From assembly GCA_900168235.1 (NCBI GenBank), contig FUZG01000009.1, forward strand, positions 62,001-126,000: a DNA stretch of 64,000 nt, read 5' to 3'. Below are positions 1 to 64,000 of the stretch, in pieces. The translations under genes were made by a program, and so were the position numbers. The stretch comes from Lachnospiraceae bacterium. Lineage in GTDB: Bacteria; Bacillota; Clostridia; Lachnospirales; Lachnospiraceae. A model generated the notes under the pieces. The model did not search any database. It was not told the origin of the DNA and saw nothing but the letters and a program-made list of their open reading frames with translations. Every line of letters begins with the position of its first letter. Within the stretch, counting starts at the first letter, position 1.

Positions 1-51
1 TTATCACGAGCTTTTTTCACGGTAAGGGGAGTTTGATCCAGAGGGGACCGG

Positions 52-3000
52 ATGAATACTGAGACATATAGTAATCTTAATAGAGAAGAATCAGCTTTTG
101 ATCGCTTAACCGGTCTTCCGGCGATGAACTATTTTTTGGAACTGGCGGACGAGGGCTTTAAGACCATGATCGAAAAGGCGGTAACTCCGTCTGTGCTTGC
201 GTTCAATCTTAACGGTCTTAAGATGTTTAATCAAAAGTATGGTATTGAGGAAGGCAACAGGATACTTGTTGCCTTCGCTGATATCCTAAAAAAATACTTT
301 ACTCCGATGAACTGCTCACGTTTTGGCGAAGATCATTTCTATGTCTTTACGGACAGTGCAAATGTCGAGCTGGAGCTTTATCAGATTTTTGATGAATTAA
401 GGTCATATAACAATGGTCAGAGTCTGCCTGTAAGAGTAGGTATCTATAAACCGGAGGGCTTTACGGATATAGTAAATGTCGGGCTTGCCTGTGACAGGGC
501 GAGAACAGCGTGTGATATTGACCGTAAGACCTATGAGTCAAAATATACCTACTTTACCAGCCAGATGGAAAAGGCGGCAAAAGAGCGGGATTATATCGTA
601 AACAGTATCGATAAGGCGATAGAGAACGGATATATAAAGACCTTCTATCAGCCAAAGATACGCACCATGACTGGCAATCTCTGCGGTGCAGAAGCCCTTG
701 CAAGATGGGATGATCCTGAGTACGGTTTTTTGTCTCCGGGAAGCTTTATTCCGATACTTGAAGACAGTAATCTGACATATAAGCTTGACAGCTGTATCCT
801 TGAACAGCTTGTTCAGGATATGAAAACCTATAAGGAAGCAGGATATGAGCTTGTTCCCGTATCCATCAACTTTTCTAGAACAGACTTCCTTATGACGGAT
901 CCTCTGCAGCTTCTGGAAAATATAGTTGAGAGATCAGGAATCGACAGGCAGTATTTTCGTATAGAGATCACAGAGTCTACGGTCATGGATGATCCTGTCC
1001 GTATGAAGAGCTATATCGACAAATTTCAAAATGCAGGATTTGTCGTTATAATGGACGATTTTGGAAGTGAGTACAGTTCGCTTGCGATGCTTCGTGAGTT
1101 TCATTTTGATGCCTTAAAGATCGATATGGAGTTCATGAAGAACTTTAACGAACGCAGCCGAAAAATCCTTAAAGCTATCGTAACAATGGCAAAGAGTCTC
1201 GGTATGTGCATCGTAGCGGAAGGTGTGGATAATGATGAACAGTTTAATTTCCTGAAATCTATTGGATGCGAGATAATCCAGGGATATTATTTTGCAAAAC
1301 CAATGAAGCTTCAGGATCTGATAGATGATATTTCAGAGAAAAAGCTGAGACCCGAAGACGAGATCGATCGGGAGTTTTATGAGACCATCGGAAAAGAAAA
1401 CCTGATCACTGATATGGCTACTTCTCTGCAATATTTTGACGGTAATAAATTCACGATACTGTACAGCAATGCAGAATACGAAAGGCTGATAGCTGTACAG
1501 GGTCTTACTGTGTCCAATGTCATGGATAAGACCACAAATACCATGGAAAAAGAGACGAGCAGAAGTTTCCGCAGAGTAGTCAGCGCTGCGATGGAGAGCG
1601 GAGAAACAGAAACTCTGCTTTTTTCCATGGGAGGTTTTGATTACCGCCTGGATATAAAGCTCATAGCCCAATGCAGTAAGGGATATATGTTCCGCATACA
1701 TCTCTTTGAAGTGTCTTTTGACCGTACCATTCAGAAATCCATAAGACAGACGGGTGATTACAGCATCCAGATAAAGGATAATGAAGCTTCGATATGGAAC
1801 TCCTTCGTAAATAATGTAAAATTCAAGATTTACTGGAAGGATGAACAGGGCCATTTCCTTGGGGCAAGTAAGGCTTTTTTGGAGTATTACAGATTTTCTT
1901 CCATAAAAGAAATAATAGGTCAGAGTTCTAAGGACCTGGGGATAACAGCTTATTTAAGCGAGGAAGAAGATGATGAATACTGGGTTCTTCACGGAGATAT
2001 AATTTATAATTCGCCTGCGACAACGCTGGTAAACGGAATTTCGAGAAAAATAAGCGAGACGAAGATTCCTATAAAAAAGGGAAACAGAATCATCGGTTAT
2101 ATCGGATATTTCATTGATGTGGATGCGGAGCCCTCTATAGCCTCGGGAAAAAAAAATATTCTGCTGACGAATGATGAAGAAAAGCATGTCATCATGGATA
2201 ATGCACTTTTATCATATGATGACATCATGAAGATCAGTCAGAATATGCCGATAGGAATTGCTGTTTTTAGGGCTGTTTTTAATAAATCCGAAAATAAAGT
2301 GATCGATGCGTCATATCTGTATGTAAATAATTATTACTGCAGGGCGGTACAAATTGAGAAAAAAGAACTCATTGGTAAAACTCTGAGTGATTTTGCTATC
2401 GATATGGCGGAGAAATGGCTTGGACAGGCTACGGATGCGTTGATAAATGATAAAGAGATATTTGATTCTAATTATGACGAGCAAATAGGGCACTGGGTTT
2501 CATATGTTATCGCAAAAACGCCGATACCGGACTGTTTCATAAAGGTAAGCATATACAGTGATATAGAGCATAAGGAAAAAGAAGAATTGAAACAGATCGT
2601 ATCGGATGATGATTTTGTAATGCGCATAGTCAAAATGCTGAACATGGATGTGGATTATGTGCAGCTCATGAATCATATCCTGCGCGAGATAAATCATAAG
2701 ATTCCGTGTGACCGCCTGTACATATTTGAATATGGCAACAGTGATAATCAGATTTATGAATGGAAAAAAGATGGTTTTCCGTCGGTAGAGTATACATTTG
2801 CTGATGATGGATCAGACGCTTATATTTCCATGACAAAGCTTCTGGATAACGAGACAACTATAAACATTTCAGATATAGAGGCTTTGAAATATAGAGATAA
2901 TGCGCTTTACGAGGTTTTGAAAAGAGACGGGATAGAGAGACTTGTGGAAGTTCCGCTGTATCTTTCCGGAAAACTTCTGGGCTATATCGGCGTAGATAAT

Positions 3001-4620
3001 TATGAGTCTGAAACAAGTGTAAATGTCAGAAAAATACTTGAATCTATCTCATTCTTTATAGCAATCAGGATGTCTAACCACCTGATTTCCCAAGAAAAGC
3101 AGGATGAAAGCGTTGAAAAGGATATCGCGAAAAGGAATTTCGCTGCAGAAGATGTCAGCATACGGTTAGCAAAGATTCTTAACGGTACAGCGTCATATAA
3201 ACAGGTAATGAAACATGTCCTTTCGGAGATCGGAAAGACTACTCATTCGGAACGTGTTTACATCCTTGAGGTAAAAAAACAAAAAGTGCATTTTAAAATG
3301 GAATGGTGCGCTGATGGAGTTGAACCTATATTTAAGGATATTCCGCCTTTCTCGGTTGAAATAATGGAAAAGGCATGGGAAAAGATGTTTGTTTACGATA
3401 ACTGTGTCGCAACAGAGAGTATCGAGATATTCAAGGGTGATAATGATCCCTTATATAATACTCTTTCTAAAAAAGGAATCTACAATCTGATACTTGCTCC
3501 GTTTTATCATAGAGGGGTACTCATCGGATATCTCGCTACCTGTAATCTGCACCAGGATGATTCGATCAATGCACAGCTGATGCTGGGAACGGTTTCGTAC
3601 TTTATCGGTTCAAAGATAGTGGAGCACTCCTCTATAGTGACTGCAGAGCGTACGATGAGTGAACTGCAGAGAACAGAGGTAAATCTACGGCAGGGCGAAG
3701 CAGAATTAGAGAAGTCTAACCAGATCAGAGAAGAACAGGTTCAGATAATGCACTCGCTTTCAACGACATTTTTTACGATACATCTATTCGACCTGGTAAA
3801 GAATACAATTATCGAATATGCCTGTGATCCGCTGATAAAGCCATACTTAGACGCAAGCTCAGGCGTAAAAAATGCTGTGAGCAGTGCTATGAAAAATCTT
3901 GTCGCATCCGAATATCTGGATAACATGATGGAATTTATTGATTTTTCAACGTTAAAGGATCGGATGCGGAATAGAAACAGCATTACGCATGAATCTGTTG
4001 GTGTCCATATAGGGTGGTTCATCGCTACAATGACGGTCATTGAGCAGGACGATGAGGGTACACCGATCAAACTGCTATTCACGACCCAGTGCGTTGATGA
4101 ACAGAAAAAGACGGAACAGAACCTCATGACAAAGGCAATGACGGATGAACTGACAACTCTTTACAACCGCCGCGCTTATGAGGAAGACCTGAAGGTTTAT
4201 CACACAAAGCCATATGAGGATAACTTTATATTTATCTCTATGGATGTAAACCGCTTGAAATACGTTAATGACAATATAGGTCATGCTGCGGGTGATGAGC
4301 TCTTAAAGGGTGCGTCTGAATGTATGCTGAAGAGCTTTGGCTTAAAGGGAAAGATCTATCGAATCGGCGGTGATGAATTTACTGCCATCATATATGCGGA
4401 TGTACTTGAGATGAAAGTGCTGGAGGACCGTTTCAACGAATATGTTAAGAGTTGGGATGGAAAGCTTGTACATCAATTAAGTATATCCTACGGCTATGTG
4501 ACTATTGATGATATTAATGGACTTTCTATCGAAGAGGTCACAAAGCTCGCAGATAAGCGGATGTACGATGACAAGGCACGGTTCTACATTGAGAGCGGTC
4601 TTGAAAGACGTAGAAGATAA
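52..4620 (+). CDS. GGDEF-EAL-PAS-GAF-GAF-GGDEF c-di-GMP signalling protein
   Basis: A 1522-residue cytoplasmic-looking c-di-GMP enzyme. An N-terminal GGDEF fold (about residues 10-170) is degenerate, reading RFGEDHF where GGDEF is expected. An EAL phosphodiesterase domain follows (about 185-430) with EALARW, SINFS, EITES, DDFG, LKID, AEGV and QGYYF all present, so hydrolysis of c-di-GMP is likely. PAS-like (about 590-840) and two GAF-like segments (about 870-1020 and 1040-1190) come next. The C-terminal GGDEF domain (about 1370-1520) has an intact RIGGDEF motif, so synthesis is also possible. I see no inhibitory RxxD site just before it. The start follows an AGGGGAC ribosome binding site. It is followed by a bidirectional terminator. 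Domain identities in the middle are from fold-like patterns and are less certain than the two catalytic domains. Confidence 0.9.
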   Translation: MNTETYSNLNREESAFDRLTGLPAMNYFLELADEGFKTMIEKAVTPSVLAFNLNGLKMFNQKYGIEEGNRILVAFADILKKYFTPMNCSRFGEDHFYVFTDSANVELELYQIFDELRSYNNGQSLPVRVGIYKPEGFTDIVNVGLACDRARTACDIDRKTYESKYTYFTSQMEKAAKERDYIVNSIDKAIENGYIKTFYQPKIRTMTGNLCGAEALARWDDPEYGFLSPGSFIPILEDSNLTYKLDSCILEQLVQDMKTYKEAGYELVPVSINFSRTDFLMTDPLQLLENIVERSGIDRQYFRIEITESTVMDDPVRMKSYIDKFQNAGFVVIMDDFGSEYSSLAMLREFHFDALKIDMEFMKNFNERSRKILKAIVTMAKSLGMCIVAEGVDNDEQFNFLKSIGCEIIQGYYFAKPMKLQDLIDDISEKKLRPEDEIDREFYETIGKENLITDMATSLQYFDGNKFTILYSNAEYERLIAVQGLTVSNVMDKTTNTMEKETSRSFRRVVSAAMESGETETLLFSMGGFDYRLDIKLIAQCSKGYMFRIHLFEVSFDRTIQKSIRQTGDYSIQIKDNEASIWNSFVNNVKFKIYWKDEQGHFLGASKAFLEYYRFSSIKEIIGQSSKDLGITAYLSEEEDDEYWVLHGDIIYNSPATTLVNGISRKISETKIPIKKGNRIIGYIGYFIDVDAEPSIASGKKNILLTNDEEKHVIMDNALLSYDDIMKISQNMPIGIAVFRAVFNKSENKVIDASYLYVNNYYCRAVQIEKKELIGKTLSDFAIDMAEKWLGQATDALINDKEIFDSNYDEQIGHWVSYVIAKTPIPDCFIKVSIYSDIEHKEKEELKQIVSDDDFVMRIVKMLNMDVDYVQLMNHILREINHKIPCDRLYIFEYGNSDNQIYEWKKDGFPSVEYTFADDGSDAYISMTKLLDNETTINISDIEALKYRDNALYEVLKRDGIERLVEVPLYLSGKLLGYIGVDNYESETSVNVRKILESISFFIAIRMSNHLISQEKQDESVEKDIAKRNFAAEDVSIRLAKILNGTASYKQVMKHVLSEIGKTTHSERVYILEVKKQKVHFKMEWCADGVEPIFKDIPPFSVEIMEKAWEKMFVYDNCVATESIEIFKGDNDPLYNTLSKKGIYNLILAPFYHRGVLIGYLATCNLHQDDSINAQLMLGTVSYFIGSKIVEHSSIVTAERTMSELQRTEVNLRQGEAELEKSNQIREEQVQIMHSLSTTFFTIHLFDLVKNTIIEYACDPLIKPYLDASSGVKNAVSSAMKNLVASEYLDNMMEFIDFSTLKDRMRNRNSITHESVGVHIGWFIATMTVIEQDDEGTPIKLLFTTQCVDEQKKTEQNLMTKAMTDELTTLYNRRAYEEDLKVYHTKPYEDNFIFISMDVNRLKYVNDNIGHAAGDELLKGASECMLKSFGLKGKIYRIGGDEFTAIIYADVLEMKVLEDRFNEYVKSWDGKLVHQLSISYGYVTIDDINGLSIEEVTKLADKRMYDDKARFYIESGLERRRR

Positions 4621-4641
4621 AAGCGGAATAGAGAACAATAT

Positions 4642-4684
4642 AAAAGCAGAGGACTTCTCATAATGAGAAAAATCCTCTGCTTTT
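4642..4684. terminator. Bidirectional intrinsic terminator
   Basis: An inverted repeat AAAAGCAGAGGA / TCCTCTGCTTTT encloses a smaller TTCTCAT/ATGAGAA hairpin. It lies between the end of the c-di-GMP gene (plus) and the end of the hydrolase gene (minus), with T tracts on both strands, so it can serve both. Confidence 0.8.
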
Positions 4685-4752
4685 ACGCTTACCCAAGCCT
4701 TACTACACTTTGATATACGAAAAATGTTTCCGGAGTCCACGTTGTGAGAAAG

Positions 4753-5748
4753 TCACGCACGTCTGATGATACGTGCAATGGTATCACGGGCTTTTCTGCC
4801 TTCCGGAATACTAAATAGCGGATAATCGTGATTCATGCCTGTCCCGACTATAAGATCTGCATCCACGCCTTCTTTCAGCATTTTTAGCTGCAGATTCAGT
4901 TCTATCGGATAAAATGCTTCTCTGGAACCAACGAAGATAGTTGTTTTTCCAAGCCCTTTCATGTCGCCGCGAATAGGGGATACATGGGGGTCAGCGCGGT
5001 TTTCGTCACCGCCTGCCCAGCGCGTTACCAGAGGTAAGCACCCCGAAGTATTGATAAACGGGCATACCTTCTCATATTCGCGGAGTTCTTTTGCGTTTTC
5101 TTCGGTATATAAAGATTCAACATATGGTGATATGAGTATCAGCTCATCAGGCTGCGGAAAATCCAATTTAACAAGGTCTTCAGCAATAGCAAGAGCAATA
5201 CCACCTCCTGAGCTGTCGCCCGCCAGGACTACTCTGCATGGACGGTTTTTTGACACTGTTTCCATATAGAGCTCAGTGATAGCAGGAAATGTATCATGAT
5301 AATCGTGGAAGGGCAGAAGCGGATATAATGGAGCGATAACCCTTGCATCGGTTTTAGCGACAATACTGTCTAAAAACTGCCAGTGCTGTTTCGATGGCTG
5401 CTCGCAGTTACCTCCTCCGTGGATATAAAAGAAGATTGTGTCGGAAGGACTGCTTTCATTCAGGTAAAATACCTGCATGCCGTGTTCAAATTTTTCTGAA
5501 ACAGAGCAGTTAAAATGCAGGTTTTGCGGAATCCTGTAAGGTATCTCACCGACAGCCTCATATTCCTTCATACGGGCTTCAAATTCTTCTGCATTTCCCT
5601 TGAAACGCATGCGTGTCGGCAGGATCCAGAGTATCCGCTCAAGGATCGTTGCACGCAGGGATCTATGATAATAAAAATGTGAAAACAGAAAATCTGCAAA
5701 AATCAGACCTATAACAGCAAGAAAAGCATAAATTATCTTTCTAAGCAC
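4753..5748 (-). CDS. Alpha/beta hydrolase, hormone-sensitive-lipase/acetyl-hydrolase type
   Basis: A probable membrane-tethered carboxylesterase. The first ~25 residues form a hydrophobic segment (AFLAVIGLIFADFLF). The HSL-family oxyanion motif HGGG sits in FYIHGGGNCEQ, the nucleophile motif is GDSSGGG, and a C-terminal GMNHDYPLF supplies the likely catalytic His. An upstream in-frame ATG at 5763 exists, but a GGGGGA element lies 7-8 bases before the GTG at 5748, so I prefer the GTG. The substrate is unknown; acylated sugars or short-chain esters are typical for the family. It stands alone, convergent with the preceding gene. Confidence 0.8.
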   Translation of the reverse strand: MLRKIIYAFLAVIGLIFADFLFSHFYYHRSLRATILERILWILPTRMRFKGNAEEFEARMKEYEAVGEIPYRIPQNLHFNCSVSEKFEHGMQVFYLNESSPSDTIFFYIHGGGNCEQPSKQHWQFLDSIVAKTDARVIAPLYPLLPFHDYHDTFPAITELYMETVSKNRPCRVVLAGDSSGGGIALAIAEDLVKLDFPQPDELILISPYVESLYTEENAKELREYEKVCPFINTSGCLPLVTRWAGGDENRADPHVSPIRGDMKGLGKTTIFVGSREAFYPIELNLQLKMLKEGVDADLIVGTGMNHDYPLFSIPEGRKARDTIARIIRRA

Positions 5749-5837
5749 CGGTAATTCCCCCATTTAAGCAATTTACTACAATATATATCGTGTATTTTTT
5801 AATAAGACTTAATCGGGAGAATATGTTGATTTAAATA

Positions 5838-5874
5838 CAAAAATCCCCCGGATGAACGAATCAATCCGGGGGAT
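5838..5874 (-). terminator. Intrinsic terminator of the flavodoxin-family gene
   Basis: The hairpin ATCCCCCGGAT / ATCCGGGGGAT is followed on the minus strand by a T-rich run. It lies just past the stop of the gene at 5913-6464. Confidence 0.8.
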
Positions 5875-5912
5875 CACACATGATTTACAAAAGAATGTCG
5901 CTTATAGGCTTA

Positions 5913-6464
5913 TTAAGCGATCAGGAATTTGTCAGCGAGAGCAGCTGCTCTTTCCATACCCTGAGTATTTTCGATATCGCCCTCGGTTTTTACACCGGGA
6001 ACCATGATCTCATCTACGATATGGCAGTCCATAAACTCCATGGACTTACGGAAAGAATACTCAAATCCGCGCATTGCATTTGCATCGTCTTCTTCACAGC
6101 AAGTGATAAGAGCACATTTCTTTCCTGTAAAGCTCTTTCCTGCTGCCTTAAATGCGTGGAAATGATCCATAACAGCTTTCATCTGTGACGGTATGGAATA
6201 CCAGTAAACAGGAGCAGCCATAACGATTCCGTCTGCATCCATGATATCCTTAGCAAGTTCATTGAATTTCTCTTCAACTGCACATGCTGAACCGTTCTTA
6301 AAGCAATCATTGCAAGCATAGCATCCTGCCATGCTGAGTCTTACTGCATCATATCTTTTAACTTCGATCTCGCGTGCTCTTGCTGCGCGGTCAAAGCAAT
6401 CTGCCATTAATTTGGAATTTCCGTCCTTTCTGGGACTTCCTGTAATTAGAACAACCTTCTTCAT
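5913..6464 (-). CDS. NAD(P)H-dependent FMN reductase / flavodoxin-family protein
   Basis: A 183-residue flavodoxin-fold oxidoreductase. The FMN phosphate loop is visible as TGSPRKDGNS near the N terminus, and APVYWYSIPSQMK is the second flavin-contact loop typical of NADPH-dependent FMN reductase-like proteins. A Cys-rich stretch (CYACNDCFKNGSAC) is characteristic of the clostridial 'flavodoxin family' group and may bind a metal or act in redox. The start is set at 6464 because GGAGG lies 4 bases upstream, although the frame stays open to 6488. It is monocistronic with its own terminator. The electron acceptor is not evident. Confidence 0.85.
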   Translation of the reverse strand: MKKVVLITGSPRKDGNSKLMADCFDRAARAREIEVKRYDAVRLSMAGCYACNDCFKNGSACAVEEKFNELAKDIMDADGIVMAAPVYWYSIPSQMKAVMDHFHAFKAAGKSFTGKKCALITCCEEDDANAMRGFEYSFRKSMEFMDCHIVDEIMVPGVKTEGDIENTQGMERAAALADKFLIA

Positions 6465-6596
6465 AAAACCTCCGGTCTTTGTATACATCTCTTACGCTCA
6501 AACAGTTAAAAAGTATATCACAGAAATTGTATACAAAAAGTTCTAAATAAAATACACGGATAAAAATTCCATAAACAGATTATTTTATTTTTAGAA

Positions 6597-7805
6597 TTAC
6601 TTCTTTGAAGCAGTAACTGCCTGAACAACCTGACGGGCAATGGACATTTCCTCATCAGTGGGTACAACAAATACCTTTACCTTCGAATCCGGTCCGGAGA
6701 TAGTTGCTGTTCCGCGGACCTCGTCATTTGCCTTTTCATCAAAGGTTATACCGAATCCGCCGAGTCTCTCGCAGATGAGCTTGCGGACAAGCCAGCTGTT
6801 CTCACCTACGCCTGCTGTAAATGTGATGGCATCGATACCGCCCATTACTGCAAAATAGGAACCGATGTACTTAGTGATCGCGTATGCGAGACGATTGAGA
6901 GCACGTTTAGCATTTTCGTTGCCCTTAACATATTCTGCGGTGAGGTCACGAACATCGGATGAAAGGTAGTCAGAAAGGCCATAGAGACCTGACTTATTAT
7001 TAAGGATGTCCATTACTTCCTGAACAGACTTATTTTCCTGCTTTGCGATGTACTTAACGATCTCAGGATCGATTCCGCCGGAACGTGTTCCCATGAGTAC
7101 GCCTGCGAGAGGAGTGAAGCCCATGGATGTATCTACAGATTTACCACCCTTAACAGCAGTGATGGATGTTCCGTTACCGATATGACATGTAACGATCTTT
7201 GTCTCCTCGATAGGTCTGTTGAGGAGCTTTGCAGTCTCGTGAGCTACGTACTCATGGCTCATACCGTGGAATCCATAACGGCGGATTCGCTCGTTCTTAT
7301 AGTACTCATACGGAATTCCGTAGAGATAAGCCTCTTCAGGCATAGTCTGATGGAAGGAAGTATCAAATGCACCGACCATGATCGTATCAGGCATATATTT
7401 CATACATGCACGGATTCCGAGCAGATTTACAGGATTGTGAATCGGTGCAAGATCTGCACACTTCTCGATCTCTTTTATAGCGGCATCATCGAGAACAACG
7501 GCATGGCTGAACTTATCACCGCCGTGTACGATACGATGTCCTACAGCGTCGATCTCATCAAGGCTCTTTACCACACCTGTTTCTGGATCGGTAAGTGCGC
7601 TGACAAGGATATTAACAGCTTCATAGTGATCCTTGATAAAAATGTCTTTTTCATATTTCTCACCGGATGTAGGGTTGTAAACAAAATGACCGCCCTCTCC
7701 GCCGATTCTCTCAAAAAGTCCCTTTACGATAACAGTTTCGTTTTCTGTCTCAATAAGACGGAACTTAAGTGAAGAACTGCCACAGTTAATGACTAATACC
7801 TTCAT
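6597..7805 (-). CDS. ackA: Acetate kinase
   Basis: A 402-residue acetate kinase, which converts acetyl phosphate plus ADP to acetate plus ATP. ASKHA-fold signatures are clear: VINCGSSSLKF at the N terminus, the VGHRIVHGG active-site strand, FDTSFHQTMP, RRYGFHGMSH, CHIGNGTS, DTSMGFTPL and FTAGVGENS. The start at 7805 has GGGAGG 6 bases upstream; the open frame extends further but without support. Phosphotransacetylase, the usual partner, is not adjacent and not in the window, so this copy is transcribed apart from pta or pta lies elsewhere. It fits a fermentative anaerobe that makes acetate. Confidence 0.97.
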   Translation of the reverse strand: MKVLVINCGSSSLKFRLIETENETVIVKGLFERIGGEGGHFVYNPTSGEKYEKDIFIKDHYEAVNILVSALTDPETGVVKSLDEIDAVGHRIVHGGDKFSHAVVLDDAAIKEIEKCADLAPIHNPVNLLGIRACMKYMPDTIMVGAFDTSFHQTMPEEAYLYGIPYEYYKNERIRRYGFHGMSHEYVAHETAKLLNRPIEETKIVTCHIGNGTSITAVKGGKSVDTSMGFTPLAGVLMGTRSGGIDPEIVKYIAKQENKSVQEVMDILNNKSGLYGLSDYLSSDVRDLTAEYVKGNENAKRALNRLAYAITKYIGSYFAVMGGIDAITFTAGVGENSWLVRKLICERLGGFGITFDEKANDEVRGTATISGPDSKVKVFVVPTDEEMSIARQVVQAVTASKK

Positions 7806-7914
7806 GTGAAACCTCCCATACAGAATAATACAACTTAATTTTTGTATTGTGCATTTCGCATAATATACCTTATACCATATCCATGTTACCATGGATAATT
7901 CGTATTGTCATTGT

Positions 7915-9741
7915 TTATTCTACTGTAACAGATTTTGCAAGATTTCTCGGCTGGTCAGGATCGACACCTTTGCCTGTTGATGTATAGTAAGCGAGCATCT
8001 GGCAGATAACGATTACTTCAAAAACAGTAAATTCATCCGGCACGTCCGGTATGTGGAAATGAACATCACAGATTGACGGATCGGTAACTTCCGGATCTTT
8101 ACTTATAAGGATCACGTAAGCACCACGCGCTTCTGTTTCACGGATATTTGAGATAACCTTGCTGTAAACACTGCTCTGTGTAGCAATGGCGATGACAGGA
8201 ACGCCTTCCTCCACAAGAGATATGGTTCCGTGCTTCAGTTCACCTGCAGCGTATGCTTCAGCGTGGATATAGGAGATTTCCTTGAGCTTCAGTGAGCCCT
8301 CCATTGCGATCTGATAGTCGAGACCGCGTCCGATGAAGAAAGCATCTGTTGCGTTTACCATTCTCTTTGTGAGTCCGGCAACCCTGTCTTCGTAGCCGAG
8401 CATAGTCTTTATCATGTTCGGTACAGTCTTAAGGGTCTCGATAAACTCTTTAGCTCTGGGTTCAGAAGCCTTTCCTGAAACAAGTCCGAGCTTTATGGCG
8501 ATGAGATAGAAAGCTGCAACCTGAGAAGTATAAGCCTTTGTAGATGCAACAGCGATCTCCGGACCTGCATGTGTATAGAGCACGTAATTACTCTCGCGGG
8601 CGATAGAAGAGCCCTTTACATTAACGATAGAAAGAGTTTTTTTCGTATATTCGCTTGCAAGGCGGAGAGCAGCAAGTGTATCAATGGTCTCACCGGACTG
8701 TGAACATACGATAACGAGAGAGTTTTCGTTAAGGACCGGACGCTCATATCTGAACTCAGATGCTACTGCACAGGTCGTAGGTATGCCGAAACGGTTTCTG
8801 ATCATCTGGGCGCCGACCATTCCTGCATAGAGAGCAGTACCGCAGGCGATAACAGTGATATCTGATACATTTTCAAAAAGAGAATCATCGATTCCGTCGA
8901 CGGTGAAATCCGGCAGAGAATCCTTTATACGCGGTGCTATGGTGTTTTCTATAGCAAGAGGCTGTTCGTGTATCTCTTTCAGCATGAAGTGAGGATAGCC
9001 CTCTTTCTGGGCTGCGTTTACATCCCAGTCAACTGTGAGGTATTCCGGTGTGACCTTATTTCCATCGAGATCCTCGAGCTCGATACCGTCATCAGCAAGA
9101 GTGAGCAGGTGATACTCAGGTACTACAAAGTAGTCCTTTGAAAAATCGATGAATGCTGTAAGGTCTGATGCTATAAATGATCCTGCATTTTCTGTAAAAG
9201 TCGCAACCATGGGGCTGACATTACGGATAGCATAGACTTTGCCGGGCTTTTCACGGAAAAGTACGCAGAATGCAAAAGAACCCTTCATTTCCTTCACAGC
9301 AGCCTTCAGGGCTTTCTTAGGATCATTAAGCTCGTCATATTTTTTATTGATAAGAGCAGCTGCAACCTCAGTATCAGTCTGTGATTTAAGCTGAGGTGCA
9401 AGATTATACTTTTCAGTAAGTTCTTTATAATTTTCGATGATACCGTTATGGATCAGCGCAACTCGTCCAACTCTGTGTGGATGAGCATTTGTGGTAGAAA
9501 CACCGCCGTGGGTCGCCCATCTTGTATGTCCGATACCGCAGTGGCTCTCGTTATCATCATCGCAGACAGCTCTGAGATCGCTTACCTTTCCGGCAGTCTT
9601 CCTGATAGAAATGTGATTGCTGTCATCTCTGAAATATGCAATACCGGCACTGTCATATCCTCGGTATTCCAGTCTCTGCAGACCGTTAAGAAGAATATCC
9701 TGTACATGATGAGAACCAGTAAATCCAATAATTCCGCACAT
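7915..9741 (-). CDS. glmS: Glutamine--fructose-6-phosphate aminotransferase (isomerizing)
   Basis: A 608-residue GlmS, which makes glucosamine-6-phosphate for peptidoglycan. The mature N terminus CGIIGF carries the catalytic Cys2 of the glutaminase domain, with HTRWATHGG and NAHPH following. The isomerase half holds two SIS domains (CGTALYAGMVG, SQSGETIDTL, STKAYTSQ, GRGLDYQIAMEGSLKLKE) and ends in the family tail DQPRNLAKSVTVE. GGAGG lies about 10 bases before the ATG at 9741. I looked for a glmS ribozyme upstream (GCGCC...GAACTGGC core) and saw none, so regulation differs from the Bacillus model. Confidence 0.97.
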   Translation of the reverse strand: MCGIIGFTGSHHVQDILLNGLQRLEYRGYDSAGIAYFRDDSNHISIRKTAGKVSDLRAVCDDDNESHCGIGHTRWATHGGVSTTNAHPHRVGRVALIHNGIIENYKELTEKYNLAPQLKSQTDTEVAAALINKKYDELNDPKKALKAAVKEMKGSFAFCVLFREKPGKVYAIRNVSPMVATFTENAGSFIASDLTAFIDFSKDYFVVPEYHLLTLADDGIELEDLDGNKVTPEYLTVDWDVNAAQKEGYPHFMLKEIHEQPLAIENTIAPRIKDSLPDFTVDGIDDSLFENVSDITVIACGTALYAGMVGAQMIRNRFGIPTTCAVASEFRYERPVLNENSLVIVCSQSGETIDTLAALRLASEYTKKTLSIVNVKGSSIARESNYVLYTHAGPEIAVASTKAYTSQVAAFYLIAIKLGLVSGKASEPRAKEFIETLKTVPNMIKTMLGYEDRVAGLTKRMVNATDAFFIGRGLDYQIAMEGSLKLKEISYIHAEAYAAGELKHGTISLVEEGVPVIAIATQSSVYSKVISNIRETEARGAYVILISKDPEVTDPSICDVHFHIPDVPDEFTVFEVIVICQMLAYYTSTGKGVDPDQPRNLAKSVTVE

Positions 9742-10035
9742 TTTGATCAACCTCCATGTTTGAATGATGTCATAAACATCCGAATTTCTGCGGATAATTA
9801 CCGCAGGACAGAAAAACCAATTTAGTGTATTGTACCTTAAATTGATACGGATTGCTACGCGTGAAGATAAACGGCATATATGAATAATTGTGCATAAAGT
9901 TTACAATTTTATACTTTCATATATTTAAAAGAAATGTTAAATTAAAGGGCGTATGTGACTGTTCACGCGAAATCATATAAACAGTAACTGTGGCATACAC
10001 CAAGAATAAGGATAAGGATAAGGAGTTTTACATAC

Positions 10036-10281
10036 GTGAAGAAAAAGCTTAAAGTAAATCTTACTGACGAAAAGCGTATAAAAGATTTTTTCTCTCTGAA
10101 CGCGAAGACAGAGTGCGACATTGATGTTGTAAATGAGCACAGTTATGTAGATGGTAAATCCCTTCTCGGGGTAATGTCCCTGAACCTTGCCAAGCCGCTC
10201 AGTATTTTTGTACACGGCGAGGATGATGAGATACAGCAGCTTGTTGGTGAATACGAAAATAATGGTCTGCTTTTTGAGTAA
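10036..10281 (+). CDS. HPr-like protein lacking the phosphorylatable histidine
   Basis: An 81-residue protein with the C-terminal two thirds of an HPr fold: GKSLLGVMSLNLAKPLSIFVHG matches the HPr GKS-IMGVMSL-AKG segment, including the regulatory Ser position. The region that should hold GIHARP with the phospho-His reads DEKRIKDFFSLNA, so it cannot carry phosphate in the usual way. The start is a GTG preceded by AAGGAG. It sits 25 bp before a GNAT gene, probably co-transcribed. It may be a regulatory HPr paralogue (Crh-like in spirit), but its role is inferred only from the fold. Confidence 0.7.
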   Translation: MKKKLKVNLTDEKRIKDFFSLNAKTECDIDVVNEHSYVDGKSLLGVMSLNLAKPLSIFVHGEDDEIQQLVGEYENNGLLFE

Positions 10282-10306
10282 TTAACCATTACAGTGGGAA
10301 TAGATT

Positions 10307-10906
10307 ATGGAAAATGACGTCAGAATCCGAAAGGCAGATGTTTCTGATACTGAGGAACTCCTTCGGATCTACGATTATTATGTACAAAAAACTGCGATCA
10401 CATTTGAGTATGATACACCTTCTCCTGAGGAGTTTTCTGACCGCATCACAGATATTTTGAAGAAATATCCGTATATCGCGGCGGAAAAGGATGGAAAGAT
10501 CGTGGGATATGCCTATGTTCACAGCTTTGGCGGAAGAATGGCGTATGACTGTTCTGCGGAAACAACGATCTATCTCGATCCTGAGCTCAGAAAATCCGGG
10601 CTCGGAAAGCGTCTGTACGCTGCAATCGAGGATATTACATCAAGACAGGGAATCCTTAATCTATATGCATGTATCGCAGTTCCCCATGGAGATGAGGATC
10701 GGTATCTGACCCGTAACAGTGCGGATTTTCATGAGCACTTAGGTTACCGTCTTACAGGTACTTTTTATAAATGCGGTAATAAATTCGGAAATTGGTACGA
10801 TATGGTCTGGATGGAAAAAATGATCGGAAAGCACGATGGTTCAAGCGTGCCCCCGATCATCCCGTTTAACCAGGTTCTCCCGGATATTGATTTTAGTAAA
10901 TATTAA
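10307..10906 (+). CDS. GNAT N-acetyltransferase, phosphinothricin acetyltransferase-like
   Basis: A 199-residue acetyl-CoA dependent acetyltransferase. It starts with the PAT-type signature RIRKADVSDTEELLRIYDYYV...TAITFEYD, contains AETTIYLDPELRKSGLGKRLY (acetyl-CoA binding RxxGxG/A loop) and FHEHLGYRLTGTFYKCGNKFGNWYDMVWME, the usual PAT/YwnH C-terminal block. The family acetylates amino-acid analogues such as phosphinothricin or methionine sulfoximine. Its stop overlaps the stop of the convergent minus-strand gene by a few bases. Confidence 0.85.
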   Translation: MENDVRIRKADVSDTEELLRIYDYYVQKTAITFEYDTPSPEEFSDRITDILKKYPYIAAEKDGKIVGYAYVHSFGGRMAYDCSAETTIYLDPELRKSGLGKRLYAAIEDITSRQGILNLYACIAVPHGDEDRYLTRNSADFHEHLGYRLTGTFYKCGNKFGNWYDMVWMEKMIGKHDGSSVPPIIPFNQVLPDIDFSKY

Positions 10907-11496
10907 ATACTTTCTTTCATGCCTTTGTGGCCGATTTTTTCGCTGAGAGGAACAACTACTACTTTGTAGCGCATCTTCTGACACCAGATTTTTTGAATAT
11001 CTGTGTCGGACAGATGCTCGAAAAGCGTCCTGCTGTATTCAAAGTGGAATCTCTCCAGAAAATCCTCCATGAAGGCTTCTTTTTGTCTTTCAGTCATATT
11101 TTCTTTTGAAATGATGGAGCGGATCTTTCCGTCCTGCATGACTATCTGGGTCTTGACTATGCCAAGAGATAGCAGTTCGTCCTCATACTCCTGTTTCACC
11201 GTTCCGGACAGTTCTGCAAGACTGACGCTGTCATTTTCGTCTGCAATGCCGTCAATATAGTATCCCTCGATGCTTTCTTCCACGAACTCGGTTTCAACAT
11301 CACTTCGGATCATTCCCTGAAGCCCGGATTCCACCAGCTGATCATACATAGCTTCTAAAAAGAGATTTCCGGCATCATTACGGGACTCTGCTTCGATAAG
11401 GTAGTGCACGATCTCGGCCTGTTCCACGTCAGAAACGCTCTGATCATACGTCAGACATTCTTCATATTCTTTCCAGCTGACCATGTATTTATTCAT
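10903..11496 (-). CDS. Hypothetical protein
   Basis: I do not recognise this 197-residue, acidic, soluble protein. It has no signal peptide or membrane segment; the C-terminal part is basic with WCQKMRYKVVVVPL. The start at 11496 is chosen because GGGAGG is 8 bases upstream. It is convergent with the GNAT gene, and its stop overlaps that gene by 4 bp. Nothing nearby suggests a function. Confidence 0.6.
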   Translation of the reverse strand: MNKYMVSWKEYEECLTYDQSVSDVEQAEIVHYLIEAESRNDAGNLFLEAMYDQLVESGLQGMIRSDVETEFVEESIEGYYIDGIADENDSVSLAELSGTVKQEYEDELLSLGIVKTQIVMQDGKIRSIISKENMTERQKEAFMEDFLERFHFEYSRTLFEHLSDTDIQKIWCQKMRYKVVVVPLSEKIGHKGMKESI

Positions 11497-11825
11497 ATGT
11501 ATCGCCTCCCTGCGCAAAACATACATGAGCATTCCTACTATATTTTTCGCATGGCTTAGGGGCTTTCAACAGATGAAAAGGTGGTCTGATTTTAGGACAA
11601 TTCTCAAGTAATCTGTTTGTGCTGTTTTCCGAATTTTTCCGTTTGGGATTTTTTTTAGAACAATGGAATAGCCATCTGCCGTATTAATGTGTTATAAGGA
11701 GCTTTCATTCTGCTGAAAGAGATAAGTGCCGCAGCTCTGTACAGTATTTTGTACGTGAAATTTTTTGCACAGTATTATTGTTAAAAAATTTGTATCCGAT
11801 AAATAAGGTGTGAGGGTTATAAGTT

Positions 11826-11935
11826 GTTAATACACTGAATGGGGGGTGTATTAACCAAAAAGGAAGAGGCGTGAACTTCCTTTTTTTAGGCAAATGCGGG
11901 CATGGATCAACAAATTTAGATCCAGCCCGCATTTG
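11826..11935. other. Three consecutive perfect hairpins in an intergenic region
   Basis: The ~530 bp between the hypothetical gene and tRNA-Gln holds no convincing ORF but has three adjacent hairpins. The first is GTTAATACAC/GTGTATTAAC (11826-11855). The second is AAAAAGGAAG/CTTCCTTTTT with a following T run (11857-11887), which looks like an intrinsic terminator for plus-strand RNA. The third is CAAATGCGGGC + TGGATC with its complement (11891-11935). Together they could be the 3' part of an unannotated small RNA starting near 11690. Confidence 0.5.
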
Positions 11936-12026
11936 TCAGTCTTTTGTGCAAAAATGCATAATGTGTGCAACTTTAGAAAAACACTTGCAATTTGGGTAAA
12001 GCAGGTGTATCATAATGACTCGTTGA

Positions 12027-12099
12027 TGGGCTATCGCCAAGCGGTAAGGCAACGGACTCTGACTCCGTCACTCCGAAGGTTCGAATCCTTCTAGCCCAG
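12027..12099 (+). tRNA. tRNA-Gln (anticodon CTG)
   Basis: Cloverleaf read by eye: acceptor TGGGCTA / TAGCCCA with discriminator G, D arm GCC..GGC, anticodon stem ACGGA/TCCGT with loop CTCTGAC (anticodon CTG), T arm AAGG-TTCGAAT-CCTT. CCA is not encoded (CTA follows). A TTGCAA -35 and TATCAT -10 lie 17 bp apart just upstream. Confidence 0.95.
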
Positions 12100-12108
12100 C
12101 TATATTTA

Positions 12109-12145
12109 ATCCCCGGTATTCAAGTGATACTGGGGATTTTTGTTT
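12109..12145 (+). terminator. Intrinsic terminator after tRNA-Gln
   Basis: ATCCCCGGTATT / GATACTGGGGAT hairpin followed by TTTTTGTTTT, 10 bp past the tRNA. Confidence 0.85.
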
Positions 12146-12200
12146 TCGGAGTACTTGGCGAGATATTTTCGAGTCTGGCATAATCTGTTAAGCAAAATAA

Positions 12201-12239
12201 AACCCGCGCAGGAACGATCATGTTCTGCGCGGGTTGTTT
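12201..12239 (-). terminator. Intrinsic terminator of the alanine symporter gene
   Basis: GC-rich hairpin AACCCGCGCAGGAAC / GTTCTGCGCGGGTT with a T-rich run on the minus strand, immediately past the symporter stop codon. Confidence 0.85.
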
Positions 12240-13697
12240 TTATGAAGCTTCAGTTTCTTCCTGCCATATCTCGCTGTTTTTCTTAATGAAAGGGCGGATC
12301 TCACCACCGGTCTTTCTCTTTTTCATATGATTCATTTCATAATCTTTCAGCGATTCCACAGCCTCTTTTGAAAGAGGGATAAGTGCGAGTACGTTAAATA
12401 CGGTCATGAGACCGATACCAACATCACCAAGATCCCATACAAAAGTATATGCAGCCATACATCCGATAAAGAGATTTACGATAGCGATGAGCTTGTAAAC
12501 TGTCTGCGATGTCCAGTTATCTCCGAATATGTAGGCAACGTTGCTTCTTGCATAGAAGAGGATACCGATAAATGTGGAGAAACAGAAAAACCAGAGGGTC
12601 AATGCTATAAAGATAACTCCGGCATTTCCAAAGTAATATTTCATAGCTGCCTGAAGGAGATCCATGCCTCCGAGACCGTTTGTAACTGTTTCAGGTACAA
12701 TAAGCATCATGAATGCGGTGCAGCTGCATATCACGATAGTATCGATAAATACACCGAGAGCCTGGAGCAGACCTGACTTTACAGGATGATTTACATCTGC
12801 TGCAGCAGCCGCGCAGGGAGCAGAGCCGGAACCTGCTTCATTTGAGAAGAGTCCTCTCTTTACTCCGTTCATGAGTACTGTACCAAAAGCACCGGACGCT
12901 GCCTGTCGGATTCCGAATGCCTCATGGAAGATCCTTGAAAATACTGACGGAAGTGCGCCGATATTTGTGATGATCACGTAAACAGTCAGAAGGAAATAAA
13001 ATGTTGCCATTATAGGAACGATAACATCAAGAACCTTGACTGATATGTTCTTTCTAAGAACGATAAATGCGCTTATCGCACAGAGAATAACAGCGGTTGC
13101 AATAGGCGGAACGTTAAATGCATTTTCAAATGCTGATGATACGGAGTTTCCGATAACCTGACTGATACCGCACCAGCAAAGGAGTCCTGATAATGCGAAG
13201 AGGACAGCGATCACGCTCTTTTTCTTCCTGCCCTTAAAGAGGCTGTGCAGATAATATGCCGGACCTCCGCGGTATCCGCCGTAGAGAGGATCCTTTTCTT
13301 TATAAATCTGTGAAAGTGTAGCCTCTACAAAAGCTGTGCCGGAACCGATCATAGCTGTGATCCACATCCAGAAAACAGCACCCGGACCGCCGGCTGACAC
13401 AGCAGCCACAACTCCTACGAGATTACCCATTCCAACGCGTGTTGCAGTTGAAACAATGAGGGCTTCGATTCCTGAAAGAGCGTTTTCCTTTCCGTTGGCT
13501 GACTTTTTTTCTATTGAGAGACGGAGCATCTCAGGAAAAAGCCTGATAGGAAGAAACCTCGTGATGACGGTACAGAATATACCGGTCGGAATCAGAAGGA
13601 TGACTATAAGAGATAAGCCCAGGGATGAACCTCCGGGAAGAGGGATCGTTACCAGATCGCCCCATAAAAGGTTGTAAACAAAAGATACTATATTCAT
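12240..13697 (-). CDS. Sodium:alanine symporter (AGCS family)
   Basis: A 485-residue multi-pass membrane carrier of the alanine or glycine:cation symporter family (DagA/AlsT-like). The family signatures are clear: GMGNLVGVVAAVSAGGPGAVFWMW near residues 90-115, YKEKDPLYGGYRGGPAYYL, NGVKRGLFSNEAGSGSAPCAAAAA in the middle, and a cytoplasmic basic tail. About ten or eleven hydrophobic segments are visible. It imports alanine or glycine with Na+. It stands alone with its own terminator and is divergent from the polyamine operon. Confidence 0.93.
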   Translation of the reverse strand: MNIVSFVYNLLWGDLVTIPLPGGSSLGLSLIVILLIPTGIFCTVITRFLPIRLFPEMLRLSIEKKSANGKENALSGIEALIVSTATRVGMGNLVGVVAAVSAGGPGAVFWMWITAMIGSGTAFVEATLSQIYKEKDPLYGGYRGGPAYYLHSLFKGRKKKSVIAVLFALSGLLCWCGISQVIGNSVSSAFENAFNVPPIATAVILCAISAFIVLRKNISVKVLDVIVPIMATFYFLLTVYVIITNIGALPSVFSRIFHEAFGIRQAASGAFGTVLMNGVKRGLFSNEAGSGSAPCAAAAADVNHPVKSGLLQALGVFIDTIVICSCTAFMMLIVPETVTNGLGGMDLLQAAMKYYFGNAGVIFIALTLWFFCFSTFIGILFYARSNVAYIFGDNWTSQTVYKLIAIVNLFIGCMAAYTFVWDLGDVGIGLMTVFNVLALIPLSKEAVESLKDYEMNHMKKRKTGGEIRPFIKKNSEIWQEETEAS

Positions 13698-14019
13698 TTT
13701 CAGACATTCCTAACTTGATGATATTTAATACGACGTTGATTAATTTTACTATTTGTCCGTGAGAATTTAAAGCGTTACGCTTTAACTTTTTAAAGTGGTC
13801 AAGAATGATCATGAAAGTTTAGCATTTATAAGGTTCGACCGACATGTGTATTTGGTACACGGACATTTTTCAACAAAATGTATTTTATATGTCTCATTAC
13901 TATGCTGTGTATTTTTTATAAAAAATTTATATTGGTGGTCAGGTTGCACAAATAAAATATTTAAATGTATACAATTTGTTAGATTCTTGGGTTTTATGTA
14001 TTTAAAATCAAATTCTTTA

Positions 14020-14389
14020 TTGACATGAAAAATATTTTTGTTATTCTGTATGTCGATAGATACAATTCTGTTTCTACGTAGGCCTGCTGCAGAAATTTGG
14101 TTATTTACTGTGAAAAGCTCATCGGACAGGGCCGGCCATTGCCGAAGTGGTGTAATGCCACATATTGATCGAGTTAAAAGCTCAATTTTATAAGTTGGTT
14201 ACTTCATAACCGGTGTTAAAAGCACACACTTGTGAAACGTTCAATAGGCAATCTGACAGAGACAGATCTGAAATGATTAAGGGAATGAGAACAGGCAGTG
14301 CTGCAATACGCGGTACTGCCTTTTTTGTTGCCGAATACAGGTGAACGTAAGTGCCGGAGTCGTCACCTGCATTTGGAGGGTAAGGGAAT
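14020..14389 (+). promoter_or_regulatory. Promoter and long structured leader with terminator of the polyamine operon
   Basis: TTGACA (14020) and TATTCT (14042) with a 16-bp spacer give a start near 14054, so the leader is ~335 nt. It holds a string of hairpins: a GTGG/CCAC stem near 14150, GGTTA/TAACC near 14200-14215, and two small stems with the same TAAAA loop (GAGT-TAAAA-GCTC and GTGT-TAAAA-GCAC). It ends in a strong intrinsic terminator, AGGCAGTGCTGC / GCGGTACTGCC plus TTTTTT (14293-14326), about 65 nt before the first start codon. This is the layout of a transcription-attenuating riboswitch. The aptamer does not match the lysine, guanidine-I, T-box, SAM or cobalamin consensus as I know them. 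Confidence 0.65.
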
Positions 14390-15850
14390 ATGGATCTGGA
14401 AAAACAGAAACGAGCTCCAATTTATGATGCGCTGGAGCGTTTTAGAAAACTGCACGTAGTTCCATTTGATGTGCCGGGGCATAAAAGAGGACGGGGAAAT
14501 CCGGAACTGGTGAATTTCCTCGGTTCCCAGTGTGTCGGGATAGACGTCAACTCTATGAAGCCGCTGGACAATCTGTGTCACCCTGTTTCTATCATTAAAG
14601 AGGCAGAGGAGCTGGCGGCTGATGCATTTGGAGCAGCCCACTCTTTCCTGATGGTAGGCGGAACAACATCTGCGGTTCAGGCGATGGTGCTTTCTGCCTG
14701 TAAAGCAGGAGACAAGATAATCCTTCCGAGAAATGTACATAAAAGTGCTATCAATGCACTGGTGCTCTGCGGTGCGACTCCGGTTTATATCGATCCGAAG
14801 GTTGATACGGAGCTGGGGATCCCTCTTGGAATGGAAGTTGCTGATGTAAAAAAGGCAATGGATGAAAATCCTGATGCAAAGGCAGTGCTGATCAACAATC
14901 CGACCTATTACGGTATCTGTTCTGATCTGCGGACCATTGTAAAAATGGCGCACGAGCATAACATGCTGGCTTTAGTGGATGAAGCTCACGGAACTCATTT
15001 TTACTTTAGCGATGAGCTTCCCTGCTCTGCGATGGAAGCAGAGGCTGATATGGCTTCCATCTCTATGCACAAATCCGGTGGAAGCCTGACTCAGAGCTCA
15101 CTGCTCCTTCTTGGCAAAAATATGAACCCGGGATATGTGAGCCAGATCATAAATCTTACTCAGACTACCAGTGCGTCATATCTTTTGATGGCAAGCCTCG
15201 ATCTGTCCCGCAGAAATCTCGCTCTCAGAGGTAAGGAATCCTTTGAGAAGGTTGCAAGGATGGCACAGTACGCGAGAGAAGAGATAAATGAGATCGGCGG
15301 TTACTATGCTTATGGAAAAGAGCTTATAAATGGCGGAAGCGTATATGATTTTGACGTGACAAAGCTTGCCGTACTGACTCACAGGATAGGACTCGCAGGT
15401 ATCGAAGTTTACGACCTTCTCCGTGATGAATACGATATTCAGATGGAATTTGGTGATATCAGCAATATCCTTGCTTACATTTCCATCGGGGACTCTATTC
15501 AGGATATAGAAAGGCTTGTGGGAGCACTGTCTGATATTTACAGACTTTATTCAAAGCCTGAAAAGAAGCTGTTTTCTGCGGAATATATATCGCCTGAAGT
15601 CGTGACTACTCCTCAGACTGCTTTTTATGCAGAGAAGGAATCACTCCCGATAATGGAATGTGCCGGAAGGGTCTGTGCGGAGTCTGTTATGTGCTATCCC
15701 CCGGGAATACCGATCCTGGCGCCGGGCGAAGTCATTACAAAGGACATCATTGAATATATTAAATTTGCAAAAGAAAAAGGCTGCTCTATGCAGGGCCCGG
15801 AGAGTGATGATATCTCACGCCTCAATGTACTGAAGGAAGGAACCTACTGA
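14390..15850 (+). CDS. speA: Orn/Lys/Arg-family PLP decarboxylase, probably arginine decarboxylase
   Basis: A 486-residue fold-type-I (aspartate aminotransferase-like) decarboxylase of the short Bacillus SpeA/YaaO type. The N-terminal VPFDVPGHKRGRG is the family signature. VGGTTSAVQAM binds the PLP phosphate, DEAHGTHFYFS holds the PLP-contacting Asp, and SMHKSGGSLTQSS contains the Schiff-base Lys. The C-terminal half ends with PPGIPILAPGE. Agmatine deiminase and N-carbamoylputrescine amidase follow in the same operon, which points to arginine as substrate and agmatine as product. Lysine activity cannot be excluded from sequence. First gene of a six-gene operon behind a terminator-bearing leader. 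Confidence 0.88.
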   Translation: MDLEKQKRAPIYDALERFRKLHVVPFDVPGHKRGRGNPELVNFLGSQCVGIDVNSMKPLDNLCHPVSIIKEAEELAADAFGAAHSFLMVGGTTSAVQAMVLSACKAGDKIILPRNVHKSAINALVLCGATPVYIDPKVDTELGIPLGMEVADVKKAMDENPDAKAVLINNPTYYGICSDLRTIVKMAHEHNMLALVDEAHGTHFYFSDELPCSAMEAEADMASISMHKSGGSLTQSSLLLLGKNMNPGYVSQIINLTQTTSASYLLMASLDLSRRNLALRGKESFEKVARMAQYAREEINEIGGYYAYGKELINGGSVYDFDVTKLAVLTHRIGLAGIEVYDLLRDEYDIQMEFGDISNILAYISIGDSIQDIERLVGALSDIYRLYSKPEKKLFSAEYISPEVVTTPQTAFYAEKESLPIMECAGRVCAESVMCYPPGIPILAPGEVITKDIIEYIKFAKEKGCSMQGPESDDISRLNVLKEGTY

Positions 15851-15851
15851 T

Positions 15852-16712
15852 ATGGAATTTTGGTTTGAAGAGTTACACACAAATAATGTAAAGATGTCTA
15901 TCAGAGTCGATAAACAGCTCTTCTCCGGGGAAAGCGAGTATCAGAGGATCGATGTTTTCCAGTCTCCTGAATTTGGACGGTTCCTCTGTTCAAACGGCAG
16001 TGTGATCTTTTCTGAGGCAGACGAGTTTGTTTACGATGAAATGATCGTGCACGTGCCTATGGCGGTGCATCCGGGCGTGAAAAAGGTCCTGGTCATCGGC
16101 GGAGGTGACGGCGGAGTAGCGAGAGAGCTTTCTTACTATGATGAGATCGAAGAGATCGATGTGGTCGAAGAGGATCAGCTTTTTATCGATGTCTGCAAGG
16201 AATGGTTTCCGGATAATGCCTGTGGTCTGAATGATCCCAGAGTAAAGATCTACAACGAAAACGGACTCAGATTTCTGCGCTCAAGGCATGATCAGTATGA
16301 TCTCATAATTAACGACTGTACTGATCCGCTTGGACATACAGCAGGCATGTTTACAAAGGAATTTTACGGAAACTGCTACCGTGCACTTCATGATGACGGC
16401 ATCATGGTCTACCAGCATGGAAGTCCGTTTTTTGATGAAGATGAGGATTCATGCCGTGCGATGCACAGAAAGGCATATAGAAGCTTCCCGATAAACCGTG
16501 TTTATCAGGCGCACATCCCTACATGCCCTGCGGGCTACTGGCTCTTTGGTTTTGCCAGCAAAAAATACCATCCGCTGAAAGACTTTAATAAACAGCGATG
16601 GAATGACAGAAATATAAAAACTTGGTATTACACAACAAATCTGCACTGCGGTTCATTTATGCTGCCGCGTTACGTAGAAGACCTTTTACGCGAGGAGGAA
16701 AATAAGATATGA
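15852..16712 (+). CDS. speE: Polyamine aminopropyltransferase (spermidine synthase)
   Basis: A 286-residue class-I methyltransferase-fold aminopropyltransferase. VLVIGGGDGGVARELSYY is the decarboxylated-SAM binding signature, DVVEEDQLFIDVCKEWFP the second strand, and NDCTDPLGHTAG holds the catalytic Asp. The expected YHEM near the putrescine pocket reads YDEM. It begins 2 bp after the decarboxylase and overlaps the next gene by 4 bp (ATGA). It would transfer aminopropyl from decarboxylated SAM to putrescine, yet no SpeD is present in the window while a complete carboxyspermidine route follows. Confidence 0.9.
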   Translation: MEFWFEELHTNNVKMSIRVDKQLFSGESEYQRIDVFQSPEFGRFLCSNGSVIFSEADEFVYDEMIVHVPMAVHPGVKKVLVIGGGDGGVARELSYYDEIEEIDVVEEDQLFIDVCKEWFPDNACGLNDPRVKIYNENGLRFLRSRHDQYDLIINDCTDPLGHTAGMFTKEFYGNCYRALHDDGIMVYQHGSPFFDEDEDSCRAMHRKAYRSFPINRVYQAHIPTCPAGYWLFGFASKKYHPLKDFNKQRWNDRNIKTWYYTTNLHCGSFMLPRYVEDLLREEENKI

Positions 16713-17968
16713 GTAGAATTTTAGTTATCGGATGCGGTGGAGTAGCTCAGGTTGCTATCCAGAAATGCTGCCAGAACAGCGATATTTTTACAGAGCTCTG
16801 CATTGCGAGCAGGACTGTATCAAAGTGCGATGCACTGAAAGAAAAGCTTGAAGGAAAGACATCAACTGTCGTTACAACTGCTCAGGTTGACGCAGACCAT
16901 GTTGAAGAGGTTAAGGCTCTTATCGAGTCCTACAAGCCTGATGTTGTGCTCAATGTAGCACTTCCTTATCAGGATCTGACTATCATGGAAGCCTGCCTTG
17001 CATGCGGTGTTCACTACATCGATACAGCAAATTACGAGCCGGAAGATACTGATGATCCGGAGTGGAGAAAGATTTATGAAAAGAGATGCAAGGATCTCGG
17101 TTTCTCCGCATATTTCGATTATTCATGGCAGTGGGCATACGACCAGAAATTTAAGGATGCAGGCCTCACAGCACTTCTCGGAACAGGCTTTGATCCCGGT
17201 GTAACAAGCGTATTCTCAGCATATGCCTTAAAGCATTATTTTGATGAGATCCACACGATCGATATCCTCGACTGCAACGGCGGTGATCACGGATATCCGT
17301 TCGCAACAAACTTTAATCCTGAGGTAAACCTTCGTGAAGTAAGCGCTCCCGGAAGCTATTGGGAAGACGGCCACTGGGTAGAAGTTCCTGCAATGTCCAT
17401 TAAGCGCGAGTACAACTTCCCTGAAGTCGGCGAAAAGGATATGTATCTCCTTCATCATGAAGAGATCGAGGCACTTGCAAAGAACATCCCGGGTGTAAAG
17501 CGCATCCGATTCTTTATGACATTCGGACAGAGCTACCTTACACACATGAACTGCCTTGAAAATGTAGGTATGCTCTCAACTACTCCGATCGATTTCAATG
17601 GACAGAAAATTGTACCTATCCAGTTCCTGAAGGCGCTTCTTCCTGATCCTGCATCTCTGGGTCCGAGAACTGTGGGAAAGACAAACATCGGATGTATCTT
17701 TACAGGCGTAAAGGATGGTAAGGAAAAGACTATCTATATCTATAATGTCTGCGACCATCAGGAGTGCTATAAGGAGCTCGGAAGCCAGGCTATCAGCTAT
17801 ACAACAGGTGTTCCGGCAATGATCGGTTCTGCACTTGTGGCAAGCGGAGTATGGAATAAGCGCGGAGCGCTCACAACTGACGAGTTTGATCCGGATCCGT
17901 ACATGGATATGCTGAATAAGTTCGGTCTTCCCTGGGTAGTTGAAGAGAACCCTGTGATCGTAGAGTAA
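16709..17968 (+). CDS. Carboxynorspermidine/carboxyspermidine dehydrogenase (saccharopine dehydrogenase family)
   Basis: A 419-residue NADP(H)-dependent reductase. ILVIGCGGVAQVAIQKC is the Rossmann nucleotide loop; NVALPYQDLTIMEACLACGVHYIDTANYEP and LGTGFDPGVTSVF are typical of saccharopine-dehydrogenase-like CASDH. The family condenses L-aspartate semialdehyde with putrescine (or diaminopropane) and reduces the imine to carboxyspermidine (or carboxynorspermidine). Placement between aminopropyltransferase and the matching decarboxylase, in an operon that makes putrescine, supports carboxyspermidine as product. It overlaps the upstream gene by 4 bp. Confidence 0.92.
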   Translation: MSRILVIGCGGVAQVAIQKCCQNSDIFTELCIASRTVSKCDALKEKLEGKTSTVVTTAQVDADHVEEVKALIESYKPDVVLNVALPYQDLTIMEACLACGVHYIDTANYEPEDTDDPEWRKIYEKRCKDLGFSAYFDYSWQWAYDQKFKDAGLTALLGTGFDPGVTSVFSAYALKHYFDEIHTIDILDCNGGDHGYPFATNFNPEVNLREVSAPGSYWEDGHWVEVPAMSIKREYNFPEVGEKDMYLLHHEEIEALAKNIPGVKRIRFFMTFGQSYLTHMNCLENVGMLSTTPIDFNGQKIVPIQFLKALLPDPASLGPRTVGKTNIGCIFTGVKDGKEKTIYIYNVCDHQECYKELGSQAISYTTGVPAMIGSALVASGVWNKRGALTTDEFDPDPYMDMLNKFGLPWVVEENPVIVE

Positions 17969-17979
17969 GGTACAAAAAT

Positions 17980-19107
17980 TTGAAAGCTACAGAACTTCAG
18001 ACACCGGTATATCTGGTGGACGAAAAACGAATAGAGGAAAACCTGCGGATACTTCACGGAGTGGAAGAGAGGACCGGATGTCATATTCTTTTGGCGCAGA
18101 AAGCTTTCTCCATGTTCCGTATTTATCCGCTGATCTCAAAGTATATTTCAGGTGCTACTGCAAGCGGTCTTTTTGAGGCAAGGCTCGCGCAAGAGGAAAT
18201 GCAGGGTGAGAATCATGTATTCTGCCCTGCATATACAACTGCTGAAATGCAGGAAATCTGCGGTATCTGCGACCACATCAGCTTTAATTCCATGAGACAG
18301 CTGGAGCTCCATCGTCCAATATGGGAAAAAGCCGGTGTCAGCGTAGGTATCCGTATAAATCCTGAGTTTTCGACACAGGATGGTCATGAGATCTATGACC
18401 CCTGTGCGCCCGGATCACGGCTCGGCGTCCTGAAAAAGGATCTGCCGCCACACCTTCCGAAAGGAGTTCAGGGAATACACTTCCATACCCTTTGCGAACA
18501 GGATGCAGAACCGCTTGCAGATACGGTGGCTTCTGTTGAGGAGAATTTCGGAAATTATCTAAATGAGGCAAAATGGGTAAATCTTGGGGGCGGACATCAT
18601 ATCACAAAGCCCGGATACAATATAGAACTTCTTGAAAAGACCATAAGGCATCTTCGTGATACTTATGATGTAGAGGTTTATCTGGAACCCGGGGAAGCTA
18701 TAGCGTTAAACGCAGGCTATCTTTATACAAAGGTCATGGATATCGTTGAAAATACGCTTCCTATCCTGATACTTGATGCTTCTGCGGCATGTCATATGCC
18801 GGATGTGCTGGAAATGCCCTATAGACCGCCTCTTTTTAACGGCGGGGAACCGGGAGAAAAGGCTGTAACATGCAGGCTTGCATCCAGAACATGCCTTGCA
18901 GGTGATGTTATCGGGGATTACAGCTTTGATCGTATGCCTGAGATAGGTGATACACTGATATTTGAAGATATGGCGATCTACTCCATGGTCAAGAATAATA
19001 CCTTTAACGGCATGCCTCTTCCTGATATCGCACTCATGCATGTTGACGGAAATTGTGAGGTAGTTAGACAATTTGGATATGATGACTTTAAGTGTCGTCT
19101 GTCCTGA
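17980..19107 (+). CDS. nspC: Carboxynorspermidine/carboxyspermidine decarboxylase
   Basis: A 375-residue fold-type-III (alanine-racemase-like) PLP enzyme. The PLP Lys lies in HILLAQKAFSMF near residue 40. INPEF...PCAPGSRLG, GIHFHTLCEQ, WVNLGGGHHITKPGYN and EPGEAIALNAGYL are NspC signatures, and SCLAGD-like CLAGDVIGDY supplies the active-site Cys. It removes CO2 from carboxyspermidine to yield spermidine. The start is a TTG with AAGG about 9 bases upstream, 11 bp after the dehydrogenase stop. Confidence 0.93.
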   Translation: MKATELQTPVYLVDEKRIEENLRILHGVEERTGCHILLAQKAFSMFRIYPLISKYISGATASGLFEARLAQEEMQGENHVFCPAYTTAEMQEICGICDHISFNSMRQLELHRPIWEKAGVSVGIRINPEFSTQDGHEIYDPCAPGSRLGVLKKDLPPHLPKGVQGIHFHTLCEQDAEPLADTVASVEENFGNYLNEAKWVNLGGGHHITKPGYNIELLEKTIRHLRDTYDVEVYLEPGEAIALNAGYLYTKVMDIVENTLPILILDASAACHMPDVLEMPYRPPLFNGGEPGEKAVTCRLASRTCLAGDVIGDYSFDRMPEIGDTLIFEDMAIYSMVKNNTFNGMPLPDIALMHVDGNCEVVRQFGYDDFKCRLS

Positions 19108-19119
19108 CTTGGTAAAGAT

Positions 19120-20223
19120 ATGGTTATAAAAAATCAGATTCCGTCTTCGGACGGATTTTATATGCCGGCGGAATATGCGCCTCATTATGGAACGCTTCTG
19201 ATCTGGCCTGTACGTCCCGGAAGCTGGGGAAGGGATCCCAAAGAGGCACAGGATGCCTTTACAGAAATTGCCCGTGCACTTTCACCAAATGAAAAAGTCA
19301 TATTTTTAGCGGATAAAGGGCATATTGAAGATGCAAAGGCGAAGCTTTCAGGCATCGCTGAGGTACTTCCTATCCCGTCAGATGACGCATGGGCAAGAGA
19401 TGTGGGACCGACCTTTGTCACAAACGGCAGTGAGATACGCGGTATAAGCTGGAAGTTTAACGCATGGGGCGGTGAAGTGGACGGACTTTACGCTCACTGG
19501 GATCAGGATAATGAGGTGGCTGAGGCTTTCTGCAGTGCCTTTCATAAGGATATATATGACTTTGGCGATTTTGTTCTGGAAGGAGGCTCGATCCATTCAG
19601 ACGGAGAGGGGACGCTCCTTGTAACAGAAGCGTGTCTTTTAAGCCCAGGCAGAAATCCCGGGCTTTCACGGGAGATGATCGAGAAACGTCTCAAGGACGC
19701 ACTTGGTGTAGAAAAGATCCTGTGGCTCCCGAGCGGCATCTATAATGATGAAACAAATGAGCATGTAGATAATGTCTGTGCATTTATAAAGCCTGCGGAA
19801 GTGGTGCTCGCATGGACTGATGATGCTTCGGATCCCCAGTATGCTATGTCATGCGCAGATCTTGAATATTTGTCAAAGGTTACGGACGTGAAAGGCAGAA
19901 AGATCACGGTCCATAAGCTTCCTATCCCGGATCATCCTGTACGGGTGAGTGAGGATGACCTTCTGAAATATGAGTTTGAAGAGGGAGAGGATGTTCGTGA
20001 TGCGGGTGAGCGTTTGGCGGCAAGCTATGTAAATTTCTATTTTGGAAATGATACTGTACTTGTGCCTCAGTTTGGCGGAGAAAATGCTGAAAGTGATGCC
20101 AGAGCAGTGGAAATACTGAAAAATCTCTGTCCTGACAGAAAAGTGATCGGAATTGATTCCAGAGCTATCCTTCTCGGAGGCGGAAATATACACTGCATTA
20201 CCCAGCAGATACCGATGCCGTAA
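19120..20223 (+). CDS. aguA: Agmatine deiminase
   Basis: A 367-residue guanidino-group-modifying enzyme that converts agmatine to N-carbamoylputrescine plus ammonia. MPAEYAPHYGTLLIWPVRPGSWG is the family N terminus, DDAWARDVGPTF and GNEHVDN-type TNEHVDNVCAF hold catalytic Asp/His positions, and the C-terminal GGGNIHCITQQIP carries the nucleophilic Cys. The start is taken at 19120, 12 bp after nspC. With the following amidase it completes arginine to putrescine. Confidence 0.95.
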   Translation: MVIKNQIPSSDGFYMPAEYAPHYGTLLIWPVRPGSWGRDPKEAQDAFTEIARALSPNEKVIFLADKGHIEDAKAKLSGIAEVLPIPSDDAWARDVGPTFVTNGSEIRGISWKFNAWGGEVDGLYAHWDQDNEVAEAFCSAFHKDIYDFGDFVLEGGSIHSDGEGTLLVTEACLLSPGRNPGLSREMIEKRLKDALGVEKILWLPSGIYNDETNEHVDNVCAFIKPAEVVLAWTDDASDPQYAMSCADLEYLSKVTDVKGRKITVHKLPIPDHPVRVSEDDLLKYEFEEGEDVRDAGERLAASYVNFYFGNDTVLVPQFGGENAESDARAVEILKNLCPDRKVIGIDSRAILLGGGNIHCITQQIPMP

Positions 20224-20262
20224 TATTTTTTCATGAACGGTCTTACAGAAAGGAAAAATGTA

Positions 20263-21138
20263 ATGAGTTCTGTTATGGTGGCAGCTATCCAGATGAGCTG
20301 CACAGAAAAACCTGAAGAGAATATAGCTAAGGCTGACGCACTTGTGAGACAGGCAGCAGCAAAGGGCGCAAAGATCGTACTTCTCCCGGAGCTTTTTGAA
20401 AGACCTTATTTTTGTCAGGAGAGGCGATATGAATATTATGAATATGCTTTGAGCGTGGAGGAAAATCCTGCGATACAGCATTTCAAAAAGACTGCTGCAG
20501 AACTGGATGTGGTCATTCCTGTGAGCTTTTATGAGAAAGACGGAACACGTCTTTTTAACAGCATTGCCATGATAGATGCAGATGGCACCCTGATGGGTGT
20601 TTACAGAAAGACGCACATTCCTGATGATCATTACTATCAGGAGAAATTTTACTTTACGCCCGGAAATACCGGATTTAAGGTATGGAAGACCCGATACGGA
20701 AATGTCGGCGTTGGCATTTGCTGGGATCAGTGGTTCCCGGAAACTGCCAGATGCATGGCGCTCCAGGGTGCGGATATACTGCTTTATCCGACTGCCATCG
20801 GAAGTGAACCTATACTTGATGTGGACAGCTCCTGCCACTGGCAGCGTGTGATGCAGGGACATGCGGCAGCAAATATCATTCCTGTAGTAGCAGCAAACCG
20901 CTATGGAACAGAGACTGTCGAGCCCTGCGAGGCTAACGGCGGACAGACATCAAGCCTCAGCTTCTACGGAACAAGCTTCATCACAGACGCAACAGGTGCG
21001 ATCCTTGAGCAGGCAGGACGTGAAGAGGACGCTGTCCTCACGGCTGAGTTCGATCTTGATAAGATTCGTGAAGACCGTTTGGCATGGGGGCTTTTCCGTG
21101 ACCGCAGACCGGAATGTTATAGAGAGATAGTAGAGTAA
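20263..21138 (+). CDS. aguB: N-carbamoylputrescine amidase
   Basis: A 291-residue nitrilase-superfamily hydrolase that turns N-carbamoylputrescine into putrescine, CO2 and ammonia. The Glu-Lys-Cys triad is visible in LLPELFERPYF, YRKTHIPDDHYYQEKFYFTPG and GVGICWDQWFPE. ILLYPTAIGSEP and MQGHAAANIIPVVAANR are typical of AguB. The start at 20263 follows AAAGGA by 8 bases; the frame is open upstream to 20233. It is the last gene of the polyamine operon, followed by a shared terminator. Confidence 0.95.
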   Translation: MSSVMVAAIQMSCTEKPEENIAKADALVRQAAAKGAKIVLLPELFERPYFCQERRYEYYEYALSVEENPAIQHFKKTAAELDVVIPVSFYEKDGTRLFNSIAMIDADGTLMGVYRKTHIPDDHYYQEKFYFTPGNTGFKVWKTRYGNVGVGICWDQWFPETARCMALQGADILLYPTAIGSEPILDVDSSCHWQRVMQGHAAANIIPVVAANRYGTETVEPCEANGGQTSSLSFYGTSFITDATGAILEQAGREEDAVLTAEFDLDKIREDRLAWGLFRDRRPECYREIVE

Positions 21139-21158
21139 TACTGCAAAATATAAAAAAT

Positions 21159-21186
21159 AGGGATGTGCAAAACTTTGCACATCCCT
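21159..21186. terminator. Bidirectional terminator between aguB and threonine aldolase
   Basis: AGGGATGTGCAAA / TTTGCACATCCCT hairpin with A tract on the left and T tract on the right, between two convergent genes. Confidence 0.9.
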
Positions 21187-21199
21187 TTATCGTTATGTT

Positions 21200-22237
21200 T
21201 TATAAAGCAGCGATCAGATCATCGACATCTTCATTTTTTGTAGCCCAGCTTGTAGCAATTCGCATTACTACGTGGTTTTCATCAAGATTTTCGATAAAGC
21301 CCAATTCCACATCTTTTGACAGCTTTTCTGCCTGCTCTTTATCCAGAGTGATAAAAATCTGGTTAGTAGGAGAGTGAAGTGTAAGGGTATATCCCTTATC
21401 GACCAGAGCCTTCTTTATCCTGTCTGCTGTTTCAATAGCATTTTTACCAATGTTTAAGTAAAGATCATCAGTAAAAAGTGTCTCAAACTGAATACCGTTA
21501 ATAAATCCCTTTGCGATGAGAGCGCCGTGCTGTTTGATCATTGTGAACAGATGAGGAACAAAGTCGTGCTTCGGGATAACAACAGCCTCTCCGAATAAAG
21601 CACCGCATTTGGTTCCGCCGATGTAAAAAGCATTACAGAGAGCCGCGATATCGGGCAGAGTCACATCATTTTCGGGGCAGGCTAATGCATAGGCAAGTCG
21701 TGCTCCGTCAAGATAAAGAGGTATCTTGTACTCGTGGCAGATATGGCTCAGCTGCTTTAACTCATCGAGTGAATAGATCGTGCCGTATTCTGTGGGCTGT
21801 GAGATATATACCATACCGGGCATTACCATGTGGTCATGGTTTTCGTCGGAAAGGTAGCCTTTGATGCAGTTTTTAACGCTTTCAGCTGAGATCTTACCAT
21901 CCTTATGAGGAAGGGTGAGTACTTTATGACCGCCGTATTCAATGGCGCCGGCTTCATGGACACTTACATGTCCGCTTTCTGCAGCGATGACACCCTGATA
22001 TGGACGAAGGATCGAATCGATCATTGTGGCATTTGCCTGAGTTCCCCCGACAAGGAAAAATACATCTGCATCCGGAGCATTACATGCTTCGCGGACCTTG
22101 GATCTGGCGGATTCAGAAAAATCATCTGTGCCGTATCCTGAAGATTTCACCATGTTCATTTCTGCCAGTCTTTTTAGTATAAGCGGATGTGCACCTTCCA
22201 TGTAATCGGATGTAAATGACAATTTTTTGTTAGCCAC
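21200..22237 (-). CDS. ltaE: Low-specificity threonine aldolase
   Basis: A 345-residue PLP fold-type-I beta-eliminating lyase family member, splitting (allo-)threonine into glycine and acetaldehyde. FTSDYMEGAHPLIL at the N terminus, FLVGGTQANATMID, ESGHVSVHEAGAIEYGGHKV, YLDGARLAYAL and FYIGGTKCGALFGEAVV (with the PLP Lys) are all characteristic. The start is a GTG at 22237 because AAGGAGA lies 9 bases before it; an in-frame ATG at 22264 has no such site and would place the RBS inside the gene. It is monocistronic. Confidence 0.92.
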   Translation of the reverse strand: MANKKLSFTSDYMEGAHPLILKRLAEMNMVKSSGYGTDDFSESARSKVREACNAPDADVFFLVGGTQANATMIDSILRPYQGVIAAESGHVSVHEAGAIEYGGHKVLTLPHKDGKISAESVKNCIKGYLSDENHDHMVMPGMVYISQPTEYGTIYSLDELKQLSHICHEYKIPLYLDGARLAYALACPENDVTLPDIAALCNAFYIGGTKCGALFGEAVVIPKHDFVPHLFTMIKQHGALIAKGFINGIQFETLFTDDLYLNIGKNAIETADRIKKALVDKGYTLTLHSPTNQIFITLDKEQAEKLSKDVELGFIENLDENHVVMRIATSWATKNEDVDDLIAAL

Positions 22238-22285
22238 GATATCAGGTCTCCTTATTTTGATCATTTTCTATACAGGATACTATAT

Positions 22286-22849
22286 TTATACGCCATAAAC
22301 AATGACTCCCATTACCGCAGATAAAAGAATGAGCAGTATAGGTGACATTTTCTTTTTCAGGAGCTTTCGGGAACCGTAAAAAACCGTGAGCAGCAGTGCG
22401 GTCATGAGAACCGGACGGATATCGGCTGTGTCATTCATTAGCGGACGGATGCTTATTTTTAAGAGCATATAAAGTCCTGTTGCCAGAATGATTCCGATAA
22501 TGCTCGGTGCCATTCCGTGAAAAACAGCAGACACATACTTATTCTTCGGAGCTTTTTCCATGAATATGATGGCAAGAATGATTATCGTAAACGCAGGAAC
22601 CACTACTGCAATAGTAGTGAGGATGCCTCCTAATATCCCGGCGCGGCTGCAGCCTACATAAGTCGCGAGATTCACCATTATGGGACCCGGAGTGGATTCG
22701 CTTATGGCGACCATATTCATCAGAGCATCCTCGTCCATCCAGCCGTATTCCAGGACAATGTCCCTGATCATGGGAATCGCAGCGTAAGCTCCGCCGAAGG
22801 AAAATAATCCGACCTTTAAAAAGCCTATCAGCAAGTTAATGTAGATCAT
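22286..22849 (-). CDS. chrA: Chromate-transporter family protein, second half (CHR short type)
   Basis: A 187-residue membrane protein with one CHR domain: FLKVGLFSFGGAYAAIPMI, then ESTPGPIMVNLATYVG, the paired hallmark motifs. Five to six hydrophobic segments are visible. In many Firmicutes ChrA is split into two CHR-domain proteins encoded in tandem that assemble together. It overlaps the preceding gene by 4 bp. The family is named for chromate/sulfate antiport, but the substrate in this organism is unproven. Confidence 0.88.
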   Translation of the reverse strand: MIYINLLIGFLKVGLFSFGGAYAAIPMIRDIVLEYGWMDEDALMNMVAISESTPGPIMVNLATYVGCSRAGILGGILTTIAVVVPAFTIIILAIIFMEKAPKNKYVSAVFHGMAPSIIGIILATGLYMLLKISIRPLMNDTADIRPVLMTALLLTVFYGSRKLLKKKMSPILLILLSAVMGVIVYGV

Positions 22850-23418
22850 TTTTCCTCACCTTTCTTTCCGGAAGGTATCCCTGATACGGCAGAAACCACC
22901 AGACTGATAGCGGCGGCGGTCAACATGATCGCAATGGAAGAAATTCCCCATGAAAAAATGCTGTTCAGCATCATTGCCAGAAAAGAGCAGCACAGTATTA
23001 CATATGCCAGAGTTGTCTTGTGCATTTTTTTGATCATATTTATGGACGCATCAAGGATCATTATTCCGACAGCAATGCGGATACCCTTAAAACCATTCAT
23101 GATACCCTGAATCTCAAGAAAGCGTTCCAGAAAAACTGTGATCAGATAAATAATGATAAAAGACGGCGTGACAACTCCGAGAGTAGCGGCTATCGCACCG
23201 GCTGCGCCTCTTTGACGGTAACCGACAAAGGTCGCGCAGTTGATGGCGATAGGTCCGGGAGTGGATTCAGCGATGACCGTAACTTTCATCATTTCATTAT
23301 GCGTGATCCATTTTTTTTGTTCCACGCAGATATTTTCGATCAGGGAGATCATGGCGTATCCGCCGCCGAATGTGAATAAACCTATTTTTGCGAATGTAAA
23401 AAATAATGTCACTAGCAT
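22846..23418 (-). CDS. chrA: Chromate-transporter family protein, first half (CHR short type)
   Basis: A 190-residue CHR-domain membrane protein: FFTFAKIGLFTFGGGYAMISLIEN and AESTPGPIAINCATFVGYRQRG match the conserved CHR motifs. It pairs with the next gene, whose start codon overlaps its stop. It begins 4 bp after the stop of the DUF134/NifX-like gene, so the three form one transcript and the regulator may respond to the transported ion. Confidence 0.88.
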   Translation of the reverse strand: MLVTLFFTFAKIGLFTFGGGYAMISLIENICVEQKKWITHNEMMKVTVIAESTPGPIAINCATFVGYRQRGAAGAIAATLGVVTPSFIIIYLITVFLERFLEIQGIMNGFKGIRIAVGIMILDASINMIKKMHKTTLAYVILCCSFLAMMLNSIFSWGISSIAIMLTAAAISLVVSAVSGIPSGKKGEEK

Positions 23419-23421
23419 AGA

Positions 23422-24150
23422 TCAGTGATGACATCCTCCGTGGCCGCAGGAATGGCCTTCGCCATGCTCATGTTCGTGGTGGCTGCAGTTTGCTTCACTT
23501 CCTGCATCAAGTGTTCCGTTTATAAAAGCTTCGATAACGTCATCGACATTTCCGCTTGCACCGGCATAAAGCTTGATTCCGGCTTCGATAAGTGCCATCT
23601 GAGCACCGCCGCCGATACCGCCGCAGATGAGGGCATCAACTTCTGCAATATTCAGGATACCTGCAAGTGCACCGCAGCCCTCGCCATTTGTACCGATGAT
23701 CTGGGAATTAGTGATCTTTCCGTCTTCGATATCATAAACCTTGAACTGCTCTGTTCTTCCGAAGTGTCCGAATACCTGTCCGTTATCATAAGTGATAGCA
23801 ACTCTCATTGTTTTGTCTCCTTTTACATTCATATCAACGTTAAACTGGTTTCTTTCTCTGTCAATTTCTATGTTGCCTCCGGCGATACTGAGTCTTTTCC
23901 CCTCGACGATGGCCCCGACAAGTTTCTTTCGTGCACTTTCGTATATGGCAGTCACTGTGGTTCGTGCGACGCCCATTCTTGCGGCACAGGTTTCCTGTGT
24001 CAGTCCCTCGTGATCAAGGAGTTTTAATGTTTCAAATTCGTCCAGCGTCAGCATTACAGTTTCTAAATTTTCAGTGCTGACATCTTCCGGGACGAAGCTG
24101 TAATAATCCGGAAAACAGCATATCTTTCTGCGTTTTGGGATTCTTGGCAT
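23422..24150 (-). CDS. DUF134 helix-turn-helix protein fused to NifX/NifB-like cofactor domain
   Basis: A 242-residue two-domain protein. Residues 1-100 are DUF134: MPRIPKRRKICCFPDYYSF, then LTLDEFETLKLLDHEGLTQETCAARMGVARTTV, a sigma-70 region-4-like HTH. Residues ~120-220 form a dinitrogenase iron-molybdenum cofactor-biosynthesis domain (MRVAITYDNGQVFGHFGRTEQFKVYDI, ALICGGIGGGA). The tail is rich in His and Cys (HHEHEHGEGHSCGHGGCHH) and probably binds metal. GGAGG lies 5 bases before the ATG at 24150. Its promoter sits inside a perfect inverted repeat, suggesting autoregulation. It leads the split chrA operon. Confidence 0.88.
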   Translation of the reverse strand: MPRIPKRRKICCFPDYYSFVPEDVSTENLETVMLTLDEFETLKLLDHEGLTQETCAARMGVARTTVTAIYESARKKLVGAIVEGKRLSIAGGNIEIDRERNQFNVDMNVKGDKTMRVAITYDNGQVFGHFGRTEQFKVYDIEDGKITNSQIIGTNGEGCGALAGILNIAEVDALICGGIGGGAQMALIEAGIKLYAGASGNVDDVIEAFINGTLDAGSEANCSHHEHEHGEGHSCGHGGCHH

Positions 24151-24168
24151 GATAACCTCCAAAGTGAA

Positions 24169-24216
24169 ATTGACATAAGTCAGTTTGAGTATAATGCATT
24201 TCTGACTTATGTCAAT
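24169..24216 (-). promoter_or_regulatory. Promoter embedded in a perfect 15-bp inverted repeat
   Basis: ATTGACATAAGTCAG (24169-24183) and its exact complement (24202-24216) are separated by 18 bp. On the minus strand the right arm supplies the -35 TTGACA; TATACT (24193-24188) is the -10 with 16-bp spacing, and transcription would start inside the left arm. A repressor bound to both arms would cover -35 and +1. DUF134 is the obvious candidate. Confidence 0.75.
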
Positions 24217-24264
24217 ATTTCGCGCATGTGGTTTGTGATATATTTAGAAGAGTAGGGTTGATCT

Positions 24265-24288
24265 ATAGCCGTATTTTAATACGGCTAT
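24265..24288. promoter_or_regulatory. Perfect palindrome upstream of the MBL-fold gene
   Basis: ATAGCCGTATT, two T, AATACGGCTAT: 11-bp arms, 47 bp before the MBL-fold start codon. No T run follows on either strand, so an operator is more likely than a terminator. The binding protein is unknown. Confidence 0.5.
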
Positions 24289-24334
24289 GATGAAAGATCA
24301 TGTGTGATCAGTGATTTGAGTGAGAGGTTGTCAA

Positions 24335-25192
24335 ATGAGGATTATTAATCTTATTGAAAATACTGAAGGAAAAATCGGTTGTCCTTGTGCACATGGATTG
24401 TCTTTTTATATTGAGACAGCAAAACACAAGGCTTTACTTGATCTGGGACCGGACAGTCAAACACTTGAAAATGCCGAAAAACTCGGAATAGACCTTTCAA
24501 AAGTGGACATTGTGATTTTGAGCCATGGTCACTATGATCATTCCGGCGGGATAATTCCATTTTCAGAAATCAATTCAACAGCAGTAATATACATGCAGAA
24601 GACAGCAGGACGTGATTATTATTCTGATGACGGAGAGCGGCCGTACAGAGAGCGTTACAGATATATTGGAATCGATAAGGCAATCCTAAATCTACCGCAG
24701 ATAAAATTTATCGATGGAGATCATGAAATCGATGATGAGCTTGAGCTCATAACCATCAAAAAACGGTCACATGAACTGCCATCCACAAACAGCAGACTTC
24801 TGATCAAGGAAAAAGACGGCTTTATCAGAGATGACTTTATACATGAGCATTTTCTCGTGGTAAAGGACAGCGGAAAAAGTATATTACTCTCGGGATGCGC
24901 ACATAATGGCATACTCAGTATCCTCGATGCATATAGGGAAAAATACGCGCAAGACCCGGATGCGGTGATCAGTGGTTTTCACCTTATGAAAAAGCATGAT
25001 TACACAAGCGAAGAAATGCGGGAAATAGAAGATATTGCTAATGAGTTGAAGAAATATGATACGCAGTTCATAACCTGCCATTGTACCGGGCTTCCGGCAT
25101 ATGAAGTCATGAAAAAGATAATGGGCGGGAAACTCCGATATGTTCATACCGGAGAAGAAGTGGAGCTGGATCATTGTAAGGATAGCCGTTGA
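24335..25192 (+). CDS. MBL-fold metallo-hydrolase
   Basis: A 285-residue metallo-beta-lactamase-fold enzyme. The metal motif SHGHYDHSGG (HxHxDH) is present near residue 72, with further metal ligands likely in LSGCAHNGIL and ISGFHL. The overall pattern matches the COG1237 group of 7,8-dihydropterin-6-yl-methyl-4-(beta-D-ribofuranosyl)aminobenzene-phosphate synthase-like hydrolases. The true substrate is not evident. GAGAGG lies 7 bases before the ATG at 24335. Monocistronic, and preceded by an 11-bp-arm palindrome. Confidence 0.82.
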   Translation: MRIINLIENTEGKIGCPCAHGLSFYIETAKHKALLDLGPDSQTLENAEKLGIDLSKVDIVILSHGHYDHSGGIIPFSEINSTAVIYMQKTAGRDYYSDDGERPYRERYRYIGIDKAILNLPQIKFIDGDHEIDDELELITIKKRSHELPSTNSRLLIKEKDGFIRDDFIHEHFLVVKDSGKSILLSGCAHNGILSILDAYREKYAQDPDAVISGFHLMKKHDYTSEEMREIEDIANELKKYDTQFITCHCTGLPAYEVMKKIMGGKLRYVHTGEEVELDHCKDSR

Positions 25193-25295
25193 AAAAGCGG
25201 AGAGCAGGTACGGCAAAAAATGACAATTTTCCGCATGATTATCGCAAAGTAATATGCATACCATTAGTTTATAATCTGATTTGGAGGTATGCAGT

Positions 25296-26495
25296 ATGAA
25301 ATGGGTAAGTACGTTTAAGTATCTAAAGATAGGATATGGTGAAGATATAGCGCAGGCAGATGATATTACGCAGAGGGTATCATTTGACAATAATGTAAAT
25401 GCAGATAAGGTCAGGATACGATTTTCAAACCGTCACAGCAGGAATGAGCTCCGTATAGAGAAAGCTACTATAGGCAAAGCAGATTCTTCCTCGGATATCA
25501 GTGTTATTACACTTGATGGAAGTCAGACCATTAGTCTCGCACCGGGCAAGGAAAGGTTCAGTGATGAGATCGATTACAGGATTTCTGCCGGAGACCGGAT
25601 TACTATAAATATTTACTATAAAGACAGGCAGTGCATGGATTCAATATGCTGTTTTTGGGCTGATGGCGGAACAGAGGTGGATTATTATGACGGCGATATG
25701 ACAGAGCCGGATGCCCAAAATACAGGAGTATCCAAGGGCTCGCTGCCTGAGATCACGTCTCAGGTATTAAAAGAAGATGTGAATATCGGCATGATGAGGA
25801 TGTTTTCCGGATTTGATGTGGTTCAGGCATATACCGGAGATGATACAGAGGTCATTGCGGCATTTGGTGATTCCATAACCCATATGTCTTTTTACACAAA
25901 TGCTCTGCAGAAAAGATTGTACGAGGCTTATCCGGGTAAAGTGTCTCTTATAAATTGCGGTATAGGCGGAAATCGTCTTGTGGACGATGCGACCTTTGCA
26001 AAGACGCTGGGAAAGAGGCTGGTATTATTTGGAAATTCAGGAGTCAGAAGATTCGATGAGGATGTTTTTGAACTTGATCAGGTCCATGCAGTGATATCGC
26101 TTATCGGTATCAATGACATCATGCATCCGCTGTTCCTTGAGGAAAAAGAAGATCCTGTAAGTGTAGACGCGATCACTGAAGGATTGCAAAAAATTGTATC
26201 GTTTGCACATGACAGAGGTACAAAAATTTTCCTCGGAACGATCACGCCTTGCGGAAATGATGAGTATCCGAAGTGGTGGCTTCCAAAATTTGAAACTGTG
26301 AGACAGGCAGTAAATGAATGGATCAGACAGAGTGAGTGCTCAGACGGATTTTATGATTTTGATGCAGCTTTAAGAGATAATGATAAAAATGGATATTTGA
26401 TTCCTGATTATGAAATAGGCGATGGTCTTCATCCGAATATCCCCGGTGGTAAAAAGATGGCAGATTTGGTCGATCTTAAAGCTGTCGTTGATTGA
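25296..26495 (+). CDS. SGNH/GDSL-type esterase
   Basis: A 399-residue esterase with an N-terminal beta-sandwich-like region (about 1-150) and a C-terminal SGNH hydrolase domain. Block I is AAFGDSITH (nucleophile Ser), block II Gly in NCGIGGNRLV, block III GINDI (Asn), and block V DGLHPN (Asp and His). No signal peptide is seen, so it is probably cytoplasmic. It sits just upstream of an ABC sugar importer, which suggests deacetylation of imported acetylated oligosaccharides. GGAGG lies 9 bases before the ATG. Confidence 0.88.
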   Translation: MKWVSTFKYLKIGYGEDIAQADDITQRVSFDNNVNADKVRIRFSNRHSRNELRIEKATIGKADSSSDISVITLDGSQTISLAPGKERFSDEIDYRISAGDRITINIYYKDRQCMDSICCFWADGGTEVDYYDGDMTEPDAQNTGVSKGSLPEITSQVLKEDVNIGMMRMFSGFDVVQAYTGDDTEVIAAFGDSITHMSFYTNALQKRLYEAYPGKVSLINCGIGGNRLVDDATFAKTLGKRLVLFGNSGVRRFDEDVFELDQVHAVISLIGINDIMHPLFLEEKEDPVSVDAITEGLQKIVSFAHDRGTKIFLGTITPCGNDEYPKWWLPKFETVRQAVNEWIRQSECSDGFYDFDAALRDNDKNGYLIPDYEIGDGLHPNIPGGKKMADLVDLKAVVD

Positions 26496-26540
26496 CAAAA
26501 CACATCTAAAAATGACAATTATGCAATCAAATAAAGAAAA

Positions 26541-26588
26541 GCCTCCCCTATGGTGATTGCGATATCCTTAAATCACCAAATGGGAGGT
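26541..26588 (+). promoter_or_regulatory. Hairpin that occludes the ribosome binding site of the ABC binding-protein gene
   Basis: CCTCCC-(t)-ATGGTGATT pairs with AATCACCA-(a)-TGGGAGG. The 3' arm contains GGGAGG, the ribosome binding site of the gene starting at 26596, and is followed by TATTTTTT. It may terminate upstream transcripts, or hide the RBS until opened. Confidence 0.55.
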
Positions 26589-26595
26589 ATTTTTT

Positions 26596-27933
26596 ATGAA
26601 AAGAAAAATTGTAAGTTTACTTTTGACAGGGGTGCTCTCAGCATCTTTACTTGCAGGATGCGGTGCTAACGGCGGCGCGAAGGATGAATCGGGAAAAACA
26701 GCATCAGGAAAGAGCGGTGATGTCAGCATTTCTTTCTACACTACAGAAACCGGAAAGGATGACATGTATCAGGAACTCATTTCTGATTTTGAGAGCAAGA
26801 ATCCAGGGATCAAGGTTGAGTACATCGCAGCAGGTGATGATCAGCTTCAGCAGTGGATGGCACTCTATGCAAGTAATGAAGGTCCAACTGTTTCACTGAT
26901 GGATCCTATCAATATTTGGGAAAATCAGGAAAGAATGCGTCCGCTTTCAGGGGAAGCGATGCTTGAGAATGTTGAGGAAGCATCACTTTCTACTATGACT
27001 TTTAACGGAAAAGTGTACGCGGTTCCAATGTCGGCAGCCGGAATCGGACTTCTTTACAACAAGAAGGTCTGTGACGAGGCAGTTGGCGGCGATTTTGATC
27101 CAAGCACTATTAAGACCAGATCAGACCTTAAGGAACTTTTTGACAAGATAGAGGCGACAGGAGCTTCAGCTACATGTATCACGGGAGTGAACTGGTCGCT
27201 TGGTTCTCATTATCTCTGCCAGACCTACGGCGCAGCTATCGGTGATACAAAAGCTCGTGTAGACTATGTTAATTCCATCATCAGCGGCGAGACAAAAGAA
27301 ATCAATAATGATGTATTTAACGGATTTATGGATACACTTGATTTGCTCGTTGAATATAACTACAACAAGAACGATCCGCTCGTAGGTGACGTTAACCTTG
27401 ATGCTATGGCTCTTGCGGAAGGAAAGTGCGGAACATGGCTCATGGGTGACTGGGCATGGACATATATGGCGAATCTTGTACAGGATGGAGATGAGTTTGG
27501 ACTGATGCCTGTTCCTCATAACGATGATCCGGGTGATATCACTAATCAGTATCTTCCTACATCTTATGCAAAGGGATACTGCGTAGATGCGAGCCAGAAC
27601 AGCGAAGAACAGCAGCAGGCAGGACTTAAGTTCATCGAGTACATCACTTCAGACAGTCACTCACAGGAAGCTCAGGCGAAGAGAGCAGGACAGGCGCTTC
27701 CTTTCAAGAACTTTTCTGCAGAGATCGACAGTCCTCTCGGAAAGTCCACAGCTTCATATATTTCAGCAGGAAAAACCGTTGATTTTTATGGAACACCAAG
27801 CCTTTGCCCTTCTGATATCTGGTATGAGTGCGGTGCATATATGTGCGCATATATCACAGGGGCATGCGACAGAGAAAAACTCGCTTCAGATATAGACGCA
27901 TATTGGGCAGCTCAGGATAAGAGAGAGTATTAA
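26596..27933 (+). CDS. ABC transporter sugar-binding lipoprotein
   Basis: A 445-residue family-1 extracellular solute-binding protein. The lipobox is clear: LLTGVLSASLLAGCG, so the mature protein starts at Cys and is membrane-anchored. Domain hallmarks are SISFYTTETGKDDMYQELISDFESKNPGIKVEYI, NGKVYAVPMSAAGIGLLYNKKV and KCGTWLMGDWAW. Two MalF/MalG-type permeases follow directly; no ATPase is in the cluster, so a shared MsiK/UgpC-like ATPase is probably used. The upstream esterase suggests an acetylated oligosaccharide as ligand. Confidence 0.93.
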   Translation: MKRKIVSLLLTGVLSASLLAGCGANGGAKDESGKTASGKSGDVSISFYTTETGKDDMYQELISDFESKNPGIKVEYIAAGDDQLQQWMALYASNEGPTVSLMDPINIWENQERMRPLSGEAMLENVEEASLSTMTFNGKVYAVPMSAAGIGLLYNKKVCDEAVGGDFDPSTIKTRSDLKELFDKIEATGASATCITGVNWSLGSHYLCQTYGAAIGDTKARVDYVNSIISGETKEINNDVFNGFMDTLDLLVEYNYNKNDPLVGDVNLDAMALAEGKCGTWLMGDWAWTYMANLVQDGDEFGLMPVPHNDDPGDITNQYLPTSYAKGYCVDASQNSEEQQQAGLKFIEYITSDSHSQEAQAKRAGQALPFKNFSAEIDSPLGKSTASYISAGKTVDFYGTPSLCPSDIWYECGAYMCAYITGACDREKLASDIDAYWAAQDKREY

Positions 27934-27934
27934 G

Positions 27935-28819
27935 ATGCAGGGCAGAAAAAATTCTTTATCAAATGTGCTGGAGTTTTCGCTCTTTGGTCTGCCGTCCTTT
28001 GTCATCTGGTTTTCGGTTGTCATCATTCCGTTTATTTACGGGCTTTGGATCACATTTACAGATTGGAACGGACTGGCATTAGACATTCATTTTATAGGAA
28101 TTGAAAACTACAGACATATTCTTACAGATGCAGCTTTTCTTGGGGCATTTGCAAAAACTGTTATATACGCGGTTTTTACGGTATTACTCAGTAACTTGAT
28201 GGGATTTCTCCTTGCCCTTGTGGTAACAAGCGGTATCAAGGGTCAGAATCTGTTCAGAACCGGTTTCTTTACGCCTAATATCATAGGCGGAATTATTTTA
28301 GGATACATATGGAATTTTATTTTTTCTTTTGGGCTTACGAAGATCGGAGAAGCAGCAGGTATTTCATGGATGGAGACTTCATGGCTCACAAATCCTACCC
28401 GTGCGTTAATGGCGCTTATCATCGTAAGCGCATGGCAGATGAGCGGATATCTCATGGTCATATACATTGCAGGACTGACTGCAGTTCCGTCAGAACTCAT
28501 GGAAGCTGCAAGTGTTGACGGCGCTACTGAGCGCCAGATCGTAACTCAAGTGAAGCTTCCAATGATCAGAGGAACTATTGCGATCTGTGTGTTCCTTTCG
28601 ATTTCCAGATGCTTCATGTCCTTCGACACAAACCTGTCTCTTACAGCAGGCGGTCCGTATAAATCAACAGAGCTCATTGCCTACAAGATATATCAGACCG
28701 CATTTACCAGTATGAATTTTGGTGAAGGTCAGGCACAGGCGATCGTTCTGTTTGTTATCGTTGCAGTGATCTCTCTGTTTCAGGTTTACTACACAAGAAA
28801 AGGAAGGGTTGACGCATGA
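27935..28819 (+). CDS. ABC sugar transporter permease (MalF/UgpA type)
   Basis: A 294-residue inner-membrane permease with six hydrophobic segments. The EAA loop that contacts the ATPase is visible as LMEAASVDGATERQIVTQVKLPMIRG. It starts 1 bp after the binding-protein stop and overlaps the next permease by 4 bp, so the three genes are translationally linked. Confidence 0.93.
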   Translation: MQGRKNSLSNVLEFSLFGLPSFVIWFSVVIIPFIYGLWITFTDWNGLALDIHFIGIENYRHILTDAAFLGAFAKTVIYAVFTVLLSNLMGFLLALVVTSGIKGQNLFRTGFFTPNIIGGIILGYIWNFIFSFGLTKIGEAAGISWMETSWLTNPTRALMALIIVSAWQMSGYLMVIYIAGLTAVPSELMEAASVDGATERQIVTQVKLPMIRGTIAICVFLSISRCFMSFDTNLSLTAGGPYKSTELIAYKIYQTAFTSMNFGEGQAQAIVLFVIVAVISLFQVYYTRKGRVDA

Positions 28820-29646
28820 GATCGAAGAATAAGAGAAAATATACGCTGTTCATAGCAACAGTTATCGTACTCATACTGTTCATGGTGCCCTTTTACATGC
28901 TTGTGGTCAATTCCTTTAAGTCAACGGCAGAGTTTCTGAAGAATCCGTTTGCCCTTCCTCAGAGCTTAGTTTTAGATAATTTTTTCACTGCTGTTGAGAG
29001 GATGAATTTTGGGAAGTCACTTTTTAATACTGCATTTATTACTGTGACAGCAGTGGCTGTGAATATGATAGTGACTTCCATGACCGGATATTTATTTGCA
29101 AGGAAAAAATGGAAGGTGAATAAGATCATTTTCATAGCCTTCCTTGCGTCCATGGTCGCGCCTTTTCAGGTCTATATGATCCCTCTTGTAAGGATCTATG
29201 CAGGCTTACTGGGTTTTTCCAACAATCTCATGATGGTGGCATACGTTGCTGTGGGACTGAATGTTCCCTTTGCTGTATTTCTTTACTCAGGATTTGTCGA
29301 GGGAATACCGGTCGAACTTGATGAAGCAGCGCTTATAGACGGATGCGGTTTTACAAGGACATTTTTCTACATTATCATGCCCCTTTTAAAACCTATAATC
29401 ATCACGGTCACAGTATTCGTTGCAATGGGTGTGTGGAACGATTTCCTGATGTCGAGTCTGTTCCTAACAAAAACTGAAACGAAGACTCTTGCTATTGCGA
29501 TCAAGACTTTCCTTACCAATCATTCAGCGGAGTACGCTCCAATGATGGCAGGTCTTTTCCTTAGCGTGCTTCCGGTGCTGATATTCTATCTTATAGGACA
29601 GAAGTACATTATCGAAGGTGTAATTGCCGGAAGTGTAAAGGGATAA
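28816..29646 (+). CDS. ABC sugar transporter permease (MalG/UgpE type)
   Basis: A 276-residue permease with six membrane segments. ELDEAALIDGCGFTRTFFYIIMPLLKP is the EAA motif, and MGVWNDFLMSSLFL is a typical MalG-family signature. Last gene of the importer operon, followed by a strong terminator. Confidence 0.93.
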   Translation: MRSKNKRKYTLFIATVIVLILFMVPFYMLVVNSFKSTAEFLKNPFALPQSLVLDNFFTAVERMNFGKSLFNTAFITVTAVAVNMIVTSMTGYLFARKKWKVNKIIFIAFLASMVAPFQVYMIPLVRIYAGLLGFSNNLMMVAYVAVGLNVPFAVFLYSGFVEGIPVELDEAALIDGCGFTRTFFYIIMPLLKPIIITVTVFVAMGVWNDFLMSSLFLTKTETKTLAIAIKTFLTNHSAEYAPMMAGLFLSVLPVLIFYLIGQKYIIEGVIAGSVKG

Positions 29647-29668
29647 TTGCAGTTTGAACAAAGAACAA

Positions 29669-29714
29669 AAAGCAGGACTGACCTTAAAATGGGTCAGTCC
29701 TGTTTGTTTTTTCG
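29669..29714 (+). terminator. Intrinsic terminator of the ABC importer operon
   Basis: AGGACTGACC / GGGTCAGTCCT hairpin followed by GTTTGTTTTTT. Confidence 0.9.
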
Positions 29715-29784
29715 GTGTATTCTTTAAGAGAACAGTATTGCAGAAGGTTGGCAGAGAAAACATGACGCAAAAAGATTGAAATAC

Positions 29785-29838
29785 TGAAATAATGACAATT
29801 ATTGAGGGATAAATTATTGAAATAATGACAATTATTGA
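29785..29838. repeat. Two identical 21-bp direct repeats containing AATGACAATT
   Basis: The units at 29785-29805 and 29818-29838 are identical and 33 bp apart centre to centre. Each has an internal inverted repeat AATAAT-gaca-ATTATT. They lie between the importer terminator and the end of the HAD gene. AATGACAATT also occurs at 25219 (before the SGNH gene) and 26511 (before the binding-protein gene). Confidence 0.6.
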
Positions 29839-29871
29839 TTATTGAACCTGTATAGTGATCACTATCTCAAA

Positions 29872-30672
29872 TCAAAAGGCGATTGGCGTAAATAGACCCA
29901 ACTTTTCGCAGGCGTTGTAGATACCGTTTTTATCTACATCATCGGTCACAAAGTCGGCGAGTTCCTTTAATTTGGGAACAGCATTTCCCATTGCAACTTT
30001 GGTCCAATCGTCAGTAAACATTGAAATATCGTTATCGGAATCACCAAATACTATTGCATCGCTATAATCTGCGTTAAAATGATCCATTACTTCTTTTATG
30101 CCTACAGCTTTGTAGGATGGTTCTATAAAAATATAGTTATTATGAAATCTGTAATGTGGAAGGCTTTTTAGTGATGACAGTGTTTGTTCTTCTTCGGGTG
30201 TACATGCCACGTATGCCTTATAAATGTTTTTGTAATTTGCAGGATCTAAGTTGCTGATTATTTTTTGGCTCATGTATTCGTCGTGGACTGCGTTATCAAA
30301 TCGATTGTCCGGTACTGCTCTTGTATTAGAATTATCGATCTGTATTCCCCAGGGAAAGCCTTTTTCTTCACATTCTCTTATTAGAGCTACGACATTCTCC
30401 TTAGGTAAAGATTTTATCCCAACCAGAGTGTTATTGATCGTTACGCCATATCCGCCATCACTCACCATGTTTTCAAATCCCAAGTCGTGCATAATGTCGA
30501 CGGCGAGAGCTTGCGCTCTTCCGGTTGCGATGCATAAAAAATGTCCGGCTTTTCTTAGCTTTTCCAATGCCAGCTTAGTCGATCCGGGGATATAAAAATT
30601 TTCATATCCGCCGGCAGCAAGTGTTCCATCTATATCAAAAAATAAATATCTTTTCTTATTCAGGACGATCAC
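29872..30672 (-). CDS. HAD-superfamily Cof-type phosphatase
   Basis: A ~266-residue HAD hydrolase with a C2 cap. Motif I is LFFDIDGTLAAGG, motif II CIATGR, motif III a Lys near SYKAVGIKEV, motif IV VFGDSDNDISM. Cof/SupH proteins dephosphorylate sugar phosphates or flavin precursors. The start is uncertain: GTG at 30672 has no ribosome binding site, while GAGG sits 8 bases before an in-frame CTG at 30663, giving a more natural N terminus (LNKKRYLFFDIDG). It ends beside the direct repeats. Confidence 0.88.
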   Translation of the reverse strand: MIVLNKKRYLFFDIDGTLAAGGYENFYIPGSTKLALEKLRKAGHFLCIATGRAQALAVDIMHDLGFENMVSDGGYGVTINNTLVGIKSLPKENVVALIRECEEKGFPWGIQIDNSNTRAVPDNRFDNAVHDEYMSQKIISNLDPANYKNIYKAYVACTPEEEQTLSSLKSLPHYRFHNNYIFIEPSYKAVGIKEVMDHFNADYSDAIVFGDSDNDISMFTDDWTKVAMGNAVPKLKELADFVTDDVDKNGIYNACEKLGLFTPIAF

Positions 30673-30826
30673 CTCAAATCATTTGTATAATCTACAGCGC
30701 TGTTTTTGCGTGATTGAATAATAACACATATTAAAACGAATAATAATGATCGATTGTGTTTGAATCTATTGATTTAGTGTTAAAATAATGTTGAATTAAA
30801 CATTCAAAGATGAAAAGGGGCTTTAG

Positions 30827-31603
30827 ATGAGCAAAGGAAACGAGATAAACAGCATAGCACGCCGAGAGCAGATCTATGATTTTATAAAAGAAGAAGGTAC
30901 GGTAAATGTAAAGGAGTTATCTAAAAAATTTGATGTCTCTGATATGACAATAAGAAGAGACCTTCACATAATGGAAGAACAGGGGATACTGATAACTCAT
31001 TATGGGGGTGCAACACTTAGACATCCAAATGCTGTCCATACATTTGATGTGCGGAAGGAAAGCTTTTATTCTGCAAAGGTTGCAATAGCACGCCGCGCCG
31101 CTGAACACATAAAGGAAAATGATGTGATCTATCTGGATCCCAGCACCACTGTCCTTTTAATGACCAGATATCTGCCGCCTGTACATCACACCATAGTGAC
31201 CAGTTCGTTAGCTGTAATGCAGGAGTGCTCGCATAATCCTTATGTGACTTTATATATAGCACCGGGCAGATATCAATCAAATTATGGCGGTTCGATGGAC
31301 ACTGATACTATGGCATATCTTTCAAATTTTCACTTTGATACAGCCTTTCTTGGAACCGGTTTTATAGATACCGTCTATGGAGTTACAAGCACGGAAATTG
31401 ACTGTGCTATAAAACAAGTGATAATGAAAAATTCTGAAGAGAATATTCTGCTGGTGGATCATTCTAAGTTTGGCTTACACGTCATGAAGAAATTCGCCGA
31501 TATCAGGGACTTCAATACCATCATCACAGATGGCGATATTTCACCTGAAGATGAGCATAATATTCTAAAAGAAAAGGTTAAACTCAATATATGTAACCTG
31601 TAA
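30827..31603 (+). CDS. DeoR-family transcriptional regulator
   Basis: A 258-residue repressor. The N-terminal DeoR HTH is textbook: RREQIYDFIKEEGTVNVKELSKKFDVSDMTIRRDLHIMEEQGIL, followed by HYGGA. The C-terminal DeoRC sugar-phosphate sensor contains NDVIYLDPSTTVLLM and FLGTGFIDTVYGVTS. AGGGG lies before the ATG. Divergent from the HAD phosphatase and near the ABC importer, it probably senses a phosphorylated sugar and controls one of these. Confidence 0.92.
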   Translation: MSKGNEINSIARREQIYDFIKEEGTVNVKELSKKFDVSDMTIRRDLHIMEEQGILITHYGGATLRHPNAVHTFDVRKESFYSAKVAIARRAAEHIKENDVIYLDPSTTVLLMTRYLPPVHHTIVTSSLAVMQECSHNPYVTLYIAPGRYQSNYGGSMDTDTMAYLSNFHFDTAFLGTGFIDTVYGVTSTEIDCAIKQVIMKNSEENILLVDHSKFGLHVMKKFADIRDFNTIITDGDISPEDEHNILKEKVKLNICNL

Positions 31604-31685
31604 ATATTGCCGATGCGGCTGATAAAGGCATGAATCGGCTTATTATTTTCTTAAGAATTTCAAAAAAACAGCGAATGTAAATACC

Positions 31686-31724
31686 GGGCAAGCAGCAATT
31701 TAGGGCTGTTTGCCCATTTTTGTA
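31686..31724 (+). terminator. Intrinsic terminator after the DeoR gene
   Basis: GGGCAA-GCAGC / GCTG-TTTGCCC hairpin followed by ATTTTTG. Confidence 0.75.
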
Positions 31725-31822
31725 AATTTGCGGCAAAAAAATGAACATACGCATTGTGATATAGTTAAAAGGTTATAAAAAAGAAGTACAAAAAACGGAT
31801 AGTGAATTAATAAAGGAGTATT

Positions 31823-32923
31823 ATGAAAAAAACAGTATTTATGATCACATTGGCGTCCCTGGCTTTATTTACCGGATGCGGCAATATACAGAAAGAGCAG
31901 ACAGAAGACCATGATTTCGGTTTAGAAACAGTTGAGGAAACAGAAGAATCTGAAGAGATGACCACTGAGGATGCCGCTGAAGCGTCTGCTGTGGAACCTG
32001 ATGAAAAGACAGATGAGGAAACTGATCGTATCTGGAGTAGTGAAAATTCAGAGAGCGTAACTGTAGACCTGGATTTTCCGCTGGAAGAAGGAAAACATGA
32101 ATTATTTATTCCTGAATATTCAGATGAAGCTGAGATGGAATATAGAAAAGATGGTGAGACTATCAGCAAGATAGGTGAGAAACTTCCTTATGCAATCAAG
32201 GAGATCAAGGCCTGCGACTTCACATTCGATGGAGTGATCGATCTGATAATTGTCGGTACGGACGGATTCGATAACGAAAGATTCTGGCTTTACAGTGGTT
32301 GTGCACCTGAGTATGAAGGAGACAGTTTTAATTTCAGAGGCGAAGATGATATCAAGAAATCTGTTAATAGTGATCTGCCGGATGGATACAACGCAGAAAG
32401 TATTGAAAAATTCATCACAAATGGTGTTGAAAATGGAAGTATCAGTTCATACAGCGAGGCTTATAAGGCGGTGCTTCGCTGCGATGAGCTAAGAGGTGCA
32501 GATTACAGTTACAATCTGATCTACCTGAATGAGGATGAAGAACCTGAGCTTGTTGAAGATTCAGGAATGTTAAATGTGTATAGTTTTTCAAATGGAATAA
32601 TAACCCGGCCGATGGTTAATTGCTCCTATGGAGTTGGCGGCTGTGTGTATTATGAATATGCGCCTTATAAGAACACTCTCAGGACCTTCGGCCATAGCAT
32701 GGAAGAATACGGAAACACTTTATATACAATAAAAGACAATATGCTCACCTGCTTGTATAGTGACAGCACTCCTTATGAGTCTTCGGAAATCACCTATGAA
32801 AACTATACGGATGAGAAATTAACAGATAAAGAGCTGGAAGACAGGGTTAAGGAGCTTAATTCTTATACTTTTGAAGAACTGCATGGCGATTATACAAAAG
32901 AGGAGATATTGGCGAAGCTGTAA
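31823..32923 (+). CDS. Hypothetical lipoprotein with acidic linker
   Basis: A 366-residue secreted lipoprotein: signal peptide with lipobox LASLALFTGCG, a ~60-residue low-complexity Glu/Thr-rich linker, then a globular domain without a family I can name. A segment (SSYSEAYKAVLRCDEL...YNLIYLNEDEEPELVEDSG) resembles the VCBS/FG-GAP-like 'E/D-rich D-x-D-x-x-PEL' repeats of Lachnospiraceae surface lipoproteins. AAAGGAG precedes the ATG. It lies upstream of the sensing operon but is separated from it by a palindromic operator. Confidence 0.75.
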   Translation: MKKTVFMITLASLALFTGCGNIQKEQTEDHDFGLETVEETEESEEMTTEDAAEASAVEPDEKTDEETDRIWSSENSESVTVDLDFPLEEGKHELFIPEYSDEAEMEYRKDGETISKIGEKLPYAIKEIKACDFTFDGVIDLIIVGTDGFDNERFWLYSGCAPEYEGDSFNFRGEDDIKKSVNSDLPDGYNAESIEKFITNGVENGSISSYSEAYKAVLRCDELRGADYSYNLIYLNEDEEPELVEDSGMLNVYSFSNGIITRPMVNCSYGVGGCVYYEYAPYKNTLRTFGHSMEEYGNTLYTIKDNMLTCLYSDSTPYESSEITYENYTDEKLTDKELEDRVKELNSYTFEELHGDYTKEEILAKL

Positions 32924-32968
32924 CGTCATATAGTCGGAGCTACACTCTGTGCTGATGGTTTCAATAAT

Positions 32969-32984
32969 AGTGACAAATGTCACT
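32969..32984. promoter_or_regulatory. Palindromic operator upstream of the sensing operon
   Basis: AGTGACA-AA-TGTCACT, perfect 7-bp arms, 105 bp before the GTG of the sensor operon. The core TGACA-AA-TGTCA recurs upstream of the PTS operon (37528-37543). Likely site for the NarL-type regulator of this operon. Confidence 0.65.
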
Positions 32985-33088
32985 GTCAGAATAAGGGGAC
33001 ATTATGATAAAATTAGTTTAAAATATCGAAATTTAGTCTTCTCATGCGCAGGCGGCGGTTGCCGTTCTGACATATTCGGAGTTTTATC

Positions 33089-34063
33089 GTGGAATCATCA
33101 GCAGAGCACACATTTCAATTATGGCAGTGGATGGCTAATATAGTCATCCTGATATTTGTCGTGATCGTGGTGATCATATTTTGTCAGGATCACTCAAAGA
33201 GTCAGAAAGAACAGTCACTCCTTATCGGATGCAGTTACATGACTATGAATAACGAATTTTACCGGATCCTTAATGAGCAGATCAGTCATAAGGTCGAGGC
33301 AGAAAGGGACCGTATCATTCTGAGGGACCCTGCATTAAATGAAGAACGCCAGATAGAACAGATAAATGAAATGATAGATCAGGGAATAAATGCCCTGGTA
33401 GTGACGCCTGTTGATTCATCAAGTCTCACGGAAGTGCTTCAGAGAGCGAAGGATAACGGGATAAAAGTAGTTGTGGTCGATACAGATATCGATGACAAGT
33501 CCCTTGCTGACTGCACCATCGTCTCAGATAACTACAAGGCAGGATATATTGTAGGAAATTACTACCTTAAAGAACATAAAGACGGCAGAGTGGTAATTCT
33601 CACCCATGAAGAGACATCGTCCGGACGCGAACGGGTTCAGGGGTTTAAAGATGCGATCTCAACCAATAAAAATGTGAGGATCGTTGCTGAACTTGACTGT
33701 AAAGGACAGGTCGAGATCGCGCTTCCTGTTCTCAAGGGATATATTGACAACGGCGCCAGCTTTGACAGTGTTTTCTGTCTGAATGATCCTTCAGCAGTAG
33801 GAGCTGCGTCTGCTCTTGAGGAGTACGGTTTTTTGTATAAGACTGATGTCTATGGAGTTGACGGATCACCCGATGTGAAGGCTCTTATTGCGGAAGGAAA
33901 AATACGCGCAACAGCCCAGCAGTTCCCAACAAAGCTTGGAAACAGGGCGGCAGAAGCAGTATATGCGCTGTTAAAAGGAGAAGAGGTCAGTGATGATCGT
34001 GTATCCGTGAAACTTCTTACAAAAGATAATGTGGAGGATAATTATGTGGATCGCTGGCAGTGA
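33089..34063 (+). CDS. Membrane-anchored periplasmic-binding-protein-like sugar sensor
   Basis: A 324-residue RbsB/LacI-fold substrate-binding protein with an N-terminal uncleaved-looking membrane helix (NIVILIFVVIVVIIFC). LLIGCSYMTMNNEFYRILNEQI, GINALVVTPVDSSSL and FCLNDPSAVGAASALEEYG, VYGVDGSPDVKALIAEGKIRATAQQ are type-I periplasmic binding hallmarks. No permease is linked; instead it overlaps the kinase gene, so it probably presents bound sugar to the kinase, as CcpA-independent YesN/XylFII-type systems do. GTG start with GGAG 7 bases upstream. Confidence 0.88.
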   Translation: MESSAEHTFQLWQWMANIVILIFVVIVVIIFCQDHSKSQKEQSLLIGCSYMTMNNEFYRILNEQISHKVEAERDRIILRDPALNEERQIEQINEMIDQGINALVVTPVDSSSLTEVLQRAKDNGIKVVVVDTDIDDKSLADCTIVSDNYKAGYIVGNYYLKEHKDGRVVILTHEETSSGRERVQGFKDAISTNKNVRIVAELDCKGQVEIALPVLKGYIDNGASFDSVFCLNDPSAVGAASALEEYGFLYKTDVYGVDGSPDVKALIAEGKIRATAQQFPTKLGNRAAEAVYALLKGEEVSDDRVSVKLLTKDNVEDNYVDRWQ

Positions 34064-35381
34064 CGGAAGGTTACCTGATAATCAGATACTTGTCCGTATG
34101 CCGGAGTTCTTTATGAGGATCCTCCTCATGCTGAATTTTCTCATCATAATAACAATGTCTGCTTTTATGGTAAGAAGTCTTTTAGGAACAGTTCATTCCG
34201 GAGAAGCAGCAGCTTTTCTGGAAGCGGCAGGACATGTACCGATAGAAGCCGGAAAGATTCCGGTGATGGTTGTGATACTTTATTCATCTCTTGTGATCCT
34301 CACCACGGTAATATGCAACAATCACTGGGAGCTTTTTGCAAAGGCTTGCGGAGAATGTATCCTGGTGGCTGCGATAAGTGTGACCCTCGGGATGGGGTAT
34401 ACGGGAGCAATGTTTCTCGTCATCGCAGATGTGATCCGTTATAAAATAGACTGGAAAGAGCGAGCGCTCTACATCGTATCTGTTTCAATGCTGTACATAA
34501 TTATGAACACTGAGATGGTCTGGAAGTCGCTTAACATCATCCCCGTTGATGTGTATTGGACCTATTACAGCATTGATTTCAGAGGGCTTCTCACGGCAGG
34601 TTTTTCAACGCTTAAACTCATAAATATATTTGTATTTATCTTCTATGTTGTAATAATCGCTCTCGCTCAGATGAGTGAAGCGGACAGGATATATTCTCTT
34701 AATCTGAAGCTTCAGGCGGCAAACAGCCAGCTTGAAAAATATGCGAAAGAATCAGCGCACAATGCGGAGATACAGGAACGAAACCGTCTCGCCCGTGAGA
34801 TACATGACACGATCGGTCATTCACTTACGGGAATTGTAACCGGAATTGAAGCCAGCATCATGCTCATGGATATTGATGCCGGGGCAGCTAAGAAGCAGAT
34901 GCAGGCAATCGAAGAAGTGGCAAGAGCCGGGATAACTGACGTTCGCCAATCAGTAAGAGCACTCAGACCCGATGTACTTGAAAATAATAAACTTGAAGAT
35001 GCCTTGAAAAAAATTGTAAATGATATGAGGGCATCGACGGGGGTAGATATAAAGTATGAAAATCTCGCTCATCTTGAGGGTATGAGTGAAGATGAAGAAG
35101 ACACGGTATATCGTATTTTTCAGGAAAGCATAACCAATTCTATAAGACACGGCAAGGCTACGCGGATAGAGTGCTTTATGAGACGGGAAGAGAATTACCT
35201 TCATATCACTATTTCCGATAATGGTATCGGATGCAAGGATGTGACACAGGGCTTTGGGCTCCATCACATGCAGGAGAGGCTGAATCTTCTTCAGGGTGAA
35301 CTCAATTACTCAGGAGAAAACGGTTTTGTTGTTGATGTGAAGATCCCTGTCAGATGGGGAAAGGAAAAATGGAATGATTAA
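34044..35381 (+). CDS. Sensor histidine kinase, NarL/DegS-type (HisKA_3)
   Basis: A 445-residue membrane kinase. About six hydrophobic segments occupy residues 20-220, then a short coiled region, the HisKA_3 dimerisation box NRLAREIHDTIGHSLTGIV with the phospho-acceptor His, and a HATPase domain (FQESITNSIRHGKA, ISDNGIGCKD, GFGLHHMQERL). The start at 34044 has GGAGG 6 bases upstream and overlaps the binding-protein gene by 20 bp; the adjacent regulator overlaps its 3' end by 8 bp. It likely receives the sugar signal from the anchored binding protein. Confidence 0.93.
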   Translation: MWIAGSDGRLPDNQILVRMPEFFMRILLMLNFLIIITMSAFMVRSLLGTVHSGEAAAFLEAAGHVPIEAGKIPVMVVILYSSLVILTTVICNNHWELFAKACGECILVAAISVTLGMGYTGAMFLVIADVIRYKIDWKERALYIVSVSMLYIIMNTEMVWKSLNIIPVDVYWTYYSIDFRGLLTAGFSTLKLINIFVFIFYVVIIALAQMSEADRIYSLNLKLQAANSQLEKYAKESAHNAEIQERNRLAREIHDTIGHSLTGIVTGIEASIMLMDIDAGAAKKQMQAIEEVARAGITDVRQSVRALRPDVLENNKLEDALKKIVNDMRASTGVDIKYENLAHLEGMSEDEEDTVYRIFQESITNSIRHGKATRIECFMRREENYLHITISDNGIGCKDVTQGFGLHHMQERLNLLQGELNYSGENGFVVDVKIPVRWGKEKWND

Positions 35382-36033
35382 AATTCTTGTTGCAGATGAT
35401 CAGGAGCTTATGCGTCAGAGCCTTACAGTCATCCTGAACAGTGTGCATGATTTTGAAGTTACAGAAAGTGTTGAGGACGGGCGTGAGGCAGTACGTTCAG
35501 TTCGTGCGAACAAACCGGATGTGATCCTTATGGACATCCGTATGCCCAATATGGACGGCGTAGTCGCAACCCAGATCATCAAGGAAAATTATCCTGATAT
35601 AAAAATAATAATCCTTACAACCTTTGATGATGACGAATATGTTTTTAACGCGCTGAAATTTGGTGCCAGCGGATATCTCTTAAAAGGAATCTCTGTACAA
35701 GGGCTGGAAAAAGCCATCAGAAAAGTATACGCGGGAACAGCAATGATAAATGAAGATATAGCATCCCGTGTAGTGCGGCTTTTTTCCAAAATGGCGCAGT
35801 CCAACATTACAATACAGGTTGATGAGATGCAGACTAAGTCAATAAAAGAAAGTGAATGGCCTGTGATAAAGCTTGTTGGCTGCGGTCTTCCGAATAAGGA
35901 AATCGCAGCAAAACTCAATCTGTCGGAAGGAACTGTACGAAACACTTTGTCTTCCGTGCTTTCAAAGCTGGGACTCCGGGACAGGACGCAGCTCGCCATA
36001 TGGGCAGTTCAGACCGGTGCAGTCAATCGTTAA
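35374..36033 (+). CDS. Response regulator, NarL/LuxR family
   Basis: A 219-residue regulator. Receiver domain: KILVADDQELMRQSL, phospho-acceptor Asp in DVILMDIRMPNMDG, Thr in ILTTFDDDEY, Lys in LLKG. C-terminal LuxR HTH: LVGCGLPNKEIAAKLNLSEGTVRNTLSSVLSKLGLRDRTQLA. It overlaps the kinase gene by 8 bp. NarL-type dimers bind short inverted repeats, and the TGACA-AA-TGTCA palindromes upstream of its own operon and of the PTS operon are suitable sites. Confidence 0.95.
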   Translation: MIKILVADDQELMRQSLTVILNSVHDFEVTESVEDGREAVRSVRANKPDVILMDIRMPNMDGVVATQIIKENYPDIKIIILTTFDDDEYVFNALKFGASGYLLKGISVQGLEKAIRKVYAGTAMINEDIASRVVRLFSKMAQSNITIQVDEMQTKSIKESEWPVIKLVGCGLPNKEIAAKLNLSEGTVRNTLSSVLSKLGLRDRTQLAIWAVQTGAVNR

Positions 36034-36049
36034 TTGAGTAATAACAAGT

Positions 36050-37468
36050 ATGAATAAAGATAGAAAAAAAGGATTAAAGGGACGGATCCGTTTTGACGGG
36101 GGAAAAAGCCTCCCTGTTACAAGCTGGTTTCCGAAAGTTTTTCATGAGATCTTTTTTATGGAGCGGGAGGCCAGAGTCATCCTCTGTGTAGTGCTGTTCT
36201 TTCTGTCGCTTTTCATCCTGACTCTTGGAGAGGGCAGTTTCAGAAGGACTAGAAACAATCTCACAGTTGGTGTATTTTCCGGAAGCTATTGGGACGTCCA
36301 AAATGGAAATACATATAAGATAGTGGATGATGCCATCAAAGCATATGAGAAGAAATACCCGAATATAAAAGTCACATACGAGAGCGGTGTTATCAAGTCA
36401 GACTATACGGAATGGCTAAATGAGCGGATCATGAGCGGATCTATGCCGGACGTGGTATTTATCCTAGGTCAGGATTTCAGCTCCCTGGCAGAAATGGGTG
36501 CACTCAAAAATCTAAACGGTCTGGTTAATAAAGACAGATCATTTGATAAAGATGCTTATTTCAGCACAGCCTGGAAAGCGGGAGAGTATGAGGGAAAGCA
36601 GTATGCCCTTCCCTACGAATGTGCTCCCCAATTAATGTTTGTAAATAAAACTATCCTCGATAAAGAAGGAATCAGAATGCCTGAGGCAGGTTGGAACTGG
36701 TCGGATTTCTACAGAATATGCAGAAATGTGACAACTACCGGAGAATCGGCGGATGAGAAACAATATGGTGTTACGGGATATGATTGGAACTGTGCGTTTA
36801 ACGCGAACGGTGTAGATTTTTTTGAACATGGAAATGAGTATGTTGACTTCTCTGTGCCGGGGGTTACAGAATCATTGGAATTGATCGAGAAGTTAAACGA
36901 ACTTAACCATGGCTATAAAGTGTCCGAAGCAGACTTTTCTGAAGGTAATGTAGTGTTTCAGCCGATGCCATTTTCTCAGTACAGAGCATATAAATCCCAG
37001 GAACTTCATATCAAGAAGTACTCCGGATTTGAATGGGACTGCCTTACCATGCCTGCAGGTCCTAATGGTGACAACGTATCGGAGCTGGATACACTCTGCA
37101 TTGGAATGAGTGCCGGAACAAATATGCAAGCTGAAGCATGGAGCTTTATGAAGCTTATTTCTTCTGATCCCGATATACAGAAAGAAATTCTGGAATATTC
37201 GGATGGTCTTTCTGTGGTAAGAGATGTAACCCTTTCCGATGAAGCAAGTCACATGATCGTCGGATCATCAAAAGGAACATTCAACATGATGATGCTGGAA
37301 AAAGCTACTGATAATTCTGTTGTTGCTCCCAGATTCCGCGGATGCAGTGAAGTGAAGGAACAGGTTGATCTGGCTGTCCGTTCTATTCTCGAAGGGGAAG
37401 CCAATATTGAGACAGAGCAGATCATCTGGAACCGTGAAATAAATAATTATCTTCAGACATTGAATTAA
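36050..37468 (+). CDS. Membrane-anchored family-1 extracellular solute-binding protein
   Basis: A 472-residue binding protein with an unusual N terminus: ~45 basic cytoplasmic residues, one membrane helix (VILCVVLFFLSLFILTLG), then a family-1 solute-binding domain (LTVGVFSGSYWDVQNGNTYKIV, YEGKQYALPYECAPQLMFVNKTIL). No lipobox. No permease lies beside it, and it follows the response regulator by 16 bp, so I read it as a second sensory or ligand-capture subunit of the two-component system rather than a transporter part. A strong terminator follows. Confidence 0.85.
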   Translation: MNKDRKKGLKGRIRFDGGKSLPVTSWFPKVFHEIFFMEREARVILCVVLFFLSLFILTLGEGSFRRTRNNLTVGVFSGSYWDVQNGNTYKIVDDAIKAYEKKYPNIKVTYESGVIKSDYTEWLNERIMSGSMPDVVFILGQDFSSLAEMGALKNLNGLVNKDRSFDKDAYFSTAWKAGEYEGKQYALPYECAPQLMFVNKTILDKEGIRMPEAGWNWSDFYRICRNVTTTGESADEKQYGVTGYDWNCAFNANGVDFFEHGNEYVDFSVPGVTESLELIEKLNELNHGYKVSEADFSEGNVVFQPMPFSQYRAYKSQELHIKKYSGFEWDCLTMPAGPNGDNVSELDTLCIGMSAGTNMQAEAWSFMKLISSDPDIQKEILEYSDGLSVVRDVTLSDEASHMIVGSSKGTFNMMMLEKATDNSVVAPRFRGCSEVKEQVDLAVRSILEGEANIETEQIIWNREINNYLQTLN

Positions 37469-37476
37469 AGGGATTA

Positions 37477-37506
37477 CCCCGGGAGTGAAATACTCCCGGG
37501 TTTTTT
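37477..37506 (+). terminator. Intrinsic terminator of the sensing operon
   Basis: CCCGGGAGT / ACTCCCGGG hairpin with TTTTTT directly after. Confidence 0.9.
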
Positions 37507-37527
37507 AGTTTCGGAAGAATTTCCGCA

Positions 37528-37615
37528 TATGACAAATGTCATACGGACTTGTGATATTTGTCAGCGAAACCCATGACAATCGTTAGGTGTGTCAAAGCCG
37601 CATTTTCCCTATAAT
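37528..37615 (+). promoter_or_regulatory. Operator pair and promoter of the mannose-family PTS operon
   Basis: TATGACA-AA-TGTCATA (37528-37543) is a perfect palindrome with the same core as the one before the sensor operon. A second, one-mismatch copy, TGATATTTGTCA, lies at 37552-37563, about two helical turns away. A TATAAT -10 is at 37610-37615 without a good -35, as expected of an activator-dependent promoter. Confidence 0.65.
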
Positions 37616-37698
37616 TCAAATCATCACAGAGATGTGCAGAAAATTGACTAACGTAGTGACTGAAGTAATTGAGAGAAAAGGGGAAAGGAGGAAAAATA

Positions 37699-38109
37699 AT
37701 GAGATATGTATTACTTGTAAGCCATGGTGAATTTGCACCGGGACTTCACAAGGCTCTGGAAATGCTCGCAGGAGAAAGAGACGATCTGCTGTCCATAAGC
37801 CTTAAGAACGGAATGGGACAGGATGAATTTAAGGTAAAAGTTAAAGAATTGCTCTCTGCGCTTGATCCTGAGGATGAACTTATTGTCTTTGCAGATATAA
37901 TCGGTGGTTCACCCCTTACCACAACTGCAGATGTTGTCGCAGAGCTTGGTATGCTCGGCAGGACAAAAATGTTCGGTGGAATGAATCTTCCGCTGGTACT
38001 TACCACTTTGGTGGAAGACGACGGTGTAAATGAAGAGATCATCGAGAATGCAAAAGAGCAGATAAAGGAATTTCGCGTATCTGTGGAATCCGATGATGAT
38101 GAGATCTAA
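37699..38109 (+). CDS. PTS mannose-family IIA component
   Basis: A 136-residue EIIA-Man domain. LLVSHGEFAPGLHKALEMLAG carries the phospho-acceptor His near residue 9, and VFADIIGGSPLTTTADVVAE and KMFGGMNLPLVLTTL are family signatures. AAAGGAGG sits 7 bases before the ATG at 37699; the frame is open further upstream without support. First gene of a IIA-IIB-IIC-IID operon. IIA is free-standing here, not fused to IIB as in E. coli ManX. Confidence 0.93.
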   Translation: MRYVLLVSHGEFAPGLHKALEMLAGERDDLLSISLKNGMGQDEFKVKVKELLSALDPEDELIVFADIIGGSPLTTTADVVAELGMLGRTKMFGGMNLPLVLTTLVEDDGVNEEIIENAKEQIKEFRVSVESDDDEI

Positions 38110-38145
38110 GTATTTTTGAAATGATATCAGTTTTGGAGGATAGCA

Positions 38146-38643
38146 ATGTCAGTATCATTTGTAAGAGTAGACGACCGTATGATCCATGGTCAGACTGTAA
38201 CGCGCTGGGCACTTGAGTACCCTTGCGACGGACTGATCGCAGTAAACGATGCAGCTGCAAACAATGCAGTGCTCAAGGCTGCGTATAAGAGCGCCAGCGA
38301 CAAGAAAACATTCGTATGGACTATGGAACACTTCAAGGAAAAGTGCCAGAAGGTTCTTGAGTCAGATACAAAATATTTCCTTATCACAAAGAATCCTGTT
38401 GATATGGCAAAGATCCTTGTAGAGCAGGGCTTCAAGCCTTCAGATGTAAAGACCGTTATCATCGGACCCTGCAATGACCGCCCCGGCGCAACAAAGCTTG
38501 GTAATAACCAGTCGATCACACAGGAAGAGGCTGAAGCACTTGAAAAGATCATGCAGGCCGGATACGAAGTTGAATTTGCACTTCTTAAGGAAGAAGCGAT
38601 CGGAAACTGGAAGAAATTCCGCGGACAGTTTGGTTTCAACTAA
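38146..38643 (+). CDS. PTS mannose-family IIB component
   Basis: A 165-residue EIIB of the mannose/fructose/sorbose family. VRVDDRMIHGQTVTRWALEYPCDGLIAVNDAAANN contains the active His of the family (MIHGQ). It passes phosphate from IIA to the incoming sugar. GGAGG lies 8 bases before the start; tight spacing to its neighbours. Confidence 0.95.
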   Translation: MSVSFVRVDDRMIHGQTVTRWALEYPCDGLIAVNDAAANNAVLKAAYKSASDKKTFVWTMEHFKEKCQKVLESDTKYFLITKNPVDMAKILVEQGFKPSDVKTVIIGPCNDRPGATKLGNNQSITQEEAEALEKIMQAGYEVEFALLKEEAIGNWKKFRGQFGFN

Positions 38644-38664
38644 AGAGACGGGAGAGAGAAAAAA

Positions 38665-39522
38665 ATGACAATCAGTTGGTTACAGGCAATCATACTTGGC
38701 CTTTTCGCCTGCCTGTCCAGTATGCCTGGACTCGGAGGCACATCCTTTGGTAACTATACACTCGGAAGACCGCTCATCGGTGGTCTCGTATGCGGTATCG
38801 TACTCGGTGATATCCCTACAGGTATCATGGTTGGTACAGCCATGCAGATCGTTTATATCGCACTCGTAACACCGGGCGGAACAGTATCCGCTGACGTACG
38901 TGCGGTATCCTACATCGGTATCCCGCTTGCGATGCTTGCACTTAAGAGCTATGGCCTTGAAGCAGGAAGCGCAGACGGAATCGCCCTTGCAACATCCTTC
39001 GGAACAATGGTAGGTACTGTCGGAACAGTTCTTTTCTACGGAACAGCTACAATGAACCTGGCATGGCAGCACATTGGATGGAATTTCGTTGATAAGAGAG
39101 AGTACGATAAACTCTACATTGTAGATATGGTCCTGCCCTGGATATCACACATCGTATTTTCCATGATCCCTACAGTAGTAATGTGTAAGCTCGGAGCACC
39201 GGTCGTAGAAGCAATCAAGGCATACCTTCCTATGGATGGTATCCCGATGAAGACCCTCTTCACAGTAGGCGCACTTCTTCCCTGTGTCGGAATTGCGATC
39301 CTCTTAAAGCAGATCGTAAGGAGCGTACTGGATTTTGTTCCGTACCTTATGGGATTCACACTTGCAGCATCTCTTGGACTGAACCTTGTATCTGCTACTG
39401 TTGTAGCTGCAATGTTCTCAATCGTGATATTCCAGCTCAAGATGCTCAGACTTCAGCAGACAAAGGTAGCTGCAGCAGGACCGGCGGCGGTCGGCGCAGA
39501 TGATGACGAGGAGGATATCTGA
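38665..39522 (+). CDS. PTS mannose-family IIC component
   Basis: A 285-residue membrane subunit with about seven to nine hydrophobic segments, beginning WLQAIILGLFACLSSMPGLGG and containing GIMVGTAMQIVYIALVTPGGTVSADVRAVSYIGIPLAM, typical of EIIC-Man/Sor. Very alanine/glycine-rich, with an acidic C terminus (DDDEEDI). Forms the sugar channel with IID, encoded 2 bp downstream. Confidence 0.95.
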   Translation: MTISWLQAIILGLFACLSSMPGLGGTSFGNYTLGRPLIGGLVCGIVLGDIPTGIMVGTAMQIVYIALVTPGGTVSADVRAVSYIGIPLAMLALKSYGLEAGSADGIALATSFGTMVGTVGTVLFYGTATMNLAWQHIGWNFVDKREYDKLYIVDMVLPWISHIVFSMIPTVVMCKLGAPVVEAIKAYLPMDGIPMKTLFTVGALLPCVGIAILLKQIVRSVLDFVPYLMGFTLAASLGLNLVSATVVAAMFSIVIFQLKMLRLQQTKVAAAGPAAVGADDDEEDI

Positions 39523-39524
39523 TA

Positions 39525-40367
39525 ATGGCACAGGAAAAAAAGATTTCAAAACAGGCATTAAGCAAATCCTTTCATAACTGGTACTATGGAAATCTTACCT
39601 GTTTCTCTCAGGAGCATATGCAGACATTCGGTTACCTCTGCTCCATGCTTCCTATCACAAAGGAACTTTATAAAGATGATCCGGACAAGATGGCGGAGGC
39701 TATGGATACCTACCGTGCATTCTTCAATACAGAGCCTCAGCTCGGTGCGGTTATCGTAGGTGTAACAGCAGGTCTTGAGGAAGCAAGAGCAAATGGTCAG
39801 GAAGACGTAGATGCAGAGACGATAAACGGTCTCCGTGCAGGTCTTATGGGTCCTATCGCCGGAATCGGTGACTCACTTGTAGTTGGTACAGTTATACCTA
39901 TTCTTCTCGGTATAGCACTCGGTATGTCTACAGGCGGAAATCCGCTTGGAGCGATTTTCTACATCATCGCATGGAACCTCTTCGCATACTTCGGAATGAA
40001 GTTCCTGTACTTCAAGGGTTATGAGATGGGTACAAAGGCTGTAGAAGTTCTCGTAGGTGATGTTGGTGAAGCTATCAGAACATCAGTCACGACCCTCGGC
40101 GGAATAGTCATAGGTGCGGTAACGGCATCATGGGTAAGTGTAAAAACAAGCTTCCAGCTCTTAAACAGCGCAGGTGAGCCCTACATGATCCTTCAGGAAA
40201 AAATTGATTCCGTATTCCCGGGACTTCTGACAGTTATCTTCGTAATCTTTTGCTGGTACATGATGGCAAAGAAAAAGGTTACACCGATCCGCGTAATGCT
40301 GCTTCTCGTAGTTATCGCATTTGTCGGCGTACTTATCGGATTCTTCAATCCGGGTCTGTCTTACTAA
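39525..40367 (+). CDS. PTS mannose-family IID component
   Basis: A 280-residue EIID: soluble N-terminal part (FHNWYYGNLTCFSQEHMQTFGYLCSMLPITKELY), then GLRAGLMGPIAGIGDSLVVGTVIPILLGIALGMS and C-terminal membrane helices. IID is unique to the mannose family and completes the transporter. The sugar is not readable from sequence; mannose, glucose, fructose, sorbose or N-acetylgalactosamine are family substrates. Confidence 0.95.
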   Translation: MAQEKKISKQALSKSFHNWYYGNLTCFSQEHMQTFGYLCSMLPITKELYKDDPDKMAEAMDTYRAFFNTEPQLGAVIVGVTAGLEEARANGQEDVDAETINGLRAGLMGPIAGIGDSLVVGTVIPILLGIALGMSTGGNPLGAIFYIIAWNLFAYFGMKFLYFKGYEMGTKAVEVLVGDVGEAIRTSVTTLGGIVIGAVTASWVSVKTSFQLLNSAGEPYMILQEKIDSVFPGLLTVIFVIFCWYMMAKKKVTPIRVMLLLVVIAFVGVLIGFFNPGLSY

Positions 40368-40464
40368 ATCAATATCAGACAGGAAACAGAGTGCGAACAA
40401 AAAGTTGTGCATAATCTGTTCCTGTCTGTAACATTTTAGAGCTAAAGTGAAAGGATTGGAAAAA

Positions 40465-40752
40465 GTGGAAATGACAAAAAGATCAGTGCTCCTTGATGAA
40501 GCATCAAAGCAGATGAAAGCGCTGAAAACCATAGGACACTGGCGCAGCATTGCAGTGATGATATCTGCAATAGGTATAATGCTCACCTATACAGGATTTG
40601 CCTCCCGTCAGGTGAACATCATAGCTGCAGTACCGGGCATCATACTTCTGATCCTTTCAGCTCTTTCAGCTATGGTAATGACTATAGGTATCAGATCAGG
40701 CCGTATGAATGTGGAAAAGATCCTTGCAGCTGCGGAGGCTGCCGCAAATTAA
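40465..40752 (+). CDS. Small two-helix membrane protein downstream of the PTS operon
   Basis: A ~95-residue protein with a basic N terminus and two hydrophobic helices (SIAVMISAIGIMLTYTGFA and IIAAVPGIILLILSALSAMVMTIGI) separated by a short loop. I do not recognise the family. Three starts are possible: GTG 40447, GTG 40465 (AAAGGA 9 bases upstream, preferred) and ATG 40471. It lies 97 bp after IID in the same direction and may be an accessory or regulatory membrane peptide of the PTS, in the spirit of ManO-like or DUF956 accessory genes, though it is neither. Confidence 0.6.
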   Translation: MEMTKRSVLLDEASKQMKALKTIGHWRSIAVMISAIGIMLTYTGFASRQVNIIAAVPGIILLILSALSAMVMTIGIRSGRMNVEKILAAAEAAAN

Positions 40753-40929
40753 CAAGAAAAGTATCGCATAAAATCACGGTGGGCAGTCCTTTCCGAGCAT
40801 AAAGCTAAGGAAGACTTTGATCAGATAAAATAACGTTTCAATCCGACGAAATGTATTATAAACTCAAACTTCGCAGTTATAAAACTGCGTTCGAACCTGG
40901 TGAGTACTTTTTAATGTGCGATGTTTAAG

Positions 40930-41916
40930 TTACTTATTGTATTCCCTGAGTCCATAGTAGTAAAACTTTTTAATCCTTTCTTTAAGTGATTCAGGTTTGA
41001 TTACTATTGCATCCCGTCCAAAACGCTTGAAGTATTCTTCCAACTGAAGCTCTGGCCAGTCAAAGAAGTACAGATCGCCCTCTATTTTTGAGACAATAGG
41101 TCTGTTTTTCGTTATGGCTTTGAATTTTCTAACTCCATATTTGTTGAGACGAACAACAGCCTGTACTGTTAGTGACACTGAATGAGGGCTCCGGATAGCT
41201 TTTTCCCGGAGCTCTTTTTGTATTTCAGGATCGATCGGAAAAGTGTCTGCGGTTACAAATACGCTTCGGAGTCTTGAGATTCTAAAAGTTCGGGGCTTTC
41301 TTGAATTTCGGTCCATGCATATCAGATAGTTGCACTGTTCTTCTTTGGAGGGCGCAATAACGTAAGGCTCCACTAAATAGGAAAGGTCATCTCCTGATGT
41401 CGTATTGGTAAATGAAAGAATCTTATGTTCTTTAAGCGCTCTGGTAATGTCCTCATAAGTGTCGTTGAAGATGATAGCTTCCCTTTCGCTCCTTGGAATG
41501 GACAGATAAGAATTAAACATATCTTTAAGGTACTGTGAAAGCGAAGTGTCTTTCAGCAGGTTGTTTTCGATGATCTTGATGATTTCATAAGAAGATCCGC
41601 TGACGGTAAGTGTCACAGCGCTGCTTTTACCACTCTGAAATAGGTCGTTCTTAATATAAGTGCGTACGATCTTGTCAGCGAGCCTCGCTGCGTCCCTATC
41701 TGAAATGCTTGTAATGCTTGTCAGGTCCTGAAGAATATTCGCCATAAGTTTTTCACTGTCATGGCGGTACCGGTCAAAATAGTTGACGATGAGAGTCTTA
41801 AGAAAAGCGTTTAGATTCACGGATTCATTTTTTTTCGTGAATTCAAACAGCTCGGCATCATTTATAAGTCTTGATTTCATATCTTCAGAAAGATAAATTT
41901 TATACTTTTCAGTCAT
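40930..41916 (-). CDS. WYL-domain transcriptional regulator of the RNA-repair locus
   Basis: A 328-residue regulator. The N terminus (KYKIYLSEDMKSRLINDAELFEF...NLNAFLKTLIVNYFDRY) looks like a ribbon-helix-helix style DNA-binding segment, not the usual winged helix. The WYL domain spans about 155-240, with VEPYVIAPSKEEQCNYLICMDR and FRISRLRSVFV, and a WCX-like C-terminal extension. WYL domains sense nucleic acids or nucleotides. The start at 41916 has GAGGTG upstream. It is divergent from the Y-like RNA, rsr and rtcB, replacing RtcR, the sigma-54 activator used by proteobacteria. Confidence 0.85.
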   Translation of the reverse strand: MTEKYKIYLSEDMKSRLINDAELFEFTKKNESVNLNAFLKTLIVNYFDRYRHDSEKLMANILQDLTSITSISDRDAARLADKIVRTYIKNDLFQSGKSSAVTLTVSGSSYEIIKIIENNLLKDTSLSQYLKDMFNSYLSIPRSEREAIIFNDTYEDITRALKEHKILSFTNTTSGDDLSYLVEPYVIAPSKEEQCNYLICMDRNSRKPRTFRISRLRSVFVTADTFPIDPEIQKELREKAIRSPHSVSLTVQAVVRLNKYGVRKFKAITKNRPIVSKIEGDLYFFDWPELQLEEYFKRFGRDAIVIKPESLKERIKKFYYYGLREYNK

Positions 41917-41960
41917 GCAGCACCTCAAATTGGGGATACGAAAAACATAGAATATAACGG

Positions 41961-42003
41961 ATATAATATATAAATTAGATTATATTGGGGTTGCTTATAT
42001 AAG
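41961..42003. promoter_or_regulatory. AT-rich inverted repeats between WYL gene and Y-like RNA
   Basis: ATATAAT / ATTATAT arms (41961-41967 and 41979-41985), then CTTATATAAG (41994-42003). They lie in the divergent promoter region and could be WYL-regulator sites, but AT-rich repeats arise easily by chance. Confidence 0.35.
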
Positions 42004-42056
42004 TCAAACTGCATCTTTCTATCTCCAAATGTCCGCGTTAATATAAGATCACAACA

Positions 42057-42332
42057 AAGATACATGCAGCAATAATCATTGGATCCGTTGATAGGTTATT
42101 GTGGTAAGACCCAGGCATTGCGGGGTAAGAGCCCGCGGCGGACGAAACTGTATCTTGGAACTGATGGATTCCACAGATCTGTCAGCTCAAGCAAAGAAAG
42201 ATAATCAAATAGATACGAACAGCAAATATAATCTACGATTAGCTCATTGAGAAGCACCTGGCTCATAACCAGGCAAGTGGAGGGTTTGAATCCCTCTATC
42301 GAAAAAGGAATGTATCTAGTGATTATCTTTCT
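42057..42332 (+). ncRNA. Candidate bacterial Y RNA (YrlA-like) with tRNA-like module
   Basis: A structured RNA region between the WYL gene and rsr. Module 1 (42057-42156) is closed by AAGATAC / GTATCTT and contains CAATAA/TTATTG and GCGGG/CCCGC stems. Module 2 is a tRNA mimic (about 42233-42300): D-arm-like TAGCTCA, a perfect anticodon arm CCTGG-CTCATAA-CCAGG and a perfect T arm GAGGG-TTTGAAT-CCCTC, but only a 4-bp CGAT/ATCG acceptor remnant. This mimic is clasped by a long helix: AGAAAGATAATCA + TAGATAC (42195-42216) pairs with GTATCTA + TGATTATCTTTCT (42312-42332), 20 bp with a small bulge. Bacterial Y RNAs are known tRNA mimics encoded beside rsr. Boundaries are approximate. Confidence 0.75.
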
Positions 42333-42350
42333 GCAGAGGAGGATAAATTG

Positions 42351-43820
42351 ATGTTAGATTTCTTAAAGAATGAAGCAAACATGACATATACAGAGAATGG
42401 GGCATTATCATTCGCCTCCACCAAATCAGATTGTCTGGATTTATTCGCCGCAATAGGAGCGCTCAGAAACGCATCTGATGAAGATATAATAGGCAGATTT
42501 GTTAAGGCGTATGCAGAGGATGCAGATCTTGCCATGAAAACTTTATTTTTCGCAAGAGATATCAGAGGCGGACTGGGAGAGAGACGAGTATTTAAGGTAA
42601 TACTTGCGTACCTTGCAGATGCAGAACCTGAATCTGTTAAAAAGAATATTGAGAATGTGGCGGAGTATGGAAGATTTGATGATCTTCTTGCACTTATCGG
42701 CACACCTGCAGAAAAAGAGGTAATGGCTTATATAAAAAAGACATTACGAGCTGATATGAAGGCCGTATCTGAATCTGAATCTGAGGCAAAAGTATCGCTT
42801 TTAGCGAAATGGCTTCCTTCAGTGAATACAAGTAATAAGGATGCTGTAAGAACCGCCAGAAAGATAGCGAAGGCTATGTGTATGACAGAGGCTCAGTACA
42901 GGAAAACACTGTCAGCCCTTCGTTCTCAGATAAAGATCATCGAAAACAATCTCAGGGAAAGAGATTATTCTTTTGACTATGAAAAGCAGCCTTCAAAAGC
43001 TCTTTATAAATACAGACAAGCTTTTCTAAGAAACGATGGTCAAAGATATAACGCATTTTTAGCAAAGTCCGAGACGGAACCGTCGGTGATGCATACAGCA
43101 GCTCTTACACCTTACGATGTAATTGCACCTATCCTTGGCAGGACAACATTTACAAATGATGAGAGACGTGCAATAAATGCCACATGGAATGCACTTGAAA
43201 ATTATGCAGGTGCTGAGAATTCTCTTGTAGTGGTTGATGGTTCCGGATCTATGTACTGGGGAAACACTCCGCTTCCCGCAGCAGTAGCGCAGTCTCTTGG
43301 AATATACTTTGCTGAGAGAAACACAGGTGCTTTTCGCAATCATTTCATAACCTTTTCAAATCGTCCGAGGCTTATAGAAATCAAAGGAAAGGACATAGTA
43401 GAAAAAGTACGTTACTGCATGAGCTTCAATGAATGCAGCAACACGGATATCGAAAAAACATTGAATCTGATCCTCATGACTGCTGTGTTTAATAAGCTTA
43501 CACAGGCTGATATGCCGGAGAAGCTTTATATTATTTCTGATATGGAATTCGACTGTTGTGCAGGAGGCGCAGACGTAACAAACTTTGAGCATGCCAAAAA
43601 AGAGTATGCAAGATATGGCTACAGACTTCCACAGATAGTTTTCTGGAACGTTGATAGCCGTAATCTTCAGCAGCCTGTCAGAATGAATGATAAAGGCGTG
43701 GCACTTGTTTCAGGCTGCAGTCCGCATATTTTTTCGATGTTAAAAGAGGGCAACCTGGAGCCATATAAGTTTATGATGAGCATCCTTTCATCTGCACGAT
43801 ACGAAAGGATCGCGGCTTAA
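42351..43820 (+). CDS. rsr: Rsr, Ro60 orthologue (TROVE and vWA domains)
   Basis: A 489-residue RNA-binding ring protein of RNA quality control. The TROVE module spans roughly residues 1-270 (FFARDIRGGLGERRVFKVILAYLA, VAEYGRFDDLLAL, LLAKWLPSVNTSNKDAV, RKTLSALRSQIKIIE). The vWA domain follows, with a MIDAS motif in LVVVDGSGSMYWG, FSNRPRLIEI and YIISDMEFDCCAG. GGAGG is 8 bases before the ATG and only 4 bases beyond the 3' arm of the Y-like RNA helix. In known bacteria Rsr binds a Y RNA that gates substrate access and tethers PNPase. RtcB follows in the same operon. Confidence 0.93.
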   Translation: MLDFLKNEANMTYTENGALSFASTKSDCLDLFAAIGALRNASDEDIIGRFVKAYAEDADLAMKTLFFARDIRGGLGERRVFKVILAYLADAEPESVKKNIENVAEYGRFDDLLALIGTPAEKEVMAYIKKTLRADMKAVSESESEAKVSLLAKWLPSVNTSNKDAVRTARKIAKAMCMTEAQYRKTLSALRSQIKIIENNLRERDYSFDYEKQPSKALYKYRQAFLRNDGQRYNAFLAKSETEPSVMHTAALTPYDVIAPILGRTTFTNDERRAINATWNALENYAGAENSLVVVDGSGSMYWGNTPLPAAVAQSLGIYFAERNTGAFRNHFITFSNRPRLIEIKGKDIVEKVRYCMSFNECSNTDIEKTLNLILMTAVFNKLTQADMPEKLYIISDMEFDCCAGGADVTNFEHAKKEYARYGYRLPQIVFWNVDSRNLQQPVRMNDKGVALVSGCSPHIFSMLKEGNLEPYKFMMSILSSARYERIAA

Positions 43821-43871
43821 GATGAATGGCTGGCAGAATGAAGCTGCCAGCCGGGGATGGAAGGATATTTT

Positions 43872-45089
43872 ATGAATACGATTGAGATAAAAGGAAAAGT
43901 AAATACAGCTCTCTGCTATGCAAAGGTAGTGGAGGATGAGGCGATAGAGCAGATACGAAGGATGTGTGATTATCCCATGACAGAAGGATCCAGAATCAGG
44001 ATCATGCCGGATGTTCATGCGGGAAAGGGATGTACGATCGGAACAACAATGACTATCACGGACAAGGCAGTTCCAAATGTTGTTGGTGTTGATATAGGAT
44101 GCGGTATGTATACTGTGAATCTTGGAAAGCAGAATATCGATCTTGAGAAGTTTGATATGTCTGCTTTCAGTATTCCTTCGGGTAGAGAGGTTTGGCAGGG
44201 TAGAATTGAGAAGTTTGATCTGACAGAGCTCCGCTGTTACAGAGATCTGAAAGATATTAAGCGCCTTGGAAAATCCCTGGGAACTCTTGGAGGCGGTAAT
44301 CACTTTATTGAGATAGACAGAGCTGCAGATGGAACCCAGTATCTTGTCATCCATTCAGGTTCTCGTAACCTCGGTAAGCAGGTATCTGAGCTATATCAGG
44401 CACTGGCGGTCGACCTTGATAAAGGAATAGGGGAATATCTGGAGGAAAGGGACGAATTGATAAGAACCTATAAGGAGCAGGGAAGACGCACTGAGATACA
44501 GGAAGCATTAAAAGAGCTTTACAGGAAGAAGTATCATACGGGACCAATGACAATGCCGGAAGATCTGTGTTACCTGTCTGGTAAGTATCTTGAGGATTAT
44601 CTTCACGATGTTGAGATATGTCAGCGTTTTGCCAGGAGGAACCGGGAGAAAATGGCGGAGATACTATTGGATAAGAATGGTCTTTCTGCAGGAGAGTCTT
44701 TTCATACGATCCATAACTACATCGATACCGATGAGATGATCCTGAGAAAAGGTTCTATAGCAGCTCACAAGGGCGAGAAGGTTCTGATTCCGATTAACAT
44801 GAAAGACGGCTCTGTTCTTGCTGTTGGCAAGGGAAATCCGGAATGGAACTATTCAGCTCCTCATGGTGCGGGCAGGATTATGTCCAGATCAACCGCTAAG
44901 AATAAGCTTTCTATGGATGAGTACAAGGAGTCTATGAAGGGAATTTATACCTCATCTGTATGCGAGGCCACATTAGATGAGGCTCCTATGGCATACAAGT
45001 CACTTGAAGATATTATCGATGTTATCAAGGAATCCGTGGATATTATTGATGTGATGAAACCCATATATAATTTCAAGGCAACACATTAG
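43872..45089 (+). CDS. rtcB: RtcB RNA ligase
   Basis: A 405-residue GTP- and Mn-dependent ligase joining 2',3'-cyclic or 3'-phosphate RNA ends to 5'-OH ends. Metal and guanylylation residues are present: VVGVDIGCGMYTV (Asp and Cys ligands), GTLGGGNHFIEID, LVIHSGSRNLGKQ, SFHTIHNYID and YSAPHGAGRIMSRS (the His that takes GMP). The start at 43872 follows GGAAGG. It is 52 bp after rsr in one operon. No RtcA cyclase is nearby. A 51-bp segment of this gene is duplicated in a scar at 47256-47306. Confidence 0.97.
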   Translation: MNTIEIKGKVNTALCYAKVVEDEAIEQIRRMCDYPMTEGSRIRIMPDVHAGKGCTIGTTMTITDKAVPNVVGVDIGCGMYTVNLGKQNIDLEKFDMSAFSIPSGREVWQGRIEKFDLTELRCYRDLKDIKRLGKSLGTLGGGNHFIEIDRAADGTQYLVIHSGSRNLGKQVSELYQALAVDLDKGIGEYLEERDELIRTYKEQGRRTEIQEALKELYRKKYHTGPMTMPEDLCYLSGKYLEDYLHDVEICQRFARRNREKMAEILLDKNGLSAGESFHTIHNYIDTDEMILRKGSIAAHKGEKVLIPINMKDGSVLAVGKGNPEWNYSAPHGAGRIMSRSTAKNKLSMDEYKESMKGIYTSSVCEATLDEAPMAYKSLEDIIDVIKESVDIIDVMKPIYNFKATH

Positions 45090-45107
45090 AGGAGTTCAAA
45101 TTATAAC

Positions 45108-45357
45108 TGCATGTTGAGGCACCGGATCTATCCGTCAGGCATATCCAAATCTGCGTAAGCAGTTCTTTGATCAGTTCCCGATTGGAAAGATGGCATCTGC
45201 GGTCATTACATACATTGATGAAAATGGAAATGTATTCTGCAATCTCAATGGACAGCAGATTGACTGTGTATGCCAGTATCCTCCGTTCGGAACTGAGCCT
45301 GATGTTCATAAAAAGAGCAGATATAACTATATAAGATCTTTAACAGATAGATGTTGA
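45108..45357 (+). pseudogene. Remnant of an unidentified coding sequence
   Basis: One frame here reads without stops for ~75 codons after an upstream TGA (…SIRQAYPNLRKQFFDQ, KMASAVITYIDENGNVFCN, YPPFGTEPDVHKKSRY…), a protein-like composition with no start codon or ribosome binding site. I do not recognise it. It looks like the middle of a gene left after deletion, directly downstream of rtcB. Confidence 0.45.
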
Positions 45358-45416
45358 AGTCGGGGATGGACCCGGCTATATTTATGAGACAGACTATAAA
45401 TATGCGAGGTGATACT

Positions 45417-45590
45417 GTGACAGACATTACACTTGTTCCGCTGGCCATCCATGACCGGGAGCAATTCATTCTGGATAATTAGGAAGCGTTCAACTATGGA
45501 GCTCTGGAAGAATTCGGTCAGCGAGATGATCATTTTGAAGAAGATGGCGAGATCATTTCTGGGCAGAAGGATATTATGTTAGCACAGTAG
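45417..45590 (+). pseudogene. GNAT acetyltransferase N-terminal remnant with in-frame TAG
   Basis: From the GTG at 45417 the frame gives TDITLVPLAIHDREQFILDN, then TAG at 45480, then EAFNYGALEEFGQRDDHFEE and DGEIIS. This is the recognisable N terminus of a clostridial GNAT acetyltransferase (normally ...DNQEAF..., so a Gln codon probably became TAG). The sequence departs from the family soon after and ends at 45590, so the C-terminal acetyl-CoA domain is gone. Confidence 0.65.
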
Positions 45591-45763
45591 GCTTAAATGA
45601 GGCCACCATAAAGATTGATAATAGCCCGGATTAGTGTATTATATAATTGTATTTATAAAAGAAGGTGAGATGCTTCAGTATGAGATACAGCAGAGTTAAT
45701 AAAAAATCTGAATATCTTTTGGGGACCTCGATCTTATTATATTAGTTTCTATAATAATTATTT

Positions 45764-45792
45764 GCCGTGGTCTAAAAACCATGGCTTTTTTT
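45764..45792 (+). terminator. Intrinsic terminator
   Basis: GCCGTGGT / ACCATGGC hairpin with seven T, downstream of the decayed genes. Confidence 0.8.
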
Positions 45793-45854
45793 ATTCCTCA
45801 TAGATATTCATACAAGAACAATTTACTAATGTCATGAGTATTTGGGAGGAAAAA

Positions 45855-45936
45855 ATGATCTAACTTAGAAAAATTACAGAAGAAAATTTTATTGATGCAT
45901 TTAACTTTAGACTTGCACCCGGACAGGAGGAATCTT
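45855..45936 (+). pseudogene. Second GNAT acetyltransferase stub
   Basis: GGGAGG precedes ATG-ATC-TAA at 45855; reading through the TAA gives LRKITEENFIDAFNFRLAPGQEE, the N terminus of a diamine-type GNAT acetyltransferase. It breaks off exactly where the ribosome binding site of the SDR gene begins, so a deletion has fused the stub to that gene. Confidence 0.6.
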
Positions 45937-46644
45937 ATGGCTGATAAAGTGGCTGTCATAACAGGCGGAGGGCATGGGATCGGGAAGGCGATCGCTGATG
46001 CTTTCAGAGCTGATGGAGTAGATGTTCATATCATAGATATCAGGTCTGGTGACTGGTTTGTCGGAGATGTAGCAAACAAAGAGACACTGGAGGCTTTTGT
46101 TGAAAGTGTTATTAATAAATCCGGGCATGTGGATTATTTGATAAATAATACTCCTCCTGTAATGAAGGGAATCGATGAGTGCAGTTATGAGGAATTCCAG
46201 TATGCGCTGTCGGTAGGCGTTACAGTACCATTTTATCTGACGAAGCTTTTTAAGTCATATTTTGCAGAAGGTGCCTGTGTAATAAACATCTCATCTTCAA
46301 GAGACCGTATGAGTCAGCCTCAGACAGAGAGCTACACTGCAGCAAAGGGAGGGATATCGGCACTTACCCATGCGCTGGCTATCAGTTTGGCAGGGAAGGT
46401 GCGTGTGAACAGCATATCTCCCGGATGGATAAACACTGAGGATGAGGTGATCGATGGAGTTGATGCATCTCAGCAGCCTGTGGGAAGAGTGGGAAAGCCT
46501 GAAGATATCGCAGAAATGGTGATGTTCCTGTGTTCCGACAAGGCAAGCTTCATTACCGGAGAGAACATCTGCATAGATGGTGGAATGACTAAATTGATGA
46601 TATATCATGGCGAAAATGGATGGACATATGATGAAACTATATAG
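45937..46644 (+). CDS. Short-chain dehydrogenase/reductase
   Basis: A 235-residue classical SDR. The nucleotide loop is VAVITGGGHGIGKAIA (TGxxxGxG), the structural motif reads LINNTPP (usually NNAG), and the active site shows Ser in INISSSRD, Tyr and Lys in YTAAKGGIS, then SPGWINT and the C-terminal GENICIDGGMTK. It is an NAD(P)-dependent oxidoreductase of unknown substrate. The start at 45937 follows AGGAGG by 6 bases; the longer frame belongs to the acetyltransferase stub. Confidence 0.9.
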   Translation: MADKVAVITGGGHGIGKAIADAFRADGVDVHIIDIRSGDWFVGDVANKETLEAFVESVINKSGHVDYLINNTPPVMKGIDECSYEEFQYALSVGVTVPFYLTKLFKSYFAEGACVINISSSRDRMSQPQTESYTAAKGGISALTHALAISLAGKVRVNSISPGWINTEDEVIDGVDASQQPVGRVGKPEDIAEMVMFLCSDKASFITGENICIDGGMTKLMIYHGENGWTYDETI

Positions 46645-46737
46645 TTTCAAAGGACGGGAGAAGAGGGGCCGAGATTTATCGTTTATAAATTGAAATAAAA
46701 AATGATCGTGTCCAAGAGAAGATGAAAGGATTTTGTA

Positions 46738-47148
46738 ATGGTTAAAAATATTGTCAGAGATCCGATGTTTCTGCAACAGAAGTCTCTTCCTGCAACGGAG
46801 GCAGACAAGCAGGTGATCGAGGATCTTCTCGATACATTGAAGGCAAATCAGGACAGATGCGTGGGAATGGCGGCTAATATGATCGGAGTTAAGAAGCGGA
46901 TCATAGTTGTGGCTATGGGACCGTTTATGTTTCCTATGGTAAATCCGGTCATTACAAAGAAGACTGGTGAGTATCAGACAGAGGAAAGCTGCCTTTCGCT
47001 GAGCGGAGTAAGGCCGTGTACCCGTTATAAGGAAATCGAGGTCGATTATCTTGACCGGGATTTCAAGCCGCAGCATGGGAAATACAGTGGCTTTACGGCT
47101 CAGATAATCCAGCACGAGGTGGATCATTTTGATGGGATATTGATCTAG
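46738..47148 (+). CDS. Peptide deformylase-like protein
   Basis: A 136-residue metalloprotease of the deformylase family. Motif I GMAANMIG replaces GxGxAAPQIG, motif II EESCLSLSG replaces EGCLS, motif III QHEVDHFDGIL retains the HExxH metal site. This divergent short form is common in clostridia beside a canonical Def and may act on other N-formyl substrates. AAAGGA lies 7 bases before the ATG. Confidence 0.88.
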   Translation: MVKNIVRDPMFLQQKSLPATEADKQVIEDLLDTLKANQDRCVGMAANMIGVKKRIIVVAMGPFMFPMVNPVITKKTGEYQTEESCLSLSGVRPCTRYKEIEVDYLDRDFKPQHGKYSGFTAQIIQHEVDHFDGILI

Positions 47149-47218
47149 AAGTGGTATGCATGACAATGGCATTTATAGCAAACTTTTAGAGGAATTTTTT
47201 GGGGAAAGGAGACTGTTC

Positions 47219-47306
47219 GAATGGACAAATAAGAATTAAACATATCTTTAAGGTACATGGTGCGGGCAGGATTATGTCCAGATCAACCGCTAAGAATAAG
47301 CTTTCT
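47219..47306 (+). repeat. Scar joining a WYL-gene fragment to an rtcB fragment
   Basis: 47219-47256 matches 41496-41533 inside the WYL regulator gene with one mismatch. 47256-47306 is identical to 44862-44912 inside rtcB. The two pieces are joined at a shared C, in the same order and orientation as in the intact locus, with the 3.3 kb between them (Y-like RNA, rsr, most of rtcB) missing. Confidence 0.85.
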
Positions 47307-47318
47307 TAAAATCCGTGT

Positions 47319-47361
47319 GAAACAGACCTGAATCAATGTGATGATGGTCTGTTTTTTTATG
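47319..47361 (+). terminator. Terminator hairpin, copy 1 of a repeated 43-bp element
   Basis: AACAGACC / GGTCTGTT hairpin with a T7 run. A copy with four differences in 43 bp lies at 48903-48945. It directly follows the WYL/rtcB scar. Confidence 0.75.
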
Positions 47362-47492
47362 TTGATTTATCATGGAAAAAAAATAATTATGTGCAAAAAT
47401 ATGTATTTGGATGGAATATTTTATGTGGTTGACAGATGCATATTGAGCCATGATGTGAGAAGATTAATAATGAAAGGGTGCGCCATACGAGT

Positions 47493-47996
47493 ATGATATT
47501 GAGAGCTTACAAAAAAGAAGATGCTGCCATTATATGCAGCTGGATCAAGTCAGAGGATGAGCTTTATAAGTGGTCAGCAGACATATTTAATAAATATCCA
47601 TTGTTTGAAGATGACATAAATGATAATTACTCTAGTCAGACCGCAGGCGGTAGATTTTTTCCGATGACTGCTGTCAGCGATGAGGGAAAAGTTATCGGAC
47701 ATTTTATAATCCGCTATCCTCGAAAAGATGATAACAGCACTGTTCGATTTGGCTTTGTCATCGTCGATCCGGAATACAGGGGTAAAGGAAACGGAAGCGT
47801 AATGCTTAGAACAGGAATCCGATATGTCACAGACAATATGGACGCAGAACGAGTAGAGTTAGGTGTATTTGAGAATAATGAAGCAGCCAGACATTGTTAT
47901 GAAGCGGTTGGCTTCAAAGAATATGATCACAGGACCTGCGAGCTTCCGATCGGAATATGGAACTGTATTGATATGCAAATCACACCAAAAACCTGA
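47493..47996 (+). CDS. GNAT acetyltransferase (RimJ/RimL-like)
   Basis: A 167-residue acetyltransferase: MILRAYKKEDAAIICSWI at the N terminus, FVIVDPEYRGKGNGSVMLRTGI as the acetyl-CoA loop, and VFENNEAARHCYEAVGFKEY near the end. The substrate is unknown. The start at 47493 is chosen over the GTG at 47478, which overlaps the AAAGGG ribosome binding site. A MITE is inserted just downstream. Confidence 0.85.
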   Translation: MILRAYKKEDAAIICSWIKSEDELYKWSADIFNKYPLFEDDINDNYSSQTAGGRFFPMTAVSDEGKVIGHFIIRYPRKDDNSTVRFGFVIVDPEYRGKGNGSVMLRTGIRYVTDNMDAERVELGVFENNEAARHCYEAVGFKEYDHRTCELPIGIWNCIDMQITPKT

Positions 47997-48017
47997 AACA
48001 AGTTGAAAATACCGTTA

Positions 48018-48174
48018 CTTATAATGTTACTGTTCACTCGCTTACAGCTCGCTCCAGTAACGGATTTTGCCCATCGCCTCTGGCGATGGGCAAAATCCAA
48101 TGGCTCGCCTTCGTTATTGGGGCATAACTGCGCAGCGTAGTGCGCAGTTTGCCTCTGAACAGTAACCTTATAAT
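48018..48174. mobile_element. 141-bp MITE with terminal inverted repeats and 8-bp target duplications
   Basis: The element (48026-48166) begins GTTACTGTTCA and ends TGAACAGTAAC, perfect 11-bp terminal repeats. CTTATAAT occurs immediately outside both ends (48018-48025 and 48167-48174), an 8-bp target duplication. Inside are a 17-bp perfect stem with a TCT loop (48062-48098, arm GGATTTTGCCCATCGCC) and a 9-bp stem AACTGCGCA/TGCGCAGTT (48126-48149). No coding capacity; it would need a transposase in trans. Confidence 0.85.
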
Positions 48175-48347
48175 CTCTTTTTTAAAGCAAATGAAATATT
48201 TATTTGTGATAATATGCAGATAAGTGATATGCTTGGAATATAAAGTATATTATGTACATATTTTTGTGAGTTAATCTGGTTTGTCTGCAGGTTGAATTTT
48301 TGCTGTCAAGTAACGTAAAAGCAACTTACAAAAAGGAGATAATGAGT

Positions 48348-48869
48348 ATGTGGGAAATTGACTATGATGAGGCTGCATCAATTTGGATCGATAAGGAAAA
48401 GAAGTCTGTCCATATGGAGAAAGATGCACTCAAAGAAAAGATTGACGAGTATATAAAACTGCATAACACAGGTGCGCTCGCTGTGTCGGTCGGAGATTTT
48501 GTAAGGTGCACTCCGATCGAATATAACTATGTTGATAACTGCGTTTACCTTTTTTCAGAAGGCGGATTAAAATTCAGAGCACTTAAGCACAATAAGCATG
48601 TTGCATTTGCAATTTACGAGCCCTATGGAGGCTTTCAGCATCTCAAGAGTCTTCAGATCATGGGAACAGCCAGCATGGTTGAACCATTCACAGACGAGTA
48701 TCTGAAGATAATGAAGGTTAAAAAGATTCCTGTTGAAACAATGAAAAAGCTCTCTCAACCAATGAACCTTATAAAGATCGTTCCTGAGAATTATGACTAT
48801 CTGGATTCTGATCTTAAATCAGAAGGATTTGGAAGCAGACAGCATTTGGGAGTAGAGAGCGAAGAATAA
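48348..48869 (+). CDS. Pyridoxamine 5'-phosphate oxidase-like flavin-binding protein
   Basis: A 173-residue split-barrel protein. GALAVSVGDFVRCTPIEYNYVDNCVYLFSEGGLKFRALKHNKHVAFAIY is the PNPOx-like FMN-binding core, and HLKSLQIMGTASMVEP continues it. The family reduces or sequesters flavins and related cofactors; real function unknown. AGGAG is 9 bases before the ATG at 48348; other in-frame starts lie upstream at 48342 and 48300. Confidence 0.75.
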   Translation: MWEIDYDEAASIWIDKEKKSVHMEKDALKEKIDEYIKLHNTGALAVSVGDFVRCTPIEYNYVDNCVYLFSEGGLKFRALKHNKHVAFAIYEPYGGFQHLKSLQIMGTASMVEPFTDEYLKIMKVKKIPVETMKKLSQPMNLIKIVPENYDYLDSDLKSEGFGSRQHLGVESEE

Positions 48870-48902
48870 GGAATCTGTAAATTGATGATACCTAAACCAT
48901 GA

Positions 48903-48945
48903 GAAACAGACCGGAATCAGTGCGATGAAGGTCTGTTTTTTTATG
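48903..48945 (+). terminator. Terminator hairpin, copy 2 of the 43-bp element
   Basis: AACAGACC / GGTCTGTT with a T7 run, 39 of 43 positions identical to 47319-47361. It terminates the PNPOx-like gene. Confidence 0.75.
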
Positions 48946-49118
48946 GATTCCGACAAGAAGAAGCAGGGAGTAAAACAGATTATAGAGATCATTTTTCATA
49001 TCATTAGTAAGTTCATTACATCCGTATGCTATAATTAATATTTAGCAGTACTACAGTGAGCTACAGAAATCATGTCTTTTGGAGCTGCTGCAAGGTTTGT
49101 ATGAACGGGGAATATATT

Positions 49119-50402
49119 ATGGCTTACAATTTGAGTGATGTTCTAATTAGATTGGGAGAATCTATTAGTGTTGTCTATCTGATCGATTTAGAGGAAAAAC
49201 GGTATTCTACGCTTAAGGATAATAAACATTTTCATGATGCCTTCGGAAGCGAGGGATTATATATTGATCTGATGAATGGTTTCTTTGAGAGATCTGTTGA
49301 CAGCAAAGTCTCAAAAGACACACCCTATGGTCGTTTTTCCATACTCGAAAATGATTATACAGGGGATTTGGCTAAAATTGCCCGAATGGAGTTTGCCGGC
49401 AGCTATATCTATGTTTCGATTACTACATGTGAACTTGATAACAGATATAAAGCCATTCTGATCACTGAAATATCAGAGAAGCATTACAATAATGAAATAA
49501 ATATTGATCAAAAAATCAATGCTTTACGATCAGCATATCTCTTCTCAATGAATGTTGATCTGCTTGAAGATAATTGTGAAAGCATGAGTATGTCGGAAAT
49601 AGATGTTACTCCGGCAAATTCGCCCAAAATGCAGTATTCTGTCTGGAGAACGATGATACTTGATATGTTTCTTCCGGAAGACAGAGCATTATTTAATAAA
49701 ATAACCGATCCGGAATATCTGAAGCATAATCTTAGCTATCAAAAATCAAAATCTATTGATATGCAGATGAAAAATCTTGAAGGCGTATTCATCTGGGTAA
49801 AATTAATCTTTCACAGAATCAATACGGGAAATGATGATGATTTCAAAATGTTGTTTATGGTAGAGGATATTCATGACAGTCATACGCGTCTTGTTGAGGA
49901 TCTGAATAAATTTGAATTTAAGGCAAAGCATGATGATCTTACCGGACTTCTGTGTCGTGATGCAATCGATTCAGAGATTAATGCCAGGGTCAAAAAATGC
50001 AGATCAGAAGACAAACCGATTACACTTCTTATGTTTGATATTGACTATTTCAAACAGGTAAATGATAATTTCGGACACTCTACGGGAGATGTTGTTCTTA
50101 AGGGTATATCTGACCTGGCAAATAAGCAGATTGCTGAGTGCGGAGGCATTCTGGGAAGATGGGGCGGAGAAGAATTTATCGGTGTTTTTGAGGATGCCGA
50201 TAAAGAAAAGGTAAAAGATATTGCAGAAGGTGTCCGTAATACCGTTGCGGAGCATAATTTTGAGAATGTCGGAAAAGTGACAATAAGTATAGGTGTATCT
50301 AAAGTAAATGCACATGATACAGTTGAAACGGCATTTGAAAGAATTGATGCAGCGTTGTACAAAGCTAAAAACGAAGGCAGAAACAGAGTCTGCGTGTCAT
50401 AG
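49119..50402 (+). CDS. Diguanylate cyclase (GGDEF)
   Basis: A 427-residue protein. The N-terminal ~265 residues form a sensory region of unknown family (VVYLIDLEEKRYSTLKDN..., with a PAS-like stretch before the catalytic domain). The C-terminal GGDEF domain is complete: DDLTGLLCRDAID, LMFDIDYFKQVNDNFGHSTGDVVLK, GRWGGEEF and VTISIGVS, so it should make c-di-GMP. The start at 49119 has GGGG 8 bases upstream. Its stop touches the beginning of a truncated glycosyltransferase remnant. Confidence 0.88.
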   Translation: MAYNLSDVLIRLGESISVVYLIDLEEKRYSTLKDNKHFHDAFGSEGLYIDLMNGFFERSVDSKVSKDTPYGRFSILENDYTGDLAKIARMEFAGSYIYVSITTCELDNRYKAILITEISEKHYNNEINIDQKINALRSAYLFSMNVDLLEDNCESMSMSEIDVTPANSPKMQYSVWRTMILDMFLPEDRALFNKITDPEYLKHNLSYQKSKSIDMQMKNLEGVFIWVKLIFHRINTGNDDDFKMLFMVEDIHDSHTRLVEDLNKFEFKAKHDDLTGLLCRDAIDSEINARVKKCRSEDKPITLLMFDIDYFKQVNDNFGHSTGDVVLKGISDLANKQIAECGGILGRWGGEEFIGVFEDADKEKVKDIAEGVRNTVAEHNFENVGKVTISIGVSKVNAHDTVETAFERIDAALYKAKNEGRNRVCVS

Positions 50403-51726
50403 ATGAATATAGTGTTGCAGTAGCCCGCATTGCTCTTAAATATACGGATATTCCAATATATTATCTTGATGAAAAAATGTCATGGTTCTTAAATGATCAT
50501 GATAGATTACACAAGGCTGAAGATTTCCCTGAAAAGGACAGCACTGTACTCAGGATAACTCCAAATGTCTTTAATATGGGATATTCCAAGCGCGATTGGA
50601 CAACAGTATGTTCTTTATCGGCATTTCAGAACATATTCTTCTGGCAGTATTATACTTCCGCATCAATTCCAAACCGGATGATGCAACTGAAGAGAACACG
50701 ATCACAATATCTAATCTTTCGACATTTATAACAACATGGTACTGCTATCAATTCCCGGCTAATTTTGATGAAAGCATACTGGATGACAAGTTTGCAGGCG
50801 AAATGAGGGAATATGCCGATGCAGTACTTGACGGAAGAAAAACACTTGGTGTCCTTGCAAGGGGAACAGATTATATGACAAATTCTCTTGGGGCTGACAG
50901 GGTTCACGCCAGGGGCGAACAGATGATACCTGTCATCCGTGAGTGGATGGAAGAAGGCGGCTATGAAAAAATATTCCTTGCAACGGAAGATCAGGATAAT
51001 TTTGATCTGATGAAGTCAGCCTTTCCGGGAAAGATCATCGCTATTTCCCAGAAGAGGATGAGTGTCTCCGATCTGAAGAAAAAAGGTACCAGCCTTATTT
51101 CCGAGTTCGAGCAAAAGAGTAATGAGGGTCAGGCTTATGCAGATGCACTTGAAGATACTACCGTAAATTATTTCTACGCACTGTATATTCTTGCCAGGTG
51201 TGATGCATTTCTTTGTTCAGGGCAGTGCAATGGATGGGATACGGTTCGATCTCTGAAAAACGGAAAATTTGAACGCGAACGAAAACTCATGGTAGCCCTC
51301 GAAGGTGACCCCGAGATTGAAAAATGGAAGGAGATACGCCCGGTTACTGCCGGTATGTTTGCGAGGGCAATAGAGCGTATTCATCCGGAGAATAAGCTGC
51401 CTATTAATATGAAAATGCCTGTCAGCGTTCGTGAAGTAATGGGAAATAATAACTCGCTGATGCACCAGATGGTACATGCACCATACAGCATTAAGCCGGA
51501 AGAACTGGAAAAAGCCGATAAGGCATTGAATGAATCATACAACGCCTTTCTTAAAGGATTTTCGTCTGAGCAGAATATAAAAAAGCTCTGTGGTATATAT
51601 CGCGGGATATGCGAAGGATATGCAAAAGCTTTTGCGGCAGGAGATGATCGTTATGGGAAAATATTATCAGGTATCCACGCTTCAGGCGCTGGCACTGGGT
51701 TATTCAAAGTCTGTGATCACTGTTGA
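50402..51726 (+). pseudogene. Broken glycosyltransferase (fucosyltransferase-like fold)
   Basis: Reading from 50402 gives VARIALKYTDIPIYYLDEKMSWFL... down to NMGYSKRDWTTV with no start codon. Between about 50590 and 50640 the frame shifts, and the rest continues in another frame from 50596 (EHILLAVLYFRINSKPDD, FITTWYCYQFPANF, VLARGTDYMTN, KIFLATEDQDNF, AISQKRMS). The RGTDY and LATED motifs resemble O-fucosyltransferase/NodZ-type enzymes. The 5' end is cut off against the GGDEF gene, and the 3' end reads 74 bp into the acetolactate decarboxylase gene. A single sequencing error could explain the shift, but not the missing start. Confidence 0.6.
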
Positions 51727-52378
51727 AGAATTGCTTCAGCATGGAAATATGGGTCTTGGTACTTTTGAAGATGTAGACGGAGAAATGATCGTACTGGACG
51801 GAAAATGCTATCGTGCCCAAAACAATGGAGATGTGGTTTTGGCAGAAAGCAAAAGAGGCGTCCCTTTTGCTTCTGTCTGCAGTTTCCAGGCAATGAGGCA
51901 GGAAAAACCGGAGAAAATGGATACAATAGATCAGCTCAAAGAGTGGCTTACTCTTTGTATCGAGGAAGACTTTGGACTTAATTCCATGTATTCAGTTCGA
52001 ATCGACGGAGTATTTTCAAAGATAGATGCAAGGTCAGAGTCTGGTACGAAGGCGCATCATGTGACTCTGAAAGATGCACTTAGCGTTACACAAAAGGCAT
52101 TTATTTTTGAAAATATTAAAGGTTCCCTTGTATGCGTATATTACCCGGATTATATGGACGGAATAAACGCCGCGGGATGGCATCTTCATTTTTTATCAGA
52201 GGACAGAAAACACGGCGGTCATGTTTTTGATCTAAGCCTGACGGAGGGAAATGCTGCTTTTTGCAGGATCACAAGCGTGGAAGTCCGGATTCCGGATACC
52301 CCGGCATTTGATACTTATGCACTTAAAGGTGCATCTCAGGATGAAATAAAGAGCGTGGAGCAGGGTAAAAAACAATAA
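51653..52378 (+). CDS. budA: Alpha-acetolactate decarboxylase
   Basis: A 241-residue enzyme converting acetolactate to acetoin. VSTLQALALGYSKSVITVEELLQHGNMGLGTFEDVDGEMIVLDGKCYRA is the family N terminus; AGWHLHFLSEDRKHGGHVFD supplies the zinc-binding His residues. AGGAG lies 9 bases before the ATG at 51653, inside the tail of the broken glycosyltransferase frame. It suggests acetoin/butanediol fermentation or relief of acetolactate overflow. Confidence 0.93.
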   Translation: MGKYYQVSTLQALALGYSKSVITVEELLQHGNMGLGTFEDVDGEMIVLDGKCYRAQNNGDVVLAESKRGVPFASVCSFQAMRQEKPEKMDTIDQLKEWLTLCIEEDFGLNSMYSVRIDGVFSKIDARSESGTKAHHVTLKDALSVTQKAFIFENIKGSLVCVYYPDYMDGINAAGWHLHFLSEDRKHGGHVFDLSLTEGNAAFCRITSVEVRIPDTPAFDTYALKGASQDEIKSVEQGKKQ

Positions 52379-52454
52379 GGTAATTCTCGGTGTTTTTCAT
52401 GAGGATTGGGGCTATTCAAAACCTACGCTTGCAGACAAATGGATCAGATAAGTT

Positions 52455-52587
52455 ATACCGCATAAAATTGGTATTTTACGCGGTATAGCTGCCAACACCC
52501 TACCCATATAAATTGAAAATTTTTGCACATAAAAACCGCATAAAATCCGGCATTTCAGAGAGCGAAATGACTGGATTTTATGCGGTT
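52455..52587. repeat. Two hairpins built from ATACCGC[AG]TAAAAT repeats
   Basis: ATACCGCATAAAAT / ATTTTACGCGGTAT (52455-52486), then AACCGCATAAAATCC / GGATTTTATGCGGTT (52534-52587). The second probably terminates the minus-strand phosphatase gene. The same motif recurs at 53929-53942 in front of the recombinase gene. Confidence 0.6.
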
Positions 52588-52610
52588 ACCCGTTTTAAAT
52601 CAGAAATGCG

Positions 52611-53750
52611 TTATGAAGCACGGGCTAATTTCTGTTTCAGGAAGTGAACTATATTGTTTGAGGCAACTTTCTTAACTTCAGTTTCGATATATTGTTCATC
52701 TGCCTTTTCAATAGAATCAGGGTAAATCTTCAAAAAATCATTTTTCATGGAGATAGGTACATAGCCCTGTTCTTCGTAAGCCGCAGATTTCTCTGCCCAG
52801 TCCTGAGTTCCCCATTCACGAACATCGTCATCAGCAACGATCATATATGCTGCTGTAGGATAAGGATTTCTCTTATCAATGGCATAGTTCATCATGCTGG
52901 TATCGCTTCCGCTGTTTCCAAAGGCAAGAACCGGTCTTTTTCCAATCTCACGATCTATCCAGATAGTCTTATTAGCATTCAGATTTTTCTGTATGAATCC
53001 GCCTGAAAATACGAGTTCGTCACCATCAGCGTATTTATAATCCATATTTGAGGGAACATCCTCGCTGCCCTTAACCTTTACCTCAAACTCTGTGCCGATA
53101 ACATGAGTCGGAGAAACATATTCACTGATAGGTGAATTAGCAATGATAGCTCTTGTGGTAGTGCGCTCTGTTCCGCTGACAACGTAGATAGTAAATCCAT
53201 TGTCATAGAGATACTTTACAAGCTCGACCATTGGCAGATAAAACCCGTCAATGTAGCGCATATTTTTGAAACTGGCGGTTTCCTGCTGACCAAAATTCAC
53301 AGCGTAGTCATAAAGCTCCTGAACAGTCATACCCTCGTAAGCCTTGGCGAAGTTTCTCGCAAGCTCTTCTCCTGCTGAATATCCGGGTCTGATCTCAGCT
53401 GCAACTGCCTTTAACTCGTCTGATACCTTTTCAGGATGATCCACGAGGCAGTAATTGATAAACATCATCGTGTCATAATAGGTGTAATATGTTTCACAGA
53501 CGAGGGTGCCGTCCATATCAAATACAGCTATACGATCCTCTTCCGGAATAAAGTTTTCTGAATCATTTTTATTCGTAACCTTTGAAACATAGCTCCTAAG
53601 GTTCTCTGCCGCCTGCGAATCAGCTGCCCAGTTCTCTGAAAGCGCTTTTGCAGACTTTTTTCCGCATCCGGTAAATCCAATGCATCCAAATATCATTAAA
53701 ATGACAAGGATCATTGATAGCGATTTACGAATACCCTTTGTTTTATTCAT
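52611..53750 (-). CDS. HAD-family acid phosphatase lipoprotein
   Basis: A 379-residue secreted phosphatase. The signal peptide ends in a lipobox-like FGCIGFTGCG, so it is probably anchored outside the membrane. HAD motif I is IAVFDMDGTLVCETYY, motif II YVVSGTERT, motif IV LAFGNSGSDTSMM. The family hydrolyses phosphomonoesters for phosphate scavenging. Divergent from the recombinase gene. Confidence 0.88.
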   Translation of the reverse strand: MNKTKGIRKSLSMILVILMIFGCIGFTGCGKKSAKALSENWAADSQAAENLRSYVSKVTNKNDSENFIPEEDRIAVFDMDGTLVCETYYTYYDTMMFINYCLVDHPEKVSDELKAVAAEIRPGYSAGEELARNFAKAYEGMTVQELYDYAVNFGQQETASFKNMRYIDGFYLPMVELVKYLYDNGFTIYVVSGTERTTTRAIIANSPISEYVSPTHVIGTEFEVKVKGSEDVPSNMDYKYADGDELVFSGGFIQKNLNANKTIWIDREIGKRPVLAFGNSGSDTSMMNYAIDKRNPYPTAAYMIVADDDVREWGTQDWAEKSAAYEEQGYVPISMKNDFLKIYPDSIEKADEQYIETEVKKVASNNIVHFLKQKLARAS

Positions 53751-54022
53751 GTATTAAATGCCTCCTTTATAAATACTATCCCCTGCTGTCACTTAGAAAC
53801 CTTTACAAAAAATTAAACATCAACTCGAAAAGGTCTCGATAAACAGTCACATTATTATTTCGGATAATTCACTTTTTTATTTAACCCATACTTGTGACAT
53901 TGCTCATTTCAAAAGTCATGCCAAACTGTATACCGCGTAAAATACCTGCGTTGTGTGATACAATGTATTTAAAAAAGAACGTTAAAAAAATTTCGGAATT
54001 ATATAAGGTCCGGAGGCATTAA

Positions 54023-55075
54023 ATGGGAAAAGATTCACGATATTATGCAGAATTAAAAAAGAATAAGCTCTCACAAATAAATGATATCAAGAAGGATCTT
54101 CCTGTATATACACACCAGTTTATTGATTCATGCGTCCTGAAGTATCAGATAAATACTGCGCTCGCATATGCTAAGGATGTGAGTTTATTTTTTGATTTCC
54201 TGAAGTGCCGCAATCCGCAGTGTAGTGGAGTTCAGATCAAAAATATCCCATTAAATATCCTGAGTGCATTAAATGCTGAAGATATCAATGAATTTCAGAA
54301 ATACATGGTAATGAATGACGGCGGTTCCGGTCATATGGTCAGTAACCGCACACTTGCCCGAAAGATGGCAACACTCAGGAATTTTTTCGGATATATGGCT
54401 GATAAAGGTTTCATTCCCGAAGACCCGACGCTGAAGGCTGATAAGAACCGTAAATACGAAGAAAATGATATAAAACGTCTGGATGTGGATGAGGCAAAAA
54501 GACTTATCAAAGCTGTTGAAGAAACAAAGGCAAAAACAAAACGAGGATCTGCAAGATCGAAAAACACTGCAAAACGGGACCTTGCTATCGTCATTCTCTT
54601 ACTGAACCTGGGAATCCGTGTGTCTGAATGTGCCGGACTCGATCTGAATGATGTGAATTTCGAGGACAATACATTAAGGATCGTTAGAAAAGGCGGAAAA
54701 GAAGCCATTCTTTATATAAATGAGAAAATCCGTAATACACTCCGTGATTATATAAAAAATGAACGCCCTCTTCTCACTTCCGATCCCAAAGAAGAAGCAC
54801 TTTTTATATCTTTAAAAAACAACAGACTTTCCGTAAGAAGTATCGAGGATATGCTGAAAAAATACGGCGAAGGCGCTAATCTCATAGAACGTGTCCACCC
54901 GCATAAACTCCGCCGAACCTTTGGAACCAGGCTTTATAATTCGTCAGGTGATATCTATATGGTCGCAGATGTCCTCGGCCATAAGGATGTGAATACTACC
55001 GTAAAACACTACGCCGCTGTTGACGAGGAACATAGAAGGTCGGTTGCTAATCTTGATCTTTTTGGGGAGGAATAA
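54023..55075 (+). CDS. Tyrosine recombinase, XerS-like
   Basis: A 350-residue tyrosine recombinase. An N-terminal SAM-like DNA-binding domain (LKYQINTALAYAKDVSLFFDFL) precedes the catalytic domain with Arg in LNLGIRVSECAGLDL, Lys in VRKGGKEA, HPHKLRRTFGTRLY (His, Arg), LGHKDVNTTVKHYAA (His, Tyr nucleophile). The length, the LPVYTHQFID start and the insert before KRDLAIVILLLNLG resemble streptococcal XerS, the single recombinase that resolves chromosome dimers, more than phage integrases. Whether it serves the chromosome or the adjacent element is open. GGAGG precedes the ATG. Confidence 0.88.
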   Translation: MGKDSRYYAELKKNKLSQINDIKKDLPVYTHQFIDSCVLKYQINTALAYAKDVSLFFDFLKCRNPQCSGVQIKNIPLNILSALNAEDINEFQKYMVMNDGGSGHMVSNRTLARKMATLRNFFGYMADKGFIPEDPTLKADKNRKYEENDIKRLDVDEAKRLIKAVEETKAKTKRGSARSKNTAKRDLAIVILLLNLGIRVSECAGLDLNDVNFEDNTLRIVRKGGKEAILYINEKIRNTLRDYIKNERPLLTSDPKEEALFISLKNNRLSVRSIEDMLKKYGEGANLIERVHPHKLRRTFGTRLYNSSGDIYMVADVLGHKDVNTTVKHYAAVDEEHRRSVANLDLFGEE

Positions 55076-56442
55076 AAGTAAAAACAATTGGAGACCAGGG
55101 ATAAGAAGAAGGAAAAAGCAGACTAAAGAGAAATCAACGTCTTCTAAAAAAGCAGCATAAAGAAGCGTTCACGAGCCACATATAATGTTCGCGGTCAGAT
55201 GGCTTTCTGAAACGAACGAGTATGACAAAAAAGAAAAGCCCTGTTCAGAAGATCCTGTTCCGTGGTTTTTTCACATTTTTGTCAGAAATGTTTCCTCGCT
55301 TGAACTTGGTACACACGTGATTTCCAAGACATCTTCTGTATCTACAGACCACGATACACTGTCTCTTCTAATCAAGGGATTTATAACACCTCAGTGCTCT
55401 AATCTGACTGAACTGCTACAAAAAACTATGCCTGCATATAAGGAGGTATATCGTAATTTTGTGCGGTTTCTTACCAAAAGTGGTAAGGCAGAACTGTATG
55501 AAGATCAGACATGTTGTGAGGGCAGAGCCCTAGCGTGTCTGCTCTTTTTCATTTAATGCGAATAGAATCTGTGTCGAGTATGTCTGTTTATCCTGTTCTA
55601 TTCTGAATAATATTGGGGTGCGACCTTGTTATAGTATTTTATGCAGTAGCGACCTTTCTTTGTAACGAGTTTCTGCCTGTTGCATCTGCTCGATCTATTT
55701 ATCAACATGTATCAGTGGTGGTATTTTGCATATGTTAATAGTGCTTTTAGCGACACTTTTATCCTACGTTAATAGCGCTTTTATCGTCGCTTTTAACAAT
55801 TCCCAGCTCGAGTCGGGCAAAGCCAGTCCCACAGTGGCTTCCAAGCCACCCCCCAGCTCACGACTATTATCTCTTTTCACCGTGTCCATGGCTGTTTCTC
55901 CTCACTTCACATGATTTTTGATTATATTTCTTTCACTTTGTTTTTTATGCTTGCTCTATATTGCATTTTTCATCCACTTGCTTTTCTAGTCAGCAGTATC
56001 CTGTTTGAGTTTCTAATAATATTTGTATTTGTTATATGGATTTTTGTTTTAGCTCCTGGATAGAAGTAGATTTGTTTTGGATCACATTTGTCCTTCGTCC
56101 TTCGCCCGTATTAATCAGTTATGTTATAATCTGTTTGAAGCCACATAAGTTATTCAGCTGTGGTCGAGATTATCGCATATTCTAACGACGCTAAGGTTTT
56201 ACAGTATGGCTTTATGGAAGTTATTAATACACAAGAATCCTAGAGTTTATGTAAGGTGCCTTTCTTTGATTTCCTTTTGGGTGTCAGAGAAAATCATCTT
56301 GCAATGGAGTTGGCTCAGATCTACAAAAGATAATTTTATATTTATAAAGTTGATCAGACTTTGAACAGTTTCCTAAGATGTTTTCGGACGACTGCGATAA
56401 GTATTTAGTAATCATCACAAATCCCTATTTTGTACAAACGCC
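55076..56442. other. Long region with little coding content
   Basis: About 1.37 kb between the recombinase and the PcfJ-like gene. It holds a terminator-like hairpin at 55506-55549 (CAGACA..GGGC/GCCC..TGTCTG plus TCTTTTT), a possible 41-codon minus-strand gene, and a degenerate direct repeat near 55735-55795 (GTTAATAG-GCTTTTA units). An open frame at 55185-55556 has no ribosome binding site and runs through the hairpin. I see nothing else I can support. Confidence 0.5.
55764..55889 (-). CDS. Possible 41-residue peptide
   Basis: An ATG at 55889 preceded by GAGGAG (spacing about 8) opens a 41-codon frame ending in TAG. The peptide is MDTVKRDNSRELGGGLEATV at the N terminus, followed by a hydrophobic-amphipathic part ending ELLKATIKALLT. 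It has no recognised family. The good ribosome binding site and the helix-forming C terminus argue for a real gene; the location in a decayed region argues against. Confidence 0.4.
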   Translation of the reverse strand: MDTVKRDNSRELGGGLEATVGLALPDSSWELLKATIKALLT

Positions 56443-57795
56443 TTAATACAATTCATCTATATTTGCATTAAACTTAAAGTTACCGGTATCTATGCCATGG
56501 CGTTTACAATAAGCTCTTATCCAATCTGCTTCCTCCTCGGTGCAGTCTTTGTTAAATCTGTGATAAGCCTGCATTAATGTTCTGTCCTGGATTTCTATTG
56601 TAATGAAAGGTGTATTCACATCGTTGCTTTTTCGCATGAATAGGATTGTAGTATCGTTATGGATCATGGCGAGAAAATAGCTCAGGAGACAGTTACTCAT
56701 ATAGATTGCTTCTCTGCAAAAGTCATTTGTCGTCTGAGGGTATCTTACAAAGTATTCTTTTCCGCGTTCCTGCCAGTCATAAAGCCGCTTACGATTAGAT
56801 CGTCTTATAGATTTATCATATTCTTCCCTTTTTACAAGAAGGTAATTATTCAATTGAAATAAAACGTTATCATTAACAGCACCTTTATGATTTTTCAGGT
56901 AATCGTAATATATTGGATCTATCATGGAAATTCGTTTTATTATGGGACCTCGTTGTCTTTGCCATTCTCTTTCTAGCGTATCCCTACGTAGGAATACTTC
57001 GAATATAGATGAGCACCAGACACTTGATAAATGTTTTCTGCTGGATAAGAATAATCTTCCTGCTTCTCCTACTGTAAGGTCACCTTTTATAAGTGCTGAA
57101 AGGTATTCACATTGTGCATCATTAAGCTCCTTTTCAAATACTTCCGGAAATTTCATGTTCAGCTCTTTTATGAAAGCTATATTATCAAGATGTCCTATAA
57201 GTGCCGCACCGGATCGGCAATTAACCGCCCGTAATATTTTCATAGACAGGCCATCGTATAAATCAGAAGGTTTGCTTGCAAATAGGTCTAACTCATCCAG
57301 ATCGTCAATGTTTGCGGCTAATTCGTCCAATCCTGCTTTGTAAAGCATTTCTTTTGCAGTGTTCTGTTTTAAGCAATTATAGATATGGTCCAAAGTCCTC
57401 AGTTTACCTGTATAGTTTTTTTTCATATGCCATTCAGGATATTCTGAAGAATATACGTCATAAATCTTATCTAAGATCTCACTAGAGTAGGCAACAAACT
57501 CATCCTTAACACATTTTTGGTGAAAGAAAGATTCTGTTTCAAAATCCCAACTGTAGCCACTATGAAAAGGCAGTCTCACGATTTTCTTTGGCATCCTGTC
57601 GAGGTCATACTCTATACAGAGTGAATCAATATATGGCTGTATCTGAAAAATGTAGAGAAACAGGCTGCTTTGAATACCTGCTCCATCATACCTAACGTTA
57701 CAAGCCATATTATATTCATCAATTTCAGGAGGAATCCAATTCTTTTCAGGTTTGTTGATATCTAATAATTTTAGAGATGAATAAAATAAATTCAT
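56443..57795 (-). CDS. PcfJ-like protein
   Basis: A 450-residue protein whose C-terminal ~110 residues match the PcfJ family of conjugative plasmids and ICEs: FCREAIYMSNCLLSYFLAMIHNDTTILFMRKSN, PFITIEIQDRTLMQAYHRFNKDCTEEEADWIRAYCKRHGI. The first ~340 residues are helical with no motif I can name. Function of PcfJ is unknown, but its usual home is mobile elements. It is the last gene of the minus-strand block. The start has no strong ribosome binding site. Confidence 0.75.
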   Translation of the reverse strand: MNLFYSSLKLLDINKPEKNWIPPEIDEYNMACNVRYDGAGIQSSLFLYIFQIQPYIDSLCIEYDLDRMPKKIVRLPFHSGYSWDFETESFFHQKCVKDEFVAYSSEILDKIYDVYSSEYPEWHMKKNYTGKLRTLDHIYNCLKQNTAKEMLYKAGLDELAANIDDLDELDLFASKPSDLYDGLSMKILRAVNCRSGAALIGHLDNIAFIKELNMKFPEVFEKELNDAQCEYLSALIKGDLTVGEAGRLFLSSRKHLSSVWCSSIFEVFLRRDTLEREWQRQRGPIIKRISMIDPIYYDYLKNHKGAVNDNVLFQLNNYLLVKREEYDKSIRRSNRKRLYDWQERGKEYFVRYPQTTNDFCREAIYMSNCLLSYFLAMIHNDTTILFMRKSNDVNTPFITIEIQDRTLMQAYHRFNKDCTEEEADWIRAYCKRHGIDTGNFKFNANIDELY

Positions 57796-57823
57796 GTGTT
57801 ATGCCTGTACATTTAAATAGAAT

Positions 57824-57867
57824 ATCTATTAGTTTTGATATGCGTATGTAAAATCTCATGAATCTTT
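57824..57867 (-). repeat. Relic copy of the YqiA-like hydrolase gene
   Basis: 44 bp that match 60467-60510, inside the hydrolase gene, at 39 of 44 positions and in the same orientation. It lies in the 106-bp gap after the PolC-like gene. Confidence 0.65.
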
Positions 57868-57901
57868 TAAGTTTCGATTTTCCGTCTCCAATTGGTACAG
57901 C

Positions 57902-59569
57902 TTATTCAGATTTCAATATAATATTTCTTGCATACATTTCCATTACTACTAATAGCTCGTTTAATAAGTCATTAGGTTGGCCGGACCTCCTATCAATACC
58001 TTGTTTCAAGAGGTCGTAATATGCTTTTCTTGCATTTTCGTATCCTTTTTTTATAAATGTTATACCAACCTCGTGGGCATAGAAATTAAGCCATCCGTTG
58101 TAATATATCTCCGGAAAATACAATTTATAATAAAGGAACTTCCATGACAGGAGTAGACGTTGTGAAGAGTCTGTTTTAGTAACCAGATAAAATACTTTAT
58201 GACACGAGTTTATATACCATTCAGGAATGCCTGCTTTTTTCATGTCATTTATCCATTCTTCTTTTAGTCCAAGATAATGTGCTTTGCCTTTTCGTACACA
58301 TTCCATAATTTTGAAAGCCGATTCTCGATTGATGCCCTTATCAAGAAGATATAGCATAATATCTTCCCTGCTTGAGATACAGTCCGAGAATGGTACAATA
58401 TGATCTCTGATTAAAAATTCTGAATTTTCTTCCCATACATTCGTTCCGTTGACCATATTTATCACTTTTAGAATGTCCGAATACCGTTTAGGACGTATTA
58501 GCTCAAGTATCTTTATAGTATCAAAACTTCCAACATCCGGAGTTCCCAATGTTCCGACAGAAACACCTTGAATATGATCCGATGTAATTCCAAGTCCTTC
58601 AGTACTTGAAAAAAGGCTTAATATCTTTTTATCATCCATAGGAATATCCTTAGGATTGACTCCGGTTGTATCAGAAAGAAAATGTAAAAAGGATAAGGAA
58701 GGATCTTGTTTTTGATTGACACATATTTGGGGAGTAGTAGTCTTTGGAGAATGGTATCCTATTATCTTAATTATTTCTTCTATGACTTGCATTTTATCTG
58801 AATAGAACATTTGTCCGATCCGATCAATATTAGCAAAATCGCATAGAATCTTTGGAAAATATTCACGTGCAAAATTCACGTCTATACAAGATCTGAAACT
58901 ATCAAAATTTGAACCCAGAAAAGGTTCAGCAGGAAGATTAAACCCGCATTTAGTCATCGATTTTCCACAGAAAGGACATTTCTTCCCTGGAAGATCAATT
59001 CCTAGATCACCAACGTTGAATCTGTGAATATTGTGAATATCAAACTCTGCTCTTTCACAGTTTCGACATATATAATGTGCCGGAAGAGGATTTGTTTCAG
59101 TAATTCCTAAAAGATATAAGATATATGATGAACCACAAGTTGCTCTGAAAAAGGCATGATACTCGCTTTTTTTACTTATTTTTATAAACTCCAGAAGAAG
59201 CATATAAAAACAAGAAAGATTGTTATTCTTTATAAAATTTAACTCTGATTCAAGACGATTTTCTACGTCTGGGGGAAGTTTTTTACCATATATTTCATGA
59301 ACAGCGTTATAGCAAAGATGAATTAGATTTTTTTCCAGATTGTTATTAAAAGAATCATTTATTTTGTCAGGAATTTTTATAAGTACCTGTAAGCCATTTC
59401 CAGGTATATTATCGTAATTAACCCCATCGGATAAATAAAAGGAAAGAGAGTCTGCAATGAATATGGTAGGAAGCCCGGCGTTTTCTGCTTCTTTAATGTA
59501 TTTTTGCGCTTCCGATACTGTATTAAGGTATTTGATTTGTGGTGGATAAAGTATTGATTGTTTTTTCAT
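57902..59569 (-). CDS. Miniature PolC-like protein, polymerase core with lost catalytic aspartates
   Basis: A 555-residue protein collinear with the palm-fingers part of Gram-positive PolC and lacking the OB, exonuclease and PHP parts. GSSYILYLLGITETNPLPAHY, the zinc module YICRNC...CPFCGK, FLSDTTGVNPKDIPMDD, LFSSTEGLGIT, GTLGTPDVGS, VNGTNVWEEN, SREDIMLYLLDKGI and FKIMECVRKGKA follow PolC in order. The catalytic PDIDLNF strand reads SCIDVNF, and the strand before the DP of LKLDILG...DP reads QICVNQK; both catalytic Asp are Cys, so polymerase activity is unlikely. A GGAGG RBS and an intact 555-codon frame indicate expression. A conserved hairpin lies 45-75 bp upstream. Confidence 0.85.
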   Translation of the reverse strand: MKKQSILYPPQIKYLNTVSEAQKYIKEAENAGLPTIFIADSLSFYLSDGVNYDNIPGNGLQVLIKIPDKINDSFNNNLEKNLIHLCYNAVHEIYGKKLPPDVENRLESELNFIKNNNLSCFYMLLLEFIKISKKSEYHAFFRATCGSSYILYLLGITETNPLPAHYICRNCERAEFDIHNIHRFNVGDLGIDLPGKKCPFCGKSMTKCGFNLPAEPFLGSNFDSFRSCIDVNFAREYFPKILCDFANIDRIGQMFYSDKMQVIEEIIKIIGYHSPKTTTPQICVNQKQDPSLSFLHFLSDTTGVNPKDIPMDDKKILSLFSSTEGLGITSDHIQGVSVGTLGTPDVGSFDTIKILELIRPKRYSDILKVINMVNGTNVWEENSEFLIRDHIVPFSDCISSREDIMLYLLDKGINRESAFKIMECVRKGKAHYLGLKEEWINDMKKAGIPEWYINSCHKVFYLVTKTDSSQRLLLSWKFLYYKLYFPEIYYNGWLNFYAHEVGITFIKKGYENARKAYYDLLKQGIDRRSGQPNDLLNELLVVMEMYARNIILKSE

Positions 59570-59614
59570 CGTTCACCTCCATAGTTGGTTATGGTATGTG
59601 AACAGTTTAAGAAA

Positions 59615-59642
59615 TGCGATGTGCACATTATGGCACATCGCA
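59615..59642 (-). promoter_or_regulatory. GCGATGTGC hairpin between mini-dnaB and mini-polC
   Basis: TGCGATGTGC / GCACATCGCA, perfect 10-bp stem. Related GCGATGYGC hairpins lie at 62643-62681 and at the end of the window, each in a gap between these replisome-like genes. Confidence 0.65.
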
Positions 59643-59686
59643 ATAGTATTTTTGAGATTCATGTCCGGAAATTTAAAAACTTGTTT

Positions 59687-60010
59687 TCACTTTCCTCCAG
59701 AAGAAGAGAAGTCCGGATTTGCAAATTTTGTATACTGGGGAAGCCAGGCAAGCTTGATAGTTCCAATAGAACCGTTTCTCTGCTTAGCGATGATGACCTC
59801 GGCAATGTTCTTTTCGTCTGTATCGGAGTGATAGTAATCATCACGGTAAATGAACATAACTACGTACTGCCTTGCGAAGAAATCATCCGGCACAAGCATT
59901 TCGGAAGCAGCGATGATGGCTTCTTTACCTAGGAACATTGCACCTATGACAGATTGTTCCGCCTCCACAGAGTGGGGCGGAACGCGATTTATCAGTGTTT
60001 CATTGTCCAT
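59687..60010 (-). CDS. DnaB head-tail protein without the helicase motor
   Basis: A 107-residue protein made of the two ends of replicative helicase DnaB. Residues 1-48 (RVPPHSVEAEQSVIGAMFLG...MLVPDDFFARQY) are the start of the N-terminal collar domain. Residues 49-100 (VVMFIYRDDYYHSDTDEKNI, AEVIIAKQRNGSIGTIKLAW, LPQYTKFAN) are the extreme C terminus. Roughly 350 residues, including the RecA-like ATPase, are missing between them with the frame kept. AAAGG precedes the ATG at 60010. Similarity to a Firmicute DnaB is high, so it arose recently from a host-like gene. It could be a decayed gene or a truncated helicase mimic. Confidence 0.85.
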   Translation of the reverse strand: MDNETLINRVPPHSVEAEQSVIGAMFLGKEAIIAASEMLVPDDFFARQYVVMFIYRDDYYHSDTDEKNIAEVIIAKQRNGSIGTIKLAWLPQYTKFANPDFSSSGGK

Positions 60011-60086
60011 AACTATACCTTTCTTTTCAAATGCACAATCATTACTCAGCATATACGTGCGCTTTAAGCGCCGAAGTTACATCTAG

Positions 60087-60668
60087 CTAATTGCAGATAA
60101 TAATATCCACAACTTTACTTGCACCTTTCGGATCAAGTTTATGTGCCATGTCTACATGAAAAATCCTGGACTGATCATTGTAGTATTGTTTGAGATATGC
60201 CTCGTTAGGAGCAATATCATCTTTCAGACCATAGAGAATGAATGTCTCCTGAGGGAGATTTTCAGTCAACATATTTGAAAAGAAGCTCTCTTTCTCGGAT
60301 TCTATGCAGTCTAAAAATGATTCTGTAAGTTCTGGATTATTATCACGATCGGAATACATGATCATCCTAAGATTATCCGGAAGGGCTATATTTACAAGAA
60401 TCTTTTTTATTTCAGGAATCTGCATCACGTAAAAGGCCCCGAGTGATGATGCAACAACACAGTCATATTTATTAGTTTGGATAAGCGTATGTAAAAGCTC
60501 ATGCATCTTTTTTGGCTCAGTTACCGGAAATTGTGGTGCGTCAATTTTTACAGAGATTCCGTGGGATTGAAACTCTCTTCTTATCAGCTCACTGGAATGA
60601 CCATTACCATGTCCAAGATATCCGTGAACATAGCGAATATTTATAAAATCGCTCATTTTTACTTTCAT
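60087..60668 (-). CDS. YqiA/UPF0227-like alpha/beta hydrolase
   Basis: A 193-residue small esterase-like protein. RYVHGYLGHGNGHSS is the oxyanion region, VVASSLGAFYVMQI holds the nucleophile Ser, and FHVDMAHKLDP the catalytic His. The start at 60668 shares one base with the stop of the upstream DnaA-like gene (TAATG), and GGAGG lies inside that gene, so translation is coupled. A 44-bp relic of the same gene lies at 57824. Its role in a replication-like cluster is unclear. Confidence 0.75.
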   Translation of the reverse strand: MKVKMSDFINIRYVHGYLGHGNGHSSELIRREFQSHGISVKIDAPQFPVTEPKKMHELLHTLIQTNKYDCVVASSLGAFYVMQIPEIKKILVNIALPDNLRMIMYSDRDNNPELTESFLDCIESEKESFFSNMLTENLPQETFILYGLKDDIAPNEAYLKQYYNDQSRIFHVDMAHKLDPKGASKVVDIIICN

Positions 60669-61384
60669 TAAAGATCCTCCAGCATTTTTTGAATGTTTTC
60701 TAGATCCGGACATGTCTTTTTAATTTTCATATGCATTTGGATGGTGTTCAAAACACCCAATAACTTACAAACATCTCTTTCACAGCCATCTGCAATACAG
60801 TTTTTAATTTCTTCGCCTAATGGTATGCTCATTTTTTTGATTTGAAAATCCAAAATATCATTGATAAGAGGTTTGTCCGGTCTTCGAATTTCTGCTAAAC
60901 AGCATGTTTCTATTAGAGCCCTAAATTTCCCACAATCTTCAAAAAGCTTTGCAGGGGGTAAATATGAAGTGATTAATACCTTTTTCCCCATCAAAGTCAG
61001 ATCTTCGATAATGTAAAATAATTCTGATTGGGTTGATTGCAGACTTTGTACAAATTCTATGTTGTCACATATGAATACATCTGCATCACGGTACTTCATC
61101 CTCATTTTTTTCATTTCAGAGTTTCCGCTTCTAATGCAATCGATTACTTCATTGGCAAAATTTTCGGCAGTAACATATTCTATTTTGATATTTAGATTTT
61201 TTTCATGGATGGCATTAGCAACCGCATTTACTAAATGTGTTTTCCCAACTCCTGCTTCGCCATAAATAAAGAGAGGGCTATTATCTCCAACTGTGTTTGC
61301 AAACATTTTGGCTGCTTCTACCGTAAAAGAATTAGTTTCTCCAACCACATAATTTGTAAAGGTATAGTTTTCATTAATTTTCAT
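60668..61384 (-). CDS. DnaA-like AAA+ protein, domain III only, altered Walker B
   Basis: A 238-residue protein resembling DnaA domain III. Walker A is LFIYGEAGVGKTHLVNAV; the Walker B strand reads ADVFICDNIEFV where DnaA has LLIDDIQF, so the second Asp is changed to Asn and ATP hydrolysis may be weak. There is no domain I/II and no C-terminal DnaA-box-binding domain IV. A GAGG site precedes the ATG at 61384. It is co-transcribed with the hydrolase. It may bind DnaA or other AAA+ partners (DnaC/Hda/DnaI-like role). Confidence 0.82.
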   Translation of the reverse strand: MKINENYTFTNYVVGETNSFTVEAAKMFANTVGDNSPLFIYGEAGVGKTHLVNAVANAIHEKNLNIKIEYVTAENFANEVIDCIRSGNSEMKKMRMKYRDADVFICDNIEFVQSLQSTQSELFYIIEDLTLMGKKVLITSYLPPAKLFEDCGKFRALIETCCLAEIRRPDKPLINDILDFQIKKMSIPLGEEIKNCIADGCERDVCKLLGVLNTIQMHMKIKKTCPDLENIQKMLEDL

Positions 61385-61428
61385 GTACACCTCGACTGTT
61401 TGTAATGCTTAAACCTAAAAGATATACT

Positions 61429-61782
61429 TCATCTATTCGTATCATGGTAATCTTCATCCAGATAACACTGATAATGCCGGCTTCCATCTATATGAACTCT
61501 CGGAGGTTTTGTTAGATTGAATCTTTTTATAAGCTCCGGCAAATATACCTCATCGATAAATTGGCTCATGTAAATCACCGGTTTTCCTTTGCTTGTTACT
61601 TCGAGTCTGCCACGTGGATAGTAATCAAAAGTTTTCTGACAGCCTTTTGGCTTTACATGATCCCACAGTTCTTTATGGTTATAATTTCTACCTTTTTTTG
61701 ACAGTCCGACTGTATTTTTCTCATCGTATAAGACAACGAGCAGTTCACCCTCTATGAGCCAGAAAACACCTCTGTTTTCCAT
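61429..61782 (-). CDS. Hypothetical protein between the two DnaA-like genes
   Basis: A 117-residue soluble protein, basic in the middle (SKKGRNYNHKELWDHVKPKGCQKTFDYYPRGRLEV) and acidic at the end. I do not recognise the family. The start at 61782 has AGGTGA upstream; the gene begins 15 bp after the first DnaA-like gene, so it is probably in the same transcript. Confidence 0.65.
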   Translation of the reverse strand: MENRGVFWLIEGELLVVLYDEKNTVGLSKKGRNYNHKELWDHVKPKGCQKTFDYYPRGRLEVTSKGKPVIYMSQFIDEVYLPELIKRFNLTKPPRVHIDGSRHYQCYLDEDYHDTNR

Positions 61783-61797
61783 ATAGATCACCTACTT

Positions 61798-62568
61798 TCA
61801 CTCTGTGCAAATCACATCTTTTAAAATGTTTTTTGCCATTTCAAGTGTAACGGTAGGCTTCGAAAGCTCTAAGTACGCGATAATACTGGTTATTGCACCT
61901 TCGACCTCGCTAAGGTTAGTACCTGTATTGAAAGTGATATATTCAACAACTTCATCCCTAAGCATCAATCCATGCTCCGCAGCTTTCATTCGGACCAGAT
62001 TACTCTTCATCGCACTGTCCGGGGCTTTTATCTCTGCAATAAGTCCCATTCCCATTCGTATTTTCATGTGCTCATCAAATTTCATTTTTTTAGGTGGCTT
62101 ATCCGATGAAAAAAAGATCTGGCTTCCGTTTCGTAACAGCGTGTCGATAGCATGTCCAAGCTCAGTAAGAGCGGCCTTTTCGCCGACCAGATATTGAATA
62201 TCATCTATAAGGAGCACATCCGCATATCTGTAGGTTTCGCGAATCATAGCTCTTCCGTAATTATCAATAGTATTTGTCGCAGCAGATATATCGTTTATAA
62301 ATTCCTCGGAAGTCACATACAATACATTCTGCTCAGGATTTCTATCATTAAGCGTACCTTCAACCGCTTTTAACAGATGAGTCTTACCGGTTCCGCTTCC
62401 GCCATAAATAAACAGTGGATTGAACGCTTTGCTATGCTCGCAGGCGACTGCTTTTGCGGCATTATATGCGATAATATTTCCTTCGCATGTAATAAAGTTA
62501 TCAAAGTCATAGACAAGTTTTTTGGATGTAGAATCGTCAATGATTGTTGTATTAATTGATATTTCCAT
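61798..62568 (-). CDS. DnaA-like AAA+ ATPase, domain III only
   Basis: A 256-residue DnaA domain III protein with intact ATPase motifs: Walker A LFIYGGSGTGKTHLLKAV, Walker B ADVLLIDDIQYL, sensor I SSDKPPK, MGLIAEIKAPD and sensor II region NLSEVEGAI. The chromosomal DnaA helix-turn-helix domain IV and the N-terminal domains are absent; at 256 residues it is close in size to Hda or DnaC/DnaI-like loaders. AAGGAG precedes the ATG. First gene of a four-gene run. Confidence 0.88.
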   Translation of the reverse strand: MEISINTTIIDDSTSKKLVYDFDNFITCEGNIIAYNAAKAVACEHSKAFNPLFIYGGSGTGKTHLLKAVEGTLNDRNPEQNVLYVTSEEFINDISAATNTIDNYGRAMIRETYRYADVLLIDDIQYLVGEKAALTELGHAIDTLLRNGSQIFFSSDKPPKKMKFDEHMKIRMGMGLIAEIKAPDSAMKSNLVRMKAAEHGLMLRDEVVEYITFNTGTNLSEVEGAITSIIAYLELSKPTVTLEMAKNILKDVICTE

Positions 62569-62642
62569 GAATTGCTCCTTCTTCCCGTGGACTGCTTTTC
62601 ACACTCAGTAGTGATCGTGTTCTCTTCTGCTTTGATATTAAA

Positions 62643-62681
62643 AAAAGCGATGCGCCTTTTTTAGCACACATCGCTTAATAA
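62643..62681 (-). terminator. GCGATG hairpin with T run after the DnaE-like gene
   Basis: On the minus strand AAGCGATGTGT / GCGCATCGCTT (with two G-U pairs) closes a GCTAAAAAAG loop and is followed by seven T. It lies 26 bp past the DnaE-like stop and 75 bp before the DnaA-like start, so it may terminate the former or attenuate the latter. Confidence 0.7.
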
Positions 62682-62706
62682 TGGTTTCAAAACAGATATT
62701 TGTTTT

Positions 62707-63906
62707 TTAACTGCATCTTACTTTATGCTGATTACAAACTTCTGAAAAAGCAGTTTTATATTCGTCAGGGTAGTAATAGTTTAACCAGGCTTTCTGATAT
62801 ATGAGCATGGAATAGGACATGAAATGCGATTTATTTCCGGCGTAAATTGCCATTTTCTCCATAATAGTAAAGATGCTATTACCCTCATCTTCTGTTATAC
62901 CGCGTGAAATACAGCCGGAAATCCCATCTTTTTCGCTTCCGTAGATAAATTTGTTTCGAATATCCTTAATTAGAGCTGTATCTCTTCTTCCCAAAGCACG
63001 CCTGGCTTCATTGCTCTGCTCAGGAGAGAAGCCACCGATACGTTTTAAGACGGCTATTATCTGTTCCTGGTAAATCAGTAAGCCATGAGTTGTTTTTATA
63101 ATATCGTTATAGATCCCATTGACGAAGTATTTTTGAGCAGGCTGTCGTCTGTTTTCTATGTATAAATCAAATGTTTCTTTGTGACTCCATATGTTATCGC
63201 TTTCCGGATGAAGTATATATCCGGAAGTCAATTCCTCCAGCGAGCGGGGAGACATTTTAATAAAGAAATCGTCAATAAAGTCATTCCCAATCACATCAAA
63301 AACATTTTTGTCTGTAAAATCAATATTATATAAATCGAGTGCTTGACCTCTTTCCTTATAGATAATCTGTAATGTTCTGCATATTAATCTCAATGAAGGA
63401 ATAACAGCAAATAGTGACTCATCCTGTGATACGGTTATCTCCAAGGAATTCGGGTTCGAATTATATTTCTGTATAGCATAGTCATATACCTCGTTTTGCC
63501 TGTAGGGATCAAAATCCAGAAATTCTTCTTTCTCACCTTTATAATTATTTGGAAGGAATCGTTCAAATAGCAGATCATATTTCATCGGATCCAATTGTGT
63601 AATATCAAGGCAATATGAAACCATGCTTGACGGCAACGGTCCTCTTCCGGGACCAACAAAAATACCTTGCGACTTTGCATAGCGGATACAATCCCATAGT
63701 ACAAGGAAAAAATCAGTCAGGCCGTAATGATGAATTACTTCAATTTCATGATTCAGGCGCTTTTCAATATATTCATTACATCCTGAGTATTTTTTATATG
63801 CCCCTTCAAAGCTTAGCTCTTTTAGATATGAAAAAGGATCATGTCCTTCTGGGCAATTAAAGTCAATTTTATCATCTGAACAGCAATATGTTCTGAAAAT
63901 AAGCAT
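62707..63906 (-). CDS. Miniature DnaE-like protein, no PHP domain
   Basis: A 399-residue protein matching the palm-fingers core of bacterial DnaE. IRYAKSQGIFVGPGRGPLPSSMVSYCLDITQLDPMKYDLLFERFL is the palm start, LLIYQEQIIAVLKRIGGFSPEQSNEARRALGRRD the fingers, and NKSHFMSYSMLIYQKAWLNYYYPDEY the family KSHAAAYA block. The catalytic PDIDIDF strand reads EEFLDFDP, so at least one metal ligand is displaced and activity is doubtful. The N-terminal PHP domain and C-terminal beta-clamp/tau regions are absent (normal length is over 1000). It is the most upstream gene of the block inside this window. Confidence 0.82.
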   Translation of the reverse strand: MLIFRTYCCSDDKIDFNCPEGHDPFSYLKELSFEGAYKKYSGCNEYIEKRLNHEIEVIHHYGLTDFFLVLWDCIRYAKSQGIFVGPGRGPLPSSMVSYCLDITQLDPMKYDLLFERFLPNNYKGEKEEFLDFDPYRQNEVYDYAIQKYNSNPNSLEITVSQDESLFAVIPSLRLICRTLQIIYKERGQALDLYNIDFTDKNVFDVIGNDFIDDFFIKMSPRSLEELTSGYILHPESDNIWSHKETFDLYIENRRQPAQKYFVNGIYNDIIKTTHGLLIYQEQIIAVLKRIGGFSPEQSNEARRALGRRDTALIKDIRNKFIYGSEKDGISGCISRGITEDEGNSIFTIMEKMAIYAGNKSHFMSYSMLIYQKAWLNYYYPDEYKTAFSEVCNQHKVRCS

Positions 63907-63985
63907 GTTTACAGCCTTCTCCTTCTTAAAAATGATTGCTTTGTCGCAGCTTTATTTTTTTATATATCTTTACTACTGTATAGTA

Positions 63986-64000
63986 AAAAAAGCGATGCGC
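63986..64000 (-). promoter_or_regulatory. Third copy of the GCGATGCGC hairpin arm (cut by window end)
   Basis: AAAAAAGCGATGCGC at the window edge is identical to the left arm of the hairpin at 62643. It lies 80 bp upstream of the DnaE-like start. The other arm is outside the window. Confidence 0.5.

Follow-up and report, generated by a model that had tools for sequence, protein, structure and literature searches.

Shrunken replisome paralogues lacking catalytic parts recur beside WYL regulators in Lachnospiraceae and Selenomonadaceae

Several described systems resemble parts of the locus reported here, which lies in a 64,000-nucleotide stretch of Lachnospiraceae DNA analysed as a whole (hereafter the window). 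Exonuclease-less PolC variants are known in Clostridia and Negativicutes (PMC3919608, in its accessible text), and many accessory PolCs found in our analysis are like them in having no Exo insertion and in belonging to the same two classes; however that survey, by the same text, demanded an intact polymerase active site and thus excluded dead copies by design, and its accessible part yielded no WYL context for exonuclease-less PolCs. Selected lineages of dead C-family polymerases were likewise not found in the accessible parts of two surveys, this one included. In the DnaE2 mutasome, ImuB is a catalytically inactive PolY (PMC12926913, in the part available), that is, a dead polymerase paralogue retained as a non-catalytic subunit, as would be the case here. 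But ImuB is of the Y family and has other partners, whereas the present copies are of the C family (DnaE, PolC) and go together with DnaA and FtsH; no Y-family match is listed among the nine window proteins scanned. Hda is a regulator made of the DnaA AAA part only, and the mini-DnaAs described below are like it in having this part without domain IV. They score 87.1 and 69.4 bits with the Hda model (TIGR03420), short of its cutoff of 194.8, while the DnaA model gives 233 and 188 bits, above the Hda score yet below the DnaA cutoff; moreover the sensor II Arg is gone in 7 of 8 copies here. As for regulation, WYL regulators are reported, in the parts of these papers available, to be ssDNA-responsive or defence-linked (PMC11804915, PMC12340889, PMC9122601, PMC10693628): the WYL pair PafBC governs the mycobacterial DNA damage response (PMC11804915), and WYL regulators often accompany defence (PMC9122601). 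The arrangement in BrxR, PafBC and DriD, as far as those sources go, is like the one here in that a WYL regulator stands beside an accessory cluster, but the cargo here is new in comparison. In the open literature, subscription papers being outside the search, we found no description of a WYL regulator together with a dead-replisome module.

The locus belongs to a gut bacterium, in which shrunken copies of replication proteins stand side by side with their catalytic parts gone, together with genes for a PcfJ-like protein, a UPF0227 protein and a 120-aa protein that we call F120. The features are as follows.

54023..55075, plus strand: tyrosine recombinase (PF00589, 1.2e-39) at the island's left edge, a possible mobility gene
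56443..57795, minus strand: PcfJ-like protein of 450 aa, with which the cluster ends (PF14284, 1.6e-12)
57902..59569, minus strand: dead mini-PolC, 555 aa (NF001688, 6.5e-109, in two stretches)
59687..60010, minus strand (ORF opens at 60052): mini-DnaB, 107 aa from its ATG (PF00772, model positions 2-52 of 103, and PF03796, 207-255 of 255)
60087..60668, minus strand (ORF open from 60713): UPF0227 (YqiA-like) alpha/beta hydrolase (PF05728, 7.2e-8)
60668..61390, minus strand: mini-DnaA 1, 240 aa, AAA only (TIGR00362, 4.2e-55)
61429..61791, minus strand: F120, 120 aa, marker of the module (no match in Pfam, PHROG, NCBIfam or PADLOC)
61798..62568, minus strand: mini-DnaA 2, 256 aa, AAA only (TIGR00362, 5.6e-69)
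62707..63906, minus strand: dead mini-DnaE, 399 aa (NF005298, 3.6e-83)

The full-length parents are found elsewhere in the host genome (PolC 1526 aa, DnaE 1226 aa, DnaB 453 aa, DnaA 460 aa), and the GC content of the cluster is 36.1% against 42.3% in window positions 1-55000. The WYL gene of this genome sits past position 64000, an MBL gene and four others separating it from mini-DnaE. Beyond the island, addAB-like genes were recognised by eye. The five replisome-like genes proposed on the minus strand are all uninterrupted ORFs (57902-63906) with strong family matches, while the good ribosome-binding sites ascribed to them held in part: the site is clear for mini-PolC, plausible for mini-DnaA 2, mini-DnaE and mini-DnaB, and, for F120 and mini-DnaA 1, plausible if translation begins with the ATG at 61782 (AGGTG) and at 61384 (GAGGTG) respectively. 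The UPF0227 start at 60668 overlaps the mini-DnaA 1 stop (TAATG) and is preceded by GGAGG; for the PcfJ-like gene a ribosome-binding site was looked for and none was found.

The lesions described in the original prediction were all recovered by alignment. Both window polymerases lack the PHP domain and match the fingers domain PF17657 (3e-13 for one, 2.1e-18 for the other). In mini-PolC the exonuclease and the C-terminal clamp motif are absent as well, and the palm is gutted: two Asp are changed to Cys (PDIDLNF to SCIDVNF, KLDILG to QICVNQ), the third palm Asp is retained, and most nucleotide-contact motifs are gone, which counts against the explanation favoured below. Mini-DnaE has a palm deletion of about 125 residues and has lost all three Asp at the positions we take to be catalytic, while GPGRG, YQEQ and NKSH are retained. 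Both mini-DnaAs have lost domain IV and the sensor II Arg, although their AAA domains match PF00308 (2.1e-38 and 1.3e-44), with Walker A retained in mini-DnaA 1 and both Walker A and B in mini-DnaA 2. Mini-DnaB consists of the first 49 and last 58 residues of its parent, the RecA-fold ATPase core having been removed by a single in-frame deletion of 345 codons that shows a 3-nt microhomology, and has its own ribosome-binding site. One claim failed, namely that each copy keeps the regions for protein contacts: mini-PolC stops before the clamp motif, mini-DnaE ends after the fingers with its OB/CTD missing, and about half of the N-terminal domain remains in mini-DnaB.

To see the cluster among its relatives, 80 WYL loci were compared with 36 control windows. 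At least one shrunken PolC, DnaE, DnaA, DnaB or FtsH, dead or active-looking, is present in 35 of the 80 loci against 0 of the 36 controls, the 35 being partly non-independent as L076 and L102 come from one genome and L080 and L082 from near-identical strains. More than one kind is present in 13 of the loci, and with FtsH left out the count is 26 of 80; no shrunken paralogue is found in 45 of the 80, and among the 44 loci that measure 15 kb or more 21 have none. Mini-DnaE, dead PolC and mini-DnaA are shown to recur as families. The relatives of mini-DnaE in L073, L106 and L089, which come from the WYL-locus scan, carry the same deletions and the same loss of catalytic Asp (3 of 3 aligned) at 32-42% identity to the window copy; the separate search of 150 family genomes (149 genera) gave mini-DnaE matches in 141, where, among the matches listed, those outside the window lie in frames of at least 573 aa. 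Domain IV is absent in all 11 mini-DnaAs compared, a set that includes L080 and L090 as portions cut from fusion proteins (the complete ORFs have no domain IV either) and in which L064 stops in-frame; mini-DnaA 2 has a relative in G031 at 54% identity, and the copy in G042 is interrupted by an in-frame stop. Accessory PolCs are more varied. Their reductions are graded across copies, active-looking mini-PolCs with intact motifs also occur among them, and the clamp motif is missing from nearly all aligned mini-PolCs, L092 being the exception. In the PolC tree the window copy forms one group (97/94) with the active-looking mini-PolC of G030, and catalysis has been lost separately in different branches. 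Exo-less, active-looking PolCs directly adjoin WYL genes in G030 and G007, and L115 holds a tandem of two dead and one active-looking PolC. In viral contigs, the mini-PolC search gave four pattern matches, none confirmed; in phage records mini-DnaE matches occur in 1192 of 50,697 and mini-FtsH matches in 53, all below 60% identity and counted irrespective of protein length.

The set is not confined to replisome proteins. The replisome paralogues of the original prediction are present, but the commonest shrunken paralogue is a soluble mini-FtsH, in 20 of 80 loci against 16 of 80 for PolC. Its Walker A and HExxH motifs are retained in 23 of 23 ORFs above 380 aa (22 distinct genes, one counted twice), and it matches IetA of PADLOC at 7.7e-21, at the AAA level only. 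Since intact FtsH and active-looking PolCs and DnaBs occur by motif, the predicted absence of motors and catalytic sites fits the window and not the class. The shared loci contain, besides this protease, an MBL-fold protein, UPF0227, F120 and PD-(D/E)XK-like proteins. The PD-(D/E)XK-like family, which lies beyond the window cluster, is so named from its invariant residues (E175, D220, E239 and K241 in 9 sequences); it has no Pfam match, and Foldseek gave one weak match, to McrC (E 0.014, prob 0.38). F120 is fused to a DnaA AAA domain on plasmid pCY186, UPF0227 is fused to mini-DnaA in L080 and L082, and an FtsH-DnaA fusion is also found among the WYL loci; these fusions link mini-DnaA to FtsH, UPF0227 and F120. 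UPF0227 and F120, not named in the title of the original prediction, turn out in this way to be connected parts of the cluster. The predicted F120 model (pLDDT 84) matches no PDB fold at E<=0.001. Signs of TGA recoding inside F120 were considered and dropped, as the L064 match runs to the gene end, where the stop lies. Relatives of the PcfJ-like protein are found in WYL locus L129 (43%) and adjoining F120 in L064. HEC-06/SspE-like and Mrr-type genes also lie near relatives of the cluster.

Of six loci fetched after a search anchored on F120, four have both WYL and MBL; L245 and L247 sit on contigs equal in length to those of L085 and L109, which leaves four new. L242, for example, holds F120, mini-FtsH, a full-length DnaB, mini-DnaE, MBL and WYL. 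Gene content is highly variable between loci. When pCY186 and the 20 WYL loci closest to the window's are set aside, none of the other 60 has F120 or UPF0227 and 2 of the 60 have MBL; the full gene set is therefore a feature of one WYL clade. The module is distributed patchily over Lachnospiraceae, Selenomonadaceae and one Ruminococcus plasmid, presumably by horizontal transfer. In PADLOC 2.0 the WYL regulator alone is matched specifically, the DnaAs give generic AAA hits, and PolC, DnaE, UPF0227, MBL, F120, mini-DnaB and PcfJ have no specific match; PADLOC and PHROG together name nothing specific in the core besides WYL and the parent families.

A related module is carried by pCY186 (NC_014390.1) of Butyrivibrio proteoclasticus B316, in the cluster BPR_RS19065-RS18990. 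It is like the window module in having WYL (76%), MBL (60%), mini-DnaE, mini-FtsH, dead PolC and the F120-DnaA AAA fusion, but it adds a full-length PolC with intact motifs, DnaB, an IstB/DnaC-type ATPase (PF01695), DnaX and a Rep3 initiator. Together with the tyrosine recombinase and the addAB-like genes, this block fits the mobile context proposed originally. Its annotation is piecemeal, mini-DnaE and dead PolC being "hypothetical" and mini-FtsH an "AAA family ATPase". The B316 episomes were reportedly treated by Yeoman et al. in 2011 in the journal Plasmid; in the portions of the literature available we found no description of this gene set as a unit.

It could be supposed that such copies arose by duplication of housekeeping genes and are now decaying within an AT-rich island. 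The graded PolC reductions and the in-frame stop in G042 are in keeping with this, as is mini-DnaB, which resembles a single deletion in dnaB of the window's own clade and, alone of the set, may be a recent deletion product; its dN of 0.03 at dS about 1.1 was dropped as evidence of selection, because a full-length past could explain it. However, between copies already dead, in relatives from other genomes (the window species being represented by one strain), dN/dS lies far below 1, at about 0.16-0.25 in six informative pairs: 0.136/0.87, 0.184/1.03 and 0.147/0.73 for mini-DnaE, and 0.043/0.17, 0.263/1.37 and 0.352/1.75 for dead PolC. A seventh pair, of very close dead PolCs, gives 0.026/0.06, a ratio of 0.4. 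The dead DnaE and dead PolC families are thus shown to be under purifying selection, and for them decay is contradicted. The deletions shared at 32-42% identity, the intact window ORFs and the selectively retained FtsH motifs also argue against it, and as an account of the whole we regard decay as quite improbable; the polymerases at least are not decaying. The predicted co-occurrence in other genomes was thus found, with low dN/dS, and simple decay was not borne out. As relatives of the dead copies are kept by selection beside the same type of regulator, we take the cluster for an undescribed system rather than junk.

The explanation we tentatively prefer, at somewhat less than an even chance, is an undescribed WYL-switched module in which the dead replisome paralogues serve as non-catalytic recognition or interference subunits, for defence or for control of element replication. 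The WYL regulator would sense ssDNA from disturbed or foreign replication and activate the operon. Replication complexes would be joined or recognised by the dead polymerases, of which mini-DnaE retains nucleotide- and template-contact motifs, and by the DnaA-type ATPase, which probably binds ATP and not DnaA boxes; none of them would contribute to synthesis. The linked protease and nucleases would act on complexes so marked, and the replication of invading or competing DNA would be blocked or biased; on pCY186-like plasmids with a full-length replisome set, the plasmid's own fork might be favoured. In a bolder form, which we hold to be rather doubtful, a WYL-switched "shadow replisome" made up of soluble FtsH, dead DnaE, dead PolC and DnaA ATPases blind to origins would assemble on foreign or stalled forks and destroy or silence them. 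It would represent a class of conflict system that arose as replication proteins, in part those of the host's clade, were captured and disabled again and again.

These proposals must be weighed against several others. The paralogues could be part of an element-borne replisome, setting copy number or host replisome use, with the chromosomal islands as its integrated or reduced descendants and no role in defence. The full-length set on pCY186, the DnaX and PolC that adjoin mini-DnaE and mini-FtsH in L089, and the full-length DnaB of L242 speak for this, but at E 1e-6 neither the Rep proteins of pCY186 (the initiator types searched) nor its loader found a homologue in the window, in L023 and L024, or in any of the 80 loci. 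If ORFs truncated at contig ends are left aside, the 80 loci also have no PolC or DnaB that reaches 75% of the parent's length. Moreover, in the PolC tree the full-length copy from pCY186 falls among chromosomal PolCs and the dead PolCs in separate branches, so that the two sets differ in history; altogether we consider this reading unlikely, though a serious candidate. That the fragments act purely as decoys, titrating phage or host replisome partners, would agree with paralogues of several replisome proteins on one island, with the defence company of WYL regulators and the PADLOC match of this one, and with the HEC-06/SspE-like and Mrr-type neighbours. Yet a decoy needs no catalysis, while FtsH and some PolCs and DnaBs are intact by motif, and the window copies lack the clamp motif, the OB/CTD and a large part of the N-terminal domain of DnaB, which makes it improbable. 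Least probable of all seems an alternative mutasome, in which an exo-less PolC partnered by dead paralogues would give WYL-induced damage tolerance in the manner of DnaE2-ImuB: the PolCs adjoining WYL in G030 and G007, the L115 tandem and the precedent of PafBC suggest it, whereas the window has no active-looking PolC, the clamp motif is nearly always missing, and the nucleases, protease and UPF0227 are left unexplained.

Few proteins are known to be as strongly constrained as the bacterial replicases and DnaA. A module that disables replication proteins time after time yet preserves their folds would make it possible to test directly in what way the replication fork is read and attacked by mobile elements or defence systems. 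Starting points are the plasmid pCY186 and the records from Butyrivibrio and Pseudobutyrivibrio that this analysis found.

The interval 56443-63906 of the window is filled by eight ORFs, all on the minus strand, which family scans identify as PcfJ-like, PolC-like, DnaB-like, UPF0227 (a YqiA-like hydrolase, 60087-60668), DnaA AAA, F120 (120 aa, 61429-61791; no family assigned by the scans and no known fold found), a second DnaA AAA and DnaE-like. The first DnaA stop and the UPF0227 start overlap as TAATG with GGAGG upstream, and by this arrangement the two read as a coupled pair; a 10-pair hairpin, terminator-like on both strands, lies between mini-DnaB and mini-PolC (59615-59642). The contig to which the window belongs is 156 kb long; the genome, 3.79 Mb in 28 contigs, has full-length PolC, DnaE, DnaB and DnaA elsewhere. 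The host WYL-regulator gene is at L023:13125-14363, outside the window (window-equivalent 69125-70363), and between it and mini-DnaE are an MBL-fold gene, two PD-(D/E)XK-like genes (a motif-based call) and two others.

Mini-PolC has neither PHP nor exonuclease, its palm is incomplete and its C-terminus, clamp motif included, is gone, and the PolC alignment together with its PDB match (3f2b) bears out the two Asp-to-Cys changes of the original prediction. Mini-DnaE, which matches solved Pol III alpha chains in two parts, has no PHP, has lost about 125 palm residues and all three catalytic aspartates, and stops past the fingers, while retaining GPGRG, YQEQ, RRAL and NKSH. Among 11 aligned mini-DnaAs none has domain IV and one (L075) retains domain I; the Arg of the host SNIRELEGAL motif, which we take to be sensor II, is lost in seven of the eight rows reaching that position. 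Mini-DnaB corresponds to a dnaB from this clade in which an in-frame deletion of 345 codons, with its junction at a 3-nt repeat, leaves residues 1-49 and the final 58; the ribosome-binding site is similar. Against dnaB of G000, G014 and G031 its dS is 1.07-1.31 and its dN 0.028-0.033, a low value that may stem from selection on the full-length ancestor, and it is the weakest element of the case.

Scanning a species-genome collection with the WYL alignment gave at least 585 pattern stretches, of which 120 were confirmed and 80 kept, from Butyrivibrio, Pseudobutyrivibrio, other Lachnospiraceae, Selenomonas, Anaerovibrio and others; these loci are partly non-independent (two from one genome, near-identical strains). 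With host parents as queries, a shrunken paralogue (below 75% of parent length, away from contig edges) is present in 35/80, and in 23/44 of loci of at least 15 kb: FtsH in 20 loci, PolC in 16, DnaA and DnaB in 6 each and DnaE in 4. Excluding FtsH leaves 26 loci, and 13 of the 80 carry two or more kinds. Shrunken is not equal to dead (catalytic residues lost), since several shrunken PolCs retain their motifs (L101, L110, L115, L132, L092, L105). In 36 control windows of 20 kb, neither shrunken paralogues nor full-length hits were found; as the controls are ordinary chromosome and not other islands, the enrichment is established relative to the genome at large. The 20 closest WYL loci plus the Butyrivibrio proteoclasticus plasmid pCY186 (n=21) hold MBL 17 times, PD-(D/E)XK-like genes 13, mini-FtsH 12, mini-DnaA 8, F120 and UPF0227 7 each and mini-DnaE 4, and the remaining 60 hold mini-FtsH 12, mini-DnaA 3, MBL 2 and neither F120 nor UPF0227. 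WYL loci also contain PolC cut down to the exonuclease domain (L075:14901-15461, L112:11006-11677), and two ORFs of about 560 aa at L131:5307-6983 and 14086-15783 match the mini-PolC PHP part and the mini-DnaE palm part.

Within the genus, F120 matches occur in 6/48 genomes, counting the host's own and a weak one in G020, and mini-DnaA relatives adjoin it in G031 (54%) and G042 (44%, carrying a TAA stop). The related islands combine WYL, MBL, UPF0227 and F120 differently, with other shrunken housekeeping paralogues: FtsH without its membrane part, DnaB core only, and FtsK with a Walker A degenerate by eye. An order-level F120 profile search matched 10/392 genomes; the six loci fetched have WYL plus MBL in 4, mini-FtsH in 3, dead PolC in 2 and mini-DnaE in 1. 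L246 has F120 plus a WYL gene and L247 has F120, AAA680, DUF2779 and a partial WYL gene; L245 and L247 are on contigs equal in length to those of L085 and L109 and are not counted as new. Mini-PolC found matches in 92 of 99 genomes, and among the matches listed, accessory PolC frames of 827-930 aa are in G030 and G007, adjoining a gene of the same WYL family, and in G008, G028 and G051, with an HTH-type regulator (by eye) instead.

The mini-DnaEs of L073, L106 and L089 are 32-42% identical to that of the window, and all four agree in both termini, the internal deletion and the dead site. For mini-DnaE pairs among pCY186, L089 and L242, dN/dS is 0.136/0.87, 0.184/1.03 and 0.147/0.73, and for dead PolC pairs 0.043/0.17, 0.263/1.37 and 0.352/1.75; synonymous sites are saturated in more distant pairs, including the sole window mini-DnaE pair run (versus L073), and the very close L243-L087 dead PolC pair (0.026/0.06) has too few changes for judgement. 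Judged from these ratios, the dead DnaE and PolC families are under selection, not decay, as measured in relatives of the window copies. All 23 FtsH paralogue ORFs above 380 aa (22 genes) have Walker A and HExxH intact and none has the hydrophobic N-terminal segment of host FtsH, so the loss is selective. A PolC tree of 36 rows unites 14 chromosomal PolCs with the pCY186 PolC and L092 (99/97). None of the other 20 accessory PolCs belongs to this group, and the dead forms are scattered over several distinct branches; the window mini-PolC clusters with G030, which looks active, and L138, which is dead and long-branched (97/94; window plus L138 alone, 88/72). In a Selenomonadales MAG, tandem PolC paralogues comprise two dead and one active-looking (L115:3254-10546) and one dead and one partly degenerate (L114:3672-7857).

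The gene order of pCY186, with a few small genes interspersed, is:
WYL regulator
hyp278
MBL
hyp227
dnaX
mini-DnaE
mini-FtsH
dead PolC
F120-DnaA
SGNH
full PolC (retaining PDIDLNF, LKLDILG and QLSIF)
DnaB
IstB/DnaC-type ATPase
Rep3

Besides this F120-DnaA ORF, DnaA is fused within one ORF to UPF0227 in L080 and L082, which are near-identical strains, and to FtsH in L090; DnaA is the hub of the fusions. They suggest that DnaA-ATPase, FtsH protease, UPF0227 and F120 work as one functional unit, to which the dead polymerases would be partners. On pRUMAL01, a plasmid of Ruminococcus albus 7, there are F120, a YqiA-type hydrolase and a gene annotated as WYL. SGNH hydrolases 73% identical (L026:17140-17763, L230:14954-15586) are found in G030, some 6 kb away from mini-PolC, and within the pCY186 replisome block.

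Other genes of the host island were also observed. Adjoining WYL, an overlapping pair at L023:14388-16123 (window-equivalent 70388-72123), one a nucleotidyltransferase whose AbiEii match stays below cutoff (PF08843, 0.0019), the other a 329-aa partner, looks like an AbiE-type pair; PADLOC gave no match to it, and relatives of both members stand together in L131. A second WYL-led stretch (L024:47-6888, L066, L067) has a 690-aa AAA protein, a UPF0227-like fusion of about 440-450 aa and, in L067, a 324-aa FtsK paralogue with Walker A degenerate by eye; pieces similar to this paralogue are at L023:18487-19021. A 255-aa protein (L023:9173-9940), without Pfam match, resembles by eye uracil-DNA-glycosylase, and its relative adjoins the WYL gene in L097.

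The presence of the shrunken genes, their linkage, their losses and the selection on the dead DnaE and PolC families are established. As to function, the present data do not separate defence from control of the element's own replication. We tentatively favour an umbrella reading of conflict or interference, although 45/80 WYL loci have no shrunken paralogue, gene content varies among loci, and in the host genome five genes separate WYL from mini-DnaE; replication control of the element is a somewhat less likely alternative. If conflict or interference is the role, the WYL regulator would sense ssDNA, as literature on WYL regulators suggests, the dead subunits would assemble on forks or DNA ends, and the protease and nucleases would then act.
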